Made by a program: the position numbers and the translations under genes
Notes under the pieces: model-generated
Seen by the model: only the letters and a program-made list of their open reading frames with translations
What the model was told of the DNA's origin: nothing
The model's database searches: none
In this document: positions 1 to 64,000 of the stretch, piece by piece
Numbering within the stretch: position 1 is the first letter of the stretch
How the letters are laid out: every line of letters starts with the position of its first letter
Assembly (NCBI RefSeq): GCF_900142535.1
Contig: NZ_FRBE01000011.1
Coordinates: forward strand, 1 to 64,000
Source: Fibrobacter sp. UWEL
GTDB lineage: Bacteria > Fibrobacterota > Fibrobacteria > Fibrobacterales > Fibrobacteraceae
Direction: 5' to 3'
Length of the DNA stretch: 64,000 nucleotides

Positions 1-90
1 CACCCGTTCCCATTCCGAACACGGCAGTTAAGCCCTGCATCGCCGATGGTACCTGGCCTACGGGTCCGGGAGAGTAGGTCGCCGCTGGAT
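1..90 (+). rRNA. rrf: 5S ribosomal RNA, 3' part
   Basis: The first ~90 bases match the 3' three quarters of a bacterial 5S rRNA. They contain the conserved CCGAACACGG / AGTTAAGCCC segment, CGCCGATGGTA, and the GGGAGAGTAGG loop E/helix IV region. The 5' ~28 nt lie outside the window. The mature 3' end is estimated near base 88-92. An intrinsic terminator follows directly, so this is probably the last gene of an rRNA operon. Confidence 0.93.
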
Positions 91-94
91 TCAC

Positions 95-129
95 GGGCCC
101 CTTGAGGTAAACCTCGAGGGGCCCTTTTT
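95..129 (+). terminator. Intrinsic terminator of the rRNA operon
   Basis: A 13-bp stem (95-107 with 112-124, one G-T wobble) closes a TAAA loop and is followed by five T residues. It sits immediately after the 5S rRNA. Confidence 0.93.
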
Positions 130-178
130 CGTATTTTCCCCGGGACCGGCGCATTACTTCGTTGCGCGCAAACCTCTC

Positions 179-196
179 GCCGTAGCGTGCTACGGC
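179..196. repeat. Inverted repeat in the post-rRNA spacer
   Basis: Perfect 8-bp inverted repeat GCCGTAGC-gt-GCTACGGC inside the GC-rich spacer 130-391. No gene is visible in that spacer. Function is unknown; it may be a decayed intergenic palindrome. Confidence 0.5.
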
Positions 197-352
197 TTCG
201 CTGCGCGCGCCTCGTCCTGCTTGGTCCCGAGAAAAATACCCGCGGGAAATGTCTTGAGTACACCACGGGGCCTCGCGCCTTGCCCTGCTAGGCTCTGGAC
301 GAAAAACCTTCGGGTTCGTATCTGGAATTGTCTGGAGGCTTCGGCGCTTGAC

Positions 353-362
353 TATATTTTGG
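353..362 (+). promoter_or_regulatory. Promoter element TATATTTTGG
   Basis: TATATTTTGG lies 30 bases before the lipoprotein start codon. The identical 10-mer precedes the phosphohexomutase gene (21581-21590), and related TAnnTTTG boxes precede many genes here. It resembles the -7 box TAnnTTTG of Bacteroidota promoters. Confidence 0.6.
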
Positions 363-391
363 AAAAATTTTTCAATTCAAATGGAGGTTAA

Positions 392-925
392 ATGAAGTTC
401 AAAGTTCTTACCATTCTTGTCCTTAGCTGTATTTTTTTCTACGGCTGTGCATCCACTCTCCCTATGAAGGAGCCTGGGGAAAATAATGCCTTGGTAGCCA
501 TTCGAAGTCAGGCAGGTGGTTCTTACTTTATGGGACTTGGGGGAGGCTTCTTTGGTGATGAACCCTTGCAGTTTATCTTGAAGAGCAAGAATTCTGACAA
601 GGAATATGTATGCAGGCGCTTCAACGATAAGATTTGCGTCGCCGCTAATATTCCGGCGGGCGAATACGAAGTGACTACTGCAAATTCTCCTCTCAAGCAG
701 CCTATCGTAGGGACTCCTGTCAAGGTTGAACTTGGCAATCATAGGCTTTACCTTTCTGTAAGGCCCGATGTGAACTACGTCGGTAAATTCATAATCAAAA
801 CAGAGCAAGATGGCACTGTTCTTAAGGTTGCTTCCTGGGAAGATGAAACTCTGTCAGACGAAGACAAAGCTCTGATGGATGAAATCATGGCAAATAGTGC
901 CGAATCCGGATGGAAAATGCCCTAG
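392..925 (+). CDS. Small exported lipoprotein, DUF2846-like
   Basis: 177 residues with a lipoprotein signal peptide: K-rich start, hydrophobic core and a lipobox-like F-Y-G-C ending at Cys19. It is therefore probably anchored in a membrane facing the periplasm. The mature part contains the pattern NALVAIRSQAGGS ... NIPAGEYEV, a beta-rich layout reminiscent of DUF2846-type lipoproteins in which a peptide binds or displays short ligands; that family assignment is tentative. The start is set by GGAGG at 383-388 and by a TATATTTTGG promoter box about 30 bases upstream. It stands alone between the rRNA operon and the fibro-slime gene. The cellular role is not known. Confidence 0.8.
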   Translation: MKFKVLTILVLSCIFFYGCASTLPMKEPGENNALVAIRSQAGGSYFMGLGGGFFGDEPLQFILKSKNSDKEYVCRRFNDKICVAANIPAGEYEVTTANSPLKQPIVGTPVKVELGNHRLYLSVRPDVNYVGKFIIKTEQDGTVLKVASWEDETLSDEDKALMDEIMANSAESGWKMP

Positions 926-1066
926 CCCGTAGTTTCGCACCGATAACACTTCATTTGAGGTGTAATTCTCTCAACACAACTTCTTTTTAAACACTTATTT
1001 TCATTCCGATTTGGAATAATGAATTTATTTTCATTGCTGGAGTGTTTGAGATAAGGAGTTGTGTTT

Positions 1067-4000
1067 ATGCGACACAATGTATGGGTTGTTTTATATCTAT
1101 TGATTTTTGCGGCTTTCGCTCAGGCGAAGCTGACTATTCATATTCAAAGTCCTTGGCGTGATGATCCTTCGAAAGAGGGATATTTCTTGCATATGTTGGG
1201 TGGTGCCGGTGGCGGTTACAACCCTAGCTTTGACGAAACTTCTGCAACTCGCATGACGGATGAAGGGGATGGCTGGTTTAGCTATACCTGGGATAAGAAT
1301 GTGTCTGATTTCCAGAGCTGGGAATCTTTCAATATCAAGATTTACCCGAATACTGCTGACGGTAATTTCAACAACAATAACGGAGCTGCCTGGAAAGTTG
1401 CCGGCGACATGAATGTGGGCGACATCTTCGGGACGGATGTAGAAGTTTGGCTTTACACCAACACCACGGATATGACCTACGAGAAGAGTTTTGTTGCTCC
1501 TGGCTCCAAGATGGTGTGGTTCAAGAGTCCCTGGGGTAAGAGAGCTTTGCCCTTGATGGTTTTTGGCGGCGATTCTATTCTGATGAGATTTGCGCAGGAT
1601 GATGAATCTATGTGCGGATGGTTCTACGGCGCTGTTTCTCCTGCTGCGATCAAGGCTAATCCTGCGATGACAGCACACTTCATGCGTAACCGTACGCCTT
1701 ACATGTCCTTGCCCACTTCCGGGGTCATTGAGTTGGGCGATGCTTTGTCTGCTGCGGATACGATTTATATTGACGGAACCGTCAACACTCTAGCTCCTGC
1801 ATACCAGATGGGTGAACTGGGTGAATGTTTTGATTCTACTCGTGTTCTCCATATTTATCATCCTTGGAGGACCAACTCTACATTCAAGGATAGCCTGGTT
1901 TATATTTCTATTGGGAACAACATCCTGAACAATCCTACCGCCACTCAAAGGGACGTGTATTATCCTTACTGGTTTAACTATAAGTTCGATGCGGCCACGG
2001 TGGGTTCCACCAACTGGGCTTCCACTATGGCACAGTTCAATATTTACCGCCGCCAGAATGAATGGCCCCAGGTGACTTTCTTTAATGAGATGTCTCGCCC
2101 CCTGGCATCATCGCTATTCCCGACGGGAGTGTATGAGACGTGGCTTTATACGACGACTAGTGGAAATTACGAACTCCTGTTCAGCCCGCTGGAACCGAAG
2201 ACCATTCGCTTGATGAGCCCGTGGGACAATATGTCTCCCATGATGATCGTGGATGGGGATACGGTTCGTATGGGACCAATTACAGCCAACATCTTGGATA
2301 CCACTCAGAGTGATACTTGTGGCTGGTATCAGGGAACGTACTTTAAGCACACGGATGATTGGTCTGTTCAGTTTAGGCAGTCTTTCGGTACAGAATTCTA
2401 CAGTCTGGAAGGCTTGATGGGCGAAGATGGTGGATTTGGTACGCCTATTTCCCTGGATTCCATGGTGGCGCTCCATGACACGGTGTGGGTGTATCCTTAC
2501 CCGCTTTCTTCCAGCGCGCCGAGGTTCAAGGAAGTATATCCGGAACGTCTGGGAATTTGCCCCACCATGAAGATTTCTGCCATGCTTCTAGACTGGGCGG
2601 GCGAATCCTACGCTGACAATATTGATATTGACTTCGGTGGTATTTATGGGGGTAACGCCTACACTACCGTGGAACACAATGGTCAGGAATACAAGACTTG
2701 CGGCGGCCATGTGCTGGGCATGGTGGAAGAATACCTGAGCAAGGATGGCTTGCCGGTGCGTGTGGACTCTACCTTGTTCCCCTGGGATCAGTGCTCTGCT
2801 GGTCGTGAGGTGGATAAATGGTTTGTTCCGGAAGTTCTTGCTACTGGTCCCGATGGCCGCGAGTATACCAACGCCACCTGTCGCGATATCGACTTGAAGC
2901 TGGATGCGGAAGGATTCTGGCTTGCGGATGTGACGGAATCTCCCAATGGTTGTAATGACCCCACCAATCCTGGCTTCTATCCTCTGGACGATTTCGAATA
3001 CCTGGATTCCGCAAAGACTATTAAGAATCCCAAGTTTGACTGGGATGTTCAGGGCTGTAAGCACAACTACAGTTTCTCCATGAAGATCACGGCCCAGTTC
3101 AAATATATCAAGGGTCAGTATTTTGAATTCCGTGGGGACGATGACGTCTGGGTATTCATCAATAACCGTCTGGTGGTGGACATTGGTGGCTGTCATAGCC
3201 CTGTGGAAGGTGCAGTGGATTTGGATACTCTGGGTCTTACCGAAGGTACGGAATATCCGTTCCATATCTTCTTCTCGGAACGTAACGCTACGGGTTCCAA
3301 CTTCAAGATGCGTACGTCTATTAACCTGCAGACTCAGAGAACTTACTATTCCGAAGAGGTGAAGACGTCTGATGGCACCATCTCGTACAACTTGATGCAG
3401 CTGCTGGTGGATGAATCCTTGAGCTGCGATGTGTCCAGCGTGACCAAGGTGGAAAAGAAGGAGGCTCAGTCCGTATTCCTGCTGATTGGCGGTAACCTGC
3501 CGAAGGATGGCAAGACTCTTGATCCGGGCCTGAATTATGGCGGCATCCTGATTAACGAAAATATGGCTGGCTTTACCATTGATACGACTGCGATTGTCCG
3601 CTCTCGTTCTCTGGCTTCGGGCTCTTACGCCCTGGTTTGCTATCTGGCATCTGACTTGAGCCAGTACCAGGTGATTCCTTTCACGGTGCCTGAATATCCT
3701 CTGCCGGATATTGGCTTTGTGGATATTTTCAATCCTGCAGATTCCTTCGTGGAACTGGATCCTACGGGACGCACCCTGAGGGGGGACGTTATTGGTGTGA
3801 ATCCGAAAAACGATACGCTGCTTGCTCATGTGACTTATCCTGATGGTAAGCCGCTGGCGGTTGCTGTTCTATATGTGGGTCAGCCTTGCGGTGATTGCGT
3901 TATTGACCTGAACTTGATTTCTGCTGATTCCATCAGCTTCCTGAGTAAGGATGGCCAGCAGGTTACTTCCATCACGACGGATTCTCTGGGATACGCATAT

Positions 4001-5326
4001 TTCTATGTGGTGGGCGAAACTGCCATGGAAAATGCTTCCTTCAGGATTACTAGTGAAGGGGCAGCCAATGAACTGGTGTGGAGCAACATCCACTTCAAGG
4101 AACCTCCTGTACCTTTCGCTACCCGCGGCATGATGTACGACGTGAATGGCGATGGCATTGTGGATAGTCTTGCAATTCCCTTCAGTAAGGCATTTGACAA
4201 GGCTGTGCCTGATACTCTTGCTTGGTCCTTTGGGGAACCCACATTCCATAAGGTGACGGATGCAGAGAATGTATGGCCCTTGGTGGTAAATGATTCCATT
4301 ATCGTGTTGTTTGATCCTGCGGGCCTTCAGAAGACTGTATTTACAGGTGTTGCCGATGAAGCATATTTGGGTTCACTGCTGTACCACTACACTTACATGG
4401 ATGAAGATACGGGAGACTCGGTGAAGCTTGACATGAGCACTTCCATCGAAGATCATGTGGGCCCCATTATTCTCAGTGCTATTATTGAAACCGTCAGCGA
4501 GAATACTAGTTGCGTTATCGTTAACTTAAGTGAAGGTATCTCGGATAGAAATGTGAACGGCTCTCTCGCGTTTGAATGGTATAGAGCGGGTGAATTCCTG
4601 GGAGACTCCCTGACGATCAACAACACAACGGTCAATTCCAAGGGTAACGTAATCAAGGTGTTCTTCTCTCGTATGCCCACGGGTGTATTGCCCCAGGTGG
4701 GTGATTACGTGAAGCTTGTTTCTGGCGTAATCAAGGACCGCAGCGGTAACTTTGCACACTTGAATAATCCCCAGGTTCGTATTGTGGGTGAACAGCGTAC
4801 TGAAATTTCTGCACCGGGCGTAGTGACTATTGGTAGCCAGGAATTTGTATGGCCTTATGTTGACCCCATTGTTCCTGTTGTGGTACCCACCAACAAGAGT
4901 GCTAAGGAAATTGTGGATAGCCTTGGCGTTCCTGGATTGCTGATGGGCTTTGACATTGGTGAATTGGCTACCACTGCAATCATGAATTTGTCTAGCGGTG
5001 GCAATCGCGATTCTGCTTTGGCCCAGATTAAGATTAATTGGGAAGCCTACTACTATACCACTCTGGGCAATTATGTGAATTCCTCCAGAGGAACGATCCG
5101 CTGTAACGATAAGTCTGTATTCTATAATGCAGCGAGCCCGGAACAGTCTAACTGCTACGATAATCCCGGCAATGTGTTCTTTGAATGGAACGGCCGTAGC
5201 GAAGATGGACGCCTGGTAGGAACGGGTGCCTACATTGTCAAGATGAAGGTGAAGATTTACTCCGGTGCCGAGAAGGCTGGAGGATCTGAAGACACCTATA
5301 CCTTAGGCATCAAGCGCGGAAAATAA
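1067..5326 (+). CDS. Giant exported fibro-slime domain protein
   Basis: 1419 residues with a Sec signal peptide (hydrophobic residues 6-18, cleavage after AFAQA). Residues ~22-490 hold four related ~115-residue repeats, each opening with an (S/H)PW motif (near residues 28, 152, 264 and 384) and carrying CGWF/CGWY in two of them. Residues ~500-755 form the fibro-slime domain, a PA14-related fold, with RGDDDVWVFINNRLVVDIGG as its hallmark; such domains occur in Fibrobacter surface proteins and are linked to carbohydrate contact. Beta-sandwich material follows, and the end (residues ~1370-1419, GRLVGTGAYIVKMKV) resembles FlgD-Ig/CHU-type C-terminal domains of secreted proteins. ATG 1067 is chosen because AAGGAG sits at 1053-1058; an in-frame GTG two codons earlier is poorly placed. 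The likely role is at the cell surface, possibly in adhesion to plant fibre (inference). Confidence 0.88.
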   Translation: MRHNVWVVLYLLIFAAFAQAKLTIHIQSPWRDDPSKEGYFLHMLGGAGGGYNPSFDETSATRMTDEGDGWFSYTWDKNVSDFQSWESFNIKIYPNTADGNFNNNNGAAWKVAGDMNVGDIFGTDVEVWLYTNTTDMTYEKSFVAPGSKMVWFKSPWGKRALPLMVFGGDSILMRFAQDDESMCGWFYGAVSPAAIKANPAMTAHFMRNRTPYMSLPTSGVIELGDALSAADTIYIDGTVNTLAPAYQMGELGECFDSTRVLHIYHPWRTNSTFKDSLVYISIGNNILNNPTATQRDVYYPYWFNYKFDAATVGSTNWASTMAQFNIYRRQNEWPQVTFFNEMSRPLASSLFPTGVYETWLYTTTSGNYELLFSPLEPKTIRLMSPWDNMSPMMIVDGDTVRMGPITANILDTTQSDTCGWYQGTYFKHTDDWSVQFRQSFGTEFYSLEGLMGEDGGFGTPISLDSMVALHDTVWVYPYPLSSSAPRFKEVYPERLGICPTMKISAMLLDWAGESYADNIDIDFGGIYGGNAYTTVEHNGQEYKTCGGHVLGMVEEYLSKDGLPVRVDSTLFPWDQCSAGREVDKWFVPEVLATGPDGREYTNATCRDIDLKLDAEGFWLADVTESPNGCNDPTNPGFYPLDDFEYLDSAKTIKNPKFDWDVQGCKHNYSFSMKITAQFKYIKGQYFEFRGDDDVWVFINNRLVVDIGGCHSPVEGAVDLDTLGLTEGTEYPFHIFFSERNATGSNFKMRTSINLQTQRTYYSEEVKTSDGTISYNLMQLLVDESLSCDVSSVTKVEKKEAQSVFLLIGGNLPKDGKTLDPGLNYGGILINENMAGFTIDTTAIVRSRSLASGSYALVCYLASDLSQYQVIPFTVPEYPLPDIGFVDIFNPADSFVELDPTGRTLRGDVIGVNPKNDTLLAHVTYPDGKPLAVAVLYVGQPCGDCVIDLNLISADSISFLSKDGQQVTSITTDSLGYAYFYVVGETAMENASFRITSEGAANELVWSNIHFKEPPVPFATRGMMYDVNGDGIVDSLAIPFSKAFDKAVPDTLAWSFGEPTFHKVTDAENVWPLVVNDSIIVLFDPAGLQKTVFTGVADEAYLGSLLYHYTYMDEDTGDSVKLDMSTSIEDHVGPIILSAIIETVSENTSCVIVNLSEGISDRNVNGSLAFEWYRAGEFLGDSLTINNTTVNSKGNVIKVFFSRMPTGVLPQVGDYVKLVSGVIKDRSGNFAHLNNPQVRIVGEQRTEISAPGVVTIGSQEFVWPYVDPIVPVVVPTNKSAKEIVDSLGVPGLLMGFDIGELATTAIMNLSSGGNRDSALAQIKINWEAYYYTTLGNYVNSSRGTIRCNDKSVFYNAASPEQSNCYDNPGNVFFEWNGRSEDGRLVGTGAYIVKMKVKIYSGAEKAGGSEDTYTLGIKRGK

Positions 5327-5329
5327 AAA

Positions 5330-7210
5330 TTAATCCAGCGGATACTTGTCGTTGGCGGCTTCCAGTTCGGCGTTCTTTACCTCATATTGAGTGTAGAGAT
5401 CGTCGATCTTTTTCTTGATGTCGTCCATTTCCTTGGCGATGGAAGTAATAGCATTGCCGTCGCCGGATTCGGAGGCGGTAACCAGCTTTGCTTCCAGTGC
5501 GCCGGACTGTTCTTCGGCCTTGGCGATATCTTCTTCAATTTTCGCGATGGCCTTTTCCAGAGGCTTGATGACCTTGGAACGTTCGGCGATGTAGTCGGCG
5601 CGAGCCTTACGGTCCATCTTGGCGGAGGGTGCCTGGGAGGCTGCAGGAGTTGCGTCCTTGGTGACGTCGATGTTACTGAGCTTGGCGTTTTCGCCATCCA
5701 TTCCGCCGGGCTTCTTTTCGGCTGCCCAGCCCACTTTTTCAAGGAAGTCCTTGTAGGTGCCTTCGAAAATCCTGCACTTGCCACCATCGAAAACCACCAG
5801 ACGGTTGGCGAAGGCGTGAAGCAGTTCTTCGTCATGGGTGACCACCATGGCGGTTCCTTCGTAGTCGTCCAGAGCGTCAATGAGACTTTCGATGGATTCC
5901 ATGTCCAGATGGTTGGTGGGTTCGTCCAGCAGCAGCATGTTGCACTGGCTGGCAAGAATTTTTCCCAACAGCACGCGGCTACGTTCACCACCAGAAAGGA
6001 CCTTCACTTTTTTCAGGGCGTTGTCACCGCTGAACATCATGAGACCTGCAAGCCCGCGGGCACGGCTCTTCTGGGACACTTCCGCGATGGCGCTGGCGAT
6101 TTCTTCCTCGACGGAATTTTCCAGATTCAGGCGGTTAATGTTGGTCTGTCCGAAGTAGTTGATCTGCAAGTTGGGATTATGGCAGATTTCACCTGTGGTA
6201 GGGCTTAATTCCTTGGCGATCAGATTCAGCAGGGTCGTTTTACCGCGTCCGTTAGGACCGATGATCGCAATGCGATCGCCCTTGAAAACTTCAAATTCCA
6301 GGTCGCTGAAAAGTTCCGGGCCGTCGCCGTACTTGAAGGCCAGATTGTGAACCTGGAGCATGCGCTTGCCGGGGAAGGGTGCTTCCGTAAAGCTGAATTC
6401 CAAATTGCGTTCGTGGGAAAGACGGGTGCCTGTTGCCAATTTTTCTGCAGCCTTGATCTTGGACTGCACCATGGCTGCCTTGGCGGCCTTGTAGCGGAAT
6501 CGCTCGATGACCTGTTCCAGCTGGGCCTTTTTCTTGGCCTCATTTTCCTGGGTGCGCATTGCCACTTCTTCTTCTTCGGCAATGGTCTCACGGAGCTTTT
6601 CCACGGTGCCTTTCACCTTACGGATCTTGTGACGATGGATGCCCACCGTATGAGTACAGACTTCATCCATGAAGTGATGGTCATGGGTGATAAGCAGGAC
6701 TTCGCCTTTCCAGTTGCGCAAAAAGCGGCTGAGCCAACGCATAGACACAATGTCCAGATAGTTGGTCGGTTCGTCCAGCAAAAGCATGTCGGGTTCAGAA
6801 GCCAGCACCTTGGCAAGGTTCAGACGAATCTGGAAACCGCCGGAAAGGAGCATGGGATCCTTGTGCATGGATTCTTCATCAAAACCAAGACCGAAGAGGA
6901 TCGCTTCCACCTTGTGTTCTTCCAGCCAGCCGTCTTCATTGGGCTTTAACACGCTGCAGGCTTCTTCGTGAACGGTTGCGTGAGTGAAGTTGATGTGCTG
7001 CTGCAGATATCCGATGGTATACTTCTTGGGGATATCGATGACGCCACCGTCTAAACATTCCTGGCCAAGAATCATCTTGAAGAGGGTGGACTTGCCGCAG
7101 CCATTGCGACCTACGAGACCAACGCGTTCATGGTCTGCTACGAGAAAGCTTGCCTGGTCCAGAAGGACCTGCATGCCGAAAGACTTGGAAACATTCTGTA
7201 CTTGAATCAC
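5330..7210 (-). CDS. ABC-F family ATP-binding protein (Uup/YdiF type)
   Basis: 626 residues, soluble, with two ATP-binding cassettes in one chain and no membrane segment, which defines the ABC-F class acting on the ribosome. The first Walker A is GRNGCGKST (residues ~35-43), and its signature is LLSGGFQIRLNLAKVL; the second cassette has GPNGRGKTT and LSGGERSRVLLGK. Both have the LLLDEPTN Walker B. A charged linker and a C-terminal coiled coil (residues ~550-620) match Uup-like members that bind ribosome or DNA. The start is GTG at 7208-7210. A TATCTTG box ends only 7 bases upstream and there is no Shine-Dalgarno, suggesting a leaderless message. It converges on the fibro-slime gene with three bases between stops. 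Confidence 0.92.
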   Translation of the reverse strand: MIQVQNVSKSFGMQVLLDQASFLVADHERVGLVGRNGCGKSTLFKMILGQECLDGGVIDIPKKYTIGYLQQHINFTHATVHEEACSVLKPNEDGWLEEHKVEAILFGLGFDEESMHKDPMLLSGGFQIRLNLAKVLASEPDMLLLDEPTNYLDIVSMRWLSRFLRNWKGEVLLITHDHHFMDEVCTHTVGIHRHKIRKVKGTVEKLRETIAEEEEVAMRTQENEAKKKAQLEQVIERFRYKAAKAAMVQSKIKAAEKLATGTRLSHERNLEFSFTEAPFPGKRMLQVHNLAFKYGDGPELFSDLEFEVFKGDRIAIIGPNGRGKTTLLNLIAKELSPTTGEICHNPNLQINYFGQTNINRLNLENSVEEEIASAIAEVSQKSRARGLAGLMMFSGDNALKKVKVLSGGERSRVLLGKILASQCNMLLLDEPTNHLDMESIESLIDALDDYEGTAMVVTHDEELLHAFANRLVVFDGGKCRIFEGTYKDFLEKVGWAAEKKPGGMDGENAKLSNIDVTKDATPAASQAPSAKMDRKARADYIAERSKVIKPLEKAIAKIEEDIAKAEEQSGALEAKLVTASESGDGNAITSIAKEMDDIKKKIDDLYTQYEVKNAELEAANDKYPLD

Positions 7211-7217
7211 GGAGGTA

Positions 7218-7224
7218 CAAGATA
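7218..7224 (-). promoter_or_regulatory. TATCTTG promoter box, probable leaderless start
   Basis: On the minus strand TATCTTG is followed by 7 bases and then the GTG start of the ABC-F gene. At usual promoter spacing transcription would begin at or next to the start codon. Confidence 0.5.
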
Positions 7225-7264
7225 GAAAAAATGCCCCGTTTATCCAAAGGGCGAAAACCTTATT

Positions 7265-8191
7265 TTAAAGGCCGTTCTCGTGATAGTACTGGACGTCGGT
7301 TAGAACCTGGTCCACCCAGCTCTTGGTCAGGGGGCTTCGCATCCAGTCTTCTGGTTTTGCCCCATGTTCTGGATCCGGGTAGAAGGTGGCTACTGCGTTT
7401 TCGCGACTGAGACCGATTTGCAGAAGCTTGTGAAGTTTCTGTGCGCCAAGCTCGATCTGTTCCAGGCCTTCGCCATCGTGAAGGGCCAGGATTCCACGGG
7501 CGTCCTTTTGACCTTGGTAATCGAAGTTGAAGTTGGAAACGTGACGGAGGAGGCTCATGAGGAGGGATGGATCCACCTGGTTTCTATTTGCGATTTCAAT
7601 GACGGGCAGGGCGCAGAGCTGTTCAACGGTCCAAGGTTCCCCGGTGTAGGTGAGCCAGAGGGTGTGAATGTTGCTGGTGCTGTCTGTTGTAATGCCAAAG
7701 GCGTAGCGGTTCCCTAGCTTTTTTCGCAGTTGCTTGTTAATGAGGATGCCGCGGTTCTTGAATTGCTTGTAGCCAACCATAGCGAAATGGAGTGTGTCAT
7801 CCAGACGGGTAATGATGGGCTTGGTGGGACGTTCCACAATGTCGTTGTAGCTGTTGATGACCTGAGGGAAAATGTAGGCGACTTCCGGCTTGGCGTGGCT
7901 CATGTCGCAGGCGGAATCCTTCTTCACGATGCCTGCGTCAATCATTTTCTGGATGGTCTGTGCGGAGTAGGTTTCAAAGATGGTCTGAACGTTGGTGGTG
8001 TGGGTTTCGCCCTTGGGGAGCGCCTTGTAGCCCCCATATACACCAGCCACCAGGATCACGAGGGAAAGGGGAATTCGCCAGACAAGTTTTGCTCTCTTAA
8101 GCACGCGAAGCCAGCCCCTGACCTTGGGACTGCGCAGCAGGTAAAGCGCCAGAACTGCAGAAATCGAGAACCATAAAACCGCGAATATCAC
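7265..8191 (-). CDS. Membrane-anchored lytic-transglycosylase-like protein lacking the catalytic Glu
   Basis: 308 residues. Two N-terminal membrane segments (residues ~2-20 and 39-56) are followed by a large extracytoplasmic part. Residues ~198-240 follow the SLT lytic transglycosylase pattern: IANRNQVDPSLLMSLLRHVS then FNFDYQGQKDARGILAL, parallel to the family's VDPALL-x-ALIRxESGFNP and GLMGL motifs. The position of the catalytic glutamate (the E of RQES) is Val218, so muramidase activity is unlikely and a structural or peptidoglycan-binding role is more plausible. The start is GTG 8189-8191, 5 bases after a TATATTG box. It is divergent from the GroES gene with about 35 bases between start codons. 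It could also be a family member with a displaced active site. Confidence 0.7.
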   Translation of the reverse strand: MIFAVLWFSISAVLALYLLRSPKVRGWLRVLKRAKLVWRIPLSLVILVAGVYGGYKALPKGETHTTNVQTIFETYSAQTIQKMIDAGIVKKDSACDMSHAKPEVAYIFPQVINSYNDIVERPTKPIITRLDDTLHFAMVGYKQFKNRGILINKQLRKKLGNRYAFGITTDSTSNIHTLWLTYTGEPWTVEQLCALPVIEIANRNQVDPSLLMSLLRHVSNFNFDYQGQKDARGILALHDGEGLEQIELGAQKLHKLLQIGLSRENAVATFYPDPEHGAKPEDWMRSPLTKSWVDQVLTDVQYYHENGL

Positions 8192-8196
8192 GCCTT

Positions 8197-8222
8197 CAAT
8201 ATAAAAAGAAAATGTATCTTTG
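8197..8222. promoter_or_regulatory. Back-to-back promoters of the transglycosylase-like and GroES genes
   Basis: On the minus strand TATATTG (8203-8197) is followed by 5 bases and GTG 8191. On the plus strand TATCTTTG (8215-8222) is followed by 4 bases and ATG 8227. Neither gap has room for a Shine-Dalgarno, so both messages may be leaderless. The two boxes are only 11 bases apart, so the two polymerases would compete. Confidence 0.55.
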
Positions 8223-8226
8223 GGCT

Positions 8227-8619
8227 ATGCTGAATCCCCTTAAGAATATTGTAGTGATTGGTGATCGTATCTTGATCAAGCCCTTGGAAGCTGCCAACAA
8301 GACCAGCAGCGGACTTTACCTGCCTCCCAGCGTCAAGGAACACGATTCCGTCCATACGGGCCTGGTAGTAAAGGTGGGCCCTGGCTATCCCATCCCTGCA
8401 AATCAGGATCCGGACGCAGCCTTCCGCGGTGAAGCGGGTGACGCTGTAAACTACGTTCCCCTCCAGGTGAAGGAAGGGGACGAGGCCCTGTATCTCCACG
8501 CTAACGGCACTGAACTGGAAGTAGGCGGCGAACGCTACGTCATTATCTCCCAGAATGCGGTATTATTGGTGGTGCGCCCCGAAGTTCCGGATGACGTTTC
8601 TTCCATCGATTCCCTTTAA
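8227..8619 (+). CDS. GroES/Cpn10-family co-chaperonin, stand-alone
   Basis: 130 residues. The GroES fold is recognisable from VVIGDRILIKPLEAANKTSSG, then LYLPPS, a mobile-loop region, GLVVKVGPG, and the closing ERYVIISQNAVLLVV. It would cap a chaperonin in the cytoplasm. It is longer than typical GroES (about 97 residues), with an extra middle stretch (PIPANQDPDAAF) and an acidic tail, and no groEL is adjacent, so it may be a secondary paralogue. ATG 8227 is preferred over in-frame ATG 8212 because the TATCTTTG box at 8215-8222 overlaps the upstream choice and places transcription start at 8227. A strong terminator follows. Confidence 0.85.
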   Translation: MLNPLKNIVVIGDRILIKPLEAANKTSSGLYLPPSVKEHDSVHTGLVVKVGPGYPIPANQDPDAAFRGEAGDAVNYVPLQVKEGDEALYLHANGTELEVGGERYVIISQNAVLLVVRPEVPDDVSSIDSL

Positions 8620-8681
8620 ATACGAAACGATTCTACCCGCTGGGTCATCAAAGAAAGAATTGGAAAAAAATTAGTTTACGG

Positions 8682-8718
8682 ATCCTTTGTAGGTTTTGTT
8701 GCTACAAAGGATTTTTTT
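8682..8718 (+). terminator. Terminator of the GroES gene
   Basis: Perfect 11-bp stem ATCCTTTGTAG (8682-8692) with CTACAAAGGAT (8702-8712), then a run of T. Confidence 0.93.
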
Positions 8719-8734
8719 GTTTATTTTAGAATGC

Positions 8735-10840
8735 ATGGGCGTGTTAAAATACTTCTTCATTAGTTTGGTGTTTTGTGGAAGTCTTTGGGCCATGCCTGCC
8801 CTGGATCGTGCATTTGTATTGAATCAGCCGGATGGTAGTTCTTTACGGGTCCGCTCCGTAGGTAATGAGGTCTTTAATTTTAAGGTAACCGCGGACGGCT
8901 ACGTAGTGGCCCGCGACAGTCTGGGATTTTTTTCGTACCTAGGGGAGGATGGCTCCAATTCGGGAGTTCATGCCCATGAAAGCGAAAATCGTACCGCCCA
9001 GGAACTAGAATTCCTGAGTTCACTCAACAAAGATGCCGTTCTGAATTTGCTGAACCAGCAAAAAACGGCTCGCACTTATGAAAGTATCCATAAGGCAGAG
9101 GGTAGCTTTGAATCTGTGGATTCAAACACGCCTAGCCCCAGATATATGCCGAAGGCTAAGGGCGTTCTCAATAGCGGGGAGGCTAAGGCTCTCGTAATTC
9201 TGGTGCAGTTCAGCGATATCAAGTTCTCGTCCAGCGATCCGAAATCCCAGTTTGAGAAATACCTCAACGCAGAGGGATATAGTGACAACGGGAATATTGG
9301 AAGCGTCAGGGATTACTTTAAGGATAATTCCTCTGGAAAGTTTATTCCCAACTTCGATGTGGTAGGCCCCATTACTCTTTCGGGAAGTGCCTACAAGACT
9401 TATGGCGAACATTCCAGATATGCTCAGGCTGGTGCAGCTGTTGCCCTGATGGAAGCCCTTGACACTCTGGTGAACCGTAAGACCATTGATTTTACCCAGT
9501 ATGATAGCGATAAGGATGGCTACGTTGACTTTGTCCATATGATTTATGCGGGTCTTGGCTCCAATGACTCCGGGCAGGATTCTGCCATATGGCCTCACAT
9601 GTGGTACTTGTCCCTGGCCAATTATCAACTGACCTGGAGGTCGTCTGCTGGTAAGGCTGTCGCTTCATCGGGAAGTGGATTCCGGAAGACTTATACTTAC
9701 GTGGATAAATATGCGTGTTCCAATGAATTGGATGGAGCCCTCTGGTATGATTACAAGCAAAAACAGACTGTTGGCGTGGGAACCTTCGTTCATGAATTCA
9801 GCCATGTGATGGGCCTGGGGGATCATTATGCTACAGATGGTTCAAGTGTATTTACAGCGACCTATTGGGACGTAATGGATGCTGGCGCTTATAACTACGC
9901 AAGCCAGGGCGCAGGAATGGCGACCGCCCCTCCCTATTATTCCGCCTTTGAAAAGGAATATCTGGGCTGGTCCAAACCGGATCAAATCGTGGAAGGAGAC
10001 GGACTTGAGTTACTTCCTGTTCAGGAGAATAAGGCCGTCAAGGTGGTCAATCCGAAAAATACGGATGAGTTCTATGTGCTTGAATATCGAAACCGCTCCA
10101 AGTGGGATGTGGGTTTGCCTAATCACGGAATGTTGATTTGGCACATTGATTACGACAGCTTGACTTGGTACAATGCGAAAGTCAACACTTCCGAAAGACT
10201 TCACGTAGACGTGGTGGAAGCGGATGGGGTTGCTGACGAGTGGACTGTTACTGCCGACGTGTTCCCTGGAACTTCCTGGTCGAAGAGGTATAATTCCTTC
10301 AATAAGTTTGTGACCTGGGATGGCTCTGATTTGGATGTTTCCCTTTCTAATATTACGGAAGCCAATGATTATAGCAAGGTCACGTTCAATGTGAAATTCG
10401 GGGATTCCTACGAAGGACCTATTGTAAGTTCCTCTAGTGAAGAAATAGAGGTTGCCTCGTCCAGTAGCCAGGAGCCAGTGATTATTGAAAGTTCATCCAG
10501 TGAAATAGTTGTGGTTGAGCCCGTTGTGCAGTCCAGTAGTTCTGAACAGGTTCTGGAGAGCAGCTCCAGCGAAGTCATTGCAGAAGTCGGCAGCTCCGAT
10601 AGTGCGCTCCCTGTGCGTAATGGCGTGAGGGCTGGCGTCAAGATTTCCCGCGCTAATGGCGTTCTGACTATTTCCGGCCTGCCGCAGGGAAACAAGGTCC
10701 TTCGGGTATTTTCCTTGAATGGTAACCTGCTGATGTCCCAGCCGGTAACGGGCGGCACGATTACGCTGGATAAGGCCCGTACCTTCGGGAATATTCCTGT
10801 TGTCGTCAAGGTGGATTCCTTTGTCCAGATGCGTTTTTAA
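8735..10840 (+). CDS. Secreted M6-family (immune inhibitor A-like) metalloprotease
   Basis: 701 residues with a signal peptide (hydrophobic residues 5-15, cleavage near SLWA-MPAL). The N-terminal propeptide carries the M6 pattern VLNQPDGSSLRVRSVGNE and DGYVVARDS. The catalytic zinc site is HEFSHVMGLGDHY (His ~353, Glu ~354, His ~357) inside VGTFVHEFSH. Calcium-type motifs such as DSDKDGYVDF lie before it. Residues ~565-630 are a poly-Ser/acidic linker, and the last ~70 residues (VLRVFSLNGNLLMSQP) resemble a C-terminal sorting domain of type IX-like secretion. The substrate is unknown. ATG 8735 is chosen because a signal peptide follows at once; TATTTT at 8722-8727 lies 7 bases before it and no Shine-Dalgarno is seen, so the message may be leaderless. 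Confidence 0.88.
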   Translation: MGVLKYFFISLVFCGSLWAMPALDRAFVLNQPDGSSLRVRSVGNEVFNFKVTADGYVVARDSLGFFSYLGEDGSNSGVHAHESENRTAQELEFLSSLNKDAVLNLLNQQKTARTYESIHKAEGSFESVDSNTPSPRYMPKAKGVLNSGEAKALVILVQFSDIKFSSSDPKSQFEKYLNAEGYSDNGNIGSVRDYFKDNSSGKFIPNFDVVGPITLSGSAYKTYGEHSRYAQAGAAVALMEALDTLVNRKTIDFTQYDSDKDGYVDFVHMIYAGLGSNDSGQDSAIWPHMWYLSLANYQLTWRSSAGKAVASSGSGFRKTYTYVDKYACSNELDGALWYDYKQKQTVGVGTFVHEFSHVMGLGDHYATDGSSVFTATYWDVMDAGAYNYASQGAGMATAPPYYSAFEKEYLGWSKPDQIVEGDGLELLPVQENKAVKVVNPKNTDEFYVLEYRNRSKWDVGLPNHGMLIWHIDYDSLTWYNAKVNTSERLHVDVVEADGVADEWTVTADVFPGTSWSKRYNSFNKFVTWDGSDLDVSLSNITEANDYSKVTFNVKFGDSYEGPIVSSSSEEIEVASSSSQEPVIIESSSSEIVVVEPVVQSSSSEQVLESSSSEVIAEVGSSDSALPVRNGVRAGVKISRANGVLTISGLPQGNKVLRVFSLNGNLLMSQPVTGGTITLDKARTFGNIPVVVKVDSFVQMRF

Positions 10841-10945
10841 ATACGTGCTCTGGAATCCTGCAGAAAAATTTTAATTAGGGGTAACACTTGGGCATGGCTC
10901 AGGTGTTTAATGCATGTAATTTCTAAATTTATACGAAGAAGAGAC

Positions 10946-13483
10946 ATGCCCCTTTTGAGAATCATAAACATTCTTATTTTGCTTTTGGTTGCGTTCCCCG
11001 TGTGGACCGTGGCTCAGGAAGGTGCGTCCCCGGAGGGTTTGCCTAAGGAGAAAACCATTCTCTTTAAGGGCGTTGTTCAGGATACTTCCTTTGCCGCTGA
11101 TGAAAAGCTGAATGTGGAAATCCTGGAAACGGGTGAGGCCCTCCAGACCACTGTTGGGACGCCTTTCCAGGTGGAACTTCCCGAAGATACCTTGTGGAAC
11201 GTTTGCGTTACCAATTCCGACACTAGCGGCGCCGAGAAGGAAAAATGCTACGAGCTGGTGTATTTAGGGAAGGATAGCGTCTTTAGCCATGTGCTGGGAG
11301 ATGCCGGCGTGACGGACACAACCCAGGTTCCCGAGCAAACCGCTGAAAAGGTCCCCGATGTCAATGGCGAGCTTGCCGAGTCACCAAGTCGAGGGGCGCC
11401 CGGTGACCTTGCTGAAAAGGACACTTCGGCTGCATCCAGTGACTCTGCCGACAAGTCTGATGATGTGGATGTGGACGCCTTGCTGGCGGCCGGTAAGGAT
11501 AGCGGCAAGGTGACGGAAATGAAGAAGGTGGTGGTGCAGTTGCGTCGCCGTCCCAAGCGTAAGGCGGGTGAATCTGTGGTTTCCGCCAAGTCCATCAAGC
11601 GTATGCCGGGCCTGGGTGAAGCGGACGTAATCCGCAGTATCCAGCAGTTGCCTGGCGTGGTGGCAAGTTCCGACTTTAGCACGAAAATTTATGTCCGCGG
11701 TGGGGCGGCCGACCAGAATCTGTTCCTGTACGATAATGCGGTGGTGTATTCGCCTACGCACTTCTTCGGCCTTTTCAGTACCTTCCTGGTGGAAACCATC
11801 GACGGTGTGGAATTCTACAAGAGCGGTTTCCCTGCGCAGTACGGTAACCGTTTGAGTTCCGTGCTAAAGATGGATGGACGCGCCGGCGGTCAGGATACAA
11901 CAGAGGAATGGTTTAGCAAGAGTAGCATTAAGATCAGTACTTTTGCGGCTCAGGCACATACGGAAGGACATAAGGGTAACGCCCGCTGGGTTCTCGCTGG
12001 ACGTACGACCTATATCGGCTACATTCTGGATTTGTGCAATGCCATTGGCCTTTTGGATCTGAATATCGATTATGAATTCACGGACCTGCAGGGAGACTTT
12101 ATGTATGAATTCTCCCCGGATACGAAACTTAAGTTCAGTTTCTATGTGGGTCAGGATGTTCTGGAATTTGACCCCCTTTATGTGGACTGGGGAAACGTTG
12201 CCATTCCTATCAATTTGAGCCATCGTTTTGGTGACTGGGATTATAACGCCACCTTCTCCTTCAGTCAGTTCTACCAGACCATGAAACTGACGGACTTGAT
12301 TAACATCGGTCAGGAACTTTACACCTTCTCCGCAAAGCAGTGGCTGAACTATCGCGGTGTGGACAACCATACCTTTACCATGGGCTACGAGCTGGAATAT
12401 GACTGGGACAAGTTCTACGAATACATTTCCAGCATGAAGGCTGTGGATATCCAGAAGCCGTTCCATCATGTGCTTTACGGTCAGGACGCTTGGCGAATCA
12501 ATGATGATTGGCTCTTGACTTATGGCCTTCGCTTGAACTATCAGGATCTTTCCCGAGATTTCGGTATTGAACCGAGATTCTCCCTGGTGTGGAATATTGA
12601 CGACAAGAAGACTCTTGAATTCTATGGCGGTCATTACCTGCAGTACATGAACTCCATCATGTTCGGCGACAGTGAATCCCTCAATGAATTCTACTACCCG
12701 TCAGTCACAACCTCCAAGGGTAAGCATTTGGAACCAGCCCGCTCCAATCTTTTTGCGGTGGAGTATAAGCAGGCCCAGATTCTGGATGAATTCGACTTTA
12801 CGGCAGGTGCCTATTTCAAGACACAGAACAACTTGAATACCTTCATGATGCAGATGGATTCCACAGACGAAACATCCTCCTCGGATTTTCTGCTGGCGGA
12901 TAACTTTGGAACTGCTGAAGGGTATTCCTTTGGTTATGAACTTTCACTCCGTCGTGAAAAGGGGGCTGTCTTTGGCGGCATCAACTGGAGCCAGAGTTTA
13001 AGTGTGCTGAAAAGTAACGACGGTACCAAAGCCTATTTCCCCAGCTGGCATCAGCCCTATGCTGTGAAGGCAGATCTTGGCATCAACTGGAAGGGTGAAG
13101 ACGGTATCTGGCCTCACCCGAAGAAGGGCCGTTACTTCAGATCCTCTGTGGTGGTGAAGTATTCTGCAGGTATGCCTATCAGTGAATATCTGGGTTACTT
13201 CTACCAGCAGAAAATGGAAGACCAGAAGTATACGGATAATGTCCAGGTTATTCCCGGCAGCCGCAATGCAGGCCGCCAGACGGATTACTTTCGTATAGAT
13301 GTGAAGGCTATTGATATTGGTCGTGAAGGCAAGTGGAACTTTAGCTGGACCATCATTAACTTGACCGATCACGAAAACATGTTCTATACCTATTACGATA
13401 CCAATAAGAACCCGCCAGAGTATAAGACTATTTCTCAGTTCCCCTTTTTGCCGATTATGTTGAATTATGAATACTATTTCTAA
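10946..13483 (+). CDS. TonB-dependent outer-membrane receptor
   Basis: 845 residues. A signal peptide (MPLLRIINILILLLVAF, cleavage near TVA-QEG) is followed by a ~100-residue beta domain and an acidic Ser/Asp linker (residues ~110-195). The plug domain spans ~205-310: SIKRMPGLGEADVIRSIQQLPGV, then KIYVRGGAADQNLFLYDNAVVY and EFYKSGFPAQYGNRLSSVLK. A ~530-residue beta-barrel follows and ends in Tyr-Tyr-Phe, the usual C-terminal aromatic. It would import a substrate across the outer membrane using energy from TonB. A TonB energising complex is encoded just downstream, with a DUF4249-type lipoprotein between. ATG 10946 is chosen for the signal peptide and AAGAAGAGA just upstream; an in-frame ATG at 10910 would add 12 charged residues. 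The substrate is unknown. Confidence 0.92.
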   Translation: MPLLRIINILILLLVAFPVWTVAQEGASPEGLPKEKTILFKGVVQDTSFAADEKLNVEILETGEALQTTVGTPFQVELPEDTLWNVCVTNSDTSGAEKEKCYELVYLGKDSVFSHVLGDAGVTDTTQVPEQTAEKVPDVNGELAESPSRGAPGDLAEKDTSAASSDSADKSDDVDVDALLAAGKDSGKVTEMKKVVVQLRRRPKRKAGESVVSAKSIKRMPGLGEADVIRSIQQLPGVVASSDFSTKIYVRGGAADQNLFLYDNAVVYSPTHFFGLFSTFLVETIDGVEFYKSGFPAQYGNRLSSVLKMDGRAGGQDTTEEWFSKSSIKISTFAAQAHTEGHKGNARWVLAGRTTYIGYILDLCNAIGLLDLNIDYEFTDLQGDFMYEFSPDTKLKFSFYVGQDVLEFDPLYVDWGNVAIPINLSHRFGDWDYNATFSFSQFYQTMKLTDLINIGQELYTFSAKQWLNYRGVDNHTFTMGYELEYDWDKFYEYISSMKAVDIQKPFHHVLYGQDAWRINDDWLLTYGLRLNYQDLSRDFGIEPRFSLVWNIDDKKTLEFYGGHYLQYMNSIMFGDSESLNEFYYPSVTTSKGKHLEPARSNLFAVEYKQAQILDEFDFTAGAYFKTQNNLNTFMMQMDSTDETSSSDFLLADNFGTAEGYSFGYELSLRREKGAVFGGINWSQSLSVLKSNDGTKAYFPSWHQPYAVKADLGINWKGEDGIWPHPKKGRYFRSSVVVKYSAGMPISEYLGYFYQQKMEDQKYTDNVQVIPGSRNAGRQTDYFRIDVKAIDIGREGKWNFSWTIINLTDHENMFYTYYDTNKNPPEYKTISQFPFLPIMLNYEYYF

Positions 13484-15113
13484 ACAGAACCTTGTATTCC
13501 TGCTTCTCGCATTCTTACTGGCGGGTTGTGACTTTCAGGGGCCTTGGTCTTATTATCCGGAAGAAACGGAAGTGTATCAGGGAATTTATACTTTCGGCTA
13601 TATCGTGGCCGACGAAAGCCCTTACGTGTGCTTCTCCAAGGTTTATGGCCTTACGGAAAGTTCCGCGGAAAACTTTGCTTTCTATAATAGCGCATCCGTG
13701 ACGGTGTCTGGATTTTTCGGTCCTTCCATTCATGACGATGGGGATACGGTTGCCCACCTCTATTCTCTGGAATCCGAAGGGAAGCCCAACTGCTTTAGGA
13801 GTGAAGTCTCCGGGGAATATCCTAGATATGCTGGTCTCGCAGGGGAATCCTACACCTTGAACGCAGCATTCAAGTGGGATAGCGCCGGTCATATGGTCAC
13901 GACGGAATTCAAGGCTGTGGCAAAAATTCCTACCAAGGTTCATGCCAAGGGTGTGATTCCTCCCAGCGTCAAGGGCGATGCTGAATTGCTACCTAATGAA
14001 TACGAGTATCTTGAATCGGAATTTTTGGCTTTCCCCTATGATGTGCTGACATATAAGATTCCTATGGAATATGACGAAAGTGTTCGTGGTATTCTCATGA
14101 CCATGTCTTACGACAAGATTGAAGGTGGTGAATCCATGAACACTACCTTGAACAATATGATGGGCGCTTTCCTGGATCCGGATTCCACAGGCTATGGCGG
14201 CGTTTCTTCGAAAAAGCCGGAAGAAAGTACGGCCAGCATGGGCGTCACTTCCCGTATGATGGTGGGCGGCCAGAATACTTTGGACACTATGGAATATCCG
14301 GGCATGACTGTTCCCATCGGAAAGTCTACCGTCTATTTCTATGCTACGGATCAGGCGTACATGGATTACGAAAATACGGTAATCGCAGCTATTAGCGATT
14401 CCCGCGTGGTGGCCAAGAGCAACGTGGAAAATGGCATGGGTGTGTTCAGCGGCATGCTGAAGGATTCCCTACTGTTGGAAGTGACTGCGGATACCTTCGT
14501 GACTTACTCTCATATGCGAGGCTGGGATTGCTCTCAGGAAGGTGGCATGGCAAATCACAAGCCCTTTGAAAGCAAGTGGTGCCGCCTCATCGATAAATCC
14601 CTTTGTGTGGAGGTGAAGGAAGAGGGTGATAGTGCGCAGGTCAACCTTCTGAATAGCAAAGAGTACTGTATTTCTGTTGCGGAAAGAGTTCGGATAGAAT
14701 TGTTTGATCGCTATCTTGGGAATGTACCCTGGTATGACTATGTGGACGAGGTGGTTACCTATGACGAATTTAAGAATCGTGATAAGGACCGAGAGAAACT
14801 GATTGCCCACAAGGATTCTATCAATCATAAGGCACTCCTTATGTATTGTGCAAGAAGTAACTTTGAAAACAACGACGTGGCCAGCTGTGATGACCTACGA
14901 GAACAGTGCCAGGTCAGTCTGGAAAAAACAGACTGCAAGGAATATCTGTGGGAATGGTGCTCCGATCGTGACTGGAACATTGGAGAGTATCCCCAGTGTG
15001 GAACGGCCCTGGTGAGCCGCTACTACCTAGAAGAAATGAACTCTCCCATCCTGGAAAGGGTCATCGAAAACTGGTGCGAAAAGAATCCTAAAGATTCTCA
15101 ATGCAAGAGGTAA
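13467..15113 (+). CDS. DUF4249-like outer-membrane lipoprotein partner of the TonB receptor
   Basis: 548 residues. The signal peptide ends in lipobox L-L-A-G-C with Cys21. The N-terminal half follows the DUF4249 layout (YIVADESPYVCFSKVYGLTES, GESYTLNA, KAVAKIPTKV), a family usually encoded directly after TonB-dependent receptors and thought to be a surface or periplasmic accessory. The C-terminal ~110 residues are cysteine-rich (YCARSNF, SCDDLREQC, KTDCKEYLWEWC, WCEKNPKDSQC), probably disulphide-bonded after export. The gene overlaps the receptor by 17 bases, so the two are translationally coupled. The ligand cannot be deduced. Confidence 0.82.
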   Translation: MNTISKQNLVFLLLAFLLAGCDFQGPWSYYPEETEVYQGIYTFGYIVADESPYVCFSKVYGLTESSAENFAFYNSASVTVSGFFGPSIHDDGDTVAHLYSLESEGKPNCFRSEVSGEYPRYAGLAGESYTLNAAFKWDSAGHMVTTEFKAVAKIPTKVHAKGVIPPSVKGDAELLPNEYEYLESEFLAFPYDVLTYKIPMEYDESVRGILMTMSYDKIEGGESMNTTLNNMMGAFLDPDSTGYGGVSSKKPEESTASMGVTSRMMVGGQNTLDTMEYPGMTVPIGKSTVYFYATDQAYMDYENTVIAAISDSRVVAKSNVENGMGVFSGMLKDSLLLEVTADTFVTYSHMRGWDCSQEGGMANHKPFESKWCRLIDKSLCVEVKEEGDSAQVNLLNSKEYCISVAERVRIELFDRYLGNVPWYDYVDEVVTYDEFKNRDKDREKLIAHKDSINHKALLMYCARSNFENNDVASCDDLREQCQVSLEKTDCKEYLWEWCSDRDWNIGEYPQCGTALVSRYYLEEMNSPILERVIENWCEKNPKDSQCKR

Positions 15114-15152
15114 CAGTTTTTAATAATTGAAGTGTTAAAGAAGAGTATGAAT

Positions 15153-16007
15153 ATGAAGAAGAAAACTCTAGTGATTTTATTGTTCGCCATGGCGTTCGCC
15201 GGCAATGCGTTTGCCGATGTGGATTCCGACATTCGGGACATGAAGCTGGAAAAGGAAAAGCTGAATAGCGAAATTGCAAAACTGAATTCCCAGATTTCCG
15301 CAACCGATTCCATGCTGAAAGCGGATGACAAACGTTTCAAAACTTTGCAGGAACGTTACAGGAAGGATAAGGAACGCCGCAAGTCCGAAATAGATTCCTT
15401 GAATCTCAAGATCAAGGATGTTGCAGAACAGCTCCAGCAGGAACGCAATAAACAAGCTCGTGCCAAGAATCGTAGCGAAAACGTGAAGTCCAAGCGCAAG
15501 GCTCTTAGCACTGCATTGGTGACCATCAGTAAGCAACTGGAATTTCAGATTTCCCAGACCCTGCCTTGGGAACGTGAGACCCGTCTGGACCGTGCAAAAT
15601 CCTTGACTCGAGATATTGAAAGTGGGAACGCTTCCGAAGAAGAAGCCTTCTCCCGCTTGAAGGCTCTCATTGCCGAAGAAACCAAGTTCGGTGATGAAGT
15701 CGCCATTATTAATTCTCCGCTGACTCGCAAGAACGGGGAACTGATTAACGCCCAGATTCTCCGCATTGGCAACCAGTGGATGATTTATAGCGATGAAAAC
15801 GGAACGGTTTACGGCGCCCTGGTTCGTAAGGTAGCTGCTTCCTCTTCTGGAGATAATCGTGCCGCCGTCACCTACGAATGGGTGGAAGACTTGAACTTGG
15901 CAGAACGTGATGCCATCCGTTTTGCTCTGGATGTGAAGCAGGCAAAGAAGCCCCCTCAGATGGTGAACCTGCCTGTAAGTCTCTCTATTGTTAGGGAGGA
16001 AAAGTAA
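15153..16007 (+). CDS. DUF3450-like periplasmic component of a TonB2-type system
   Basis: 284 residues. A signal peptide (MKKKTLVILLFAMAFAGNAFA) leads into a long coiled coil (residues ~25-125, heptads rich in K/E/L) and a C-terminal globular part with ALIAEETKFGDEV and ILRIGNQWMIYSDENG. This matches the layout of DUF3450 proteins, which precede the TtpC/ExbB/ExbD/TonB genes in TonB2-type clusters. ATG 15153 is preferred because AAGAAGAG lies 8 bases upstream; GTG 15132 and ATG 15147 are in frame. Its stop overlaps the next ATG by one base. It probably couples the inner-membrane motor to the receptor side of the periplasm (inference). Confidence 0.8.
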   Translation: MKKKTLVILLFAMAFAGNAFADVDSDIRDMKLEKEKLNSEIAKLNSQISATDSMLKADDKRFKTLQERYRKDKERRKSEIDSLNLKIKDVAEQLQQERNKQARAKNRSENVKSKRKALSTALVTISKQLEFQISQTLPWERETRLDRAKSLTRDIESGNASEEEAFSRLKALIAEETKFGDEVAIINSPLTRKNGELINAQILRIGNQWMIYSDENGTVYGALVRKVAASSSGDNRAAVTYEWVEDLNLAERDAIRFALDVKQAKKPPQMVNLPVSLSIVREEK

Positions 16008-17563
16008 TGAAGAATCTTTTGAATACTCTGCTGCTAATTGCGATTCTTTCTGGTTCTGCTTTTGCTTGGCCTTGGTCCTCGAAGGAAGCTGTTGTAGATA
16101 GTGCCAAAATCCGCGATTCCCTGAAGTTGGTGGAATACAAGGAGCTGCAGCGTGAAGTGGATGCATTGACCCGCATTCGCCTGCAGAAGGCCGACTCTCT
16201 GGAAAAGCTGGAAGCGGAACACTGGCGCAAGCGTTATAACGAAACTCAGCTGACGGAAGAACATCAGACTGAAACTCGCGAGCTGGATGGCCGTTACTCC
16301 AAGTTGTCTACTGACCTTGGCCGCGTGAATGAAGAAGTCATGGCCAGCAAGGACGTGACGACGGATGCCGAAGAAAAGGCAAAGTCCGATGAATCCGCCT
16401 ACGATGCCTTGAACACTCAGGTGAAACTCTCTGTGGATAAGTCCCTCGGAGAAATCACTGGTGATTATCCCGTGGGGATGAATGACCGTCTGGTGAATTT
16501 GAAGAAGGCTCAGGATGAAGCCGACGCCAAGACTCCGAATACGCTTTCTGTTACCCGTCTCTTCCTGGAAGACCAGCTGAAGCGTCACGAAATGACCTAC
16601 ACTCAGTCCTACGGAAATACCCTCTCTCAGGTGGGTTCCCGTCCCGATGTAAATGTCAATCGCTTGCGCCTGGGCACCGTCTTCCTAGGCGAAGTGGCTA
16701 CGGATGGTTCCGCAGGTGGTGTGGGTGAAGTTCAGGCATTGCTCCGCTCCGGTGCATTGCAGGGTAAGGTTTTCGAATGGAATAATACGCTCCCTCCGGA
16801 AATGTCTGCTACCATCCGCTCCGCCGTCTCTCAGGCAAGTGCCGCGCAATCCCAATCTGCTGCACAATCTGCAATCATCCCTCTAGATGTGCTCCAGAAT
16901 AAGGCCGTGAAGAACTCCATTACAGACACTAAGGAATTAACCTGGAAGGAAGAACTGCAGGCCTTCTTCAAGAAGGGTGGCATTGTGATGTACCCCCTCA
17001 TGCTGGTGGCGATTTTTGCACTGCTCCTTTCTCTGGAACGTTTCATCGTGCTGACCATCCGCGGCCGCATCGGCAAGCGTTTCGTCAAGAAGGTGGAAGG
17101 CATGGTTCGTGAAAATCGCTATGAAGATGCCGCCAACCTTTGCCTCAAAAAGGAAAGCAGCCTCTCCATGGTTATGTTCTCCGTCCTGAACAAGGCCCGC
17201 GAAACTCGTGATGCAGCGGAAAAGTCCCTGCAGGAAGCTCTGCTCCGTGAACAGCCCAAATTGGAACGCCGCATGGGCCTGCTGGCTGCCATGGGTTCCA
17301 TCGCACCGCTGTTAGGTTTGCTGGGTACGGTGACTGGTATTATTACCCTCTTTAACGTGATTACGGAAGTAGGTACCAATGATGCCCGCGTCTTGGCTGG
17401 CGGTATTTCCGAAGCTCTGGTCACCACGGAAACGGGCTTGATCATTGCAATCCCCGTCATGATTCTCCACGGCCTCCTCAGCGAAAAAATCGAGAAGGTC
17501 ACCAGCGAACTTTACGTCCAGAGCACCAGCCTCCTGAATAAAATTTTCCCGAAGGAAGATTAA
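16007..17563 (+). CDS. TtpC-like long MotA/TolQ/ExbB proton-channel protein
   Basis: 518 residues. A signal peptide (residues ~1-20) is followed by a ~280-residue periplasmic coiled-coil region, then a C-terminal MotA/TolQ/ExbB domain with three membrane segments: GGIVMYPLMLVAIFALLLSL (~325-344), MGSIAPLLGLLGTVTGIITL (~425-445) and a third near ETGLIIAIPVMILHGLLSE. This exported-arm plus channel layout is that of TtpC, the extra subunit of TonB2 systems in vibrios and relatives. A strong AGGGAGGA Shine-Dalgarno lies at 15993-16000. It is followed without a gap by a short ExbB gene. The role is energising outer-membrane transport with proton-motive force. Confidence 0.88.
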   Translation: MKNLLNTLLLIAILSGSAFAWPWSSKEAVVDSAKIRDSLKLVEYKELQREVDALTRIRLQKADSLEKLEAEHWRKRYNETQLTEEHQTETRELDGRYSKLSTDLGRVNEEVMASKDVTTDAEEKAKSDESAYDALNTQVKLSVDKSLGEITGDYPVGMNDRLVNLKKAQDEADAKTPNTLSVTRLFLEDQLKRHEMTYTQSYGNTLSQVGSRPDVNVNRLRLGTVFLGEVATDGSAGGVGEVQALLRSGALQGKVFEWNNTLPPEMSATIRSAVSQASAAQSQSAAQSAIIPLDVLQNKAVKNSITDTKELTWKEELQAFFKKGGIVMYPLMLVAIFALLLSLERFIVLTIRGRIGKRFVKKVEGMVRENRYEDAANLCLKKESSLSMVMFSVLNKARETRDAAEKSLQEALLREQPKLERRMGLLAAMGSIAPLLGLLGTVTGIITLFNVITEVGTNDARVLAGGISEALVTTETGLIIAIPVMILHGLLSEKIEKVTSELYVQSTSLLNKIFPKED

Positions 17564-18226
17564 TTGAACAACAGCGTTTACATAGTCATAGAAGCTTTGC
17601 AGAAGACTTATGGTGCCGGCGGCATCGTAATGTTGCCCATCCTGCTGTGTGGCGCCATTGGCTTCTATTATCTGTACTCTGCCTGGTTCCGCATTGGTCG
17701 TGATTACTTCCGCAAGGATTCCCACAGGGTGGTAAAGCACCTGCGGGAAGATTTGCAGAACAGCAAGACGGGGGAGGCTCGCACTGCTCGGGGCCGCCTG
17801 AAAAAGCGTGGTGGAATTCTTGCCCGAGAGCTGCATCTCGCCCTGAAAGTGGCCATCGAAACTCCCTCGGAATATGAAGACTATATGCAGGTGCGCATGA
17901 TCAAGACCTTGCGTTACATGCAGCAGGGCAATCACATTGTTTCCGTGATGGCTGCGGCCGCTCCGCTGCTGGGCCTGCTGGGAACGGTGACGGGCATGGT
18001 ATCCACCTTCGAAGTGATTACCCTTTACGGAAACCAGAATCCAGTTTTAATGGCAGATGGTATTTCCGAAGCATTGATTTCTACACAGAGCGGATTGCTC
18101 ATTGCATTCCCTCTCACCCTCTTGAAGCAACGCCTGGATGAACGAATTGAGATTCTTTCCCAGCAATTGCAGCTAGGCGCAACCGTTATTGAAAATTTTA
18201 TTGGGAACAAATCCCGCAAGATTTAA
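17564..18226 (+). CDS. exbB: ExbB-like proton-channel protein
   Basis: 220 residues with the canonical three-segment MotA/TolQ/ExbB topology: residues ~20-40 (IVMLPILLCGAIGFYYLYSA), ~124-150 (VMAAAAPLLGLLGTVTGMVS) and ~165-190 (TQSGLLIAFPLTLLK). The signature GLLGTVTGM and the ISTQSGLLIAFP channel helix are both present. The start codon is TTG 17564, directly after the preceding stop and behind GAAGGAAG. With ExbD and TonB it forms the inner-membrane motor. Confidence 0.9.
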   Translation: MNNSVYIVIEALQKTYGAGGIVMLPILLCGAIGFYYLYSAWFRIGRDYFRKDSHRVVKHLREDLQNSKTGEARTARGRLKKRGGILARELHLALKVAIETPSEYEDYMQVRMIKTLRYMQQGNHIVSVMAAAAPLLGLLGTVTGMVSTFEVITLYGNQNPVLMADGISEALISTQSGLLIAFPLTLLKQRLDERIEILSQQLQLGATVIENFIGNKSRKI

Positions 18227-18235
18227 AGGCAAGAA

Positions 18236-18640
18236 ATGAATTTTAACCTCCCGCAGCGAAAGCAAAAAGACATGGGCATCGATATGGGCCCCTTGATGGA
18301 CATCGTGTTCATCTTGTTGATCTTCTTTGTGGTTACTTCCAGCTTTACACGAGAAACTGGCGTGGACGTTACCAAGCCCCAGGCCCAGAGTGCTTCCCAA
18401 CTGGAAAAGGAAAACATCCTCATCGCCATCACTCGCGAAGGGACGATCCATATTAACGAACGCCAGGTGGACTTGGCTAGCCTCCAGGATATTCTCAAAC
18501 AGTCCTTGGCAAAAACTCCGGACCGTGAAGCCGTCGTAATTGCCGATAAGGGCGCCGAAACGGGTGTACTCGTCCAGGTCATTGACGCCTGTAATATGAG
18601 TGGCGTCAAGAAAGTATCCATCGCAGCTCAGGCAGATTAG
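18236..18640 (+). CDS. exbD: ExbD/TolR-family motor protein
   Basis: 134 residues. A short cytoplasmic start is followed by one membrane helix containing the essential Asp in IDMGPLMDIVFILLIFFVVT (MDIVF), then a periplasmic domain with SQLEKENILIAITREGTIHI and DREAVVIADKGAETGVLVQV. These are ExbD/TolR hallmarks. AGGCAAG precedes ATG 18236. Its stop abuts the TonB start. Confidence 0.93.
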   Translation: MNFNLPQRKQKDMGIDMGPLMDIVFILLIFFVVTSSFTRETGVDVTKPQAQSASQLEKENILIAITREGTIHINERQVDLASLQDILKQSLAKTPDREAVVIADKGAETGVLVQVIDACNMSGVKKVSIAAQAD

Positions 18641-19285
18641 ATGAACGTCATTCTGAAAATCATCAAGCGTTTTTCGATCCTCACGGTAGCGATCCTCAGC
18701 AGCCTCATGCTGGTGTTTTCCGTGACGGTTGCAAACCTGTTCATCAATGGCAAGATGTTCCAGGAAAAGAAATTCGTGAAGACGGAAGTGGCGGTGAAGA
18801 AACCGGATGAAGTCCAGAAGAAGAAGGAACAGAAAAAGCCTTCCCGCAAGCCTAACCGTCAGAAGTCTAATTCCCGCAGCCCTAAGGCAGGTCCTCGTAT
18901 GGCAATGAACTTGGGTACTGCAGGTGCCGCCGGTGGCGCAGCCATTAGCGAAAACCTGGTGGCGGATTTCCGCGGGGGCGCCATGTCTACCCAAAGCGGT
19001 GATGTGGACAAGAAGCCTACCAGTCGAGCCATGCCCAATTTTCAGGTGCCGCCCCAGATTCGCGATCGTGAAATTGACGCTATGCTGCGTTTAAGTTTTT
19101 GTGTGGATGTGACGGGTCGTGCTTATGACATTCGCGTGATTGAAGAAACTCCTGCGGGAACAGGCCTTGCCCAGGCGGGTAAGGATGCTCTAGGCCGCAT
19201 GAGTTTTGAACCTGCAGAAAAGGATGGCAAGTCGGTGCCCTTCTGCGGTATGGAACAACCGTTCGAGGTGAAATTCCATGACTAA
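18641..19285 (+). CDS. tonB: TonB-like energy transducer
   Basis: 214 residues. One N-terminal membrane anchor (~13-36) is followed by a Lys/Pro-rich periplasmic spacer (KKPDEVQKKKEQKKPSRKP), a Gly/Ala-rich stretch and a C-terminal TonB domain (~145-214: LRLSFCVDVTGRAYDIRVIE, then GKDALGRMSFEPAEKDGK). It carries energy from ExbB/ExbD to the receptor. Two cysteines in the C-terminal domain could form a disulphide. Spacer length is short for crossing the periplasm, in keeping with help from the TtpC/DUF3450 arm. Confidence 0.87.
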   Translation: MNVILKIIKRFSILTVAILSSLMLVFSVTVANLFINGKMFQEKKFVKTEVAVKKPDEVQKKKEQKKPSRKPNRQKSNSRSPKAGPRMAMNLGTAGAAGGAAISENLVADFRGGAMSTQSGDVDKKPTSRAMPNFQVPPQIRDREIDAMLRLSFCVDVTGRAYDIRVIEETPAGTGLAQAGKDALGRMSFEPAEKDGKSVPFCGMEQPFEVKFHD

Positions 19286-20309
19286 GTATTCTGCATTTCT
19301 CCTTGCGGCCGCTTTGGCGATTCCGGCTTTTGCTGCCCAGACTGCGGCCGACCTGGTGGACCGTGCAAACGCCTTGTATCGCGATGGCCGCTTTAAGCAG
19401 GCTATTACCTTGTACCGCAAGGCGGAAGACCGCGGTGCCGATCCCGTGGCCGTCAGTTTCAATATCGCCAATTCCTACTACCAGATGGAAAAGTATGCGG
19501 AAGCTGCTGCAGGTTACCGCAAGGCTGTAGACTTCTCCAGCGGGAAATTCTCTCCGGCCCTCTTCAATATGGCTTCCGTCTACTTCCGGCTGAAGCAATA
19601 TCCGGAATGTGTCGCCGCCTACCATCGCGCCTTAAAGCTGGAGCCGGATAATATCAGTGGGTGGCTGTACCTGGGCGAAGCCTATAGCAAGACCGGCGAT
19701 AAGGTGGGAGCGCTGCGTTCCATCGAGAAGGCTTACACTCTGGACAAGACTGATATCAGCATCGTGTACCAGCTGTCCGAAGCAAATATTGCCGTAGATG
19801 ATTTCGACCGTGCGGTTGCTGTCATCCGTGAGGGATACGCCACCAATCCCGAAGAAATCGATTTTCTGGTCTATCTGGGAGATGTCTATCGTCTGGAAAA
19901 ACAGTACGAGCAGAGCGCTGGCGCCTATCGCGAGGCCCTTTCCCTCAGGGCAGACGATGTGGCTACCATGTACAAGCTGGCAGACGTTCTTGTGGAAGAC
20001 GAAAAGCAGTTTGTCGCTATGGACATTCTCAATAGCATTCTCCAGATCAAGCCGGACTTTACGGATGCAGCCATCTTCCTAGGAAATCTGGCTTATGACG
20101 CCAAGTTCCTGGAACGTGCGGAATTTGCCTATGAGCTTGCCGCAAAGAACGGCAATGCCGAAGCTATTTTCGGATTCAAGAATATGGCTTACGACGCCCA
20201 CGCCCAGAAGCGAGACGACGAGGCCCTGCGTATTTTAAAAATCGCTGAAAAGTATTATCCCGATGACGCCACTTTAAAGGCGGACATTTTGAGCATGTCA
20301 GAAGAGTAA
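19278..20309 (+). CDS. Periplasmic TPR protein of the TonB2-type cluster
   Basis: 343 residues. A signal peptide (residues ~1-20, ending AFAAQ) is followed by about eight tetratricopeptide repeats, for example LVDRANALYRDGRFKQAITL, FNIANSYYQMEKYAEAAAG and LFNMASVYFRLKQYPECVAA. TPR proteins close TonB2/TtpC operons in other bacteria. The gene overlaps tonB by 8 bases and ends the operon, meeting the convergent GGDEF gene stop-to-stop. It probably scaffolds the complex (inference). Confidence 0.87.
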   Translation: MTKYSAFLLAAALAIPAFAAQTAADLVDRANALYRDGRFKQAITLYRKAEDRGADPVAVSFNIANSYYQMEKYAEAAAGYRKAVDFSSGKFSPALFNMASVYFRLKQYPECVAAYHRALKLEPDNISGWLYLGEAYSKTGDKVGALRSIEKAYTLDKTDISIVYQLSEANIAVDDFDRAVAVIREGYATNPEEIDFLVYLGDVYRLEKQYEQSAGAYREALSLRADDVATMYKLADVLVEDEKQFVAMDILNSILQIKPDFTDAAIFLGNLAYDAKFLERAEFAYELAAKNGNAEAIFGFKNMAYDAHAQKRDDEALRILKIAEKYYPDDATLKADILSMSEE

Positions 20310-21470
20310 TTAGGCTTCCTGGGCTGCTTCAGCCTGTTCCAGTTTGGCTTGGTCCTGTTCAACTCTAGCTTTCTTTACGGCAGCCTTCAGGCCGTCGAGG
20401 AACGTATCGACGTTCTCCTTTTTCTCGTCGTACTTTTTATATCCAATGGCGACAATCAGCTTGTAGGGACCAAGAGTGGTTCTGTTGAACCTGTCGAAGT
20501 TCATGTTCAGCTTTTCAATGCAGTTGGAAATATGCTCGTCGTATTGGGAGTCCACAACGATGATGAATTCATCGCCGGAGTAACGTAGGATAGATCCCCA
20601 GTCCCCAACGGAAGCCTTGATGAGATCGGCAGCCTTGCACAGGGCCAAATCGCCGACGTTGTGACCATGCTTCTCGTTGATCTCTTCGAACCCACGGAGG
20701 CTAATCATGAGGCCGCTGGCCCTGCGTCCCCTCTGGGAATAAAGGTTAAGGACGTATTCCAGGAAGGTTCGGTTGAAAAGGCCGGTAGGATGGTCTCTGA
20801 AAACACGTTCGTTCTGCAGGCTGGTAAATGCACCTGCAATAGCCACTGCAAAGCTGGGAGCCATGAGGGAGACGCCGTACCACAAGGTCTGGGCCACCGT
20901 TGCCACCACAATGGGAATGACGTACAGCCAGATGGGGAAGAATCGGATAAATCCATCCTGGCGGAAATTTCTGAAGTACAAGGCCAGGGAATTGATGATC
21001 ACTCCGTAGTTCACCAGGATATAGACCCAGTAACCAGACCTTCTCTCGTATACGGCGTGCTCGTTGACATAGAAAAGAACAGGCTCGAAAAGGTTGGCCG
21101 CCAGCAGGGCGAACAAGGTGAACATGGTGAAAAACAGGATCCAGCGCTGGGTGCTTCCAACTTCAAATTGGAAATGCTCCTTCAGGAAGACGAACCAGCT
21201 AAAGGCGCAGGCTGCATTGGCTGCGAAAAGCAAGGTGTTGGCACCATGGACCATCACTCTGGAATAAACACTGGCGCCGCCATCCCAGGCGAAAGAGAGT
21301 AAATCGGAAAGGCAGCAGACGAAGCAAATAGCCAGCATGGCAATTAATACCCTGCTTTCGCGGTTTTTCAAGCGAAGACGCCAAATGTTTCCAATAATCA
21401 TGGCAACCACCAGGACCATGCCGATGACGTCTGATCCCAGTGCGTTCCTGATGTCAATTCCCGATGTCAT
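20310..21470 (-). CDS. Membrane GGDEF-domain protein, probably impaired
   Basis: 386 residues. About seven membrane segments fill residues ~10-225, then a GGDEF domain (~230-365) begins RDHPTGLFNRTFLEYVL. Two features point to reduced diguanylate cyclase activity: the signature is SGDEF instead of GG(D/E)EF, and the metal-ligand motif D-x-x-x-F(K)-x-x-N-D reads ISLRGFEEINEKHGH with Ser in place of the Asp. It may therefore act as a sensor or c-di-GMP effector. AAGGAG precedes ATG 21468-21470. It ends in a K/E/A/Q-rich tail and converges on the TPR gene. Confidence 0.82.
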   Translation of the reverse strand: MTSGIDIRNALGSDVIGMVLVVAMIIGNIWRLRLKNRESRVLIAMLAICFVCCLSDLLSFAWDGGASVYSRVMVHGANTLLFAANAACAFSWFVFLKEHFQFEVGSTQRWILFFTMFTLFALLAANLFEPVLFYVNEHAVYERRSGYWVYILVNYGVIINSLALYFRNFRQDGFIRFFPIWLYVIPIVVATVAQTLWYGVSLMAPSFAVAIAGAFTSLQNERVFRDHPTGLFNRTFLEYVLNLYSQRGRRASGLMISLRGFEEINEKHGHNVGDLALCKAADLIKASVGDWGSILRYSGDEFIIVVDSQYDEHISNCIEKLNMNFDRFNRTTLGPYKLIVAIGYKKYDEKKENVDTFLDGLKAAVKKARVEQDQAKLEQAEAAQEA

Positions 21471-21580
21471 AAAACTCCTTTTATCCCATCCGCTAAAAAA
21501 CTAAATAATTGTTTTACCCATCGGGAAGGAAAACCTTGTATTTTTCATATAAACGGGGGCTAGAAGGGGGACACGCTTAT

Positions 21581-21590
21581 TATATTTTGG
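21581..21590 (+). promoter_or_regulatory. Promoter element TATATTTTGG
   Basis: Identical to the 10-mer at 353-362. It lies 24 bases before the phosphohexomutase start, which has its own AAAAAGGA ribosome site. Confidence 0.55.
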
Positions 21591-21614
21591 AACAAAGAGT
21601 CAAAAAGGAACTTT

Positions 21615-22955
21615 ATGTCTAAGTTAATGCGTTCTATTTCGGGTATTCGCGGTATTGTAGGCGATACCTTGACCCCTCAGGTTTTGCAGTCTCACGTTCG
21701 TGCCTTCCTGGAAATCACCCAGGCAAAGAAGGTGGTCATCGGTCGCGATAGCCGCCCCACCGGCGATGCAATCGTCCAGTATGTGGCAGGCATTTGCCGT
21801 CTCTCCGGCGTAGACGTTGTGGACGTGGGCCTGTCTACCACTCCCTCTGTGGAAATCCTTACCACCGAAAATAAGGCTGACGCTGGCATTATCATTACCG
21901 CTAGCCACAATCCCCTGGAATGGAACGCCCTGAAGTTCCTGAACAACAAGGGCCTTTTCTTAGGTCCCGATGACGTGAAGAAGCTTTTTGAACTGGCTGA
22001 TGCAAACCAGTTTAGCTATCCCGACTACCGCACTATGGGTAAGTACGAAGTGGCTCCCGATGCTGATGGCGTCCATATTGATGGCACCTTGAAGATTCCC
22101 TTTGTGGACGTAGAAGCCATCAAGGCCAAGAAGTTTAAGGTTGCCGTAGACGCCGTCAACGGTGCCGGTTCCTATATTGTGCCCCGCCTGCTGGAACAGT
22201 TGGGCTGCGAAGTGGTTCGCGTACACTGCGAACCCGATGGTACGTTCCCCCGCGGTGCAGAACCTCTCCCCGAAAATCTGGGCGACCTGCGTGAAGCCGT
22301 AAAGGCAAACGGTTGCGCTGTGGGCTTCGCTGTAGATCCGGATGCAGACCGCTGCGCTCTGGTGGATGGCCTCGGCCGTAGCATCGGCGAAGAATACACT
22401 CTGGCAATCGCTACCGAAGAAGTGCTCTCCCAGAAGAAGGGCTCCGTCTGCGTAAACCTCTCCACCAGCCGCATGAACGAAGATGTGGCAACCAAGTATG
22501 GTTGTGAATTCAGCCGTGCTAAGGTGGGCGAAATTAACGTTAGCCTCCAGATGATTGATAACGGTTGCGTTATCGGTGGCGAAGGCAATGGCGGCGTGAT
22601 TCTGCCTGCTCTCCACTACGGTCGTGACTCTCTGGTGGCTGCAGCTCTCGTCCTTTCCTGGATGGCTCATCACGATGGTGGTCCGGAAAAGTTTGTGGCT
22701 GAAAATCCCGCCTATGTCATGCCCAAGAAGAAGTTCGAACTTGGTGACAAGAAGGTGGCTGACATTCTCCCCAAGGTGAAGGAAGTATTTGCCGGCTGGA
22801 AGATGGATGAACGTGACGGCCTATGGCTTGGTTCCGAAAAGTCCTGGGTTCACGTTCGCGCAAGCAATACCGAACCCGTCATCCGCGTGATTGCCGAAGC
22901 TCCCACTGCAGAAGAGGCCGAAGCCCTCTGCTCCAAGGTGGAAAAGCTCATCTAA
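21615..22955 (+). CDS. Phosphohexomutase, GlmM-like (archaeal-type loop)
   Basis: 446 residues, the usual length for alpha-D-phosphohexomutases. The phosphoserine loop is TASHNP with Ser97, the metal loop is DPDADR (~240), and the sugar-binding loop is GEGNGG rather than the GEQSGH of typical bacterial GlmM or GEMSGH of PMM/PGM. The phosphate-binding end has RASNTEPVIRVI. The GEGNGG loop is more typical of the group that includes archaeal phosphoglucosamine/phosphomannomutases, so glucosamine-6-P to glucosamine-1-P (cell-wall UDP-GlcNAc) is likely but mannose or glucose phosphate is possible. It is monocistronic with a strong terminator. Confidence 0.87.
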   Translation: MSKLMRSISGIRGIVGDTLTPQVLQSHVRAFLEITQAKKVVIGRDSRPTGDAIVQYVAGICRLSGVDVVDVGLSTTPSVEILTTENKADAGIIITASHNPLEWNALKFLNNKGLFLGPDDVKKLFELADANQFSYPDYRTMGKYEVAPDADGVHIDGTLKIPFVDVEAIKAKKFKVAVDAVNGAGSYIVPRLLEQLGCEVVRVHCEPDGTFPRGAEPLPENLGDLREAVKANGCAVGFAVDPDADRCALVDGLGRSIGEEYTLAIATEEVLSQKKGSVCVNLSTSRMNEDVATKYGCEFSRAKVGEINVSLQMIDNGCVIGGEGNGGVILPALHYGRDSLVAAALVLSWMAHHDGGPEKFVAENPAYVMPKKKFELGDKKVADILPKVKEVFAGWKMDERDGLWLGSEKSWVHVRASNTEPVIRVIAEAPTAEEAEALCSKVEKLI

Positions 22956-23002
22956 TCGTCGCGATAGTGCGTCGCTCGCCCCGCTCTCGCCGAGGTGTAC
23001 AA

Positions 23003-23033
23003 GAAACCCCTGCCATTCGGCAGGGGTTTCTTG
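23003..23033. terminator. Bidirectional terminator, phosphohexomutase / esterase
   Basis: Perfect 12-bp stem GAAACCCCTGCC (23003-23014) with GGCAGGGGTTTC (23019-23030) and an ATTC loop, between convergent genes. Confidence 0.9.
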
Positions 23034-23061
23034 GTTTCTAGATAGAGAAAACTATAACGTC

Positions 23062-24381
23062 TTAGAACTGTTCCAGGAACTTATGGACGTCTTCGGGAAC
23101 CCAGGTGTTCTGCCAGCCGCCATTGTCATTAGCGGTCCACTGGTGGCCACCGCCCCAAGTACATACGCGTACGGGATGGTTGGGGTCCACCTTCTTGAAG
23201 TCATAGCATACGTGAGTGTTACCACCGGTATACTTCTGCCAATCGTTGATTTCGCTGCTGACGTCAGTACCGTTAGGACCGTTATTCTTAAGAATGCGGG
23301 TGATGGAGCTGCTCAAGCGGCTGTAGGAGCAGAGGTTGTCCTGAGTGCCGTGAACGTCCATCCAAGCGATGGGCTTGCCCTTGTTGGTGGGGATGTAAAT
23401 GTTCCAGTCTGCCACGGCGTAGGTTACAGCGGCGCGAATGCGGTGCTGGAAAACCTGTGCCAGGGAGTTGGTGATCATGGAGCCGAAGCTAAAGCCGGTA
23501 ACGAATACGCGGGAAGTATCGATACAGTAGTTGTCTTCCATGGTGGTCAGGAGCTTGTCGAAGAACTTGTGGTCCTTATCGTCGGCAGTTGCCCAGGGAG
23601 AACCATCGGTATCGCCGCGGGGAGCAACGAAGATATAGTCACCATTCTTGTCCAGGTTCTGCTGGCCATAGTAGGGGGACGGATGGTCCTGATCCGGAGA
23701 ATGGTGTACAAAGTCTTCGGCATTGGAGCCCATGCAGTGCATGGCGAAGAGCAACTTATGAGGCTTGGTGTTGTCGTAGTTCTTCGGGAGAGTGATGAAG
23801 AATTCACGGTTCAGGCCGTTGACGTTCATTTCGAAACGGTCGCCGTTTTCGACACTCTTGGTCTTCTGAAGGGTGGAATTCTTGCCGCAACCTCTAGAAG
23901 GTGCAGCTGCGTTTCCCTTTTGGTAATCGTAAACGCCTTCGATCTTTGCCATGGGAGCAACGCTGCTGGAGCTAGGAACGGGAGCTGCGCTGCTGCTAGA
24001 CGGGGTTACCTTGGCGCTGCTGGAGCTTGCAACCACAGTCTTGCTGCTGGAACTTGCCACGGGGGCAATGCTGCCAGAGCTTGCTACGGGAGCGACAGAA
24101 CTGCTGGAAACTGCCGGGACGGTTGCGCTAGAGCCCGGAATGGTAGCGCTGGAAGTGGGGACCGGAACCAAGGCATCGCTGCTGGAGTTTGCAACGATAG
24201 GGTCACCACCGATGTTTGGATCAGTTGCGCTGGAACCGGGGATTCCCATGTCCACGGAACTGGAGGATTCAAGGGAAACAATCGGCTCGTCGGTCTTCGG
24301 ACTAACGCCGGAATCGTCATCGCAAGCCATAAAGATAGCTGCTGTTGTTAACAGGGCTAATCCCAAAAAACGTCTCTTCAT
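23062..24381 (-). CDS. Secreted lipoprotein esterase, PHB-depolymerase/CE1 type
   Basis: 439 residues. A signal peptide ends in F-M-A-C (Cys20), so it is a lipoprotein. Residues ~30-165 form a long linker of repeated Ser-Ser-Ser blocks separated by P/V/A/G. The alpha/beta-hydrolase domain has the nucleophile elbow GFSFGS (~Ser299), Asp in WMDVHGTQDN (~347) and His in WGGGHQW (~410), with LLFAMHCMGSNAEDF near its start. This matches the esterase/PHB depolymerase family that includes CE1 acetylxylan and feruloyl esterases; in a fibre degrader a xylan-ester substrate is more likely than PHB (inference). AAGGAGA supports ATG 24381. Palindromes cluster upstream. Confidence 0.88.
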   Translation of the reverse strand: MKRRFLGLALLTTAAIFMACDDDSGVSPKTDEPIVSLESSSSVDMGIPGSSATDPNIGGDPIVANSSSDALVPVPTSSATIPGSSATVPAVSSSSVAPVASSGSIAPVASSSSKTVVASSSSAKVTPSSSSAAPVPSSSSVAPMAKIEGVYDYQKGNAAAPSRGCGKNSTLQKTKSVENGDRFEMNVNGLNREFFITLPKNYDNTKPHKLLFAMHCMGSNAEDFVHHSPDQDHPSPYYGQQNLDKNGDYIFVAPRGDTDGSPWATADDKDHKFFDKLLTTMEDNYCIDTSRVFVTGFSFGSMITNSLAQVFQHRIRAAVTYAVADWNIYIPTNKGKPIAWMDVHGTQDNLCSYSRLSSSITRILKNNGPNGTDVSSEINDWQKYTGGNTHVCYDFKKVDPNHPVRVCTWGGGHQWTANDNGGWQNTWVPEDVHKFLEQF

Positions 24382-24617
24382 ATAATCTCCTTTTTTAAGA
24401 CGGAAGAGATTGATGTTACACACTCTTTATGTTTTGAGTACAAAGCCAAAACACGCCAAGGGTATATATACCTTCTGCCTCCCTCAGAAAGCGATTTTTT
24501 TGATTTTTGCTGTGGACATTATGTCCATGATTGCCGTTTTTTGCGAAATTTCGCCAACTCCATTAGCAATTTGCTAATGAATTTTTGGGGGCCAGGTGCG
24601 GAGTCCCTGCATCATAA
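24382..24617. promoter_or_regulatory. Esterase upstream region with four perfect palindromes
   Basis: No gene is visible here. It holds GGTATATATACC (24461-24473 area), TGGACAT-t-ATGTCCA (24513-24527), GCGAAATTTCGC (24543-24554) and CATTAGCAA-t-TTGCTAATG (24561-24579). These lie 80-200 bases upstream of the esterase start and could be regulator-binding sites. Confidence 0.5.
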
Positions 24618-24645
24618 AAAGGGTTCCTCGTGAGAGGAACCCTTT
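24618..24645 (-). terminator. Terminator of the hsp20 gene
   Basis: Perfect 12-bp stem AAAGGGTTCCTC / GAGGAACCCTTT with a 4-base loop. On the minus strand it is followed by further T residues. Confidence 0.88.
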
Positions 24646-24697
24646 GGGTGGATTTAAGGAGGAGTAATGAAGAGATGTCTAAAATGAGAGGTGTGGA

Positions 24698-25105
24698 TTA
24701 AACCACGTTCAGCTTGCGGGCTGCAGCTTGCTGCTTCTTGGTGAGGCCGAAGGAAAGGATGCCGTTTTCCAGGGAAACCTGGATGTTTTCGGTATCGATG
24801 TCGTCGGCCAGGCGGAAACTGCGTTCGTAGTTGACCTTGTTGTCCTTGCGGGCGCGGCTGGCCTTGACGGTAAGGATATTCTTTTCGATCTGCATGTCCA
24901 GATCTTCCTTCTTGACGCCCGGGAGTTCCACTTCAAGGGTGAAACCGTTTTCCACTTCGTAGAAGTCTGCCTTGGGGCTGTAGGTGTATTCACGCTTGAC
25001 GCATTCAGCCTTGTCTGCCTTTTCGTTGGCGCTAAGGTTGTTCAGGCTGTCGATCAGGTTCTGAAGACCATAGAAAGCGGTGGGGATTACGTTTGCGTTC
25101 ATCAT
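24698..25105 (-). CDS. Small heat-shock protein, Hsp20/alpha-crystallin family
   Basis: 135 residues. The alpha-crystallin domain spans ~40-130: PKADFYEVENGFTLEVELPG, VKKEDLDMQIEKNILTVKA, a YERSFRL strand and GILSFGLTKK, the family's G-x-L hallmark. It holds unfolding proteins as an ATP-independent oligomeric chaperone. The start at tandem ATG 25105/25102 is preferred because GAGG lies 8 bases upstream; an in-frame ATG at 25156 has none. The upstream region carries a consensus sigma-54 promoter. Confidence 0.92.
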   Translation of the reverse strand: MMNANVIPTAFYGLQNLIDSLNNLSANEKADKAECVKREYTYSPKADFYEVENGFTLEVELPGVKKEDLDMQIEKNILTVKASRARKDNKVNYERSFRLADDIDTENIQVSLENGILSFGLTKKQQAAARKLNVV

Positions 25106-25183
25106 GATTTTTACCTCGTTTTGAGTTGCGGATCCGTTTTTTGATTCGTGATCCATTGTTTTCTTGTTTTACATACCCCCTAT

Positions 25184-25199
25184 TGCAAATGCCGTGCCA
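25184..25199 (-). promoter_or_regulatory. Sigma-54 (RpoN) type -24/-12 promoter for hsp20
   Basis: The minus strand reads TGGCACGGCATTTGCA, an exact match to TGGCAC-N5-TTGCA with the required GG and GC spacing of 12. The predicted transcription start is near 25173, leaving a leader of about 70 bases before ATG 25105. Confidence 0.75.
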
Positions 25200-25377
25200 A
25201 CTTTTTGAAAAGCGGGAAAAATAGGCTAGTATTTTAAAAACTGGCAGGAATAAACCGCGGATTCGGGGTAGGAATTTCAATTAGAAACGCAGACCGTTTC
25301 ACCCCTGCAACACAGGATGTTTCGTTTTGCAAGTTTGGTGAGCTTGCCGAACCATTTTCTAAATTGTTCATTGAAAA

Positions 25378-26724
25378 ATGCCAAGAAATCTGTACGAAGG
25401 AAACATTTTAAAGAATATCGGGATTTTCTCCATCCCGTTTTTGATCGCGAACTTCCTGCAGACTCTTTATGGCATGGCCGACCTATTTATTATAGGACAG
25501 TTTACCGATGCCGCCGGGATTACCGCCGTAGCGGTAGGTAGCCAGGTCATGCATTTCGTGACGGTGATTCTCATCGGGCTTACCATGGGTACCACGGTGC
25601 TTATGGGGCAGGCTGTAGGTGGCAAGCGCCACAGAAGTCTCAGTCGCATCCTGGGAAATACCATAGTGATCTTTACGGTGGTGTCCATCCTCCTCATGGC
25701 GGTACTGCTGGCCTGCGCTCCTCAGATAGTCTCCCTCCTGTCCACCCCGACGGAAGCCGTAGAAGGTACCATCCGCTATCTGGTGATCTGCTTTATGGGC
25801 GTTCCTTTCATTACGGCCTATAACGTGGTGGCGGCCGCCTTCCGCGGGCTAGGCGATACCAAGAGCCCCATGTATTTCGTCACTGCCGCCTGCGTGGTAA
25901 ACATCGGGCTGGACTTCCTATTTGTAGGTCCCCTGGGGATGGGCCCCTCTGGTGCGGCTCTGGCCACGGTCCTCTCCCAGGTTTTCTGCATCGCTCTTAC
26001 CCTGGCTTCCATCAAGTGGGTAAAGCGGGTCCACTTTGGCGTTACCCTTTCCCGCCGTGACTTACGTCCCAACAAGGCTCTTCTCTGGTCCTTGACGAAG
26101 ATCGGCTTCCCCATCGCCTGTCAGGAAGGGTTCATTCAGGTCTCCTTCCTGTTCATTACCCTCATCGCAAACTCCCGCGGGCTGGAAATCGCTGCCGCCG
26201 TTGGCATTGTGGAAAAGATTATCTGCTTCCTCTTTCTGGTACCATCCGCCATGTTGTCCTCTGTATCGGCCATCAGCGCCCAGTGCATTGGGGCTGGCCG
26301 CTACGATCGAGCTCGCCAGACGCTTTACAGCGGTATGGGAATTGCCGCCGGTTTTGGCCTTGTTTGCGGAATCCTCTTCCAGTTTGTCTCGGAGCCGGTG
26401 CTGGCCCTGTTTACGGACGACCTGCAGGTCATTACCTTTGGAACACAGTACCTTCACGCCTATGTTTTTGACTGTATGGTGGCGGGCATCCATTTCTGCT
26501 TTAGCGGGTATTTCTGCGCTTGCGGGCTATCCCTCGTTTCCTTTATCCATAATGCCATTTCCATCGTGACCATGCGTGTGCCTGGCGCCTATCTGGCATC
26601 CATTTGGTATCCCGATACATTGTTCCCCATGGGTATTGCCACTCTGAGCGGCTCCTTCCTGTCGGTAATAATCTGTCTTGGAGTATACCTGGTCATCGAA
26701 CGTCGCCGAAAAATACGTAACTAA
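25378..26724 (+). CDS. MATE-family multidrug/metabolite exporter
   Basis: 448 residues with twelve predicted membrane helices in two related halves. The family opening is seen in LKNIGIFSIPFLIANFLQTL and GMADLFIIGQF; AFRGLGDTKSP and the second-half counterpart near ISAQCIGAGRYDRAR also fit. It would export cationic compounds against Na+ or H+. Substrate is unknown. No Shine-Dalgarno is visible before ATG 25378; a TAAATTG element lies 11 bases upstream. Confidence 0.92.
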   Translation: MPRNLYEGNILKNIGIFSIPFLIANFLQTLYGMADLFIIGQFTDAAGITAVAVGSQVMHFVTVILIGLTMGTTVLMGQAVGGKRHRSLSRILGNTIVIFTVVSILLMAVLLACAPQIVSLLSTPTEAVEGTIRYLVICFMGVPFITAYNVVAAAFRGLGDTKSPMYFVTAACVVNIGLDFLFVGPLGMGPSGAALATVLSQVFCIALTLASIKWVKRVHFGVTLSRRDLRPNKALLWSLTKIGFPIACQEGFIQVSFLFITLIANSRGLEIAAAVGIVEKIICFLFLVPSAMLSSVSAISAQCIGAGRYDRARQTLYSGMGIAAGFGLVCGILFQFVSEPVLALFTDDLQVITFGTQYLHAYVFDCMVAGIHFCFSGYFCACGLSLVSFIHNAISIVTMRVPGAYLASIWYPDTLFPMGIATLSGSFLSVIICLGVYLVIERRRKIRN

Positions 26725-26768
26725 AAGCACATCAACGGAATAATTCTTTTCCATTTATATAAAACGAA

Positions 26769-26779
26769 TATATTTTTTG
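26769..26779 (+). promoter_or_regulatory. TATATTTTTTG promoter box upstream of the c-di-GMP protein
   Basis: TATATTTTTTG lies about 60 bases before the TTG start. Transcription from it would begin just ahead of the hairpin at 26786-26801, which could then act as a leader attenuator. Confidence 0.4.
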
Positions 26780-26785
26780 AGGGCT

Positions 26786-26806
26786 CCCTTCCGCGGAAGG
26801 GTTTTT
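26786..26806 (+). terminator. Terminator after the MATE gene (or leader hairpin)
   Basis: Palindrome CCCTTCCGCGGAAGGG followed by TTTTT. Confidence 0.7.
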
Positions 26807-26839
26807 CGTGTATGGTTTTGACGTTCCCTGGAGGGATCT

Positions 26840-29815
26840 TTGTCTTCTTTTTTGCTTTATTATTCGGTAATTTCCCTGGTGGTTGCCGTTATCGACTTGG
26901 TGGTGGCAAAACTTGCCTTTAGCAAGAAAGGCGTGCTGGGAAAAAGTCTAGCTGCGACTTGTGTAGGCTGCGCCCTTGTGGATCTGAGCTATCTGGCCAG
27001 TATCTGGAGTGAAGACTATTTTGTGAATTCCTGCATGTCCAGCATCTACTTTGTCTGTGTGGATGCCATGCTGGTGTGCCTGCTGTTCTTCCTGACCCGT
27101 TTTACCAGGCGAAAGGTGAATAAGGTTGGGGGATTTGCCCTTAAGTTCTGTGTCGTCTACGCCTGTATCGAAGTGGTTCTTTTTGGCATTAATCCCTTCA
27201 AGGAATTTGTCATTAGCTACGTCCCCCGCGCATCGGAGTTTGCCAAGTTCAGCTATGATATGCATGCACTTTACTACGTGCACCTGTTCTTCTGCTATGC
27301 GATGGTGGCTGCTGCTATTACGCTCCTGGTCCACAAGTTGATTGTGCTTCCGATGGAATACAAGCGTCAGTATGTTTATGCAATCACTGGTATTGTGGTC
27401 ATCGTCGGTGTAAATGGCATTTTCCTGTTTGCCCCTGGTCTACAGCTCTATAATTTCCTGGATTACTCCATTCTTGCCTACAGTATTGGCACTTATATCT
27501 TCTATTGGGCTTGTTTCCAGTATTCCGCCAAGGGCATGCTGAAACTGTTCAAGATGAGCGTTTTTGAAAATCTGGATCAGGGTCTTGTTCTGTTTGATTA
27601 CGATGGCAGGATGATTCTTCACAACGATATGGTTCATACCCTTCTTCCTCAGGTAGAACTGAAGGAATACATGCGTATGGACGACTTCCTTAGGAAGTGT
27701 GAAATTCGCATGGACGAGGGCTGCGAAAACATGGTGGTCCAGTGTTATGCCAAGGATGGCGACGTGAACAGGCCCCTTCGCTGTGACTTTAGAACTTTGC
27801 AGAATAAGCGCCGTCGTGTCATTGGCCATCTGTTTATGTTCTCCAACGCAGTGCTTACCACTGACCCTCTGACCGGTTTCCATAACTGGGACGACTTCTG
27901 TGTTTATGCAGATGAAACTAAGAACGTTCGTCGCGAAAGCTTGGTGGTTGCAGCCTGTGATATTGTGGGCCTTTCCGTATTGAATAGCTCCAAGGGCCAT
28001 CATGCGGGCGACCAGATGATCAAGAATCTGTCTGACAAGTTCCGCGAGAAGTTCCCCTCTGGAACTTACTTCATCCGCGGCCAGGATGCCATGCTGATCG
28101 CCCTTTGCATTCGCGGTCAGGAAGCTTCCGTTCTGGAATTGCTTGACCAGATTGGAAAGGACTTTGAACATAATATTCAGTATGCGGTAAGTGTCTGTGA
28201 GCCTGATGCCGTCTTGCTGGAATCCATTGCCGTTGCAGTCAGGGGCGTTCGCCAGAAGAAACTTCTGGACCGTAACTCCGCCCATTCTGTGGTGCTGAAC
28301 TCCCTAGTGCAGGCCCTGCAGGAATGCGATTCCGATACGGAAGAACATGTTCGCCGCACGCAGACCCTAGGTGCAGAACTGGGGCGTCGCATTGGTCTTT
28401 CTGACGTGGATCAGAGTAACCTCTCCTTGCTGTGCCTGCTACACGACATCGGCAAGATTGGCGTACCTCTTGAAATCCTGAACAAGCCTGGCAAACTCAC
28501 CAATGAGGAATGGGAGGTCATGCGAACTCATACCGCAAAGGGCTTCCAGATTGCCAATAGCTCTGAGGAACTGAAGGGCATTGCGGATATGATCTTGCAT
28601 CATCACGAACGTTGGGATGGTGCAGGCTATCCTGATTGCCTATCTCGTGAAGCCATTCCTCTGCTGTCTCGTATTATTGCAGTGGTGGATGCTTATGATG
28701 CCATGGTCAACACTCGTGTTTATCGCAAGGCATTACCTCAGAGGGTTGCCATCGATGAACTGAAACGTTGTGCGGGTTCCCAGTTTGACCCCAACATCGT
28801 TTCGGAATTTATCCAGATGCTGGATTCCATGCCTTCCACTGAAAAGGTATCCACTGTAGACGAACCTTCTAGAGAGTTGGTTCGTGAAGAAATCGCCCAG
28901 GGCGATACGGTGGTGGCAAGTGTGGTGAATACGGTACATGCTCTGAAGTATGTCCGCTATACTCTGGACGAACAGAACTTCATTGTAGGCATTGATGGTG
29001 ACTTTGAAAAGTTGACTGGCTTTACCAAGGAAGATATTGAAGCCCGCCATATGAACCAGGTGGACTTGCTTCCCGAAGAAGACCGTATGGAATACGTGAC
29101 CCAGATGATGGAACATTTGGGCCGAGCTCCCCAGGCATTCTTTGAACATCGTATCCGTCGTAAGGATGGCTCGATAATCTACGTGCTGTGCTTTGGTCGC
29201 CGCTACTTCGATTCCGCAGTTCGGGCGGGCCGTGCAGAAATCGTGGTGGCAGACGTGTCTGACACCTACTCCCTGCGAGTCATGGTAAGTACCGAACGTA
29301 ACAAGGCTCGTATCCAGCAGGAACAGTGGGAAAATGCCTTCCGTAAGGATTCCCTCACGGGGCTTTTGAATCGTTCCGCCTTCAAGAGCGATACGGAATA
29401 CAAGCTTCTGGAAGGCAAGACCAAGGTCATGCTCTTAATGTTGGACGTAGACCATTTCAAGCAATACAACGATAACCACGGACACGTTGAAGGGGATGAA
29501 TTCCTGACGCTGGTGGGGCAGACCTTACTGTCTACCTTGCGTCGCGATGATATTGCTGGACGTATGGGTGGTGAGGAGTTTGCCGCCGCACTGTTCTTCG
29601 ATCCCGCCTGTACTGATGAGTTTATGTACCAGCGTGCCCAGCAGATTTTCGACAAGATTACCATGTCCTTGAAGGTGGCTGCCAATAGCACCAGTATTTC
29701 CATGGGTGCAGTTATAGCCAACATGACCATGAATAACTTCAACGCCCTGTACCAGGCTGCAGATAAGTTGCTGTACAAGTCCAAGGAAGCAGGGCGTGCC
29801 CGCCTGTCTTTCTAG
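26840..29815 (+). CDS. Membrane PAS / GGDEF / HD-GYP / PAS / GGDEF c-di-GMP enzyme
   Basis: 991 residues. Residues ~1-230 contain about seven membrane helices (7TM-type sensor). A PAS-like region (~240-335) follows, then a first GGDEF-like domain (TDPLTGFHNWDDF ~341) whose signature is degenerate (FIRGQDAML ~411). An HD-GYP phosphodiesterase comes next with HDIGKIGVP (~535) and HHERWDGAGYP (~587). A second PAS (~700-815) leads to an intact GGDEF (LDVDHFKQYNDNHGH; MGGEEF ~910). It can probably both make and break c-di-GMP, with sensing at both ends. The start codon is TTG 26840 behind CTGGAGGGAT. It is monocistronic and ends at a strong terminator. The arrangement of a dead GGDEF before HD-GYP and a live one at the C-terminus is uncommon. 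Confidence 0.9.
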   Translation: MSSFLLYYSVISLVVAVIDLVVAKLAFSKKGVLGKSLAATCVGCALVDLSYLASIWSEDYFVNSCMSSIYFVCVDAMLVCLLFFLTRFTRRKVNKVGGFALKFCVVYACIEVVLFGINPFKEFVISYVPRASEFAKFSYDMHALYYVHLFFCYAMVAAAITLLVHKLIVLPMEYKRQYVYAITGIVVIVGVNGIFLFAPGLQLYNFLDYSILAYSIGTYIFYWACFQYSAKGMLKLFKMSVFENLDQGLVLFDYDGRMILHNDMVHTLLPQVELKEYMRMDDFLRKCEIRMDEGCENMVVQCYAKDGDVNRPLRCDFRTLQNKRRRVIGHLFMFSNAVLTTDPLTGFHNWDDFCVYADETKNVRRESLVVAACDIVGLSVLNSSKGHHAGDQMIKNLSDKFREKFPSGTYFIRGQDAMLIALCIRGQEASVLELLDQIGKDFEHNIQYAVSVCEPDAVLLESIAVAVRGVRQKKLLDRNSAHSVVLNSLVQALQECDSDTEEHVRRTQTLGAELGRRIGLSDVDQSNLSLLCLLHDIGKIGVPLEILNKPGKLTNEEWEVMRTHTAKGFQIANSSEELKGIADMILHHHERWDGAGYPDCLSREAIPLLSRIIAVVDAYDAMVNTRVYRKALPQRVAIDELKRCAGSQFDPNIVSEFIQMLDSMPSTEKVSTVDEPSRELVREEIAQGDTVVASVVNTVHALKYVRYTLDEQNFIVGIDGDFEKLTGFTKEDIEARHMNQVDLLPEEDRMEYVTQMMEHLGRAPQAFFEHRIRRKDGSIIYVLCFGRRYFDSAVRAGRAEIVVADVSDTYSLRVMVSTERNKARIQQEQWENAFRKDSLTGLLNRSAFKSDTEYKLLEGKTKVMLLMLDVDHFKQYNDNHGHVEGDEFLTLVGQTLLSTLRRDDIAGRMGGEEFAAALFFDPACTDEFMYQRAQQIFDKITMSLKVAANSTSISMGAVIANMTMNNFNALYQAADKLLYKSKEAGRARLSF

Positions 29816-29829
29816 GGCTTTATGGATAT

Positions 29830-29864
29830 GCAAAAAGGCGAGGCTTTATGCCGCGCCTTTTTGC
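29830..29864. terminator. Bidirectional terminator, c-di-GMP enzyme / TolC
   Basis: Perfect 11-bp stem GCAAAAAGGCG (29830-29840) with CGCCTTTTTGC (29854-29864) between convergent genes. Confidence 0.9.
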
Positions 29865-29891
29865 TTATACTTGTTCTAGTTCCCTGCGGGG

Positions 29892-31190
29892 TTAGTCTAA
29901 CTTGCCTTGGTAAAGTTCCAGGAGCTTGCGGGCCAGGAGACTTGTGTACTTGGCGTTGGTGAGTGTCACCTGGGCGCTTTCCAGATTGTTCTTCTGGGTC
30001 AGGTAATCCGTGTAGGTGATGGCGCCTGCATTGCGCTGTTCTTCGGCGACTGCCAGGGCTTCCGTTTCCGCTTCCACCTGGAGGATGGCGGCCTTCCATT
30101 GCATATCGGCGCTCATGGCGTTGAGATAGAGTTTCTCCATGTTATTTTCCAGATTCTTGGAGGATTCCTGGAGGGCTACCTGGGAGGAGGCTTCGTTGAC
30201 TTGCGCCTGGAGGACCTTGTTTTCCGTGGAGCCGTTGTCGATAATGGGGATGTTAATATTTAGGGAGATGGAGTTCTGCCAACCGTTCTTCATTTGGCGG
30301 GCGTAACGGTCCGATTCCCAGGCGGTAAAGCCTGTGGAGGAATTGGCGCCTAGAGTCACGGTGACGGAACTGTTCTTGCCGGCTACTTCCACATTCTTGT
30401 TGGCAGCCTTCACGGAAATGCTATCGGACTTGAGTCCCGGATTTGCGGCTCGGGCATCGTCCATCAGCTGGGCGTATGCGGGAAGCGGTTCCAGGGAGTC
30501 CGGGGAGGAAATGTTTGCTTCCGGTGCGGAGACCAGCATGCTGTCGCTTGCGTCCAGTTCCAGGAGCTGGCGCAGGGTCGTCTTGCTGGTGTTCACGTTC
30601 AGCTGGGCGGTAAGCTGTGCCACCTGCTTTTGCAGAACGTTGGACTGGGATTGGGTCAGGTCCTTCTTGGTGATGGAGCCTGCCTCGAAAAGCTTGGAGT
30701 AATGATCGAATTCTGCCTGGGATAGCTCTACGGAAGCATCTGCCGTACGGAGCTTTTCCTGGGCGGCCAGCAAGTTGATATAGGCGTTCAGGACGCTTTC
30801 CTGGATGGTGCGTTCCGTCTGCTTGGTAGCGAGGATTGTAGCTTCCTTCGATAACTGGGTAGCTTCCGTATTCAGCTTGGTGGATCCGCCGTCCCACAGG
30901 GTATAGGAACCGGAAATGCCAACGCTAAAGCGGTAATGGTCCTGGGGATGAGCTGCCAGGGGATAGTCGTAGAGGGTATTGCCGATGTTGGCGCTGACGG
31001 TGGGGCCGCCGCTGGACTTGGCTTGCTTTACGGAAATTTCAGCAGACTGTTCCTTCAGCTTGGCGGCTTCCAGGGAGAGACTGGACTTCTTGGCCTTATC
31101 CAGGCACTGTTCCAACGTCCAGGTTTCACCTGCCATGGCAACGGATGCCGCTGCAAGGATTCCAAATAATGTTGCTCTAGACTTGATCAT
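29892..31190 (-). CDS. TolC-family outer-membrane efflux protein
   Basis: 432 residues. The signal peptide (residues 1-20, ASVAMA-GE) is followed by ETWTLEQCLDKAKKSSLSLE, the standard TolC-family opening, and two repeated helical-hairpin/beta units (KAKSSGGPTVSANIGNTLY in the first; KLYLNAMSADMQWKAAILQV in the second). It would form a trimeric outer-membrane tunnel for export. No inner-membrane partner is adjacent, so it may serve a remote system such as the MacB-type pair at 47930-49911 (inference). It ends in a convergent terminator. Confidence 0.9.
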   Translation of the reverse strand: MIKSRATLFGILAAASVAMAGETWTLEQCLDKAKKSSLSLEAAKLKEQSAEISVKQAKSSGGPTVSANIGNTLYDYPLAAHPQDHYRFSVGISGSYTLWDGGSTKLNTEATQLSKEATILATKQTERTIQESVLNAYINLLAAQEKLRTADASVELSQAEFDHYSKLFEAGSITKKDLTQSQSNVLQKQVAQLTAQLNVNTSKTTLRQLLELDASDSMLVSAPEANISSPDSLEPLPAYAQLMDDARAANPGLKSDSISVKAANKNVEVAGKNSSVTVTLGANSSTGFTAWESDRYARQMKNGWQNSISLNINIPIIDNGSTENKVLQAQVNEASSQVALQESSKNLENNMEKLYLNAMSADMQWKAAILQVEAETEALAVAEEQRNAGAITYTDYLTQKNNLESAQVTLTNAKYTSLLARKLLELYQGKLD

Positions 31191-31274
31191 GCCCTTTTGA
31201 TGCTTGATAAGGTGAATTCGTTGCCATTAGGCTTAAGTTACGCCCAAAATAGAAAAAACGTTACTTGTAAGGAA

Positions 31275-31306
31275 ACAAAAAAAGGCTTGGTGGAACCAAA
31301 CCTTTT
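31275..31306 (-). terminator. Terminator of tRNA-Val
   Basis: Minus-strand stem AAAGGTTTGG / CCAAGCCTTT (one wobble) followed by a T run, directly 3' of the tRNA. Confidence 0.85.
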
Positions 31307-31310
31307 CTAG

Positions 31311-31385
31311 TGGACGGTACTGGATTTGAACCAGTGACCTCTGCCGTGTGAAAGCAGCGCTCTAAACCAACTGAGCTAACCGTCC
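31311..31385 (-). tRNA. tRNA-Val (CAC anticodon)
   Basis: 75-nt cloverleaf on the minus strand. The acceptor is GGACGGT/ACCGTCC with discriminator A, the D arm is GCTC..GAGC, and the anticodon stem CTGCT/GGCAG has loop TTCACAC (anticodon CAC, reading GUG). The T arm contains GGTTCAAATCC. CCA is not encoded. Confidence 0.95.
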
Positions 31386-31396
31386 AAGCGTGGGTG

Positions 31397-31427
31397 CAAA
31401 TATAGAATGCGCAGGATAATCTGTCAA
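31397..31427 (-). promoter_or_regulatory. Canonical promoter of tRNA-Val
   Basis: Minus strand TTGACA (31427-31422), a 17-base spacer, then TATATT (31404-31399) followed by TG. It predicts a start about 5 bases before the mature tRNA. Confidence 0.85.
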
Positions 31428-31490
31428 GGGGGACTAAAGTCCCTCCTCAGAGAAATTCTTGAGGTAATTGAGGAGGAGCTTCAGCTCCCC
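31428..31490. repeat. Inverted pair of intergenic hairpins (TCCTCA family)
   Basis: GGGAC-TAAA-GTCCC followed by TCCTCA (31430-31449) faces an inverted partner, GGAGCT-GA-AGCTCC plus TCCTCA on the minus strand (31469-31488). Same design as the copies at 43474-43559 and 47051-47075. Confidence 0.65.
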
Positions 31491-31499
31491 TCTGCATCA

Positions 31500-31964
31500 T
31501 TATAAATACTTGTCTTCGGCGGCCTTGAGGATGGTCAGGAATTCGGAGGGGTCCTTGGAGGCAATCAGGTCCTTACGGACACCGCCATCGGCCAGCAGAC
31601 GGCTGACGGAGGACAGGGCCTTCAGATGAGGACCTACGGTATTGCCCGGGCTCACGATGAGGATAATCAAATAGACCGGTTCCCCATCGAAGGAGGCAAA
31701 GTCCAGGCCGTTCTCGATGGTAGCGGCTACCATGCACATGCGGTCTACATAGTCAATCTTTGCGTGGGGGACGGCAAGACCGCAACCGATACCGGTGGAA
31801 CGGCTCTGTTCGCGGCTCCAGACGGCGTCAAAGATTTCGTTACGGTGTTCCAGCTTGTAGGCACTGCAAAGAGTATCTACCAGCTCGTTCAGGATAGCTT
31901 CCTTGGTGGTGCTGGAAGAGTTAATGATGATGCAATTGTCGACAAACCTTTCGGAAAGACGCAT
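31500..31964 (-). CDS. PTS EIIA type-2 protein (PtsN/fructose-like)
   Basis: 154 residues, a single EIIA-Fru/Ntr-like domain. The phosphorylated His is His67 in GLAVPHAKID, preceded by SREQSRSTGIG, and the core strands ENGLDFASFDGEPVYLIILI match the family. No membrane permease is nearby, which favours a regulatory (PTS-Ntr-type) role over sugar uptake. AAAGGAT lies upstream of the ATG at 31964. The phosphate donor and target are not in this window. Confidence 0.88.
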   Translation of the reverse strand: MRLSERFVDNCIIINSSSTTKEAILNELVDTLCSAYKLEHRNEIFDAVWSREQSRSTGIGCGLAVPHAKIDYVDRMCMVAATIENGLDFASFDGEPVYLIILIVSPGNTVGPHLKALSSVSRLLADGGVRKDLIASKDPSEFLTILKAAEDKYL

Positions 31965-32065
31965 TTTTACCGATCCTTTATTAAGTACTAATAGAATATT
32001 TTAGCAATTATTTCAATTTTGGGGAGGGTCAAAAACCTAATGTAATCTCAAAATATCAAAAAACG

Positions 32066-32821
32066 CTAAAATTTGCTTAAAAAAGCGGATAATTCTAGTT
32101 CGGATTGGAATGATTCCCATTGGTCTAGGGCGGTTTTCATGGTCATGACGTCAATTTGACCAGGGGCGTGGGCACATCCGATGGCTCCGTAGGTCAAATT
32201 CGCCCCTTCCTTCAGGGACCAGAGGCGGCTGGCCTTGCCCGTTTCGCCCATTCCGAAGGCGGCAAAAAGCTTGAATTTTTTGAAATTCTTCTTGATAAAC
32301 TTATACAGTCGACCGCAATCTTCGGTGTCGTTACTCATGGCGGCGATTTTCAAACCCGGAGCCTTGAAACGGAGAACGTCCTTGGCGAAGTTTTCCAGCT
32401 CGGAATCACTTGGAACCCGAGAGAAGTTATGTTCAGAAATCAATAACTGAACCTTGCGGCCTGCGGTTAATTTGTTCAAATTTTCGAACTGATGGAGGCA
32501 ATCGCGCTCCAGGTCGAGCCACTGGGGAACTACAGGTGCTTCCAGGATTTTTTTCCAGAGGTCCAGTCGTTCTATCTCGCGGGCATCGGGGAAGGTGCCG
32601 CCATCGCGCTTGAGGCGGATGGTGCCAATCTGCAACTTGCCGGGGGCAACTTTTTCAACTCTTGCGGAAAGTTCGGGCCACATCTTTTCGTCAAAGAAAT
32701 CGTAGCGGATTTCCAGGGAGGTGCAGGCGCCTAGATCCAGGTGGACCGGGTGCATGGAATCCTTTTCGGCAGCTTCCAGAATTTCGGGCCCGATGAGGCC
32801 TACGAGGTACTTTTCGTTCAT
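32066..32821 (-). CDS. aroD: 3-Dehydroquinate dehydratase, type I
   Basis: 251 residues. It dehydrates 3-dehydroquinate to 3-dehydroshikimate in the shikimate pathway. Type I hallmarks are seen: E37/R39/D41 (LEIRYD), the general acid-base His131 in SEHNF, the Schiff-base Lys158 in GLKIAAM, GMGETGKASR (190-199), and APGQ near residue 220. The order and length fit a TIM-barrel AroD. It is single, upstream of EIIA and in the same direction, but about 100 bases separate them. Confidence 0.9.
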   Translation of the reverse strand: MNEKYLVGLIGPEILEAAEKDSMHPVHLDLGACTSLEIRYDFFDEKMWPELSARVEKVAPGKLQIGTIRLKRDGGTFPDAREIERLDLWKKILEAPVVPQWLDLERDCLHQFENLNKLTAGRKVQLLISEHNFSRVPSDSELENFAKDVLRFKAPGLKIAAMSNDTEDCGRLYKFIKKNFKKFKLFAAFGMGETGKASRLWSLKEGANLTYGAIGCAHAPGQIDVMTMKTALDQWESFQSELELSAFLSKF

Positions 32822-32923
32822 GGAGACAAAGAAAAAAGAGTGAACTGTGACAAATTGCTTTGTGTTAGACAGGATGGAGATGTCCCTGCCTAGTGTGCAA
32901 TGATAGTAAAATTTCTTTTTTTA

Positions 32924-32952
32924 TTGACAAATGGTTCGCCGATTTTTACTAT
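32924..32952 (+). promoter_or_regulatory. Canonical sigma-70 promoter of the beta-helix operon
   Basis: TTGACA (32924-32929), 17-base spacer, TACTAT (32947-32952), about 33 bases before the GTG start. Confidence 0.8.
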
Positions 32953-32984
32953 TTCCCTTTGATTTTTGAGGGCTAGGAGGCGAA

Positions 32985-35900
32985 GTGAAAGAGATTTTCA
33001 CTTATCTTGTGTTGTGCGGTGTGTTGTCAGTAAGCGTTCTTGCTGCAAATTTCCCGTATTCAGAATGGAATCTTGCAAACTATAATGGTGCCTTTGCAAC
33101 GTTCAGTGATGGTCTAGTTTCTATTAATAATGGTGGATCTGATTATTGGAATGTTCAGCTAACGCGTAAGAATATTGAACTTCAATCTGGTAAAACATAT
33201 GAAGTGAAGTTTTTCTTGCAGGGCGTCAGTGCACGTCGTTATACAGAAATCCGTATTGGCAGAGATGGCTTCCCTTATGATGCATTTGCTGAATTTGGTG
33301 AAGTTGTTGCTACCGTGAACGGCCGTGAGGTTACCAAGACCTTTAGGATGAATTCTGGCAATGTAAGTAATGCTCGTTTGGAATTCAATTTTGGTAAGAG
33401 TGCCGGATCCGTCTATTTTTCGGACGTAAGTCTTAATTGTCTCGATTGTGGAAATACGGTTGTCACACCCAGTAAGCCTAGCACGGAACAAACAGAATCC
33501 GGTTATTTAGATTATGTTGTTGTTGCAAATACAATCGATTTTCGCGATAATTCCAAAGCCTTGGGCAATGTTGTCGGTGGGGATGTAGAATTAGGTGTTG
33601 AATCAAAAATTTACGGTGATGTAAGCGTTTCTGACAATTGTTTCTTGCGTGAGCGTGCTTACGTTGTTGGTGATTTGCGTTTCGCAACTTCGTGTACAGA
33701 GCAGAATGATGTCTATGCTGCGACAAAAATAAAGGCGGGTGTCCAAAAGCCTTCTGTTCAGTTGCCTGAGATTGTCCTGGGAACCACGCCAGTGTCTGTA
33801 AATCTTGACGGCTCTTTGCAGCTTGTTCCGGGTAACTATGGCGCATTTTATGCAAATACGCGTGCAAAGGTGCGCTTTTCTGCGGGAACATACTCTTTCC
33901 AGAACTTCTATACAGAACCGGATGCAGAAATCGCTTTTGACATGACCTCTGGTCCGATTTCCATTGCCGTTGCCGGTAATGTCAGGTTCGGTGATCGAAA
34001 TAAAATCTCCATTGTTGGAGGAAATCCAAGTGAAATAACTTGGAATGTCGCTGGTGAAACGGTTGATTTCGGTACTGATGGCTTGTATTTTGGTAAGGTT
34101 ATTGCTCCGAATGCATTTGTGCGTATCCCGTCTAGAACTCATTTGGTCGGTGGAGTCTATGCGAATAAGTTCTTGATGGAACCTCAGTCTACGGTATCGC
34201 AGGAGCCTCGTGCTGACGAAATTTCCCATAGCGAAGAACATTTTGGCCCGTTCTTTAACTCTGGTGTATACCGCTACAATTCTGTTGTTTCGACCCAAAC
34301 TTCCAATATTGAAATGTTTGTGTATGCAGATGATGTGAATGTGAAGGTGAATGGTGGCTCTTCCAAGCTGGTGGAACTTTCTTCTCCGAATCAGTCTGTC
34401 GTAGTGTCTCTTACTCGTGATATGATTTCTGGATTTCCGGTGGAGGCTTCCTATAGTAACTATGTCTTTGATTTCTCTAAGAGTTCTAACTATAGGGTTT
34501 ATTGGAATCCTCAAACTCTGTGCAAACAGGGCTGTGATGGCTCCTCTGCAACAACTGCGATTGGTGATTTTGAAACCGTTCTCTCCATCGCCAAATCTAC
34601 TGGTAGGGAAATCAATATGGCTGGTGGTACTTGGAATGCGGCTGACAACTACAAAGATGGCGTAGTTCCATGGATGGTAGGTTTTGAAATTGTCGGTAAT
34701 ACCACGGACCTTTGGGAATTGAATTCTGAAAATGATTTGCCAATGATTAACCTGGGAAAAACTTCTCATATTCAGATAGAAGGAGAATCTCCCCGCAGCC
34801 TTAAGGGGCTTCGCGTGACCGATGGCATCAACTCTGAAAATGGCGGCGCCTTGAATACAGGTAATCAGAAAATATCGTTGAAGAATGTGCTGATTTCTAA
34901 TTCTGGGTCTGCAAAAAATGGCGGTGCTATTTTTTCCATGGATACACTTAATCTTGAAAATGTTCGCTTCGCGAACAACTATGCCGCAGAAAATGGTGGT
35001 GCTGTATTTTCAACAGGAAAGGTTAGCGCGATCAATACGCTATTCCTTGGTAATTCAGCGGCAAAGAATGGTGGTGCAATTTCTGTGTATGCTGCTGATG
35101 CATATATTGCAAATGCCATTTTCTATAGCAATGGTGCTGATGTTAATGGTGGTGCTCTTTACAATTCTGGTGCAACACTGAATCTCTGGAATGCGACATT
35201 CTTTGCAAATAAGGCTAGCGCTGCAAATGGTGCTATTGGTGGTGCTGCGAATGGTGTGATTGGAAACTCTATTTTCTGGAAGAATACTGCTGGTTGCAAC
35301 ACTGCGGAATGTGGTGGAGAAGTCGTTTCCGGTTATTCTGCAGTGAGCTCTTCCTTCACGAAGGCTTATCCTGGTACAAATAACTTCGCTGGTGATCCGA
35401 AGTTCATTGATGAAAGTAAACCTGCTGGTGAAAATATGTATATGGGTTATGATGCTGGCATTAATTTAAGCAAAGAGTCCGTTCTTTTAAAAGCTGGCAT
35501 ACAAAGTACAAGTATGCTGAGGTTTGATATTTTGAATATGAATCGCCCTAACGATGAAATTGCTTTGGGAGCCTACGCCTATGCAAATGCATTAAGCAAT
35601 GCATTTTTTGGCGTGTTGGATGATGATGGAAATGTGGTTGAAAAGATGCCTGCAATACCTTTGATTACCGCGGTTTCTGGAGCGTATTACAGAGAGTATA
35701 TCGCTTCGACTCCTTACTCGCGAGTTTGGAAGGTTTTTGTACAAAAACATAAAAAAACGAATAAGGAGAGGGCAAGGGTAAAGTTGTGGGTGAAAAATAG
35801 GGATGGGGAAAAAATAGATGAGAAACCTATTGAATTTGATGTTTATAAAAATGGTGAAGAACATGGCCAATATGTTTTTCAAACTATGACAAAAAATGCA

Positions 35901-36011
35901 GGCAAACCGGTATTATTTACGAAACGCCCTCAGGACGCGGGAAATTTTGATGAGGCAATAGTGATATACATGAGTTCTGTTTCGGATTATTTTTATTATG
36001 AAGCTCAATAA
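32985..36011 (+). CDS. Exported CBM-like / right-handed beta-helix surface protein
   Basis: 1008 residues. A signal peptide (~1-21, SVLA-ANFP) leads to a CBM4/9-like jelly roll (~22-155; YWNVQLTRKNIELQSGKTYE is the family's ligand-face signature). Residues ~180-400 hold a stacked-strand region (IYGDVSVSDNCFLRERAYVV). From ~600 to ~830 there is a parallel beta-helix with repeated NGGA(I/L/V) turns (NGGALNT, NGGAIFS, NGGAVFS, NGGAISV, NGGALYN), as in polymorphic outer-membrane proteins. The GTG start 32985 is fixed by AGGAGG at 32975-32980. It opens an AT-rich operon with the metzincin and FGE-like genes. It is likely a surface adhesin or polysaccharide-binding protein (inference). Confidence 0.8.
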   Translation: MKEIFTYLVLCGVLSVSVLAANFPYSEWNLANYNGAFATFSDGLVSINNGGSDYWNVQLTRKNIELQSGKTYEVKFFLQGVSARRYTEIRIGRDGFPYDAFAEFGEVVATVNGREVTKTFRMNSGNVSNARLEFNFGKSAGSVYFSDVSLNCLDCGNTVVTPSKPSTEQTESGYLDYVVVANTIDFRDNSKALGNVVGGDVELGVESKIYGDVSVSDNCFLRERAYVVGDLRFATSCTEQNDVYAATKIKAGVQKPSVQLPEIVLGTTPVSVNLDGSLQLVPGNYGAFYANTRAKVRFSAGTYSFQNFYTEPDAEIAFDMTSGPISIAVAGNVRFGDRNKISIVGGNPSEITWNVAGETVDFGTDGLYFGKVIAPNAFVRIPSRTHLVGGVYANKFLMEPQSTVSQEPRADEISHSEEHFGPFFNSGVYRYNSVVSTQTSNIEMFVYADDVNVKVNGGSSKLVELSSPNQSVVVSLTRDMISGFPVEASYSNYVFDFSKSSNYRVYWNPQTLCKQGCDGSSATTAIGDFETVLSIAKSTGREINMAGGTWNAADNYKDGVVPWMVGFEIVGNTTDLWELNSENDLPMINLGKTSHIQIEGESPRSLKGLRVTDGINSENGGALNTGNQKISLKNVLISNSGSAKNGGAIFSMDTLNLENVRFANNYAAENGGAVFSTGKVSAINTLFLGNSAAKNGGAISVYAADAYIANAIFYSNGADVNGGALYNSGATLNLWNATFFANKASAANGAIGGAANGVIGNSIFWKNTAGCNTAECGGEVVSGYSAVSSSFTKAYPGTNNFAGDPKFIDESKPAGENMYMGYDAGINLSKESVLLKAGIQSTSMLRFDILNMNRPNDEIALGAYAYANALSNAFFGVLDDDGNVVEKMPAIPLITAVSGAYYREYIASTPYSRVWKVFVQKHKKTNKERARVKLWVKNRDGEKIDEKPIEFDVYKNGEEHGQYVFQTMTKNAGKPVLFTKRPQDAGNFDEAIVIYMSSVSDYFYYEAQ

Positions 36012-36024
36012 AAAAAGGAAAAGC

Positions 36025-37836
36025 ATGCTGAGATTTTTTTTGTTTTTCCTATGTTTATGGGGCGTCTTTGCGTGTGATGATGTTGAACGTGGCGATGCGT
36101 ATGCGGGAAGGAATTCTTTGCAGTGTCACCAAGAAAATAAGGTTGTTAGTTGTACTGAAGTTAATCCTCTAGTCGGACCTGTTGGAGGAGTTTCTAATGA
36201 CAATGCCATTTTTGGAAACGGAGAAATTGAAGAAATTGATTGGGAAACAACGGTATCATGGTTTCTTAAGTCGTATGATCATCTTTATGGTTTTGATGTG
36301 GACCCTTTAGCATTTTATCCAGATAATGTTGAAAGGGGACAAGATGTTTATATGTCTGTAAAACGTGGAGAGCTTGCCAAGTTAAGAATACGAGTAGATC
36401 CTAAGATAAAAGACGATTTTCATCTTCATCAAATTGATGAAAAAAAACAGATTATCTCTTCAGATGTTTATCAGGGAGGGGACATTTGTGTTGCGGACAT
36501 TTGTCTTAGAGAAATTGAACTGTCTAAAGGTGATTATGCTGTGTACTATGGGAATGTTGATAAAAAGAGATATGTCCATGTTATTGAATTTTCAAAAGAT
36601 GAAAAAAATATTGATTTCGTGCAGTATGGTGACGCAGATAACTCAAATTGTTTTTTTGGAGAAGAAAATGGCTGTTACAATAGGGATAACGTAGAGGAAA
36701 GTTTTAACGAAGTGTTCTCGCAGGCGGTAGTTGGAGGACGCTTTGTTGAGCGGAAACCATCAGATTTTAAACTCGATGATGTTTTGTATGTAGATTTGAC
36801 GGAACCAATGAATCTTAACGATTATTTATCGGACGTTGTTACGCAAATCGTTATGGAAAAAAATCCAGATATGAAAAGTAAATATGAAGTTTATCAAAAA
36901 TATATGGTACAACAAAGTGCAAAAATTGTGCAGCGTGATGAAAAAAAAGTAGAATTAAACGAATGTTATGACAAAAATTCGTCTAAATATGCTTGTGAGC
37001 CATTAGAAAGAAAGATTGTGTCGATGAACAGTGAAATTCAATCGTTGCGTAAAAAAATTGAAGCAGCACACTTGAGTTTTATGACTGTATCTCATATTGA
37101 TAACTGGAGCGTCAATGTGGTTTTGGGAATCAATGAGATGTCGATTGGATGGGATTTACCGTCAAATGCGTTGTCAGGAACTATTGTTTTGCAAAATTAT
37201 AGTGATTACAATAATGTATGTACAAAGTATTATAAATTGACTTATGATGAGGGGTGTCTGAATAAACGCTTTCCCATGTATTTGGTGAGTTCTGATCCCA
37301 ATATTCAACAAAAGCGTATTGAAGCTGAAATGGTTGATTTTGATAAGGAATCAAATTCTTTTTTGTTGAAATTGTACAATGTAGGAAGCGGTTCTGGCCA
37401 TTATCGCTATACTCTTGTTGCCGATGTCTATCCGATTGTTCCTGGTTTTCCATATGCTGTTGCATATGCAGCGCAGATTCCGGGTACTTTTGTAAATGGT
37501 TTCCCAAGAAAGGATGGGCCCTCTGCGGTTGTTGGAGGTCTTGTCTGGGGAGCCCATACTAGCGGGCAAAATTCGTACAATACTTTGAATCATGAAATCG
37601 CTCATACATATGGAATGTCCGATGCGTATATGTCTAATGACGATCCGTTTATCTATAAGTCAACAGAAGAAACGAATTTAATGAATTATGCTACTCCCAT
37701 AGGGCCCAAAATAGCATATAGACCTAAACAGGTTGTCTACACATCAAAAAATGAAAGAATTAAGAAAAATGGAAAATATGCTACAGAAAGTCAATGGTTA
37801 TGTATGCGAGATAGAACAAAGTGTGTGTATCAATAG
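36025..37836 (+). CDS. Lipoprotein metzincin-like metalloprotease
   Basis: 603 residues. The signal peptide MLRFFLFFLCLWGVFAC ends in a lipobox with Cys17. The zinc site is HEIAHTYGMSD (His523, Glu524, His527, Asp533), an HExxHxxGxx(H/D) metzincin signature, and LMNYA about 30 residues later fits the Met-turn. The long N-terminal half (~60-500) has no recognised domain and includes a Lys/Glu coiled coil near 310-350. ATG 36025 is supported by AAAGGA at 36014-36019; an in-frame ATG 35998 overlaps the upstream gene and lacks a ribosome site. Very AT-rich codon use (AAA, GAA, GAT, TTT) contrasts with flanking housekeeping genes. Substrate unknown, perhaps its operon partners. Confidence 0.8.
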   Translation: MLRFFLFFLCLWGVFACDDVERGDAYAGRNSLQCHQENKVVSCTEVNPLVGPVGGVSNDNAIFGNGEIEEIDWETTVSWFLKSYDHLYGFDVDPLAFYPDNVERGQDVYMSVKRGELAKLRIRVDPKIKDDFHLHQIDEKKQIISSDVYQGGDICVADICLREIELSKGDYAVYYGNVDKKRYVHVIEFSKDEKNIDFVQYGDADNSNCFFGEENGCYNRDNVEESFNEVFSQAVVGGRFVERKPSDFKLDDVLYVDLTEPMNLNDYLSDVVTQIVMEKNPDMKSKYEVYQKYMVQQSAKIVQRDEKKVELNECYDKNSSKYACEPLERKIVSMNSEIQSLRKKIEAAHLSFMTVSHIDNWSVNVVLGINEMSIGWDLPSNALSGTIVLQNYSDYNNVCTKYYKLTYDEGCLNKRFPMYLVSSDPNIQQKRIEAEMVDFDKESNSFLLKLYNVGSGSGHYRYTLVADVYPIVPGFPYAVAYAAQIPGTFVNGFPRKDGPSAVVGGLVWGAHTSGQNSYNTLNHEIAHTYGMSDAYMSNDDPFIYKSTEETNLMNYATPIGPKIAYRPKQVVYTSKNERIKKNGKYATESQWLCMRDRTKCVYQ

Positions 37837-37845
37837 GGGTTAAAA

Positions 37846-39279
37846 ATGTTCAGTCTCAGTATTAAAGTCACTTGCGTCTTGTTAATCGCTTTCAATGTTG
37901 CTCTTTCGGGCGAAAAAAAAACTTATGAGCTAGATGGTAGACCTTTTGTTTCTCAAAATAAAACGAACGGCCCTAAAGCGATTGTGTCTGTGTTGGATAA
38001 TCGCCAAATGACAAAGTCCTTGGATTCTCTTGTTTACTCACAGAACAAAGTTGAAATTGTTTTAGATAAGAGAGTTCAATGGATTGAATTAGAAAAAAAT
38101 AAAAATTATTCGATTTGTCTTGAAAAATCTTTTGGTGATGGACAGTGGAATGTAAAAAATATCTTATTTGAGAGGCAAGGAGATTGTGTATTGTTGCAGT
38201 CTGGTAGTTTTGTTAAATCTGCCGTCGTAAGGTACGATCGTTCATTAGAGGAGGTTGTTAATATTAACGTTTTGGTAGGGATGAAATATATAGATCTTTC
38301 ACAAAAAGAACATTTGTTGGGATACAATGGATCGGAAAAAAGGAAACAAAAAAAGGATGCGTCTTCCCGTGTTTTAAACATAGGCTTAAAGTATGCAGAA
38401 GGTGGTTATCTTGATTCTTTGCGATTTGAACGTATTCAGGAGGTTCTTGCTGTTGATGAGTACAAAGTGACGGAATGTGAGTTTGTCAATATGTTGTGGG
38501 ACTCTATTCCAAATCAATTGTTGCCTGATATATTTGCAAATCAAAATTATTGGATTTCAGTAAAAAAGGGAATGACAAAGGGGGCCTGTGACGCACATGA
38601 CTTCGCTGCAATACGGATTTCACCTTATTATGCATTGCTTTATGCAAATGAACGAAGTCGTCGTGATGGATTGGTTCCCGTATATAGCTTTGATTTCTCA
38701 AAAGATTGGCGCTCATTAAAATTTTTTGATGACGGACGATTTGGTATAAAACATGAGGTCTTTGCTTTGGATAATAGCGATGTTTCAGGATATGTTGTTG
38801 TTAGGGTGGATGAAAAAGCAAATGGCTATAGATTACCCTATTACGATGAATGGATGGCTTTGGCTCGTGGAGGACACGCGAATGCTGAATTCGTTTGGGG
38901 TAATGAAATAGACTCTTCTTTGGCTTTAGAATATGCATGGTTTGGTATTCAAGATTCTGAAGATCCTTTAAAAAAAATAAATCCGAAGAAACCTTATGAA
39001 AGAAAGTGGTTGAAGAATTCTTGCGGACGTTGGTTACAAAGCTCTCGTCCGGTAGGAAAGCTAAAACCGAATGATTTTGGACTTTACGATATTTCTGGGC
39101 TGGTTTGTGAAAGCGTGATGTTGCCTGGGAAAAGCATCTTTGACAATGAAGTTTTGACATGTAAAGGTGGGTTTATGTCGGATTCGTTAGGTGCATTGAA
39201 TCTTGGTGCGCATTGTGATTATAAAGTTTCAAATGATTTCATTTTTCGTGGCCTACGTTTAGTACGGAAATTGAATTGA
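37846..39279 (+). CDS. Exported FGE/SUMF1-like (formylglycine-enzyme fold) protein
   Basis: 477 residues. A signal peptide (~1-21) is followed by an unrecognised N-terminal half (~22-190). The C-terminal part follows the FGE-sulfatase fold: RFERIQEVLAVDEYKVTECE, YRLPYYDEWMALARGG, FVWGNEID, RPVGKLKPNDFGLYDISGLV, CKGGFM and FRGLRLVR. The clear FGE catalytic cysteine pair is not evident and no sulfatase is adjacent, so a binding or structural role is as likely as an enzymatic one. AGGGG precedes ATG 37846, nine bases after the metzincin stop. It shares the module's AT-rich composition. Confidence 0.78.
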   Translation: MFSLSIKVTCVLLIAFNVALSGEKKTYELDGRPFVSQNKTNGPKAIVSVLDNRQMTKSLDSLVYSQNKVEIVLDKRVQWIELEKNKNYSICLEKSFGDGQWNVKNILFERQGDCVLLQSGSFVKSAVVRYDRSLEEVVNINVLVGMKYIDLSQKEHLLGYNGSEKRKQKKDASSRVLNIGLKYAEGGYLDSLRFERIQEVLAVDEYKVTECEFVNMLWDSIPNQLLPDIFANQNYWISVKKGMTKGACDAHDFAAIRISPYYALLYANERSRRDGLVPVYSFDFSKDWRSLKFFDDGRFGIKHEVFALDNSDVSGYVVVRVDEKANGYRLPYYDEWMALARGGHANAEFVWGNEIDSSLALEYAWFGIQDSEDPLKKINPKKPYERKWLKNSCGRWLQSSRPVGKLKPNDFGLYDISGLVCESVMLPGKSIFDNEVLTCKGGFMSDSLGALNLGAHCDYKVSNDFIFRGLRLVRKLN

Positions 39280-39379
39280 AAAAAATATTCTTAATTATTG
39301 TACAATTTGCCTTTTTATGACGATATATGATGAGGAATGTTTCTACATTAACCGACGAACAAGATAAAGGATGCTATTT

Positions 39380-39961
39380 ATGGCAGATTGTAACGAAAAG
39401 AAAGAAGCTCAGAATCCGGACATGATCAAGAAGGCCGAAGAATATCTGGCCAATAACCGCCGCATTTTCCTGTGGGGCGGTGTGGATGACGAAAGTGCGG
39501 AACGCATCGTGAAGCAGCTTCTTTATCTGGATTCCTTGAACCACGACGATATTACTCTTTACATCAACAGCCCGGGCGGCGTCATTTCCAGCGGTCTTGC
39601 TATTTATGACTGCATGAACGCCATCCAGAGTGATGTGGTGACCGTTTGCTGTGGCCAGGCTGCCTCTATGGGCGCTGTGCTGTTGACTTCTGGTGCCAAG
39701 GGCAAGCGTTATGCATGGCCCAATGCCCGCATCATGATTCACCAGCCCTTGATTCACGGTGAAATTGTGGCTCCTGCCAGCGACATCCAGATTCAGGCCG
39801 AAGAAATGCTGCGTATCCGCGGTATCACCGGCAAGATCCTGGCTGAAACTTCCGGCCATACCATGGAAGAAATTGACCGCGACACTGAACGTGATAACTT
39901 TATGTCTGCAGAAGAAGCCAAGGCTTACGGCCTGGTGGACGTTGTAGAAAGCAAGCTGTAA
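39380..39961 (+). CDS. clpP: ATP-dependent Clp protease proteolytic subunit
   Basis: 193 residues. The serine protease triad is Ser96 (GQAASMGA), His121 (IHQP) and Asp172 (ERDNF). Oligomer hallmarks include YINSPGGVISSGLAIYD. It degrades proteins fed by Clp ATPases; no clpX/clpA is adjacent. ATG 39380 is set by AAAGG at 39366-39370; ATG 39371 is too close. Base composition returns to the genome norm here. It is followed one base later by ftsY, an unusual neighbour. Confidence 0.93.
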   Translation: MADCNEKKEAQNPDMIKKAEEYLANNRRIFLWGGVDDESAERIVKQLLYLDSLNHDDITLYINSPGGVISSGLAIYDCMNAIQSDVVTVCCGQAASMGAVLLTSGAKGKRYAWPNARIMIHQPLIHGEIVAPASDIQIQAEEMLRIRGITGKILAETSGHTMEEIDRDTERDNFMSAEEAKAYGLVDVVESKL

Positions 39962-39962
39962 T

Positions 39963-40889
39963 ATGGGATTTTTTTCTGCGATTAAGAGCGGTCTTGCCAA
40001 GACCCGCGACGCCCTTATGGGAGAACTGAAGGGCATTGTCGGTGCAGGCAAGATTACTGACGATACTCTGGAAGAACTGGAAGAACACCTGATCAAGGCG
40101 GATGTGGGCGTAGAAGCCGCATTCCTCTTGACGGATGCTCTCCGCGAAAATGCTTTGGGCAAGTCCCTCACTACCGAACAGGTTTTGGACATTATGCGCT
40201 CCGAAGCGGAACGTCTTCTGAAGGATCCTCCTCCCTTTGAACTGAAGGGGAAGCCCCATGTGGTTCTCGTCATTGGCGTGAACGGTGCTGGAAAGACTAC
40301 AACCATCGGTAAGCTTGCCGCACGTCTCATTGGCGAAGGCAAGAAGGTGATGATTGCCGCCTGCGATACTTTCCGTGCGGCAGCCATTGACCAGCTGGAA
40401 ACTTGGGCTGAACGTTCTGGCGCAGAATTTGTGAAACATCAGGAAGGCTCCGACCCGGCAGCAGTTGCCTTTGACGCCTGCCAGGCCGCACAGGCCCGTG
40501 GTTGCGACGTAGTGCTGATCGATACTGCTGGTCGCTTGCACAATAAAGACTACCTGATGGAAGAATTGAAGAAGATTGTCCGCGTCATCAAGAAGGTGGA
40601 CCCCAGCATGCCTCACGACATGTGGCTGGTCATCGATGGCAATACCGGACAGAACACCATCAACCAGACCAAGATCTTCAACCAGAGTTTCCCGCTGACG
40701 GGTCTCGTGGTGACCAAGCTGGATGGTACCGCCCGCGGTGGCGCAGTACTTTCCATCGCCAGCTCCCTGCAGATTCCTATCCGCTGGATTGGTATGGGCG
40801 AACGCATCGACCAGCTGGTTCCCTTCAGCAAGTCTGAATACGTGGAAGGTCTTTTCGAGAACGCTCTGGAAGAGAAGTCCGACAGTTAG
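39963..40889 (+). CDS. ftsY: Signal recognition particle receptor FtsY
   Basis: 308 residues, NG domain with little of the acidic A domain. GTPase motifs: GVNGAGKTTTIGKLA (P loop, ~105), DTFRAAAIDQL, DTAGRLHNK, TKLDGTARGG, and the closing GERIDQLVPF. It docks SRP-ribosome complexes at the inner membrane. The start is ATG 39963; the Shine-Dalgarno is weak and coupling to clpP translation is probable. First of a run of membrane/export-related genes to 43458. Confidence 0.95.
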   Translation: MGFFSAIKSGLAKTRDALMGELKGIVGAGKITDDTLEELEEHLIKADVGVEAAFLLTDALRENALGKSLTTEQVLDIMRSEAERLLKDPPPFELKGKPHVVLVIGVNGAGKTTTIGKLAARLIGEGKKVMIAACDTFRAAAIDQLETWAERSGAEFVKHQEGSDPAAVAFDACQAAQARGCDVVLIDTAGRLHNKDYLMEELKKIVRVIKKVDPSMPHDMWLVIDGNTGQNTINQTKIFNQSFPLTGLVVTKLDGTARGGAVLSIASSLQIPIRWIGMGERIDQLVPFSKSEYVEGLFENALEEKSDS

Positions 40890-40902
40890 GAACTTCTTTA
40901 AG

Positions 40903-41346
40903 ATGGCAGGCATTTTCAACAACAAGTGCTTTAGGGTGGGGCGGCTCGGCTGTCTCGCCTTTGCCTTATTGTTGGGTGTGGGCTGTTCCGGCGAAGTTGT
41001 GGTGGACCAGAAGCTGGTGGACACCTTTGTGGAACTGCGCCTGATGGATATGGCCTATGGGGGAGACTCTCCCATGGCTCGACTTTCCCGTCAGGACATT
41101 CTCAAGAAGGCTGGCTATACCCGCGAACAGTATCTGGACGAAGTCAATAAAATACTGGACGATCCGGACCAGTGGATTCCTTTTCAGAAGGCTGTAAACG
41201 ATCGCATCGATACCTTGCTTGCTGTTAGAAAGGAAATGGAACAGGCGAAGCCTTCCGTGCCCAAGTCCGGCCCCTCTGCTCCGGCTATGAAGCCTGCTCC
41301 TAATACACCGCCCCGGACTCGTAAGGGGGTAATTGAAGGTGATTAA
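40903..41346 (+). CDS. Small lipoprotein, DUF4296-like
   Basis: 147 residues. A signal peptide with lipobox G-V-G-C (Cys29) is followed by VVDQKLVDTFVELRLMDMAY and GYTREQYLDEVNKILDDPDQW, a helical pattern like DUF4296 lipoproteins, then a Pro-rich tail (SGPSAPAMKPAPNTPPRTRK). ATG 40903 follows ftsY by 13 bases. Function unknown; it overlaps the following gene. Confidence 0.72.
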   Translation: MAGIFNNKCFRVGRLGCLAFALLLGVGCSGEVVVDQKLVDTFVELRLMDMAYGGDSPMARLSRQDILKKAGYTREQYLDEVNKILDDPDQWIPFQKAVNDRIDTLLAVRKEMEQAKPSVPKSGPSAPAMKPAPNTPPRTRKGVIEGD

Positions 41347-41827
41347 GCACGTCTTCATTCTCCTTGCGCTGTTCGCCTCTCTGGCTCTTGCCGCTCCCGC
41401 GGAAAAGGCTCCCAAGGCTGCGGACAGTTCGGCGGTTCACTGGTTCTCTTACAACCAGGCCCTCAATCTTGCCAAGGTCCAGAAGAAGCTGATCTTTGTG
41501 GATATGTATGCGGACTGGTGTGTGCCCTGCCGGATCATGGACGTAAACGTCTATGGCGACACCGCTGTTGCAAAAGTCTTGAATGAGCGTTTTCTTCCCG
41601 TAAAGCTGGATGCCGATTCTCAGGAAAAGATTACCTGCGATGGCAAGAAGAAGACTGTTCAGAAATGTTATTCCGAAGTATGGGAACTGAAGGCCCTGCC
41701 CTCCTTTGTGCTGGTGGCGCCTAAGGGAATGTCCATCCTTACGGTTACCCAGTCCATGACTGTGGAAGATATGCTTTACCTGCTGAATCAGTTCCTTTCA
41801 AAAGAGAAGGAGTGGATTGCACGATGA
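41339..41827 (+). CDS. Exported thioredoxin-like protein (DsbD-gamma/TlpA type)
   Basis: 162 residues. The signal peptide runs to ALALAAP, then a thioredoxin fold with the redox motif W-C-V-P-C (DMYADWCVPCRIMD) and cis-Pro in LKALPSFVLVAPKG. An additional Cys pair (TCDGKKKTVQKC) lies between. It would reduce or exchange disulphides in the periplasm. GTG 41339 is preferred because AAGGGGG at 41323-41329 is 9 bases away; TTG 41333 is closer. It overlaps the glycosyltransferase start by 4 bases (ATGA). Confidence 0.85.
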   Translation: MIKHVFILLALFASLALAAPAEKAPKAADSSAVHWFSYNQALNLAKVQKKLIFVDMYADWCVPCRIMDVNVYGDTAVAKVLNERFLPVKLDADSQEKITCDGKKKTVQKCYSEVWELKALPSFVLVAPKGMSILTVTQSMTVEDMLYLLNQFLSKEKEWIAR

Positions 41828-42981
41828 ACGAACAATTCCTTTTTTACGTACAGATAGCTTTCTGGGTTCTGCTGTTCCTGGTGGTCCACTGCTATTTCCT
41901 GTTCCTGGTTTCCCTGCCCTTCATTAGCGAACTTTTCAAGCGCCGCAAGAGGGACCTGGACGAAAGCGATGAACTGCCTACGGTGTCCATCCTGATTTCC
42001 GCCTTCAACGAAGAGGCGGTGATTGAACGTAAGATCCAGAACATTTTGGAACTGGATTATCCCAAGGACAAGCTGGAAGTTCTTATTGGCGATGACGGTT
42101 CCGCAGACCGTACCGCCGAAATTATCGCCAGCTATGCCGACCAGGGAATCACCTTGGTGAAGGCTCCCAAGAATGCGGGCAAGGCTGCCATGCTGAACCG
42201 CCTCCACGGCATTGCAAAGAACGACATCCTGCTGTTCTGCGACGCCAACACTATGTTCTTCCCCAACGTGGTACGTAAGCTGGTGCAGCCGTTCAAGGAC
42301 AAGAAGATTGGTTGCGCCTGTGGTCACTTGATCCTTTCCGACAAGAGCGGAAGCGTGCTGGGTCGTGGTGAAAGTTCCTACTGGGATCTGGAATCTGAAA
42401 TCAAGAAGTTCGAAGGTATCCTGGATCGCCTGGTGGGCGGTAACGGCGCTCTCTATGCCATCCGTCGCAGCCTCTATACGGAACTGCCCGTCAAGAAGAG
42501 CGTCATGGATGACTTCTTCATTGCGACGAAGGTTCTGCAGAAGGGATTCTTCTGTACGTTCGTTTCCAGCGCTATCGGTACGGAACAGACCTCCAAGGAA
42601 TCCAGCGGTGAATTCCGCCGTAAGGTTCGCATTGGCCGTGCAAACTACAACTTCCTGCTCTCCTATCTGCCTTTGCTGAATCCCTTCCGTCCCCTGACGG
42701 CTTATCTGTTCTTCTCCCACAAGATTCTGCGTTGGTTCTCTCCCCACATCTTTATCTTGCTGTACATCTGTTGCGGCTTGCTTTTGACCAGCGGTCTGGT
42801 GTACCAGATTTTCTTTGGCCTCATGACCTTGGGTCTCTTGGCATTTGCCTTTAAGCTTATTCCTGCGGGCTACTATTTCCTGCTGATGAATGTGGCTTTG
42901 CTGAAGGGCTTCTTCCTGTCTTTCACCCGCGAAAAGAGCGGTGGCTGGGCACGCGAAGCCCGCAGTGACGACGACGCGTAA
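41824..42981 (+). CDS. Membrane family-2 glycosyltransferase
   Basis: 385 residues. An N-terminal membrane helix (~5-30) is followed by a GT2 GT-A domain: VSILISAFNEEAVIERKIQN, IGDDGSADRTAEII, the metal motif CDANTMF, GGNGALYAIRR and MDDFFIATK, with EFRRKVRIGR in place of the QxxRW motif. Three or four C-terminal membrane helices (~290-375) follow. It probably extends a polysaccharide at the inner membrane. AAGGAG precedes, and ATG 41824 overlaps the upstream stop. Confidence 0.9.
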   Translation: MNEQFLFYVQIAFWVLLFLVVHCYFLFLVSLPFISELFKRRKRDLDESDELPTVSILISAFNEEAVIERKIQNILELDYPKDKLEVLIGDDGSADRTAEIIASYADQGITLVKAPKNAGKAAMLNRLHGIAKNDILLFCDANTMFFPNVVRKLVQPFKDKKIGCACGHLILSDKSGSVLGRGESSYWDLESEIKKFEGILDRLVGGNGALYAIRRSLYTELPVKKSVMDDFFIATKVLQKGFFCTFVSSAIGTEQTSKESSGEFRRKVRIGRANYNFLLSYLPLLNPFRPLTAYLFFSHKILRWFSPHIFILLYICCGLLLTSGLVYQIFFGLMTLGLLAFAFKLIPAGYYFLLMNVALLKGFFLSFTREKSGGWAREARSDDDA

Positions 42982-42993
42982 TCGAGTGGTTTT

Positions 42994-43458
42994 ATGAAGT
43001 TGAAGAAAGTTTTTGCTGCAGTTCTTTTCGCCTTAGCCTTCGGCGGTGCCCCCGCCGGTGCGTTTACGCTAGATTTACAAGGCGGTGTGGTGAACTACGT
43101 CAGCGAAATCAGTAAGTTCAACTTGAATGTCTATGGCCACTGGTGGTATCCCATTGACCAGATGCTTTTCGTAGGCGTGGGAACGGGCTATCAGGAAATC
43201 GATAACGTCAGGCTGTTTCCGGTGTCCGGAAGCCTGTGGGTTCGCCTGCCCTTCGGTCGCACGGTCCTGCCTGTAGCTACAGGTGACTTCGGCTATCTCA
43301 TCGGAAGCGATCACCAGATGTTTTGGCGTGCCGGCGGCGGCCTGGATATTAAGAATGGGGATTTGTCTTCCATCATGGTCATGGGCGGCTACGAATTCCT
43401 GGACCACTACGGAAAAGGCTACGCCTACATCCAGGCCGGCATCCTAATCGAAATATAA
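42994..43458 (+). CDS. Small outer-membrane beta-barrel-like protein
   Basis: 154 residues. A signal peptide (~1-23, PAGA-FTLDL) precedes a series of alternating amphipathic strands (NLNVYGHWWYPI, MLFVGVGTGYQEI, SGSLWVRLPF, YAYIQAGILIEI) with a hydrophobic C-terminal strand, fitting an eight-strand barrel. No family recognised. Last gene of the clpP-ftsY run. Confidence 0.65.
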   Translation: MKLKKVFAAVLFALAFGGAPAGAFTLDLQGGVVNYVSEISKFNLNVYGHWWYPIDQMLFVGVGTGYQEIDNVRLFPVSGSLWVRLPFGRTVLPVATGDFGYLIGSDHQMFWRAGGGLDIKNGDLSSIMVMGGYEFLDHYGKGYAYIQAGILIEI

Positions 43459-43473
43459 GGCGCTCGTTTGAAG

Positions 43474-43559
43474 GGCGCTAAAGCGCCTCTTCAAAATAGA
43501 ATGCAAGAAATATTCTGAGATAATTATCGGGCAGATTTTGAGTAGGAGGCTTTGCCTCC
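43474..43559. repeat. Inverted pair of intergenic hairpins (TCTTCA/TACTCA family)
   Basis: GGCGC-TAAA-GCGCC then TCTTCA (43474-43493), and an inverted partner GGAGGC-AAA-GCCTCC (minus strand) with TACTCA (43539-43559). The ~45-base middle is AT-rich. Confidence 0.65.
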
Positions 43560-43567
43560 ACTCAAAC

Positions 43568-43619
43568 AAAAAAGGAGCGCATCAAGCAAGCTTGGCTTGC
43601 GATGGTGCGCTCCTTTTTT
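43568..43619. terminator. Strong bidirectional terminator
   Basis: 14-bp outer stem AAAAAAGGAGCGCA (43568-43581) with TGCGCTCCTTTTTT (43606-43619), plus an inner AGCAAGC/GCTTGC stem. Lies between the glycosyltransferase operon and the GH5 gene. Confidence 0.92.
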
Positions 43620-43640
43620 CGGGGTTCCAAGGTAAATGAA

Positions 43641-43664
43641 CACTTAGGGCTTTAGCCCTTAGTG
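43641..43664. repeat. Intergenic palindrome with TTTA/TAAA loop
   Basis: CACTTAGGGC-TTTA-GCCCTTAGTG, near-perfect. It resembles the TAAA-loop hairpins nearby in the opposite orientation. Confidence 0.5.
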
Positions 43665-43707
43665 AGAATTATCCACTTTGTGGACGTGCAGAGCCCCTTG
43701 CAACTAA

Positions 43708-44781
43708 TTACCCCTTAGCGATGAGGTTCATGAGTTCGGTGTCCAGGCGGTCTGCGTTGTTGTACTGGGGCAGATCGTTATGGAGGGATTCGCCCTTGGA
43801 TACCAGACCGAAGTCCAGGTTCTTGTAGTTCCAGTAGCTGTAACCTACGTCGGCTTCACGGAGAATGTCCAGGAAGTCGCGCATCCAGGCTAACTGATAC
43901 TTTCGGGCGACTTGAACGTAGACGCCGAATTCGTTACAGGCGACGGGCAGGTCGTACTTGGCGCGGAAATCCAGAGCGTTCTGGATGCTTGCCTGGAGTC
44001 GGGCCTTGTCCCACTTACCGAACTCTACATCCAGACGGGTACAACCGTCATCGGCAGGAGCGGCGTAGTCGCCGGGCCAGGGACGTTCAATCTTGAAGAA
44101 GGGATCGCGAATCCATTCGGCACCCTGGTGAGTGAAGGTCACCGGAGTGTAAGTATGGAAACTGTAGATGGCGTTGTCGTCGTCCAGCGGGGTAAGGAAT
44201 TCAAATTCGCGGGCACTGTTCCACTTGTTGGCGCCCACCACGATGGTGTTCTTGGGGGCGTGCTTGCGGATGGTCCAGAAAATTTCATCCTTTACTTTGT
44301 CCCAAACCTTGGAGTCGCCGGCGGCAGGCTCGTTCAACAGCTCCATCATGACGCGAGACTCAGTGCTATAGCGCTCTGCCATGTAGGACCACACCTTGTT
44401 GGTGTCCTTGCGGGCGTCTGCGCTGACAAAGAAAGCCTGTTCTTCGTAGCTAGCCAGATGGAAGTCATGTCCGGGGCACTTGTGGAGGTCCAGAATCACG
44501 TCCAGGTCTGCTGCCTGGATTTCCTTTAGGGCCTTGTCCAGAAGTCCGAACACTTCTTCGTTGGGTTTGAGTTCAGGGCCGTTGAATACGTTGAAGTAGT
44601 CCACCGGCACGCGAACGTGGTTGAACCCCGCCTCGCGGATGCGCTTGAAATCGCTTGCGCTAAGGAAGGTCTGGATGTGAGGTACTAGTCCAGGAAAACC
44701 TACAGGATCTTTTTCCTGAATGCAGTCAACCTGACTGAACCAGCCACCCAAATTCACTCCCCGTAGTCTTTCTTTTTTCAT
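43708..44781 (-). CDS. Glycoside hydrolase family 5 enzyme, cytoplasmic
   Basis: 357 residues with no signal peptide. GH5 (TIM barrel) motifs: RGVNLGGWF at the start, HVRVPVDYF, DVILDLHKCPG, acid/base Glu151 in ELLNEP, SFHTYTPV and nucleophile Glu284 in CNEFGVY. It hydrolyses beta-1,4-linked (or beta-1,3/1,6) glucans or mannans; lack of export suggests it acts on imported oligosaccharides. It lies downstream of the small gene at 44834 on the same strand with ~50 bases between. Confidence 0.92.
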   Translation of the reverse strand: MKKERLRGVNLGGWFSQVDCIQEKDPVGFPGLVPHIQTFLSASDFKRIREAGFNHVRVPVDYFNVFNGPELKPNEEVFGLLDKALKEIQAADLDVILDLHKCPGHDFHLASYEEQAFFVSADARKDTNKVWSYMAERYSTESRVMMELLNEPAAGDSKVWDKVKDEIFWTIRKHAPKNTIVVGANKWNSAREFEFLTPLDDDNAIYSFHTYTPVTFTHQGAEWIRDPFFKIERPWPGDYAAPADDGCTRLDVEFGKWDKARLQASIQNALDFRAKYDLPVACNEFGVYVQVARKYQLAWMRDFLDILREADVGYSYWNYKNLDFGLVSKGESLHNDLPQYNNADRLDTELMNLIAKG

Positions 44782-44833
44782 GGTACCATCCCATTTTTTT
44801 GGCGGCCTGAATTGACCGCCGTTTTAGGAAATC

Positions 44834-45124
44834 TTATTCGTTAACGATCTTCAGGTCTTCTTCGGCGATGTTCAGACCCATGATGACTTCCATGTCATCC
44901 GGAAGGCCGTCAAAGTCCATCACCAGACCGACCTTCTTCTCGTCGTCCTTCTGCTTTTCAAAAAGAACGACATCGTAAATCTTCATAGAAACCACAGCTT
45001 CCTGTGTGACGGGAATTTCAATGGTCATGCCCTTGCTGATGGGGCCTTCAACAATCTTGCCCTTGAAAACCAGAGTATTAGGATCTTCACCGAGCGATGT
45101 TTTCTTAACGTGGAATACAGCCAT
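44834..45124 (-). CDS. Small protein resembling the EF-Tu domain-2 beta-barrel
   Basis: 96 residues, acidic, no signal. VFKGKIVEGPISKGMTIEIP with later VVSMKIYDVVLFEKQ and GLVMDFDGLPDD follows the G-x-V-x-x-G-x-I-x-x-G-D pattern of translational-GTPase domain 2, here without a GTPase domain. This is a pattern-level similarity only. AAGG precedes the ATG at 45124. It may share a transcript with GH5. Confidence 0.6.
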   Translation of the reverse strand: MAVFHVKKTSLGEDPNTLVFKGKIVEGPISKGMTIEIPVTQEAVVSMKIYDVVLFEKQKDDEKKVGLVMDFDGLPDDMEVIMGLNIAEEDLKIVNE

Positions 45125-45198
45125 TATACCTTAGCCAATTATCTTTTGTTTTCTTTCTATTTCCTCTATGATCACAATTTGATCACGGCAAGAAAAGT

Positions 45199-45206
45199 TA
45201 ACTTTT
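45199..45206 (+). promoter_or_regulatory. TAACTTTT promoter box, probable leaderless mqnA start
   Basis: The box lies 4 bases before ATG 45211 and no Shine-Dalgarno is present. Confidence 0.4.
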
Positions 45207-45210
45207 TTGC

Positions 45211-46032
45211 ATGACTTTACGAGTTGGACGAATTCCTTTTTTAGTCTGTGCGCCCTTTTTTCATGATTTTATTGGGCGTGAATCGGAATTTCGTGACATT
45301 GAGTTTGTGGATGGACCTCCCAGCGCCCATTGTGCGGGGCTGAAGGATGGATCAATCCATCTTTCTCCGGCTTCTTCCATTACTTTTGCACAAAAACCGG
45401 GCGCATTTGTCCTGTCGCCGGATCTTTGCACCTCCTGTTCCTTTGAAGTTCGTTCCGTTAAGTTGTTCTCTAAATTGCAGATAAATTCTTTAGATGGTAA
45501 GCGGATTCGGATGACCGCCCAGAGCAAGACTTCGGTAACTCTGTTGCGTATCCTTCTGGAAGAGCGCTTCGGCGTGAAGCCTGTTTATGTGGATGGCGCC
45601 TACGAGGATGGGGATGACGCCTGCCTCCTGATTGGAGATCAGGCTCTTGAAGAAAATGAACGCCACCGTTTTTCCTATGATTACGATTTAGGAACTCTCT
45701 GGCAGGAATGGCAGAGAGCCCCCTTCGTTTTTGGCGCCTGGATTATTTCCAAGACTGCCTTGGATGCGGAACACTTGGAATCCTTGCATCGATATCTTGA
45801 GGCCACAAAAATAAGCATTGAAAAATTCCGCAACAATCCGTCTCGCGCGTTGGATAAATGGCTTGCCAAGTATCCCGTAAACTTGCCGCGTTCGGTGGTG
45901 GAAAATTATTATAGTGCTTTGGATTATCGTTTTACAGAAGAACGTAAGAATTCCTTAAGCAAATTCTTTGAATTATCGAAAAAATTGGGCCTGGTGGGGT
46001 CTGCTCCTGTGTTGGAATTTTTACATCCATAA
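45211..46032 (+). CDS. mqnA: Chorismate dehydratase, futalosine menaquinone pathway
   Basis: 273 residues. It converts chorismate to 3-enolpyruvyl-benzoate, the first step of futalosine-type menaquinone synthesis. The N-terminal VGRIPFLVCAPFF, SPASSITFA, the substrate loop MTAQSKTSVTLLRILL and LLIGDQALE match MqnA. The family's usual N-C-A-P reads V-C-A-P. No other mqn gene is adjacent. ATG 45211 has no ribosome site, and a TAACTTTT box sits just upstream. Confidence 0.88.
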   Translation: MTLRVGRIPFLVCAPFFHDFIGRESEFRDIEFVDGPPSAHCAGLKDGSIHLSPASSITFAQKPGAFVLSPDLCTSCSFEVRSVKLFSKLQINSLDGKRIRMTAQSKTSVTLLRILLEERFGVKPVYVDGAYEDGDDACLLIGDQALEENERHRFSYDYDLGTLWQEWQRAPFVFGAWIISKTALDAEHLESLHRYLEATKISIEKFRNNPSRALDKWLAKYPVNLPRSVVENYYSALDYRFTEERKNSLSKFFELSKKLGLVGSAPVLEFLHP

Positions 46033-46045
46033 AACCCCTTAATTT

Positions 46046-46055
46046 TATATTTTTG
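46046..46055 (+). promoter_or_regulatory. TATATTTTTG promoter box
   Basis: Located 45 bases before the preferred ATG 46100 of the response-regulator gene, giving room for a leader with a ribosome site. Confidence 0.45.
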
Positions 46056-46099
46056 TACCAGGTCCATTTGGTGTGTGGATTCTGGGAAAGGGTAAATAC

Positions 46100-46960
46100 A
46101 TGGTTGAAGAAAAAATTCTGATTGTCGATGACAATGCAGAAGTCTTGAATCAGACTTCTGAACTGTTATCCCACGTAGGTTACAATGTGACCTGCTGTAC
46201 TTCCGGCGAAGAAGCTCTGGAATTCCTGAACAGCAACCGAGTTGACCTGGTCCTTCTCGATATCAACATGCCGAACATGAATGGCTTCGAAGTGTGCTTG
46301 CGCATCCGCCAGCGTTTTGCCTTGGATGATCTTCCCATCATTTTCCTGACTAGCCGCGAAGACACCGATAGTATTACCAAGGGCTTCCATTCCGGCGCCT
46401 CCGATTTTGTAAGCAAGAATGCAATGTCCGACGTTCTTCTTGCCCGCGTGAACGTGCATATCCGTCTGGCTCGTGCGTTGCGCCACCTCCGTGACATTTC
46501 CCTTACGGACGATATGACCGGCTGCTACAACCGTCGTCATGGCATGTATTCCCTCAGGGAATGGTTCTCCCGCAGCCGTCGTTACGGAAATAGTTTCTCC
46601 CTGATTTACTTCGATGTAAACGGCCTGAAGGTGGTGAACGATCGCTATGGCCACCAGGCGGGCGACTTGCTGCTCCGTTCCGTAGTGAATTCCGTAAAGG
46701 CTCTTCTTCGTGAATCCGATTTGCTGTTCCGTATGGGCGGTGACGAGTTCATGATCATCTGTCCCGAAACGGACAAGAAGGGCGCATTCATCTGCGTGGA
46801 TCGTATGCGTAAGGCGGTGGACGATATTACCATCGTGGACCAGAAGGTTTCCTTCGCTTATGGCATTGCTCACTCTTCCGAAGATTATGCGGAAATGGAC
46901 GACATGCTCCACAGTGCGGATGTATCCATGTACGAATGCAAGAAGAAGATGAAGAAATAA
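46100..46960 (+). CDS. Response regulator with GGDEF output (diguanylate cyclase)
   Basis: 286 residues. The receiver domain (~5-120) has the acidic pocket DDN, phospho-acceptor Asp53 in LLDINMP, Thr in FLTSRE and Lys in FVSKNA. The GGDEF domain (~130-280) has DDMTGCYNRR, the metal ligand in FDVNGLKVVNDRYGHQAGD and an intact MGGDEF (~213). It would synthesise c-di-GMP upon phosphorylation, a PleD/WspR-type logic. ATG 46100 is preferred (GGGAAAGGG upstream); GTG 46073 is an in-frame alternative. No kinase is adjacent. Confidence 0.92.
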   Translation: MVEEKILIVDDNAEVLNQTSELLSHVGYNVTCCTSGEEALEFLNSNRVDLVLLDINMPNMNGFEVCLRIRQRFALDDLPIIFLTSREDTDSITKGFHSGASDFVSKNAMSDVLLARVNVHIRLARALRHLRDISLTDDMTGCYNRRHGMYSLREWFSRSRRYGNSFSLIYFDVNGLKVVNDRYGHQAGDLLLRSVVNSVKALLRESDLLFRMGGDEFMIICPETDKKGAFICVDRMRKAVDDITIVDQKVSFAYGIAHSSEDYAEMDDMLHSADVSMYECKKKMKK

Positions 46961-47050
46961 TGATGCAAGGGGACTACCGCCCCCTTGGAACCCCCACTCG
47001 CTCACGTCGCCATCACAGGCGTTGCCTGTTCGGCTAGCTTTCTCGTGTTT

Positions 47051-47075
47051 GAGGGGTACTAAAGTACCTCCTCAA
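47051..47075. repeat. Intergenic hairpin (TCCTCA family)
   Basis: GGTAC-TAAA-GTACC followed by TCCTCAAA; with preceding TTTGAGG it forms a 12-bp stem with one bulge. Confidence 0.6.
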
Positions 47076-47114
47076 ATTGTATTCAAGATAAGAGTGCGTA
47101 TGGTTTCAAAAAAG

Positions 47115-47140
47115 AGACATCGGGTTTACCGATGTCTTTT
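47115..47140. terminator. Bidirectional terminator, diguanylate cyclase / eda
   Basis: 9-bp stem AGACATCGG / CCGATGTCT with GTTTA loop, flanked by A and T runs. Confidence 0.88.
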
Positions 47141-47169
47141 GCTTATTCCGTAATTGTTTCTGCTAGTAA

Positions 47170-47808
47170 TTAGAGGGCTTTGCGGACAGCGTCTAGGAGT
47201 TCCGTCAGACGCTTGCCGATTTCATCCCAGTTGCCTTCCTGCATGAGTTTGGCGCTGAAGATGCTTCCGCCAAAGGCCAGCAGGTTGGCGCCTGCCTTCA
47301 GGTATTCACCTGCATTTTCTGCATTCACGCCGCTGCAAGCTAGCAGGGGAATATCACGGAAAGGACCGCGAAGTGCCTTGATATACTTGGGACCGCCAAC
47401 GCAATCCACCGGGAAGATTTTCACGGCGGTTGCCCCTAGGTCATAAGCCTTCTGGACTTCCGTGGGAGTGAGCGCTCCTGGAATGATAGGCGTGTTGGAC
47501 CCTGCTGCCGTGCGGATAATGTTGGTGCGGGTATTGGGCGTGACAATGAATGCGGCTCCTGCAAGTAGCGCTCTTTCCAGATCCTTGTCATGACGTACTG
47601 TGCCTGCGCCTACGGTAATATCATAGGGCTTACAAGCTGCCTTCAGGGAAGTAATGATTTCTGCTGCACCATCTGTATTCATGGTGACTTCAATTGCCTT
47701 CAAACCGCATTTGGCGGCAGTCTTGGCACACAGTTCTTCGGAACCGCGGGGAATGTCGCGGAGGATGCCGATGACCGGCATGTCTTTTAAAAATTCAAGT
47801 AGATTCAT
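47170..47808 (-). CDS. eda: KDPG/KHG aldolase
   Basis: 212 residues. It cleaves 2-keto-3-deoxy-6-phosphogluconate (or 4-hydroxy-2-oxoglutarate). Glu40 (KAIEVTMNT) and the Schiff-base Lys130 (GATAVKIFP) are in place, with TVGAGTV and FIVTPNT as substrate-binding loops. A TATATTTG box ends 4 bases before the ATG, leaving no Shine-Dalgarno, so the mRNA is probably leaderless. No Entner-Doudoroff dehydratase is adjacent; sugar-acid catabolism is the likely role. Confidence 0.92.
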   Translation of the reverse strand: MNLLEFLKDMPVIGILRDIPRGSEELCAKTAAKCGLKAIEVTMNTDGAAEIITSLKAACKPYDITVGAGTVRHDKDLERALLAGAAFIVTPNTRTNIIRTAAGSNTPIIPGALTPTEVQKAYDLGATAVKIFPVDCVGGPKYIKALRGPFRDIPLLACSGVNAENAGEYLKAGANLLAFGGSIFSAKLMQEGNWDEIGKRLTELLDAVRKAL

Positions 47809-47812
47809 ATTT

Positions 47813-47820
47813 CAAATATA
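47813..47820 (-). promoter_or_regulatory. TATATTTG promoter box, probable leaderless eda start
   Basis: Exact TAnnTTTG on the minus strand, then AAAT and the ATG: six bases from TATATT to the A of ATG, the usual promoter-to-start distance. Confidence 0.6.
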
Positions 47821-47871
47821 AACGATAATGAATGTTTTTGTTCAGAGAAAAATGCTTACAATTTCATAAAA

Positions 47872-47902
47872 ACAAAGATGCCGACGTTTGACCGCCGGCA
47901 CT
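47872..47902 (-). terminator. Terminator of the MacB-type ABC operon
   Basis: Minus-strand TGCCG...CGGCA hairpin followed by TCTTTGTTTTT. Confidence 0.65.
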
Positions 47903-47929
47903 TTTTACACTTGATGTAACTTTAGAGGC

Positions 47930-49144
47930 TTATTCGAATCTCAACGCTTCAATGGGGTCGAGCCTACTTGCCTTACGTGCCGGATACCAGCCGAAGAATA
48001 CGCCTGTAATGAAGCAAACGCTAAAGCTTGCGACGACACTTGTAATGGAAACGCTCATAGGCCAGTTCAGGACGTTCTTCACGATTTCTGAAGCTCCGAT
48101 ACCGAGGGCAATGCCGATGAGGCCGCCCAGCAGGCTGATGGCGACAGATTCAAAAAGGAACTGCAGAAGAATGTCGCGGCCGCGGGCGCCGATAGCCATA
48201 CGGAGGCCGATTTCCTTAGTACGTTCTGTAACGGAAACGTACATGATGTTCATAATGCCGATGCCGCCCACCAGAAGGCTGATGCCTGCAATTGCCGTAA
48301 GCACCAGGGAAAGCATGTCGGAAGTGGTGGTCATCATGGTGATCATTTCTTCCTGGGTAAAAATGCGGAAGGGATCTGTGGGCTTGGTCCAGCTGCGACG
48401 TTCCTTGAGAATGCCCATAATTTCTTCGGTGGCTTTTTCCGCATAGCCTTCACCGATGGAGTTGGCGAAAATCTGACGGATTTCCGTAGTGGCATTAAAG
48501 CGTTTCATCACTGTCTGGTAAGGCGTGAAGATCACGTCATCCTGGTCCTGGCCGAAGTCGCCGCTGCCCTTTCCTTTTAGAACGCCGATGACTTTCAGCG
48601 GGATGCTCTTATACCTGATGGTCTTTCCGATGGGGTCTGTATCAGGGAACAGGTTCTTCACCACGGTCTGGCCGATGACGCAGACTTTCGCGATGCGGTC
48701 TGCATCGTCATCGAACATGACGCCGTCGGCAATCTCGTAGTTGCGAATCTTCAGGTAGTCGCTGGAAATGCCGCTGAGCTGTGTGGGGGAGTTGTTATTG
48801 CCCACAATGGCCTGGCCGTTGGCGCTGATCATGGGGGAGACCGCGTTAATGTACTGGGCTTTTTCGCGAAGTTCCTTAACATCTTCCTCTTCGAGATATT
48901 CCGAGGAGTTGTCGGAACTCATCTGCACGCCGCCACGGCGGTTGCTGTTGGGCATGATGATAATGGCGTTTGTACCCATGGAGGTCATCTGGTCCTTGAT
49001 GGACTGCTTGGAACCTTCGCCCATAGCCACCATGGCGATCACGGCGGCAACACCGATGACGATGCCCAGCACCGAAAGGAAGGTGCGCATGCGATTGCGG
49101 AAAAGAGCCTTCAGGGCAACTTTAATTAGGGATAACGGACTCAT
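47930..49144 (-). CDS. MacB-type ABC transporter permease (FtsX family)
   Basis: 404 residues. Topology is MacB/LolC-like: helix 1 (~20-42), a large periplasmic MacB_PCD domain (~45-270), then three C-terminal helices with GISLLVGGIGIMNIMYVSVT, RTKEIGLRMAIGAR and FSVCFITGVFFGWYPARKASRLDPIEALR. It would drive export or lipoprotein release through a TolC-type tunnel. ATG overlaps the ATPase stop by one base. It does not carry the fused ATPase of MacB; that is the next gene upstream. Confidence 0.92.
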   Translation of the reverse strand: MSPLSLIKVALKALFRNRMRTFLSVLGIVIGVAAVIAMVAMGEGSKQSIKDQMTSMGTNAIIIMPNSNRRGGVQMSSDNSSEYLEEEDVKELREKAQYINAVSPMISANGQAIVGNNNSPTQLSGISSDYLKIRNYEIADGVMFDDDADRIAKVCVIGQTVVKNLFPDTDPIGKTIRYKSIPLKVIGVLKGKGSGDFGQDQDDVIFTPYQTVMKRFNATTEIRQIFANSIGEGYAEKATEEIMGILKERRSWTKPTDPFRIFTQEEMITMMTTTSDMLSLVLTAIAGISLLVGGIGIMNIMYVSVTERTKEIGLRMAIGARGRDILLQFLFESVAISLLGGLIGIALGIGASEIVKNVLNWPMSVSITSVVASFSVCFITGVFFGWYPARKASRLDPIEALRFE

Positions 49145-49911
49145 TAGGCATCCTCCTCATCGTCAAAAACTTCTGGAGGAGGCAATGCTTCCAGGGCGGC
49201 CTTGGCGTCGGCCACATTCACGTTCAAAACATCTTTTTTCAGGAGGCCGTCCCGCAGGGTGATGGTGCGGCCGCTAAAGGTAGCGATATCCGGCTCGTGA
49301 GTCACGAATGCGATGGTCTTGCCTTGTCTGTGCAGTTCCTGGAAAATCATCATGATTTCGTAGCTGGTACGAGTGTCCAGGTTACCGGTAGCTTCATCTG
49401 CCAAAATAATCACCGGGTCGTTTACCAGGGCGCGGGCGATGGCCACACGTTGCTGCTGACCGCCGGACATTTGGTTGGGCAAATGATTCATGCGGTCTTG
49501 AAGTCCCACCATTTCCAGAGCTCGAATTGCCCGCTTGTGGCGTTCCGTTGCAGAAATCTTGGAATTGTACAGGAGGGGCAGTTCCACATTTTCAAGAGCG
49601 GTAGTTCTGCTCAGCAGGTTGTAGCTCTGGAATACGAAACCCAACTTCTGGTTTCGAATCTTTGCGAGAGCGTCCCTCTTCAATTTTTCGGTATGTTCCC
49701 CATCCAGGATGTAGTGGCCGGATGTAGGCTTGTCCATGCATCCCAAAATATTCAGCATGGTGGATTTGCCGGAGCCGCTGGTACCCATGATGGTCACAAA
49801 TTCCCCTTCGTGAATATCAAAACTGACTCCGCGCAGGGCGTGGACCGTCTCGTCGCCCATCTTGAAGTCGCGACGGATGTTCTGGATTGATAAAATAGGG
49901 GATTTTTCCAT
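49144..49911 (-). CDS. MacB/LolD-type ABC transporter ATPase
   Basis: 255 residues. Walker [12 protein letters not shown] (~40), Q loop FVFQSYNLL, signature [15 protein letters not shown], Walker [10 protein letters not shown] and the H loop THEP. Acidic C-terminal tail. It powers the adjacent permease. No membrane-fusion (MacA) subunit is encoded in the operon, so it must be remote or absent. Confidence 0.94.
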
Positions 49912-49950
49912 AGTACCTTTTAGATGCCCGATTCTGTAACTAGGTTGCAG

Positions 49951-50367
49951 TTACTTTCGGAAAACCCATTTCTTGTACAGGGTGTAGCTTGCCAGCACGT
50001 AGACCACGTTTGCCACGATGTTCGCAAGGAAGGTGGGCTTTGTAAATCGTGCGGTAAATTGGCAGATCCCATCGAAAATGCTGAAGTTGATCAGAGCGTA
50101 TTCGCAGCCTTTCAATACTAGCAGATTCAACCCGTAGGCGCAAAGGAAGACTACAAGGAACCGAATCATTTCGGTTTTTTTTTCGTTGTTGCTCTTGAAA
50201 TTCCAGATGCGGTTCATCACGTAGCTGTTGATTCCGCCGGCGATAAAGCCCAGAAAATTGGATAGCACGAGGCTACAGTCCAGTATTTCAAAAAGCACCC
50301 AGGACACCACTAGGGTGATCAAGGTATTCATAATTCCAATGAGATTGTACTTGACGAAATGAAGCAT
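49951..50367 (-). CDS. GtrA-family membrane protein
   Basis: 138 residues with four membrane helices. VKYNLIGIMNTLITLVVSWVLFEIL, FLGFIAGGINSYVMNRIWNF and VYVLASYTLYKKWVF are hallmarks of GtrA, thought to move or anchor prenyl-linked sugars for polysaccharide modification. It precedes the ABC pair by ~40 bases and is divergent from the CoA-transferase. Confidence 0.9.
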   Translation of the reverse strand: MLHFVKYNLIGIMNTLITLVVSWVLFEILDCSLVLSNFLGFIAGGINSYVMNRIWNFKSNNEKKTEMIRFLVVFLCAYGLNLLVLKGCEYALINFSIFDGICQFTARFTKPTFLANIVANVVYVLASYTLYKKWVFRK

Positions 50368-50383
50368 TGGGTGAAAAAATATT

Positions 50384-50390
50384 TATTTTG
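50384..50390 (+). promoter_or_regulatory. TATTTTG promoter box before the CoA-transferase
   Basis: TATTTTG ends 7 bases before ATG 50398 with no Shine-Dalgarno between. Confidence 0.45.
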
Positions 50391-50397
50391 TTGCATC

Positions 50398-51885
50398 ATG
50401 AATTGGATTGAAGACAAAAAGTGTACCGCAGAAGAAGCTGCTCTCCTGATTAACGATGGTGATGTTCTTGGTGTTTCCGGCTTTACGCTGGCAGGGTACC
50501 CCAAGGTGGTGCCTACCGCGCTTGCGGCTCGTGCAGAAAAACTCCACGCCGAGGGAAAGCCCTTCCAGGTAACTCTTTTCTCCGGAGCCTCTACCGGCGA
50601 TTCCTGCGATGGCGCCCTTGCTCGCGCAAATGCCGTCAGCTTCCGCATGCCCTATCAGTCCAATCCCGCTCTCCGTAAGGCCATTAACTCCGGTGCCATC
50701 AAGTACATTGACGCCCACCTTGGTAAGATGGGCTACTGGATCCGCACGGGCGCACTGCCCCGTCCTACGGTTGCCATTATTGAAGTCACCAGCATTTTGC
50801 CTGACGGTCGAGTTTGCCTTTCTACATCCGGCGGTAACTCCGTCACATTCCTGGAGTCCGCAGAAAAGGTCATTCTGGAATTGAATACTCGCTTTGGGGA
50901 TGCCTGCGTAGGTATTCACGACGTGGCTCTTCCGGAATTGCCTCCTCACGCCAAGGCCTTGGCTATTGATGCCGCCGGCGATCGCGTAGGTGAAACCTTT
51001 GCCCGCGTGAACCCCAATCGGGTCCTTGCCATTGTGGAGCAGTCCCGCTTTGACGAAGTCACGCCTTTTGTGGAACCGGATGAAATTTCCCGCAATATTG
51101 GCGAACGCATTCTGGACTTCATTCGCTATGAGGAAAACCGCGGTCGCCTCCTGAAGGGACTGGCCTATCAGAGTGGCGTAGGTAAGGTTGCCAATGCGGT
51201 TCTGAGCGCCATGGCCGCCGATGATCGCCTCCACCAGATTGATCTTTACACCGAAGTCATCCAGGAAGCGGTTCTCCCGCTGTTGAAGAACGGCAAACTG
51301 GGCATCGCCTCCGGTACCGCTCTTACTTTGTCTGAAAGTACCCAGAAGGAATTCGTTGCTAATGCTGAAGAATGGAAGAAACATCTGGTAATCCGCCAGC
51401 AGGAAGTGAGCAACAGCCCCGATGTCATCAAGCGTATTGGCGTCATCTCCATGAACACCGCTCTTGAAGTGGATATCTTCGGTAACGTGAACAGTTCTCT
51501 TGTGACGGGTTCTGCCATGATGAACGGCATCGGCGGTTCTGCAGACTTCGCTCGCAACTGCCTGCTGGGATTCTTCATGACGCCTTCTGTGGCGAAGAAT
51601 GGCACCATCAGCTCTGTGGTTCCCTACGTAAGCCATGTGGACCATCCGGATCACGACACCATGATTTTCGTGACGGAACAGGGTCTTGCGGACCTTCGTG
51701 GCCTGGCTGCCGAAGATCGCGCCCGCCTGATTATCAAGAACTGCGCTCATCCCAACTTCAAGGAACCGCTGAGCGACTTCCTGGAATACAGCCTGAAGCA
51801 CGCCAAGGGCATCCACATGCCCCTAGCCATCAACCGCGCCTTCGAAATGCACCAGAAGTTCCTCGAAACCGGCAGTATGCTTTAA
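50398..51885 (+). CDS. Acyl-CoA:acetate CoA-transferase (Cat1/ScpC-type)
   Basis: 495 residues. The acetyl-CoA hydrolase/transferase family is recognisable from SGFTLAGYPKVVPTAL, the CoA-site region GIASGTALTLS, and GNVNSSLVTGSAMMNGIGGSADFARN and FVTEQGLADLRGL near the end. The catalytic Glu is most likely within the segment before GNVNSS. Succinyl-CoA or propionyl-CoA to acetate transfer would suit a succinate/propionate-forming bacterium. ATG 50398 has no Shine-Dalgarno; a box TATTTTG lies 7 bases upstream. In-frame ATG 50359 would overlap the divergent GtrA gene. Confidence 0.88.
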   Translation: MNWIEDKKCTAEEAALLINDGDVLGVSGFTLAGYPKVVPTALAARAEKLHAEGKPFQVTLFSGASTGDSCDGALARANAVSFRMPYQSNPALRKAINSGAIKYIDAHLGKMGYWIRTGALPRPTVAIIEVTSILPDGRVCLSTSGGNSVTFLESAEKVILELNTRFGDACVGIHDVALPELPPHAKALAIDAAGDRVGETFARVNPNRVLAIVEQSRFDEVTPFVEPDEISRNIGERILDFIRYEENRGRLLKGLAYQSGVGKVANAVLSAMAADDRLHQIDLYTEVIQEAVLPLLKNGKLGIASGTALTLSESTQKEFVANAEEWKKHLVIRQQEVSNSPDVIKRIGVISMNTALEVDIFGNVNSSLVTGSAMMNGIGGSADFARNCLLGFFMTPSVAKNGTISSVVPYVSHVDHPDHDTMIFVTEQGLADLRGLAAEDRARLIIKNCAHPNFKEPLSDFLEYSLKHAKGIHMPLAINRAFEMHQKFLETGSML

Positions 51886-51931
51886 AGGCCTTGTAAAAAC
51901 TTTTTTTATTGGAAAAAAAACGGTGCATTTT

Positions 51932-51938
51932 TATATTG
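51932..51938 (+). promoter_or_regulatory. TATATTG promoter box, probable leaderless start
   Basis: TATATTG ends 7 bases before ATG 51946; no ribosome site between. Confidence 0.5.
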
Positions 51939-51945
51939 CTCACAA

Positions 51946-54192
51946 ATGTATCGTTTGGTTTTTCTGATTTTGCCCCTTATTTTCGTCGCCTGTAAAGGAC
52001 ATACAGGTGTCGAGTCCGAATTGAATGAGGACTTTTCCAGTTCCTCGGGTCACTCCAGTAACCCCAGTGATCCTAACAGCTCTAACTCTCCCGCCAATTC
52101 GGTTGATCCTGACGACCCTGAAAACACTCAAGGCGTCGAAATTATTGAGCCCATAGGCCCGTCCTCTGGTGACGAAGAAGTGGTGGAGGACACCACTGCC
52201 GTGGAAGATGCCAGTGCGCTGCCCAAGTGTACCTCTTCCAACGATGGGGAATCCTTCTTTGTGGCTGCCGAGAATGCTCTGTATTTCTGCGTCAGCGGAG
52301 AATGGCGTACCGATGTGGTTGAACAGATTGGTGTTTCCTGTAACGATGGCTCCCTTTCCATCGGTGCCGAAGAAGAAGTTCCCTCCGAGTCCGTATTTGG
52401 CATTGATACCCTCACCGGCGAAATCGTCTATCGTCGTGAAGGAGTTGTCGTAGCCGGCATTGCCGAAAAGGGCCCGTTCCGTCATGGCGCTTCCGTAACT
52501 GTGGTGGAACTGGATAGTGCTGCACGACTGGCTGATTCCGACCGTAAGCACAAGGCTTGCATTACTTCCGGCAACGGTTCCTATAGCTTTGATGCTTTCG
52601 ATATCGTTTCTCCCTACGTCCGAGTGGAAACTACAGGTTACTATAAGAACGAATTGACAGGCGGTCTTTCTTCTGAACCCGTCACGTTGAAGTCCGTTAC
52701 GGATCTTACGGAACGTGATTCCGTGAACGTGAATATTTTGACTCATCTGGAGGCTGTGCCTACTCTGAAACTTGTAGAACAGAGTGGTTACAATTCTCCC
52801 ATCCGCATGTTCAAGGAACAGTCCTTGATGAAGGTCCTTTATGCATTCGGCATCAAGATCGAAGGCTTTAACGACGCCCTCTTTGCCCAGAGCCAAGGCG
52901 GTTTCGGCTTCGGTGGACAGTCCTCTGCGGCACAGACCATCAACAAGACTGCAGACGAGGTGAGCCTATTTGCCGGGGACGAATTCAGTAGCGCCTTGAT
53001 GGCAATTTCTGTGATGCTCCAGCGTCATGGCTCCGGCAAGGAAATGCTGTTGTTTGCGGACTCCATCGCCCAAAAGATTGCAGGAAGCGGCAACTGGGAC
53101 GACTGGACTTCTCGCGCTCATCTGGCAGACTGGCTGATGGCTCTGGATATTAACGGAGAGTTTAATAAGATCCGCAAGAACGTGTCCAGCTGGGGCTTGG
53201 GTGACGTACCTGATTTTGAAAAGCACTTGCGTAAGTTCTGGACCAACGAATACCAGTTCCCCACTTGTGGCAAGTCTAACGCAGGCGTCGTAACTCATAT
53301 CGGTTACAGCCAGTCTAATTACTTTGGTTGTAATTACCAGGATACCACCAAGACTAAGGTCCGTTTTACCTGCGATGCAGAATTGGGTCGCTGGCGCGCC
53401 GCTACCGACATCGAAAAGGATACGGTGGGCTTGGGTGCAGATACCTCCAAGTACGATGGCGCTCTCCGTCCTGGTGTCATTAACAACGACAAGACTTACA
53501 TCTACGAAAAGTCTACAAACACATGGCGTCTTGCCTCCAGCGATGACGTGATGGACTTTACGGATGTGGAAGATGTTTACAAGGGCTTGGCCGCAGACGA
53601 ATCTGTTGTGTTCGTGCTCCGCCATGCTGAACGTACCAACGAGACGGGTTCCAAGGGCCACCTGACGGATAACGGAAAGGCTCAGGCAAAGAGCGTTGGT
53701 GCCAAGCTTAAGAGTGCCGGTAGAATGTATTTCGCATACTCCGGATATACCCGTACCTTGGAAACCTGCGAAAGCATTGCAGCTGGCGCAGGCCTAAGCG
53801 CATCTCCCGATAGCCTTGCTGGCCTTAATGGCGAGTGGTTTGTGAAGTCTGGTGAACCATCTATTGAAGATGTGAGCCGCTGGGCCTACACGGGATCTCC
53901 TGCAGGCAGCTTCTACGATCTGGAAGAACGCAGTAAGGAACTGGTTTCCGATTACATCCTGGCCAATCGCAGTAAATTGCAGAAGGTCAACTTCTACATC
54001 TCCCACGATAGAATGATCCTGCCTTTTGCGGTATATGCCTCCAAGGGCAAGGTGGACCTGCGGTTCTTTGACGTGATGGGTACCCGCAACTGGATCAATT
54101 TCCTGGCTGGCGTAGCTGTGATTTTCGATAGCGCCGGAAAGGTTCGTTATGTTCCTGTCCGCGGTTTGGATTCTGGAACCATGAAACTTTAA
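51946..54192 (+). CDS. Lipoprotein with C-terminal histidine-phosphatase domain
   Basis: 748 residues. The signal peptide has lipobox F-V-A-C (Cys16), then a Ser/Asn/Asp/Pro-rich linker (~25-85). The middle (~90-540) has no recognised family but contains FVAAENALYFCVSGEWRTD-like beta segments and paired cysteines. Residues ~553-735 form a histidine phosphatase: VVFVLRHAER (His ~560), GYTRTLETCESIA, and the second His in YISHDRMILPF (~685). This would be a surface or periplasmic phosphomonoesterase, or a phosphate-ligand binder, attached to a sensor-like body. A TATATTG box lies 7 bases before the ATG with no Shine-Dalgarno, suggesting a leaderless message. Confidence 0.82.
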   Translation: MYRLVFLILPLIFVACKGHTGVESELNEDFSSSSGHSSNPSDPNSSNSPANSVDPDDPENTQGVEIIEPIGPSSGDEEVVEDTTAVEDASALPKCTSSNDGESFFVAAENALYFCVSGEWRTDVVEQIGVSCNDGSLSIGAEEEVPSESVFGIDTLTGEIVYRREGVVVAGIAEKGPFRHGASVTVVELDSAARLADSDRKHKACITSGNGSYSFDAFDIVSPYVRVETTGYYKNELTGGLSSEPVTLKSVTDLTERDSVNVNILTHLEAVPTLKLVEQSGYNSPIRMFKEQSLMKVLYAFGIKIEGFNDALFAQSQGGFGFGGQSSAAQTINKTADEVSLFAGDEFSSALMAISVMLQRHGSGKEMLLFADSIAQKIAGSGNWDDWTSRAHLADWLMALDINGEFNKIRKNVSSWGLGDVPDFEKHLRKFWTNEYQFPTCGKSNAGVVTHIGYSQSNYFGCNYQDTTKTKVRFTCDAELGRWRAATDIEKDTVGLGADTSKYDGALRPGVINNDKTYIYEKSTNTWRLASSDDVMDFTDVEDVYKGLAADESVVFVLRHAERTNETGSKGHLTDNGKAQAKSVGAKLKSAGRMYFAYSGYTRTLETCESIAAGAGLSASPDSLAGLNGEWFVKSGEPSIEDVSRWAYTGSPAGSFYDLEERSKELVSDYILANRSKLQKVNFYISHDRMILPFAVYASKGKVDLRFFDVMGTRNWINFLAGVAVIFDSAGKVRYVPVRGLDSGTMKL

Positions 54193-54257
54193 AAATACTA
54201 CATTTCCAACGTTGATTTTTATCAAACTTAAACCTAAAAGAATGGATAAAATCCAAT

Positions 54258-55037
54258 ATGAATGAAACGCAAACACAACAGGCTGCACCGGTAAAGGGAC
54301 GTTTCGACGAGCAGATCGGCTTGATGTCTCCTACAGATGCTGCTAAGGTTCAGGCTCAGCTTGACCTTACTCCTGGTGGCGATTCCGCTGTCTTCGAAAT
54401 TGTCGAAGCTCACGGTGGTGGATACCAGGTGCTTTATAAGACTTATGATCAGTCTGTAACCGCCCGTAATGCTCTTAAGGCCAAGGACGATGCATCTGCC
54501 AAGGTGCTCCCCATTGCCAAGGCTACTTTGGGCAAGGAATATTGCAATGGCGACGTCGTAGAAGGCGTTTGCCAGGGCGAAAAGGATACCTTCACTCTGG
54601 GTAAGCTTGCCGAATTCCAGGCAACTGGCCTTATCGTAGTGATGGCTGTTATTATCGGCCTCTGCTTGCTCTGCTACCTGATGAACTTCATCATGGCAAA
54701 GCTTGGCCTCAACGTGGACAAGGCTCCGGCACCCGCAGTCAAGGCTGCTCCCGCCGCCGCTCCTGCTGCTGCACCCGCTGCTGCCGCTCCTCGCACCATT
54801 GGCCCCGCACACTGCGACTGGGATCCCAATGCTAAGAGCGTTCATCCGGGTATGACCAACAAGCAACTCCAGGCATTCCTCTCCATTGCTGCAATTGCCG
54901 CTCTGGAAGAACACCCGGGCCTTACCAACGATGAATTGGTGGTAATCATGACCGCTGCTGCAACTCAGGTTCTGGGTCAGCCCTGCCGCGTTACCGCTTA
55001 CAAGAATGTTAACTCTCCTGCTTGGACCATCGTCTAA
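54258..55037 (+). CDS. Na+-pumping decarboxylase small subunit (OadG/MmdD-like)
   Basis: 259 residues. An unusual ~115-residue N-terminal region precedes the single membrane helix (~122-147) typical of OadG/MmdD; an Ala/Pro linker (~152-180) and a C-terminal segment (~215-259, AAIAALEEHPGLTNDELVVIM ending SPAWTIV) resemble the delta/epsilon subunits of methylmalonyl-CoA decarboxylase. It assembles the carboxyltransferase with the beta channel. It leads an operon with MmdC- and MmdB-like genes. The long N-terminus is atypical; its role is unknown. Confidence 0.82.
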   Translation: MNETQTQQAAPVKGRFDEQIGLMSPTDAAKVQAQLDLTPGGDSAVFEIVEAHGGGYQVLYKTYDQSVTARNALKAKDDASAKVLPIAKATLGKEYCNGDVVEGVCQGEKDTFTLGKLAEFQATGLIVVMAVIIGLCLLCYLMNFIMAKLGLNVDKAPAPAVKAAPAAAPAAAPAAAAPRTIGPAHCDWDPNAKSVHPGMTNKQLQAFLSIAAIAALEEHPGLTNDELVVIMTAAATQVLGQPCRVTAYKNVNSPAWTIV

Positions 55038-55102
55038 CTCCGTCTAAGAAACAGGAAAACCTTTAAAAATTCAACAGGCTATAATAGCCAGGAAATAACA
55101 AA

Positions 55103-55474
55103 ATGAAGAAGACCGTACGTATCAGTTTCGAAGGCAAGAGCTACGATGTAGAAGTTGAAGTTCTTGATTCCAATGTTGCAGTTGCTGCAGCTCCCGCTCC
55201 CGCCGCTGCTCCCGCACCGGTTGCCGCTCCTGCTCCCGCTGCTGCACCTGCAGTTGCTGGTGGCACCGAAGTGAAGAGCCCCCTCGCTGGTTCCGTGTTC
55301 AAGCTGAAGGTCAAGGTTGGCGATAAGGTTGAAGCTAACCAGGAAGTCGCAATCATCGAAGCTCTCAAGATGGAAAACCCGGTTGTCGCTCCTTGCGCAG
55401 GTACCGTGAACTCTGTTTCCGTCAAGGAAACCGATACCGTCGTTGACGGCCAGACTCTCCTCACCATCGCTTAA
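55103..55474 (+). CDS. Biotin carboxyl-carrier subunit (MmdC-like)
   Basis: 123 residues. A short N-terminal lobe, an Ala/Pro hinge (~29-53) and a biotinyl domain with the lysine in EALKMENP (Lys89; most family members read EAMKM). It shuttles CO2 between carboxyltransferase and the sodium-pumping beta subunit. Confidence 0.93.
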   Translation: MKKTVRISFEGKSYDVEVEVLDSNVAVAAAPAPAAAPAPVAAPAPAAAPAVAGGTEVKSPLAGSVFKLKVKVGDKVEANQEVAIIEALKMENPVVAPCAGTVNSVSVKETDTVVDGQTLLTIA

Positions 55475-55498
55475 TTTAGCCCACTGAGGTATAGATAA

Positions 55499-56659
55499 AT
55501 GAGTTCAATCCTTAGCTCCGTTGCCCAGTTCGCTGGCGACACTGGCTTTGCTTACATCACTCCGTCTATGATCGTGATGTGGCTTGTCAGCTTCGTCCTG
55601 ATGTACTTGGCAATCGTGAAAAAGTTCGAACCGCTGCTGCTCTTGCCGATCGCACTGGGCGCTCTTGCGGTTAACATCCCCACCAAGGGATTCTACGATG
55701 GTGGCTGGAGCATCGAGGGCATGTTTGTCCCGACCGAAGGCCTCTATTACTACATCAGCCAGGGTATCCACCTGGAACTCTTCCCGCCCATCATCTTCCT
55801 GGGCGTGGGTGCCATGACTGACTTTGGACCGCTGATTGCTAACCCCCGTACTCTGTTGCTGGGTGGTGGTGCTCAGTTCGGCGTCTTCGCTACCATGTTC
55901 TGCGCCGTTGCTTTCGGTGGCTTTACTCTGGGCGAAGCTGCTTCCATCGGTATTATCGGTGGTGCAGATGGTCCGACCTCCATCTTTACTGCTAACAAGC
56001 TGGCAAAGCACCTCATCGGCCCCATCGCCGTTGCTGCTTACACCTACATGGCTCTCGTGCCGCTGATCCAGCCGCCTATCATGCGTCTCATGACCAATGA
56101 TAAGGAACGCAAGATCCGCATGAAGTCTCTCCGTAAGGTCTCCAAGGCCGAACGTATTGCCTTCGCAGTCATGGTCATGGTTGTCTGCATCCTGGTTGTG
56201 CCCGATGCTTCCGCTTTGATCATCATGCTTATGCTTGGTAACATCTTCAAGGAATCTGGCGTTGTTGATCGTCTCGTCAAGACCGGTCAGAACGAACTCA
56301 TGAACATCGTGACCATCTTCCTTGGCACTTCTGTGGGCTTGACTATGTCTGCTGACATCTTCCTGCGTCCCCAGACCCTTATGATCATCGCTATGGGCGT
56401 GGTTGCATTCGGCTTCTCTACCGCTGCAGGCCTCTTCCTCGCAAAGATCATGAACAAGTGCTCTCCCAAGAATCCGGTGAACCCGCTCATTGGCTCTGCT
56501 GGCGTTTCTGCAGTGCCTATGGCTGCCCGCGTTTCTCAGGTTGAAGGTGCTAAGTACGACCCGCAGAACTTCCTGCTGATGCACGCTATGGGCCCCAATG
56601 TGGCTGGCGTGATCGGTACCGCAGTTTGCGCTGGTTACATGATTAGCAGACTTAGCTAG
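55499..56659 (+). CDS. Na+-pumping decarboxylase beta subunit (OadB/MmdB)
   Basis: 386 residues, about ten membrane segments. Family motifs: [19 protein letters not shown], the substrate/Na+ region [27 protein letters not shown], and [12 protein letters not shown] near the end. It couples decarboxylation of carboxybiotin to Na+ export. No alpha (carboxyltransferase) subunit is adjacent, so MmdA must be encoded elsewhere. Confidence 0.94.
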
Positions 56660-56664
56660 TGTGT

Positions 56665-56680
56665 GGCGGCAAATCGCCGC
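56665..56680 (+). repeat. Small hairpin after mmdB
   Basis: GCGGC-AAATC-GCCGC, just after the stop. Confidence 0.45.
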
Positions 56681-56700
56681 AAGTCAAAGCACTCGAAATT

Positions 56701-56736
56701 AAGAAACCCTCGGTGATGAACCGGGGGTTTCTTTGT
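56701..56736 (+). terminator. Terminator of the decarboxylase operon
   Basis: 13-bp stem 56701-56713 with 56721-56733 (one wobble), T-rich tail. Confidence 0.88.
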
Positions 56737-56741
56737 GTTTT

Positions 56742-57145
56742 ACAATAAACTCCTTATAACGGCGTGATACACTTCGGGACAGTCAACTTCCATGATGGTG
56801 GTGATTTTTCCGCGGGTTTTAGTTCAAACGAAACGTCCGGACGGGCGGCCTTAAAATCATTTTCCATGGACTGGGTGATTTTCCATAACCTTTTTCAGGG
56901 AGTCGCTATTCTCCTGAGTTTCTGCTTTCAGTATTTCGTAATCGGAACGTATGGCTGCAATTTCTCGGGTGTTTTGAGCGGTGAGTGCGGCGATGCTTTA
57001 CTGTATATCCATAAATCTCTGCCAAATCGGCATCAAGCATTACCTTGACTCCACGGATGGTGTAAACCTTTGACTTTAGGAGATTTTCGTCAATCAGTGC
57101 GACCTTGGAACCGGATTCCGTCGCAATATCAAGTTTTTTGCTCAT
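56742..57145 (-). pseudogene. Internally deleted copy of the ORF6N-domain gene
   Basis: On the minus strand the first ~45 codons match the intact gene at 57497-58507 (MSKKLDIATESGSKVALIDE, IRGVKVMLDADLAEIYGY). It then jumps to later parts in order: the segment around TREIAVMRSDYE, the KAARPDVSFE region and the extreme C-terminus. At least three internal deletions remove about 600 bases and break the frame. Its leader (cgttactcctttgtgtta) is shared with the intact copy. A decayed tandem duplicate. Confidence 0.88.
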
Positions 57146-57496
57146 CGTTACTCCTTTGTGTTATAAGTTGCGGAAAAACACAAGTTTTAAAGGGGTCGAA
57201 TTCGACCCCTTTTCGCCTTTCTAAACCTATCGAATTCGAGGGGTTTAAATGTTTAGTCTGCATCGAGGTCGGAAAAATCGACCTCAATCTATGTATGAGG
57301 AAATTGAATGCCGATAATTTAATGTTACCGAATTCGGTATAATTAAAAGACGGATTGTTGCGAAGTTGTGGGTGCGAATTCTGCCATAACTTGAGGTGGA
57401 ATTTTTGCACCTCAAGTTTTCTTGAACCTCTGGCTCAAATTTTGATGCCCATTTTTTTGGACATCAAAGACATGTTTTTAAGGGGGGGGAGGCCTT
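57146..57496. repeat. Palindrome-rich spacer between the ORF6N copies
   Basis: No gene visible. It holds a 24-bp perfect palindrome (57189-57212, centred on GTCGAATTCGAC), CGAATTCG three times (57197, 57231, 57329), hairpins GAGGTCG/CGACCTC (57265-57285), TACCGAATTCGGTA (57326-57339), AACTTGAGGTG/CACCTCAAGTT (57388-57418) and TTTGATGCCC/GGACATCAAA (57441-57468). Confidence 0.8.
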
Positions 57497-58507
57497 TTAC
57501 AATAAGCTCCTTATTACGTTGTGATACACTTCGGGGCATTCAACTTCCATAATGGTGGTGATTTTCCCGCCGGCATCTTTTGAAGATGCTCCGCAATGAA
57601 AAATGCGTTCGCTTTCAGTATCAAAATCCAGTACGACATAGCGATCGTGGAATTTGTTGCCCGCGGGCTTTATTTCAAACGAAACGTCCGGACGGGCGGC
57701 CTTAAAATCATTTTCCATGGATTGAGTGATTCTGCAGCCGGCGTATTGGTCACTAAATATCGTAACCTGGATATTTGCAGGAGCGTTCCTGAGTAAATCA
57801 AGGGTCTTGACATCTACGTAATTGTCAATGACGAAAATAGATCTCTTCGCCATGCTGTATATTTGGGAGTTGGCGATGTCTGCTTCTAGCTTTTGCCCGT
57901 TTAGAATTAGAAAATGTTTGAAAGTGGCTGGATCAATGAAGTTTTCCATAACCTTTTTCAGGGAGTCGCTATTCTCTTGAGTTGTGGCTTTCAATATTTC
58001 GTAATCGGATCGCATGACCGCAATTTCTCGGGTGTTTTGAGCGGTGAGTGCGGCGATTTGTGCGCAATTGGCACAACCAAGCAACTGCTGGTTCTCGGCG
58101 GCAATGTAATCCTTCATTTCTTTGAAAAGGCGAACTAGGGCCTTACTTTGTGAGACTGCAAGTTTCCCTCGCAAAACACTAATAAGCATATAAATGCCTT
58201 GTTCGGTAAAAGCATACGGAGTAAATTTTGAATACTTCCCTTGTTCTAAGGTCGTTTTTTCCGACCTTAGAATCATTGAATACTCCTCCCTTGTTAGTTG
58301 GAAGCGAAAGTCCTCATCAAAACGTTCTATGTTGGATTTTACCTGTTCGTTCAAGCGCTTCGTTTCATACCCATAAATCTCAGCCAAGTCAGCGTCCAGC
58401 ATTACCTTGACTCCACGAATGGTATGGACCTTTGATTTCAGGAGATTTTCGTCAATCAGCGCGACCTTGGAACCGGATTCCGTCGCGATATCAAGTTTTT
58501 TACTCAT
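57497..58507 (-). CDS. ORF6N-domain (phage antirepressor-like) protein
   Basis: 336 residues. The ORF6N DNA-binding domain occupies ~25-115: VHTIRGVKVMLDADLAEIYG, NIERFDEDFRFQLTREEY and YAFTEQGIYMLISVL. A helical linker (~120-205) contains a Cys pair (GCANCAQ). The C-terminal part (~215-336, FVIDNYVDVKTLDLL, FHDRYVVLDFD, HCGASSKDAGGK) resembles the degenerate PLD-like domains often fused to ORF6N. ORF6N proteins are typical of phages, plasmids and defence islands; function here is unknown. The promoter TATATTTTG (58580-58572) and a GCACAAATGTGC palindrome in the leader suggest autoregulation. Confidence 0.85.
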   Translation of the reverse strand: MSKKLDIATESGSKVALIDENLLKSKVHTIRGVKVMLDADLAEIYGYETKRLNEQVKSNIERFDEDFRFQLTREEYSMILRSEKTTLEQGKYSKFTPYAFTEQGIYMLISVLRGKLAVSQSKALVRLFKEMKDYIAAENQQLLGCANCAQIAALTAQNTREIAVMRSDYEILKATTQENSDSLKKVMENFIDPATFKHFLILNGQKLEADIANSQIYSMAKRSIFVIDNYVDVKTLDLLRNAPANIQVTIFSDQYAGCRITQSMENDFKAARPDVSFEIKPAGNKFHDRYVVLDFDTESERIFHCGASSKDAGGKITTIMEVECPEVYHNVIRSLL

Positions 58508-59195
58508 CGTTACTCCTTTGTGTTACAAGCTGCGGAAAAACACAAATAAAATGCACAAATGTGCTACTGCACAAAATATAACTAAAACTACAAAGAAAGG
58601 CAATAGGGTGGCGAAAAAAATCCAGTGACACCTACTGACATTTGGGATTATCTATATTCATTACGTACATAAAGAGTTTTGCTCTTGTTCCCCTACTGAA
58701 ACTTCGACACTTTCACGGATAAGGAATAAGGCGACGCTCACGCTTGCTGCTAGGCTTTGCTTGGTGGCATCGTTTTGCTACGCGCATATTTAATAGATCT
58801 GCTTGTGCAAACGACCCTTTTGGGGCGTGGGTTGTTTGCGTTTATTTGTCCGGGCAGTCGAAGGCCTCAGTAGGTAAGTGCATTCAACCTCACGCCTTTT
58901 TTATTTAAATCGATGTGGAAGAATGACGACAAGAGTTGCTCTTGCTGGGTTTGCTCTTGTTCGCTGCTGAAACTTCGACACTTTCTGGACATAGAATAAG
59001 ACAAACGTTCGTTGACCTATGATTGCATAGGCCGTATTGTACCCTGGGCGTATTGTATCCATTCAGTGCCTGGGGGATTCGTGCGTGTATCCACACGTGC
59101 GTTTTCGGGCGTTTTCTTTGCTTGTTTTGACATCGCGGTTTCTTGCTCCCGACTGAGGGTGAACTCGTTCACCTTCAACTCGAGGAACGAGATAC
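58508..59195. other. Large non-coding region with direct and inverted repeats
   Basis: The largest gene-free stretch here. A ~52-base direct repeat occurs at 58678-58730 and 58950-59000 (core CTGAAACTTCGACACTTTC identical). Each copy is preceded by an AAGAG..CTCTT inverted repeat. An inverted version of the core (CAGTCGAAGGCCTCAGTAGG) lies at 58855-58874. An 11-bp hairpin GCAAACGACCC/GGGTTGTTTGC is at 58807-58839. No convincing reading frame is present. It may hold a structured RNA or the remnant of a mobile element upstream of the restriction-modification genes. Confidence 0.6.
58553..58580 (-). promoter_or_regulatory. Promoter and possible operator of the ORF6N gene
   Basis: TATATTTTG box (58580-58572) with palindrome GCACA-aa-TGTGC (58553-58564) just downstream of the expected start; GCACAAA recurs at 58570. 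Confidence 0.5.
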
Positions 59196-60200
59196 ATGGC
59201 AGGCAAGGATGATGCTAACGAAAATCCCATTAAGGAATTTCACTTATTCGCTGGTATAGGTGGTGGCATTTATGGAGGAGAACTCCTTGGTCATAAATGT
59301 TGCGCTGGAGTTGAAATTAGTGAGTTTTGCCAAAAGGTCCTGAAGCAGCGTCAGAAAGATGGCTGGATGAATGAGTTTGAAATTTATGGTGATCTTCGTG
59401 CTTTAAATGGCAAGGACTATAAAGGAAAGTTCGATGTCCTGTGTGGTGGATTTCCATGTCAGGCCTTCAGCACTGCTGCGCATGGGAAAAATATTGCAGA
59501 GAAGAACCTTTGGGATGAAATGTTCAGATTTGTAAAGGAATCTAATGCTCCAATTGTCTTTGGCGAAAATGTGGTCTTGCGTGCAATTAGCAAGGCAAAG
59601 TCAGATTTAGAATCTGTTGGATACAAGGTTAAGTATTGTAGATTAAGTTGTTCTGATTTGGGAGCCGACCATCAAAGAAATCGTTTTTGGCTTTTGGCTG
59701 TCAAAGATGAGAATGCTTTTGAACGTTTGAAAAAACACATTCTGTCATTACCGGTTTTCAAGGGAAAGTACTGGAGTAAAAATCCAGATGCATTAGGTCA
59801 AGAAGTCATTGTCACGGATCGTCGAGAACAGTTGAAGGGTGTGGGAAATGCTCAGTCTCCGTTTGTTGCCGCATCTGCGTTTAGAGTTTTGGTAAATCGT
59901 CATATTGAAAACCGCAATTATACGGAAGTTGTATCTGACGAAGAAATCGCAAAGGTTTTTGAAATTCAGAAAACTTGGATTAAGGATACCTATGGTGAAG
60001 AAATGGGCTTGGTTCATACGCCGACAACGATGGCTAATTATTCTGCACCATCAATGATGAAACATCAGGGCTGTCGTAACTTCAAGAAAGTGTTTGAAAA
60101 GCCATCTCCGAAGAATGCTGAATATCTTATGGGTTTCCCGCTTGGTGCAAGTTCTCCTGAACCTCAGGGAAAGAACAATCTGAAAAAGTGGGGTGCGTAA
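59196..60200 (+). CDS. DNA (cytosine-5) methyltransferase of the R-M system
   Basis: 334 residues. C5-MTase motifs: I FHLFAGIGGG (~15-24), IV GGFPCQAFS with catalytic Cys88, VI GENVV (123-127), VIII ADHQRNRFW (158-165), X GVGNAQSPF (215-223). Between VIII and X there are only ~50 residues, too short for a normal recognition domain. Instead ~110 residues follow motif X, including AEYLMGFP (309-315), which looks like the RL-x-GFP of motif IX found after X. This fits phage-type C5-MTases. AGGAACGAG precedes the ATG. AT-rich; overlaps the next gene by one base. Confidence 0.9.
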   Translation: MAGKDDANENPIKEFHLFAGIGGGIYGGELLGHKCCAGVEISEFCQKVLKQRQKDGWMNEFEIYGDLRALNGKDYKGKFDVLCGGFPCQAFSTAAHGKNIAEKNLWDEMFRFVKESNAPIVFGENVVLRAISKAKSDLESVGYKVKYCRLSCSDLGADHQRNRFWLLAVKDENAFERLKKHILSLPVFKGKYWSKNPDALGQEVIVTDRREQLKGVGNAQSPFVAASAFRVLVNRHIENRNYTEVVSDEEIAKVFEIQKTWIKDTYGEEMGLVHTPTTMANYSAPSMMKHQGCRNFKKVFEKPSPKNAEYLMGFPLGASSPEPQGKNNLKKWGA

Positions 60201-61603
60201 TGACTGCTTATGAAATAGAGTCGCTACTTCAACGTCTTGGTGTTAGAGAAACTAAGGCTGAAACGTACCCTAATACATATAGCCTTGTTAGCGGAGCTAG
60301 TTTTCTAGCACAGCAAGTGAATAACCGTGATTCAGCATCGTGGAAAAAAGCTGAATATATAATACTGACAGATTCTCCTGCGTCTAATAGCATTTTAAAT
60401 GGTTGGAAACGTCTGACAGAAAGGGACCCATTACCTAGCGCAATTCAAAAATTGTGTGTTCCAACGGATGATGATTTGTTTGATGTGTATGACGCTCAAG
60501 GACAGTTTGTTAAAACATCATCTTTGAGAAATATTGTTAGGCACACTCCAGATATTATTGATGTGCTTAATAAACGAAATTCTTCTGCTTGCTCTCTTAC
60601 TCCCACCCAACTAATCTACTATGGTGTTCCTGGCTGCGGCAAGTCCAAGAAGATTACGGATTTGCTTGAGGCTGCAAAGTTGCATGGCGACATTACCGAT
60701 GAGGAAACTCAGGTTGCTCGCGTGGTGTTCCATCCGGAATACACCAATGCGGAATTTGTGGGGCAGGTGATGCCGATGGTCAAGCCCGCGGGCGGTGTAG
60801 ATTATCATTTTGCAGCAGGTCCTTTTACTCGCATTCTTGCTCGTGCTTATGCCAATCCTACTAAACCGTACTATTTGATTATTGAAGAAATCAACCGCGG
60901 AAATGCGGCTGCTATCTTCGGTGAAATTTTCCAGCTTTTGGACCGTCATAAAAAAGGTGAGTCTGATTCTGTAGGCGGCAATACATATACGGCGGGCTGG
61001 AGCAAATACTTTGTGGATCATGTGGACGTGAACGGAATAATTCGCAAGGAAATTTCAGACACGCAGTATGAATCGGACGCAGAAAAGCCGACCGTCAATT
61101 TCACTGCGAATACGGCAATTCGTCTCCCGCCAAATCTTTCCATCTACGCCACCATGAACACCAGCGACCAGAATGTGTTCACTTTGGATAACGCCTTTAA
61201 GCGTCGCTTTGATTCCGAACTCATCAGGAATTCCCTGGAAGGTGCCGAACATGATGCCCAGCGTGAAACGAAGATTGAAGGCACGGAAGTGACCTGGGGT
61301 AAATTCTGGAAAGCAATCAATGATTTGATTCTTGAAAAGCATTCTTCCATGACCAGCTCCGAAGACAAACGCCTTGGCGCCTATTTCATCGTGGGCGAAG
61401 AAAAGACTGCGGAAGATGGGACCACCTATCGCGAAATTTTGAAGAAACTCTTTGGCGAGAAGGTGCTGGAGTATCTTTGGGACGATGCTTTCAAATACAA
61501 GCGTAAGGAAGTGTTTAAGGAAGAATGCAAGTCTGTTGAATCGCTGATTGAAAAATTTACCAGCGGTGGTTTTCCTGCGGTGTTCAAAAATCTGGAATTC
61601 TAG
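60200..61603 (+). CDS. McrB-like AAA+ subunit of a LlaJI-type restriction enzyme
   Basis: 467 residues. N-terminal ~130 residues are unrecognised and likely bind DNA. The AAA+ domain has Walker A GVPGCGKS (142-149), Walker B LIIEEINRG (226-234), the McrB sensor ATMNTSDQ (317-324) and arginine finger region FKRRF (~333-337). It would translocate and activate the nuclease partner on unmethylated sites. Composition changes near base 60600: the N-terminal part is AT-rich like the methyltransferase, the AAA part is host-like. Stop and start (TAATG) overlap the methyltransferase. Confidence 0.9.
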   Translation: MTAYEIESLLQRLGVRETKAETYPNTYSLVSGASFLAQQVNNRDSASWKKAEYIILTDSPASNSILNGWKRLTERDPLPSAIQKLCVPTDDDLFDVYDAQGQFVKTSSLRNIVRHTPDIIDVLNKRNSSACSLTPTQLIYYGVPGCGKSKKITDLLEAAKLHGDITDEETQVARVVFHPEYTNAEFVGQVMPMVKPAGGVDYHFAAGPFTRILARAYANPTKPYYLIIEEINRGNAAAIFGEIFQLLDRHKKGESDSVGGNTYTAGWSKYFVDHVDVNGIIRKEISDTQYESDAEKPTVNFTANTAIRLPPNLSIYATMNTSDQNVFTLDNAFKRRFDSELIRNSLEGAEHDAQRETKIEGTEVTWGKFWKAINDLILEKHSSMTSSEDKRLGAYFIVGEEKTAEDGTTYREILKKLFGEKVLEYLWDDAFKYKRKEVFKEECKSVESLIEKFTSGGFPAVFKNLEF

Positions 61604-61613
61604 GAAAACGTAA

Positions 61614-62933
61614 ATGTCTGTCGGTTTCAAAAACTTTTGCATTTTGCAAAATGATTTGCAGGATGCAAATGAAGGATTCGTAGGAGTAAAGTTTGCGGAA
61701 GGTAAACCGCAAATCTATTTCCCCTACGGATGTTTTCAGAATTTTGAAATCGTATCCGATAACGCTCCTTCTGATGAAGAACTTCGCCAAGCATTCGCCA
61801 GCTTGATGAACGTTCTCTCGGATCAAAGCTTGATAAGCGACGCGGAGAATTCCAACTACGCTTCGTCTCTTGAATTTGAAGCCAAACTGGATTTTCCGTT
61901 CCAGGAATTTTTCTATGTCCTTGATTATTACTTGAACTTTGGCTTGTACAAGGAAACGGAAAAAATCTACAAGCAGGGCGTTCACGGAAAAGTCAATTGG
62001 AGCCGAACCATAAAGCATATCCGTCCGCAGGTTGTCGAAAGTGAGCGAGGCACGGAAATAGTTTATCTGAACTTGATCTCAAGTTGCAATTCTCAAAATG
62101 AAAATCAGCTTGTCTCTTTGATTCATGAATTCTGCGTGGCCCAGGCGCAAAGGCTGATTAGTCCGCTTTATGGCATCGATGCGGATGTTGAACCCACTCT
62201 TGATTTTGACTACGAACTTTTCTCTGCGGTACTCAACGAAAAATGTTCCAAGACGTTTAACGATCGCAAGCTACGGCTTTTCCATGCCATGCAAGTGATT
62301 GTAGAATACTTGCAAGGGAATGCGGTTGATGGCGCCTTAAGCGAGTATTGTTACGGTGTATCCAGTTTTGCCCCGGTCTGGGAAAGAATGCTGGACCGCA
62401 TCTTCGGCAACATTCTTGAATGTGAAAAGAAGAATTTCAATCCACATTGCGAATGGCGTCTCGCGGGCGGTACAAGAAATGCAGACGACCAGAAATTCGC
62501 CATGCGTCCAGATACCATCATGCGGCTTGGCGAAGAGCTCTTTGTAGTTGATGCGAAATTCTACACCAGGAACAATCTTCCCACGTCGAGTTCCATCAGC
62601 AAGCAAATCGTGTACGCGCAGTTTGTGGAGCAAAAGGGCTTCGCGAATCCCGACAAAATTTTCAACGTATTCCTGCTGCCGTATTGCTGTGACAGAGAAG
62701 ACGTCTCGCAGAACCCCGGCCACTATAAAATGAACTTCCTAGGGACCGCCCATGCCGACTGGGTTGACAATTCCAAACCTTACCACAAAATCATCGGTGT
62801 TCAACTAGACGTAAGATCCGTAATGCGAGATTACCGCCGAAACGACATCGCGCAATACAAATTAGCGGAAATCGTGAAAGAAGCTTTGTGTCAAAGGAAT
62901 AGTGATGATGTGTCAAAAAATGTGGTTATGTAA
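61614..62933 (+). CDS. LlaJI-family restriction endonuclease subunit (McrC-like)
   Basis: 439 residues. FPFQEFFYVLDYYLNFGLY and GKVNWSRTIKHIRPQV match the LlaJI restriction family (Pfam RE_LlaJI as recalled). The PD-(D/E)xK nuclease core is RPDTIM (Asp300) ... ELFVVDAKFY (Asp313, Lys315). It cuts DNA together with the McrB-like subunit, 10 bases upstream. With the methyltransferase it completes a type II, GTP-driven R-M system. A strong terminator follows. Confidence 0.88.
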   Translation: MSVGFKNFCILQNDLQDANEGFVGVKFAEGKPQIYFPYGCFQNFEIVSDNAPSDEELRQAFASLMNVLSDQSLISDAENSNYASSLEFEAKLDFPFQEFFYVLDYYLNFGLYKETEKIYKQGVHGKVNWSRTIKHIRPQVVESERGTEIVYLNLISSCNSQNENQLVSLIHEFCVAQAQRLISPLYGIDADVEPTLDFDYELFSAVLNEKCSKTFNDRKLRLFHAMQVIVEYLQGNAVDGALSEYCYGVSSFAPVWERMLDRIFGNILECEKKNFNPHCEWRLAGGTRNADDQKFAMRPDTIMRLGEELFVVDAKFYTRNNLPTSSSISKQIVYAQFVEQKGFANPDKIFNVFLLPYCCDREDVSQNPGHYKMNFLGTAHADWVDNSKPYHKIIGVQLDVRSVMRDYRRNDIAQYKLAEIVKEALCQRNSDDVSKNVVM

Positions 62934-62969
62934 TCGCGACTCCGCAAGCCCCCTAAGTGAAAAAAAAGA

Positions 62970-62996
62970 AAACCTCGCATTTCTGCGAGGTTTCTT
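62970..62996 (+). terminator. Terminator of the R-M operon
   Basis: Perfect 10-bp stem AAACCTCGCA / TGCGAGGTTT with TTTC loop. Confidence 0.92.
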
Positions 62997-63073
62997 GTGT
63001 TTTATAAGATTGGTTTAGATGGCGTCCTTTAAGATGATTCCGCCGTTTAAGTATCGATGGATGACTGAGTTGA

Positions 63074-63223
63074 TCAGCGTCTAGGACCTTTGACAACCAA
63101 TTTCATTTTGCGAAATCTTTCTTCGGTCTCGTAGTCCCTCTTGAAATCGCCTCTTTCGATAGCCTCCATGAGCACTCTTTCTTCTTCGTCAAGAGGCTTG
63201 TCTATCACTTCGTATTTTTTCAT
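63074..63223 (-). CDS. 49-residue acidic antitoxin-like protein
   Basis: Starts ATG 63223 behind GGAGGG and ends TGA 63074. It begins MKKYEVIDKPLDEEERVLME and continues AIERGDFKRDYETEERFRKM, a charged helical pattern common in small type II antitoxins; this is a pattern-level impression only. No toxin gene is visible on either side, so it is an orphan or a remnant. Reading frame and ribosome site are good. Confidence 0.6.
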   Translation of the reverse strand: MKKYEVIDKPLDEEERVLMEAIERGDFKRDYETEERFRKMKLVVKGPRR

Positions 63224-63289
63224 AAGCCCTCCTTTTGATGCTTTCTTGACCTAAATGCGGTTATGCGTGATGCGTGAAAATTCTGGTGG

Positions 63290-63432
63290 CCGTCGCCATC
63301 GAATCGAAAACAATGTGATGGGATGATTCTGCAAAAATACTGGCAGGGGCCTACCCTGGCGTTACTTGGAAGCGGTGCTTCTATACCTGCGATATGGGGA
63401 TGTTATGCCGGATTAAGTCCGGCATTTCTTTT
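63290..63432 (+). ncRNA. Candidate small RNA with intrinsic terminator
   Basis: No reading frame is evident. Consecutive hairpins CAGGG/CCCTG (near 63340), GAAGC/GCTTC (near 63370) and the terminator stem ATGCCGGA/TCCGGCAT (63405-63425) followed by TTTCTTTT. The preceding gene already has a terminator at 62970, so this second one implies a separate transcript. The 5' end is a guess. Confidence 0.4.
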
Positions 63433-63528
63433 GATGTTCTTGTATCGTATTTTTGAACAAAAAATTCTTAACGATACAAAATTTCTTTAAAATTCTTAAA
63501 AATCTAACGTTTGTGTGTTGTCAAAACA

Positions 63529-63558
63529 TTGATTTTTTAATTTTGCTAGGTATATTTG
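63529..63558 (+). promoter_or_regulatory. Promoter of the TIGR02147-type gene
   Basis: TTGATT (63529-63534), 16-base spacer, TATATTTG (63551-63558), followed by AGGAGG 63571-63576. Confidence 0.6.
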
Positions 63559-63581
63559 TTCTTGGAGATTAGGAGGTCTTC

Positions 63582-64000
63582 ATGAAAAAAATCATTGAAT
63601 ATACGGATTACCGCAGATACATTGCAGATTACTATGCGGATCGGAAAACCCGTCGGTCATTTACCTGGCGCGAGTTTGCCAAGAGTGCCGGATTCTCTTC
63701 GCCAGTCTATCTAAAGCTGGTTGCCCAGGGCTTGTATAACTTGAGTGACGCCGCTGTTGAACGGGTTGCCGCTGCTATGGAACTGAAGGACTGGGAAGTC
63801 GACTACTTCAGAACTCTGGTCAACTTGAATCACGCGAAGGACGACGAATCCAGAAGAAACCTCTTCAACGAGATGCTTCGTATTGCAGCGATCCACAAGG
63901 CGACCGTCGTAGAAGGGGATTCCTTCCGATATTTTAGCGATTGGAAGAATCCTGTGATTCGCGAACTCGCTCCTGCTATGGCTGGTGCGAAACCCTTGGC
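63582..64000 (+). CDS. TIGR02147/DUF4423-type protein, 5' part
   Basis: Open to the window edge, 139 codons seen. It begins MKKIIEYTDYRRYIADYYAD and continues with FTWREFAKSAGFSSPVYLKL, then YFRTLVNLNHAK. This is the N-terminal signature of the TIGR02147 paralogue family, expanded in Fibrobacter and Bdellovibrio; a helix-turn-helix-like segment is visible, and a regulatory role is often suggested. ATG 63582 is fixed by AGGAGG. The 3' end lies outside the window. Confidence 0.9.
   Translation, partial: MKKIIEYTDYRRYIADYYADRKTRRSFTWREFAKSAGFSSPVYLKLVAQGLYNLSDAAVERVAAAMELKDWEVDYFRTLVNLNHAKDDESRRNLFNEMLRIAAIHKATVVEGDSFRYFSDWKNPVIRELAPAMAGAKPL

Follow-up and report, generated by a model that had tools for sequence, protein, structure and literature searches.

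A polymorphic stem–metzincin–FGE surface module of the Fibrobacteraceae that may evolve like an effector–immunity system

We describe a three-gene operon of Fibrobacter sp. UWEL (assembly GCF_900142535.1, contig NZ_FRBE01000011.1) that encodes, in order, an exported stem protein, a lipoprotein metzincin and an exported FGE-fold protein. The window, that is the whole stretch of DNA analysed, comprises positions 1–64,000 of the forward strand of this contig. We judge it about an even chance that the operon is an allele of a Fibrobacteraceae surface module that is polymorphic and exchangeable and that evolves like an effector–immunity system. Such evolution is matched because the FGE gene often occurs without the metzincin gene, never the reverse, and because the pair is exchanged behind a conserved stem. 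A search of open-access text found no paper on a module of these three genes.

Architecture and base composition of the operon

The stem gene (gene 1; 32985..36011), which has homologues in other species, the metzincin gene (gene 2; 35998..37836) and the FGE gene (gene 3; 37846..39279) all lie on the + strand and encode proteins of 1008, 612 and 477 aa, respectively. Open reading frames were called mechanically and the starts are approximate (gene 2 might instead begin at a second ATG, at 36025), whilst lipoprotein and signal-peptide assignments were made by eye. Genes 1 and 2 have 14 nt in common and a gap of 9 nt separates genes 2 and 3, confirming the original prediction that the three genes overlap or abut. 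An AGGAGG ribosome-binding site, read directly at 32975..32980 (+), lies ahead of the GTG start of gene 1. Upstream of the operon is a promoter-like TTGACA-N17-TACTAT (32924..32952, +), matching the consensus at 10 of 12 positions. The promoter first described as canonical is present in this sense, but such sites are hardly enriched, with 22 in the region against 18.5 in shuffles (sd 4.1).

The operon lies in an insertion interval (32822..39370) between aroD (32066–32821, −) and clpP (39371–39961, +). Of the 30 species examined, at least 22 have nothing inserted between the two genes, which fits in part the earlier suggestion that the genes were acquired by transfer; base composition, however, shows no recent acquisition. 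The GC contents of genes 1, 2 and 3 (0.42, 0.36 and 0.37) are indeed lower than that of their surroundings (~0.50), as had been claimed of their A/T bias, but values of ~0.31–0.40 are found for metzincin and FGE genes in all genomes examined. Low GC is a trait of the whole module family and no sign of recent transfer here, and we rejected a recent transfer inferred from composition on this ground. Elsewhere in the window, positions 59196–62933 carry what we judge from the sequence to be a DNA cytosine methyltransferase gene, followed by genes for a McrB-like GTPase and a McrC-like protein; the cluster is likely to be a modification-dependent or LlaJI-type restriction system.

The stem protein and its C-terminal domain

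The gene 1 product consists of a signal peptide, a CBM_4_9-like domain (residues 47–138; Pfam E 5e-8), a DUF7305 match that falls under the cut-off (E 4e-5), POMP-type beta-helix repeats and a C-terminal domain (CTD). The repeats, which score just over the Pfam cut-off (20.8 against 20.6 bits), liken the stem to the chlamydial polymorphic membrane proteins. In contrast to the chlamydial POMP autotransporters, the stem ends in a predicted beta-sandwich and not in an autotransporter barrel, for which the C-terminus gave no Pfam match. The CTD spans 156 residues (35541..36008, +), and its structure model (pLDDT 85) is a beta-sandwich. Comparison of the fold returned no PDB match at E 0.001 and VIA-align Z scores of at most 4.0; there was no PDB sequence match, nor any match to a known toxin domain. 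We rejected the CTD as a type IX secretion (T9SS) tail, gene 1 having no TIGR04183 match in NCBIfam scans; this genome has 51 such matches (E 1e-3 or better), none of them on the contig of the window (C11). No export machinery was found beside the operon.

The CTD also occurs elsewhere, either as a stand-alone lipoprotein or fused behind an FGE. Six orphan FGEs carry the fusion, and a CTD precedes several further orphans. CTDs without a metzincin, whether lipoprotein or FGE-fused, are unexplained by a role purely as the tip of the stem; the CTD could be a component of the protective side, or else serve the FGE as a docking domain. A stand-alone CTD lipoprotein is encoded at 2913–3461 of locus L076, with others in L215, L217, L220 and L225, and in four loci a stand-alone CTD lies immediately 5' of an orphan FGE with the metzincin absent.

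The metzincin

A Pfam scan of the gene 2 protein gave no match. Weak matches to matrixin, reprolysin and M66 were obtained with its relatives (M10, M12 and M66 at E ~1e-3), and a metzincin profile run against PDB sequences gave a weak E of 0.02. The M66 model (PF10462) did not match the gene 2 protein at E up to 1, the best family member reaching 6.7e-4. The members are only 14–42% identical to the window copy, yet the zinc motif is kept in 26 of 26: the site HEIAHTYGMSD (HExxHxxGxxD; 37591..37623, +) corresponds to HExxHxxxxxD in every intact member, its glycine being replaced in two metzincins (G068 and G090), and the Met-turn NLM (37675..37683, +) to N-x-M, again in all 26. The lipobox cysteine, residue 26 (36073..36075, +), is present by eye in 25 of the 26.

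The AlphaFold model, made from 20 sequences, has a pLDDT of 80.5 and contains an Ig-like domain (residues ~87–200; 36256..36597, +), also indicated by VIA-align, a predicted coiled-coil arm (residues ~273–364; 36814..37089, +), which is shortened or absent in several relatives, and a zincin domain. The N-terminus of some 500 residues, thought at first to be unrecognised, does indeed lack a Pfam match, but it models as an Ig-like domain, a coiled coil and the N-terminal half of the zincin domain. Among the structural matches listed, StcE alone spans most of the model (residues 81–608, Z 7.0, rmsd 6.3, 262 aligned). The likeness to StcE and M66 extends to the presence of an Ig-like part, but with Z below 8 the match may reflect only a common arrangement. 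The third zinc ligand of M66 is His. The window metzincin differs in having Asp at this position, in its lack of a Pfam match and in its operon partners.

The StcE alignment, the weak M66 matches of some members and the feruloyl-esterase-like gene after three operons would all be consistent with a surface protease complex for host or food glycoproteins, either a StcE-like mucinase or a plant-protein protease, that is allelic by substrate and has the FGE as specificity subunit, chaperone or regulator. We consider this distinctly unlikely. Besides the low Z score of the model alignment, specialisation by substrate does not predict the orphan FGEs beside metzincin stubs or the CTD–FGE orphans that lack a metzincin. 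For the metzincin, PADLOC returned nothing but weak matches. A second gene for a lipoprotein resembling a metzincin, with the motif HExxHxxGxxH, lies 3' of two operons (L065, 13728–14963; L066, 5928–7130) and could represent a further member of a related family.

The FGE-fold protein

Gene 3 resembles the FGE-sulfatase family (PF03781) at 36.9 bits, above the gathering cut-off of 23.3. It differs from that family in lacking the catalytic cysteine pair of formylglycine-generating enzymes, the pattern of which, expected near the C-terminal GG motif, is absent from all 81 of the proteins in which that motif is recognisable, gene 3 included. Among solved structures the best match of the FGE profile is Treponema TvpA (2e-19), a DGR variable protein. 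Unlike TvpA, there is no evidence of retroelement diversification at the window locus, and this genome has two reverse transcriptase matches, both on contigs other than that of the window. The FGE is part of a large binding fold, and orphan FGEs could therefore serve in binding on their own account.

Distribution of the module

The metzincin profile found 17 intact genes in 80 genomes of the genus, and an eighteenth was confirmed in G090. At all 18 the FGE gene follows directly, and a stem with CTD lies ahead of 17, the exception being the second metzincin of G074. The same gene order recurs in G167, G166, G161, G139, G149 and G154, which by their group codes represent four further genera of the family, whilst among 168 genomes of the phylum no metzincin was found outside the family at E 1e-10. 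The genomes sampled are mostly fragmented assemblies, one per species, and several are incomplete. Conserved co-occurrence in other genomes, the check proposed with the original prediction, is thus found: the three genes occur together, in fixed order, in five genera.

The FGE is far from confined to the operon. Genus loci contain 108 full-length FGEs, of which 18 follow an intact metzincin and 4 a stub (counting L152, which was labelled by hand from a partial match); the other 86 are orphans, which were collected by iterative search and whose counts are lower bounds. No intact metzincin without an FGE was seen. In a divergent type of operon a BD-FAE-type esterase is the fourth gene, 3' of the FGE (L067, L068 and L069), and it is retained in L227 and L235 where the stem and metzincin are missing.

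Matched exchange behind a conserved stem

Over 16 operons, identities of the CTD, metzincin and FGE are strongly correlated (Mantel rho 0.84 for CTD–metzincin, 0.89 for CTD–FGE and 0.90 for metzincin–FGE; the permutations have a floor p of 0.002), and this co-variation of neighbouring genes partly reflects linkage. For the N-terminal half of the stem (13 operons), rho against CTD, metzincin and FGE is 0.03, 0.17 and 0.12. Pairs of modules illustrate the exchange directly. The window and G024 both have a module in the aroD–clpP site, with 88% identity in the N-terminal half of the stem and 24% in the CTD. At the DNA level the 5' part of the stem gene (33048..34638, +) is 83% identical to the G024 module, and beyond 34638 similarity is lost except for one 56-nt stretch. 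Similarly, G068 and G067, with flanks in common, are 92% identical in the stem and 35% in the CTD. The G026 and G010 modules are at different sites, since their outer flanks do not align. Their DNA is 93% identical over a stretch that begins ~250 nt before the stem gene and ends ~43 codons inside the metzincin gene, past which the metzincins are 41% and the FGEs 55% identical. From this point of divergence it follows that metzincin plus FGE is the most strictly matched unit.

Some modules at different genomic sites, then, have ~250 nt of upstream DNA in common, and this, with the low GC throughout, is what might be expected of surface genes co-travelling as a hitch-hiking cassette with no functional link, the FGE arrays being an unrelated family. 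Conserved synteny already disfavours such an explanation, and the fixed order in five genera, the overlapping or abutting genes, the matched swapping and the interspersion of operon and orphan FGEs in one tree make it very improbable.

The G010 operon lies between two copies of a 64-nt direct repeat (98%; L014, ~3844–3907 and 10714–10777), similar DNA also lies upstream of the G026 operon, and the G092 copy is flanked by an 80-nt direct repeat that is 80% identical. A mobile unit bounded by repeats was nevertheless rejected: no flanking repeat was found at the window module or at the ten others tested, and those of G010 and G092 are probably dispersed repeats. The swapped operon of G024 is separated from clpP by two open reading frames that resemble an IS3-type transposase (L067, 4120–5198).

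Orphan FGEs and metzincin stubs

Many orphan FGEs are arranged in arrays. In the FGE tree, a quick tree with no mixture model and with long-branch warnings, they are interspersed with operon FGEs, with 11 label changes of which at least 7 are forced by starred branches. Among the 65 orphans from genomes with at least four copies, only 2 have their nearest relative within the same genome. Orphan FGEs are under purifying selection, the median dN/dS being 0.21 over 62 pairs of close orphans that share sequences and are thus non-independent. A large gene resembling a CoA-dehydratase activase (VGVDVGSTTVK) adjoins FGE genes or arrays in L058, L061, L062, L063, L079, L214 and L223, from seven genomes (G004, G006, G014, G061, G074, G092 and G098), and its surroundings may be a hot spot of orphan FGEs.

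Stubs of the metzincin 3' end adjoin FGE genes in loci L070, L071, L151, L152, L260, L271 (twice) and L273, the genomes concerned being G079, G062, G022 (contig 30), G004 (contig 7), the UR.bin43 record, G166 (contig 37, twice) and G164. One of the two stub-side FGEs on G166 contig 37 is cut by the contig end, and that of G164 (L273) is itself split. Weak metzincin-like matches 5' of other orphan FGEs were left out of the stub count, because they are possibly signal peptides and a control also matched.

Whole genes may also have been lost. At a site that G082 and G028 share with G022, the stem and metzincin are absent from the former two, the FGE and esterase are ~99% identical, and the join falls close to the beginning of the stem gene and at the end of the metzincin gene. 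From the position of the join, G082 and G028 are likely to have lost the two genes by deletion, the alternative being an insertion in G022. G013, compared with G018, has neither stem nor metzincin, and the FGE that it keeps is a hybrid of two FGEs. These cases may also have run the other way, from an ancestral orphan FGE that acquired the stem and metzincin later, and this applies above all to G082 and G028.

The FGE arrays look like a repertoire, and a variable adhesin or receptor is an alternative that we regard as unlikely, if less so than the glycoprotein protease. In this case the FGEs would be lectin-like binding modules of an alterable repertoire, held by the stem and CTD and remodelled or released by the metzincin, with hosts, phages, protists or substrates selecting for diversity. 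The TvpA match, the CBM-like domain and beta-helix repeats of the stem, and the fusion of the CTD to six orphan FGEs and its position ahead of several others are what such an adhesin might show. A maturation protease would be expected wherever its client occurs, yet the FGE is found mostly without the metzincin, and never the reverse. The stubs beside intact FGEs, too, suggest that the FGE outlives the protease. Nor did the self-processing adhesin of the original prediction gain any positive evidence; the same distribution argues against metzincin-dependent maturation of the FGE.

Discussion

The reading that we prefer is a polymorphic effector–immunity-like system in which the metzincin is the effector, the FGE its cognate protector and the stem with its CTD the display arm; the case for it seems to us evenly balanced. 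The exported beta-helix stem would display the CTD as a variable beta-sandwich tip. The lipoprotein metzincin would be the active agent, cleaving a protein at the surface or in the periplasm of adjacent cells that are probably relatives, whilst the exported FGE would block it in the envelope of the producer, and an orphan FGE would protect cells that lack the effector. We infer which way the losses went, that the metzincin is an active and toxic protease, that the FGE neutralises it, that the CTD docks and that delivery takes place. The interbacterial role first proposed agrees with the evolutionary pattern of matched swapping and orphan partners, as a pattern only. That the module is a previously undescribed weapon of the Fibrobacteraceae for interbacterial competition or kin discrimination, with a lipidated metzincin as effector, the C-type-lectin-like FGE of the orphan arrays as immunity protein and a stem whose exchangeable tip brings the protease to neighbours, we hold to be possible, somewhat short of an even chance.

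The module resembles polymorphic toxin–immunity systems such as CDI and Rhs, in which a conserved N-terminal delivery-type protein is followed by an exchanged, variable 3' cassette and a downstream partner gene that is often orphan (PMC3482391), as in the 18 of 18 metzincins with an FGE and the 86 orphans found here. Peptidase toxins are known in polymorphic toxin systems (PMC3482391). The candidate effector differs, however, in being a separate lipoprotein gene and not the C-terminus of the stem; the stem is neither RHS nor filamentous haemagglutinin, and no known toxin or immunity family was found. In Vibrio cholerae, members of the T6SS orphan immunity arrays do not cluster by genome, and displaced effectors leave their 3' ends behind (PMC5361080). 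The orphan FGE arrays, which likewise do not cluster by genome, and the metzincin 3' stubs recall this arrangement, but no link to a T6SS was seen, the effector would be a lipoprotein metzincin and its partner an exported FGE-fold protein, and the direction of loss is here one that we infer. A third parallel is myxobacterial SitBAI, which has a polymorphic lipoprotein effector, a cognate partner gene and an accessory gene (PMC5562445). Those SitA toxins that have been described act as nucleases and pass between cells by outer membrane exchange (PMC5562445), whereas the Fibrobacter candidate is a metzincin.

If the effector–immunity reading is true, fibre-degrading gut bacteria would have a protease-based system of recognition or competition, the FGE fold would be an addition to the immunity folds known so far, and the exported metzincin one to the effectors. 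The orphan FGE arrays offer a ready set of allele pairs for the study of specificity. Even if antagonism proves wrong, a co-inherited protease–FGE pair exchanged behind a conserved stem represents an unexplained source of surface diversity in bacteria of the rumen and hindgut.
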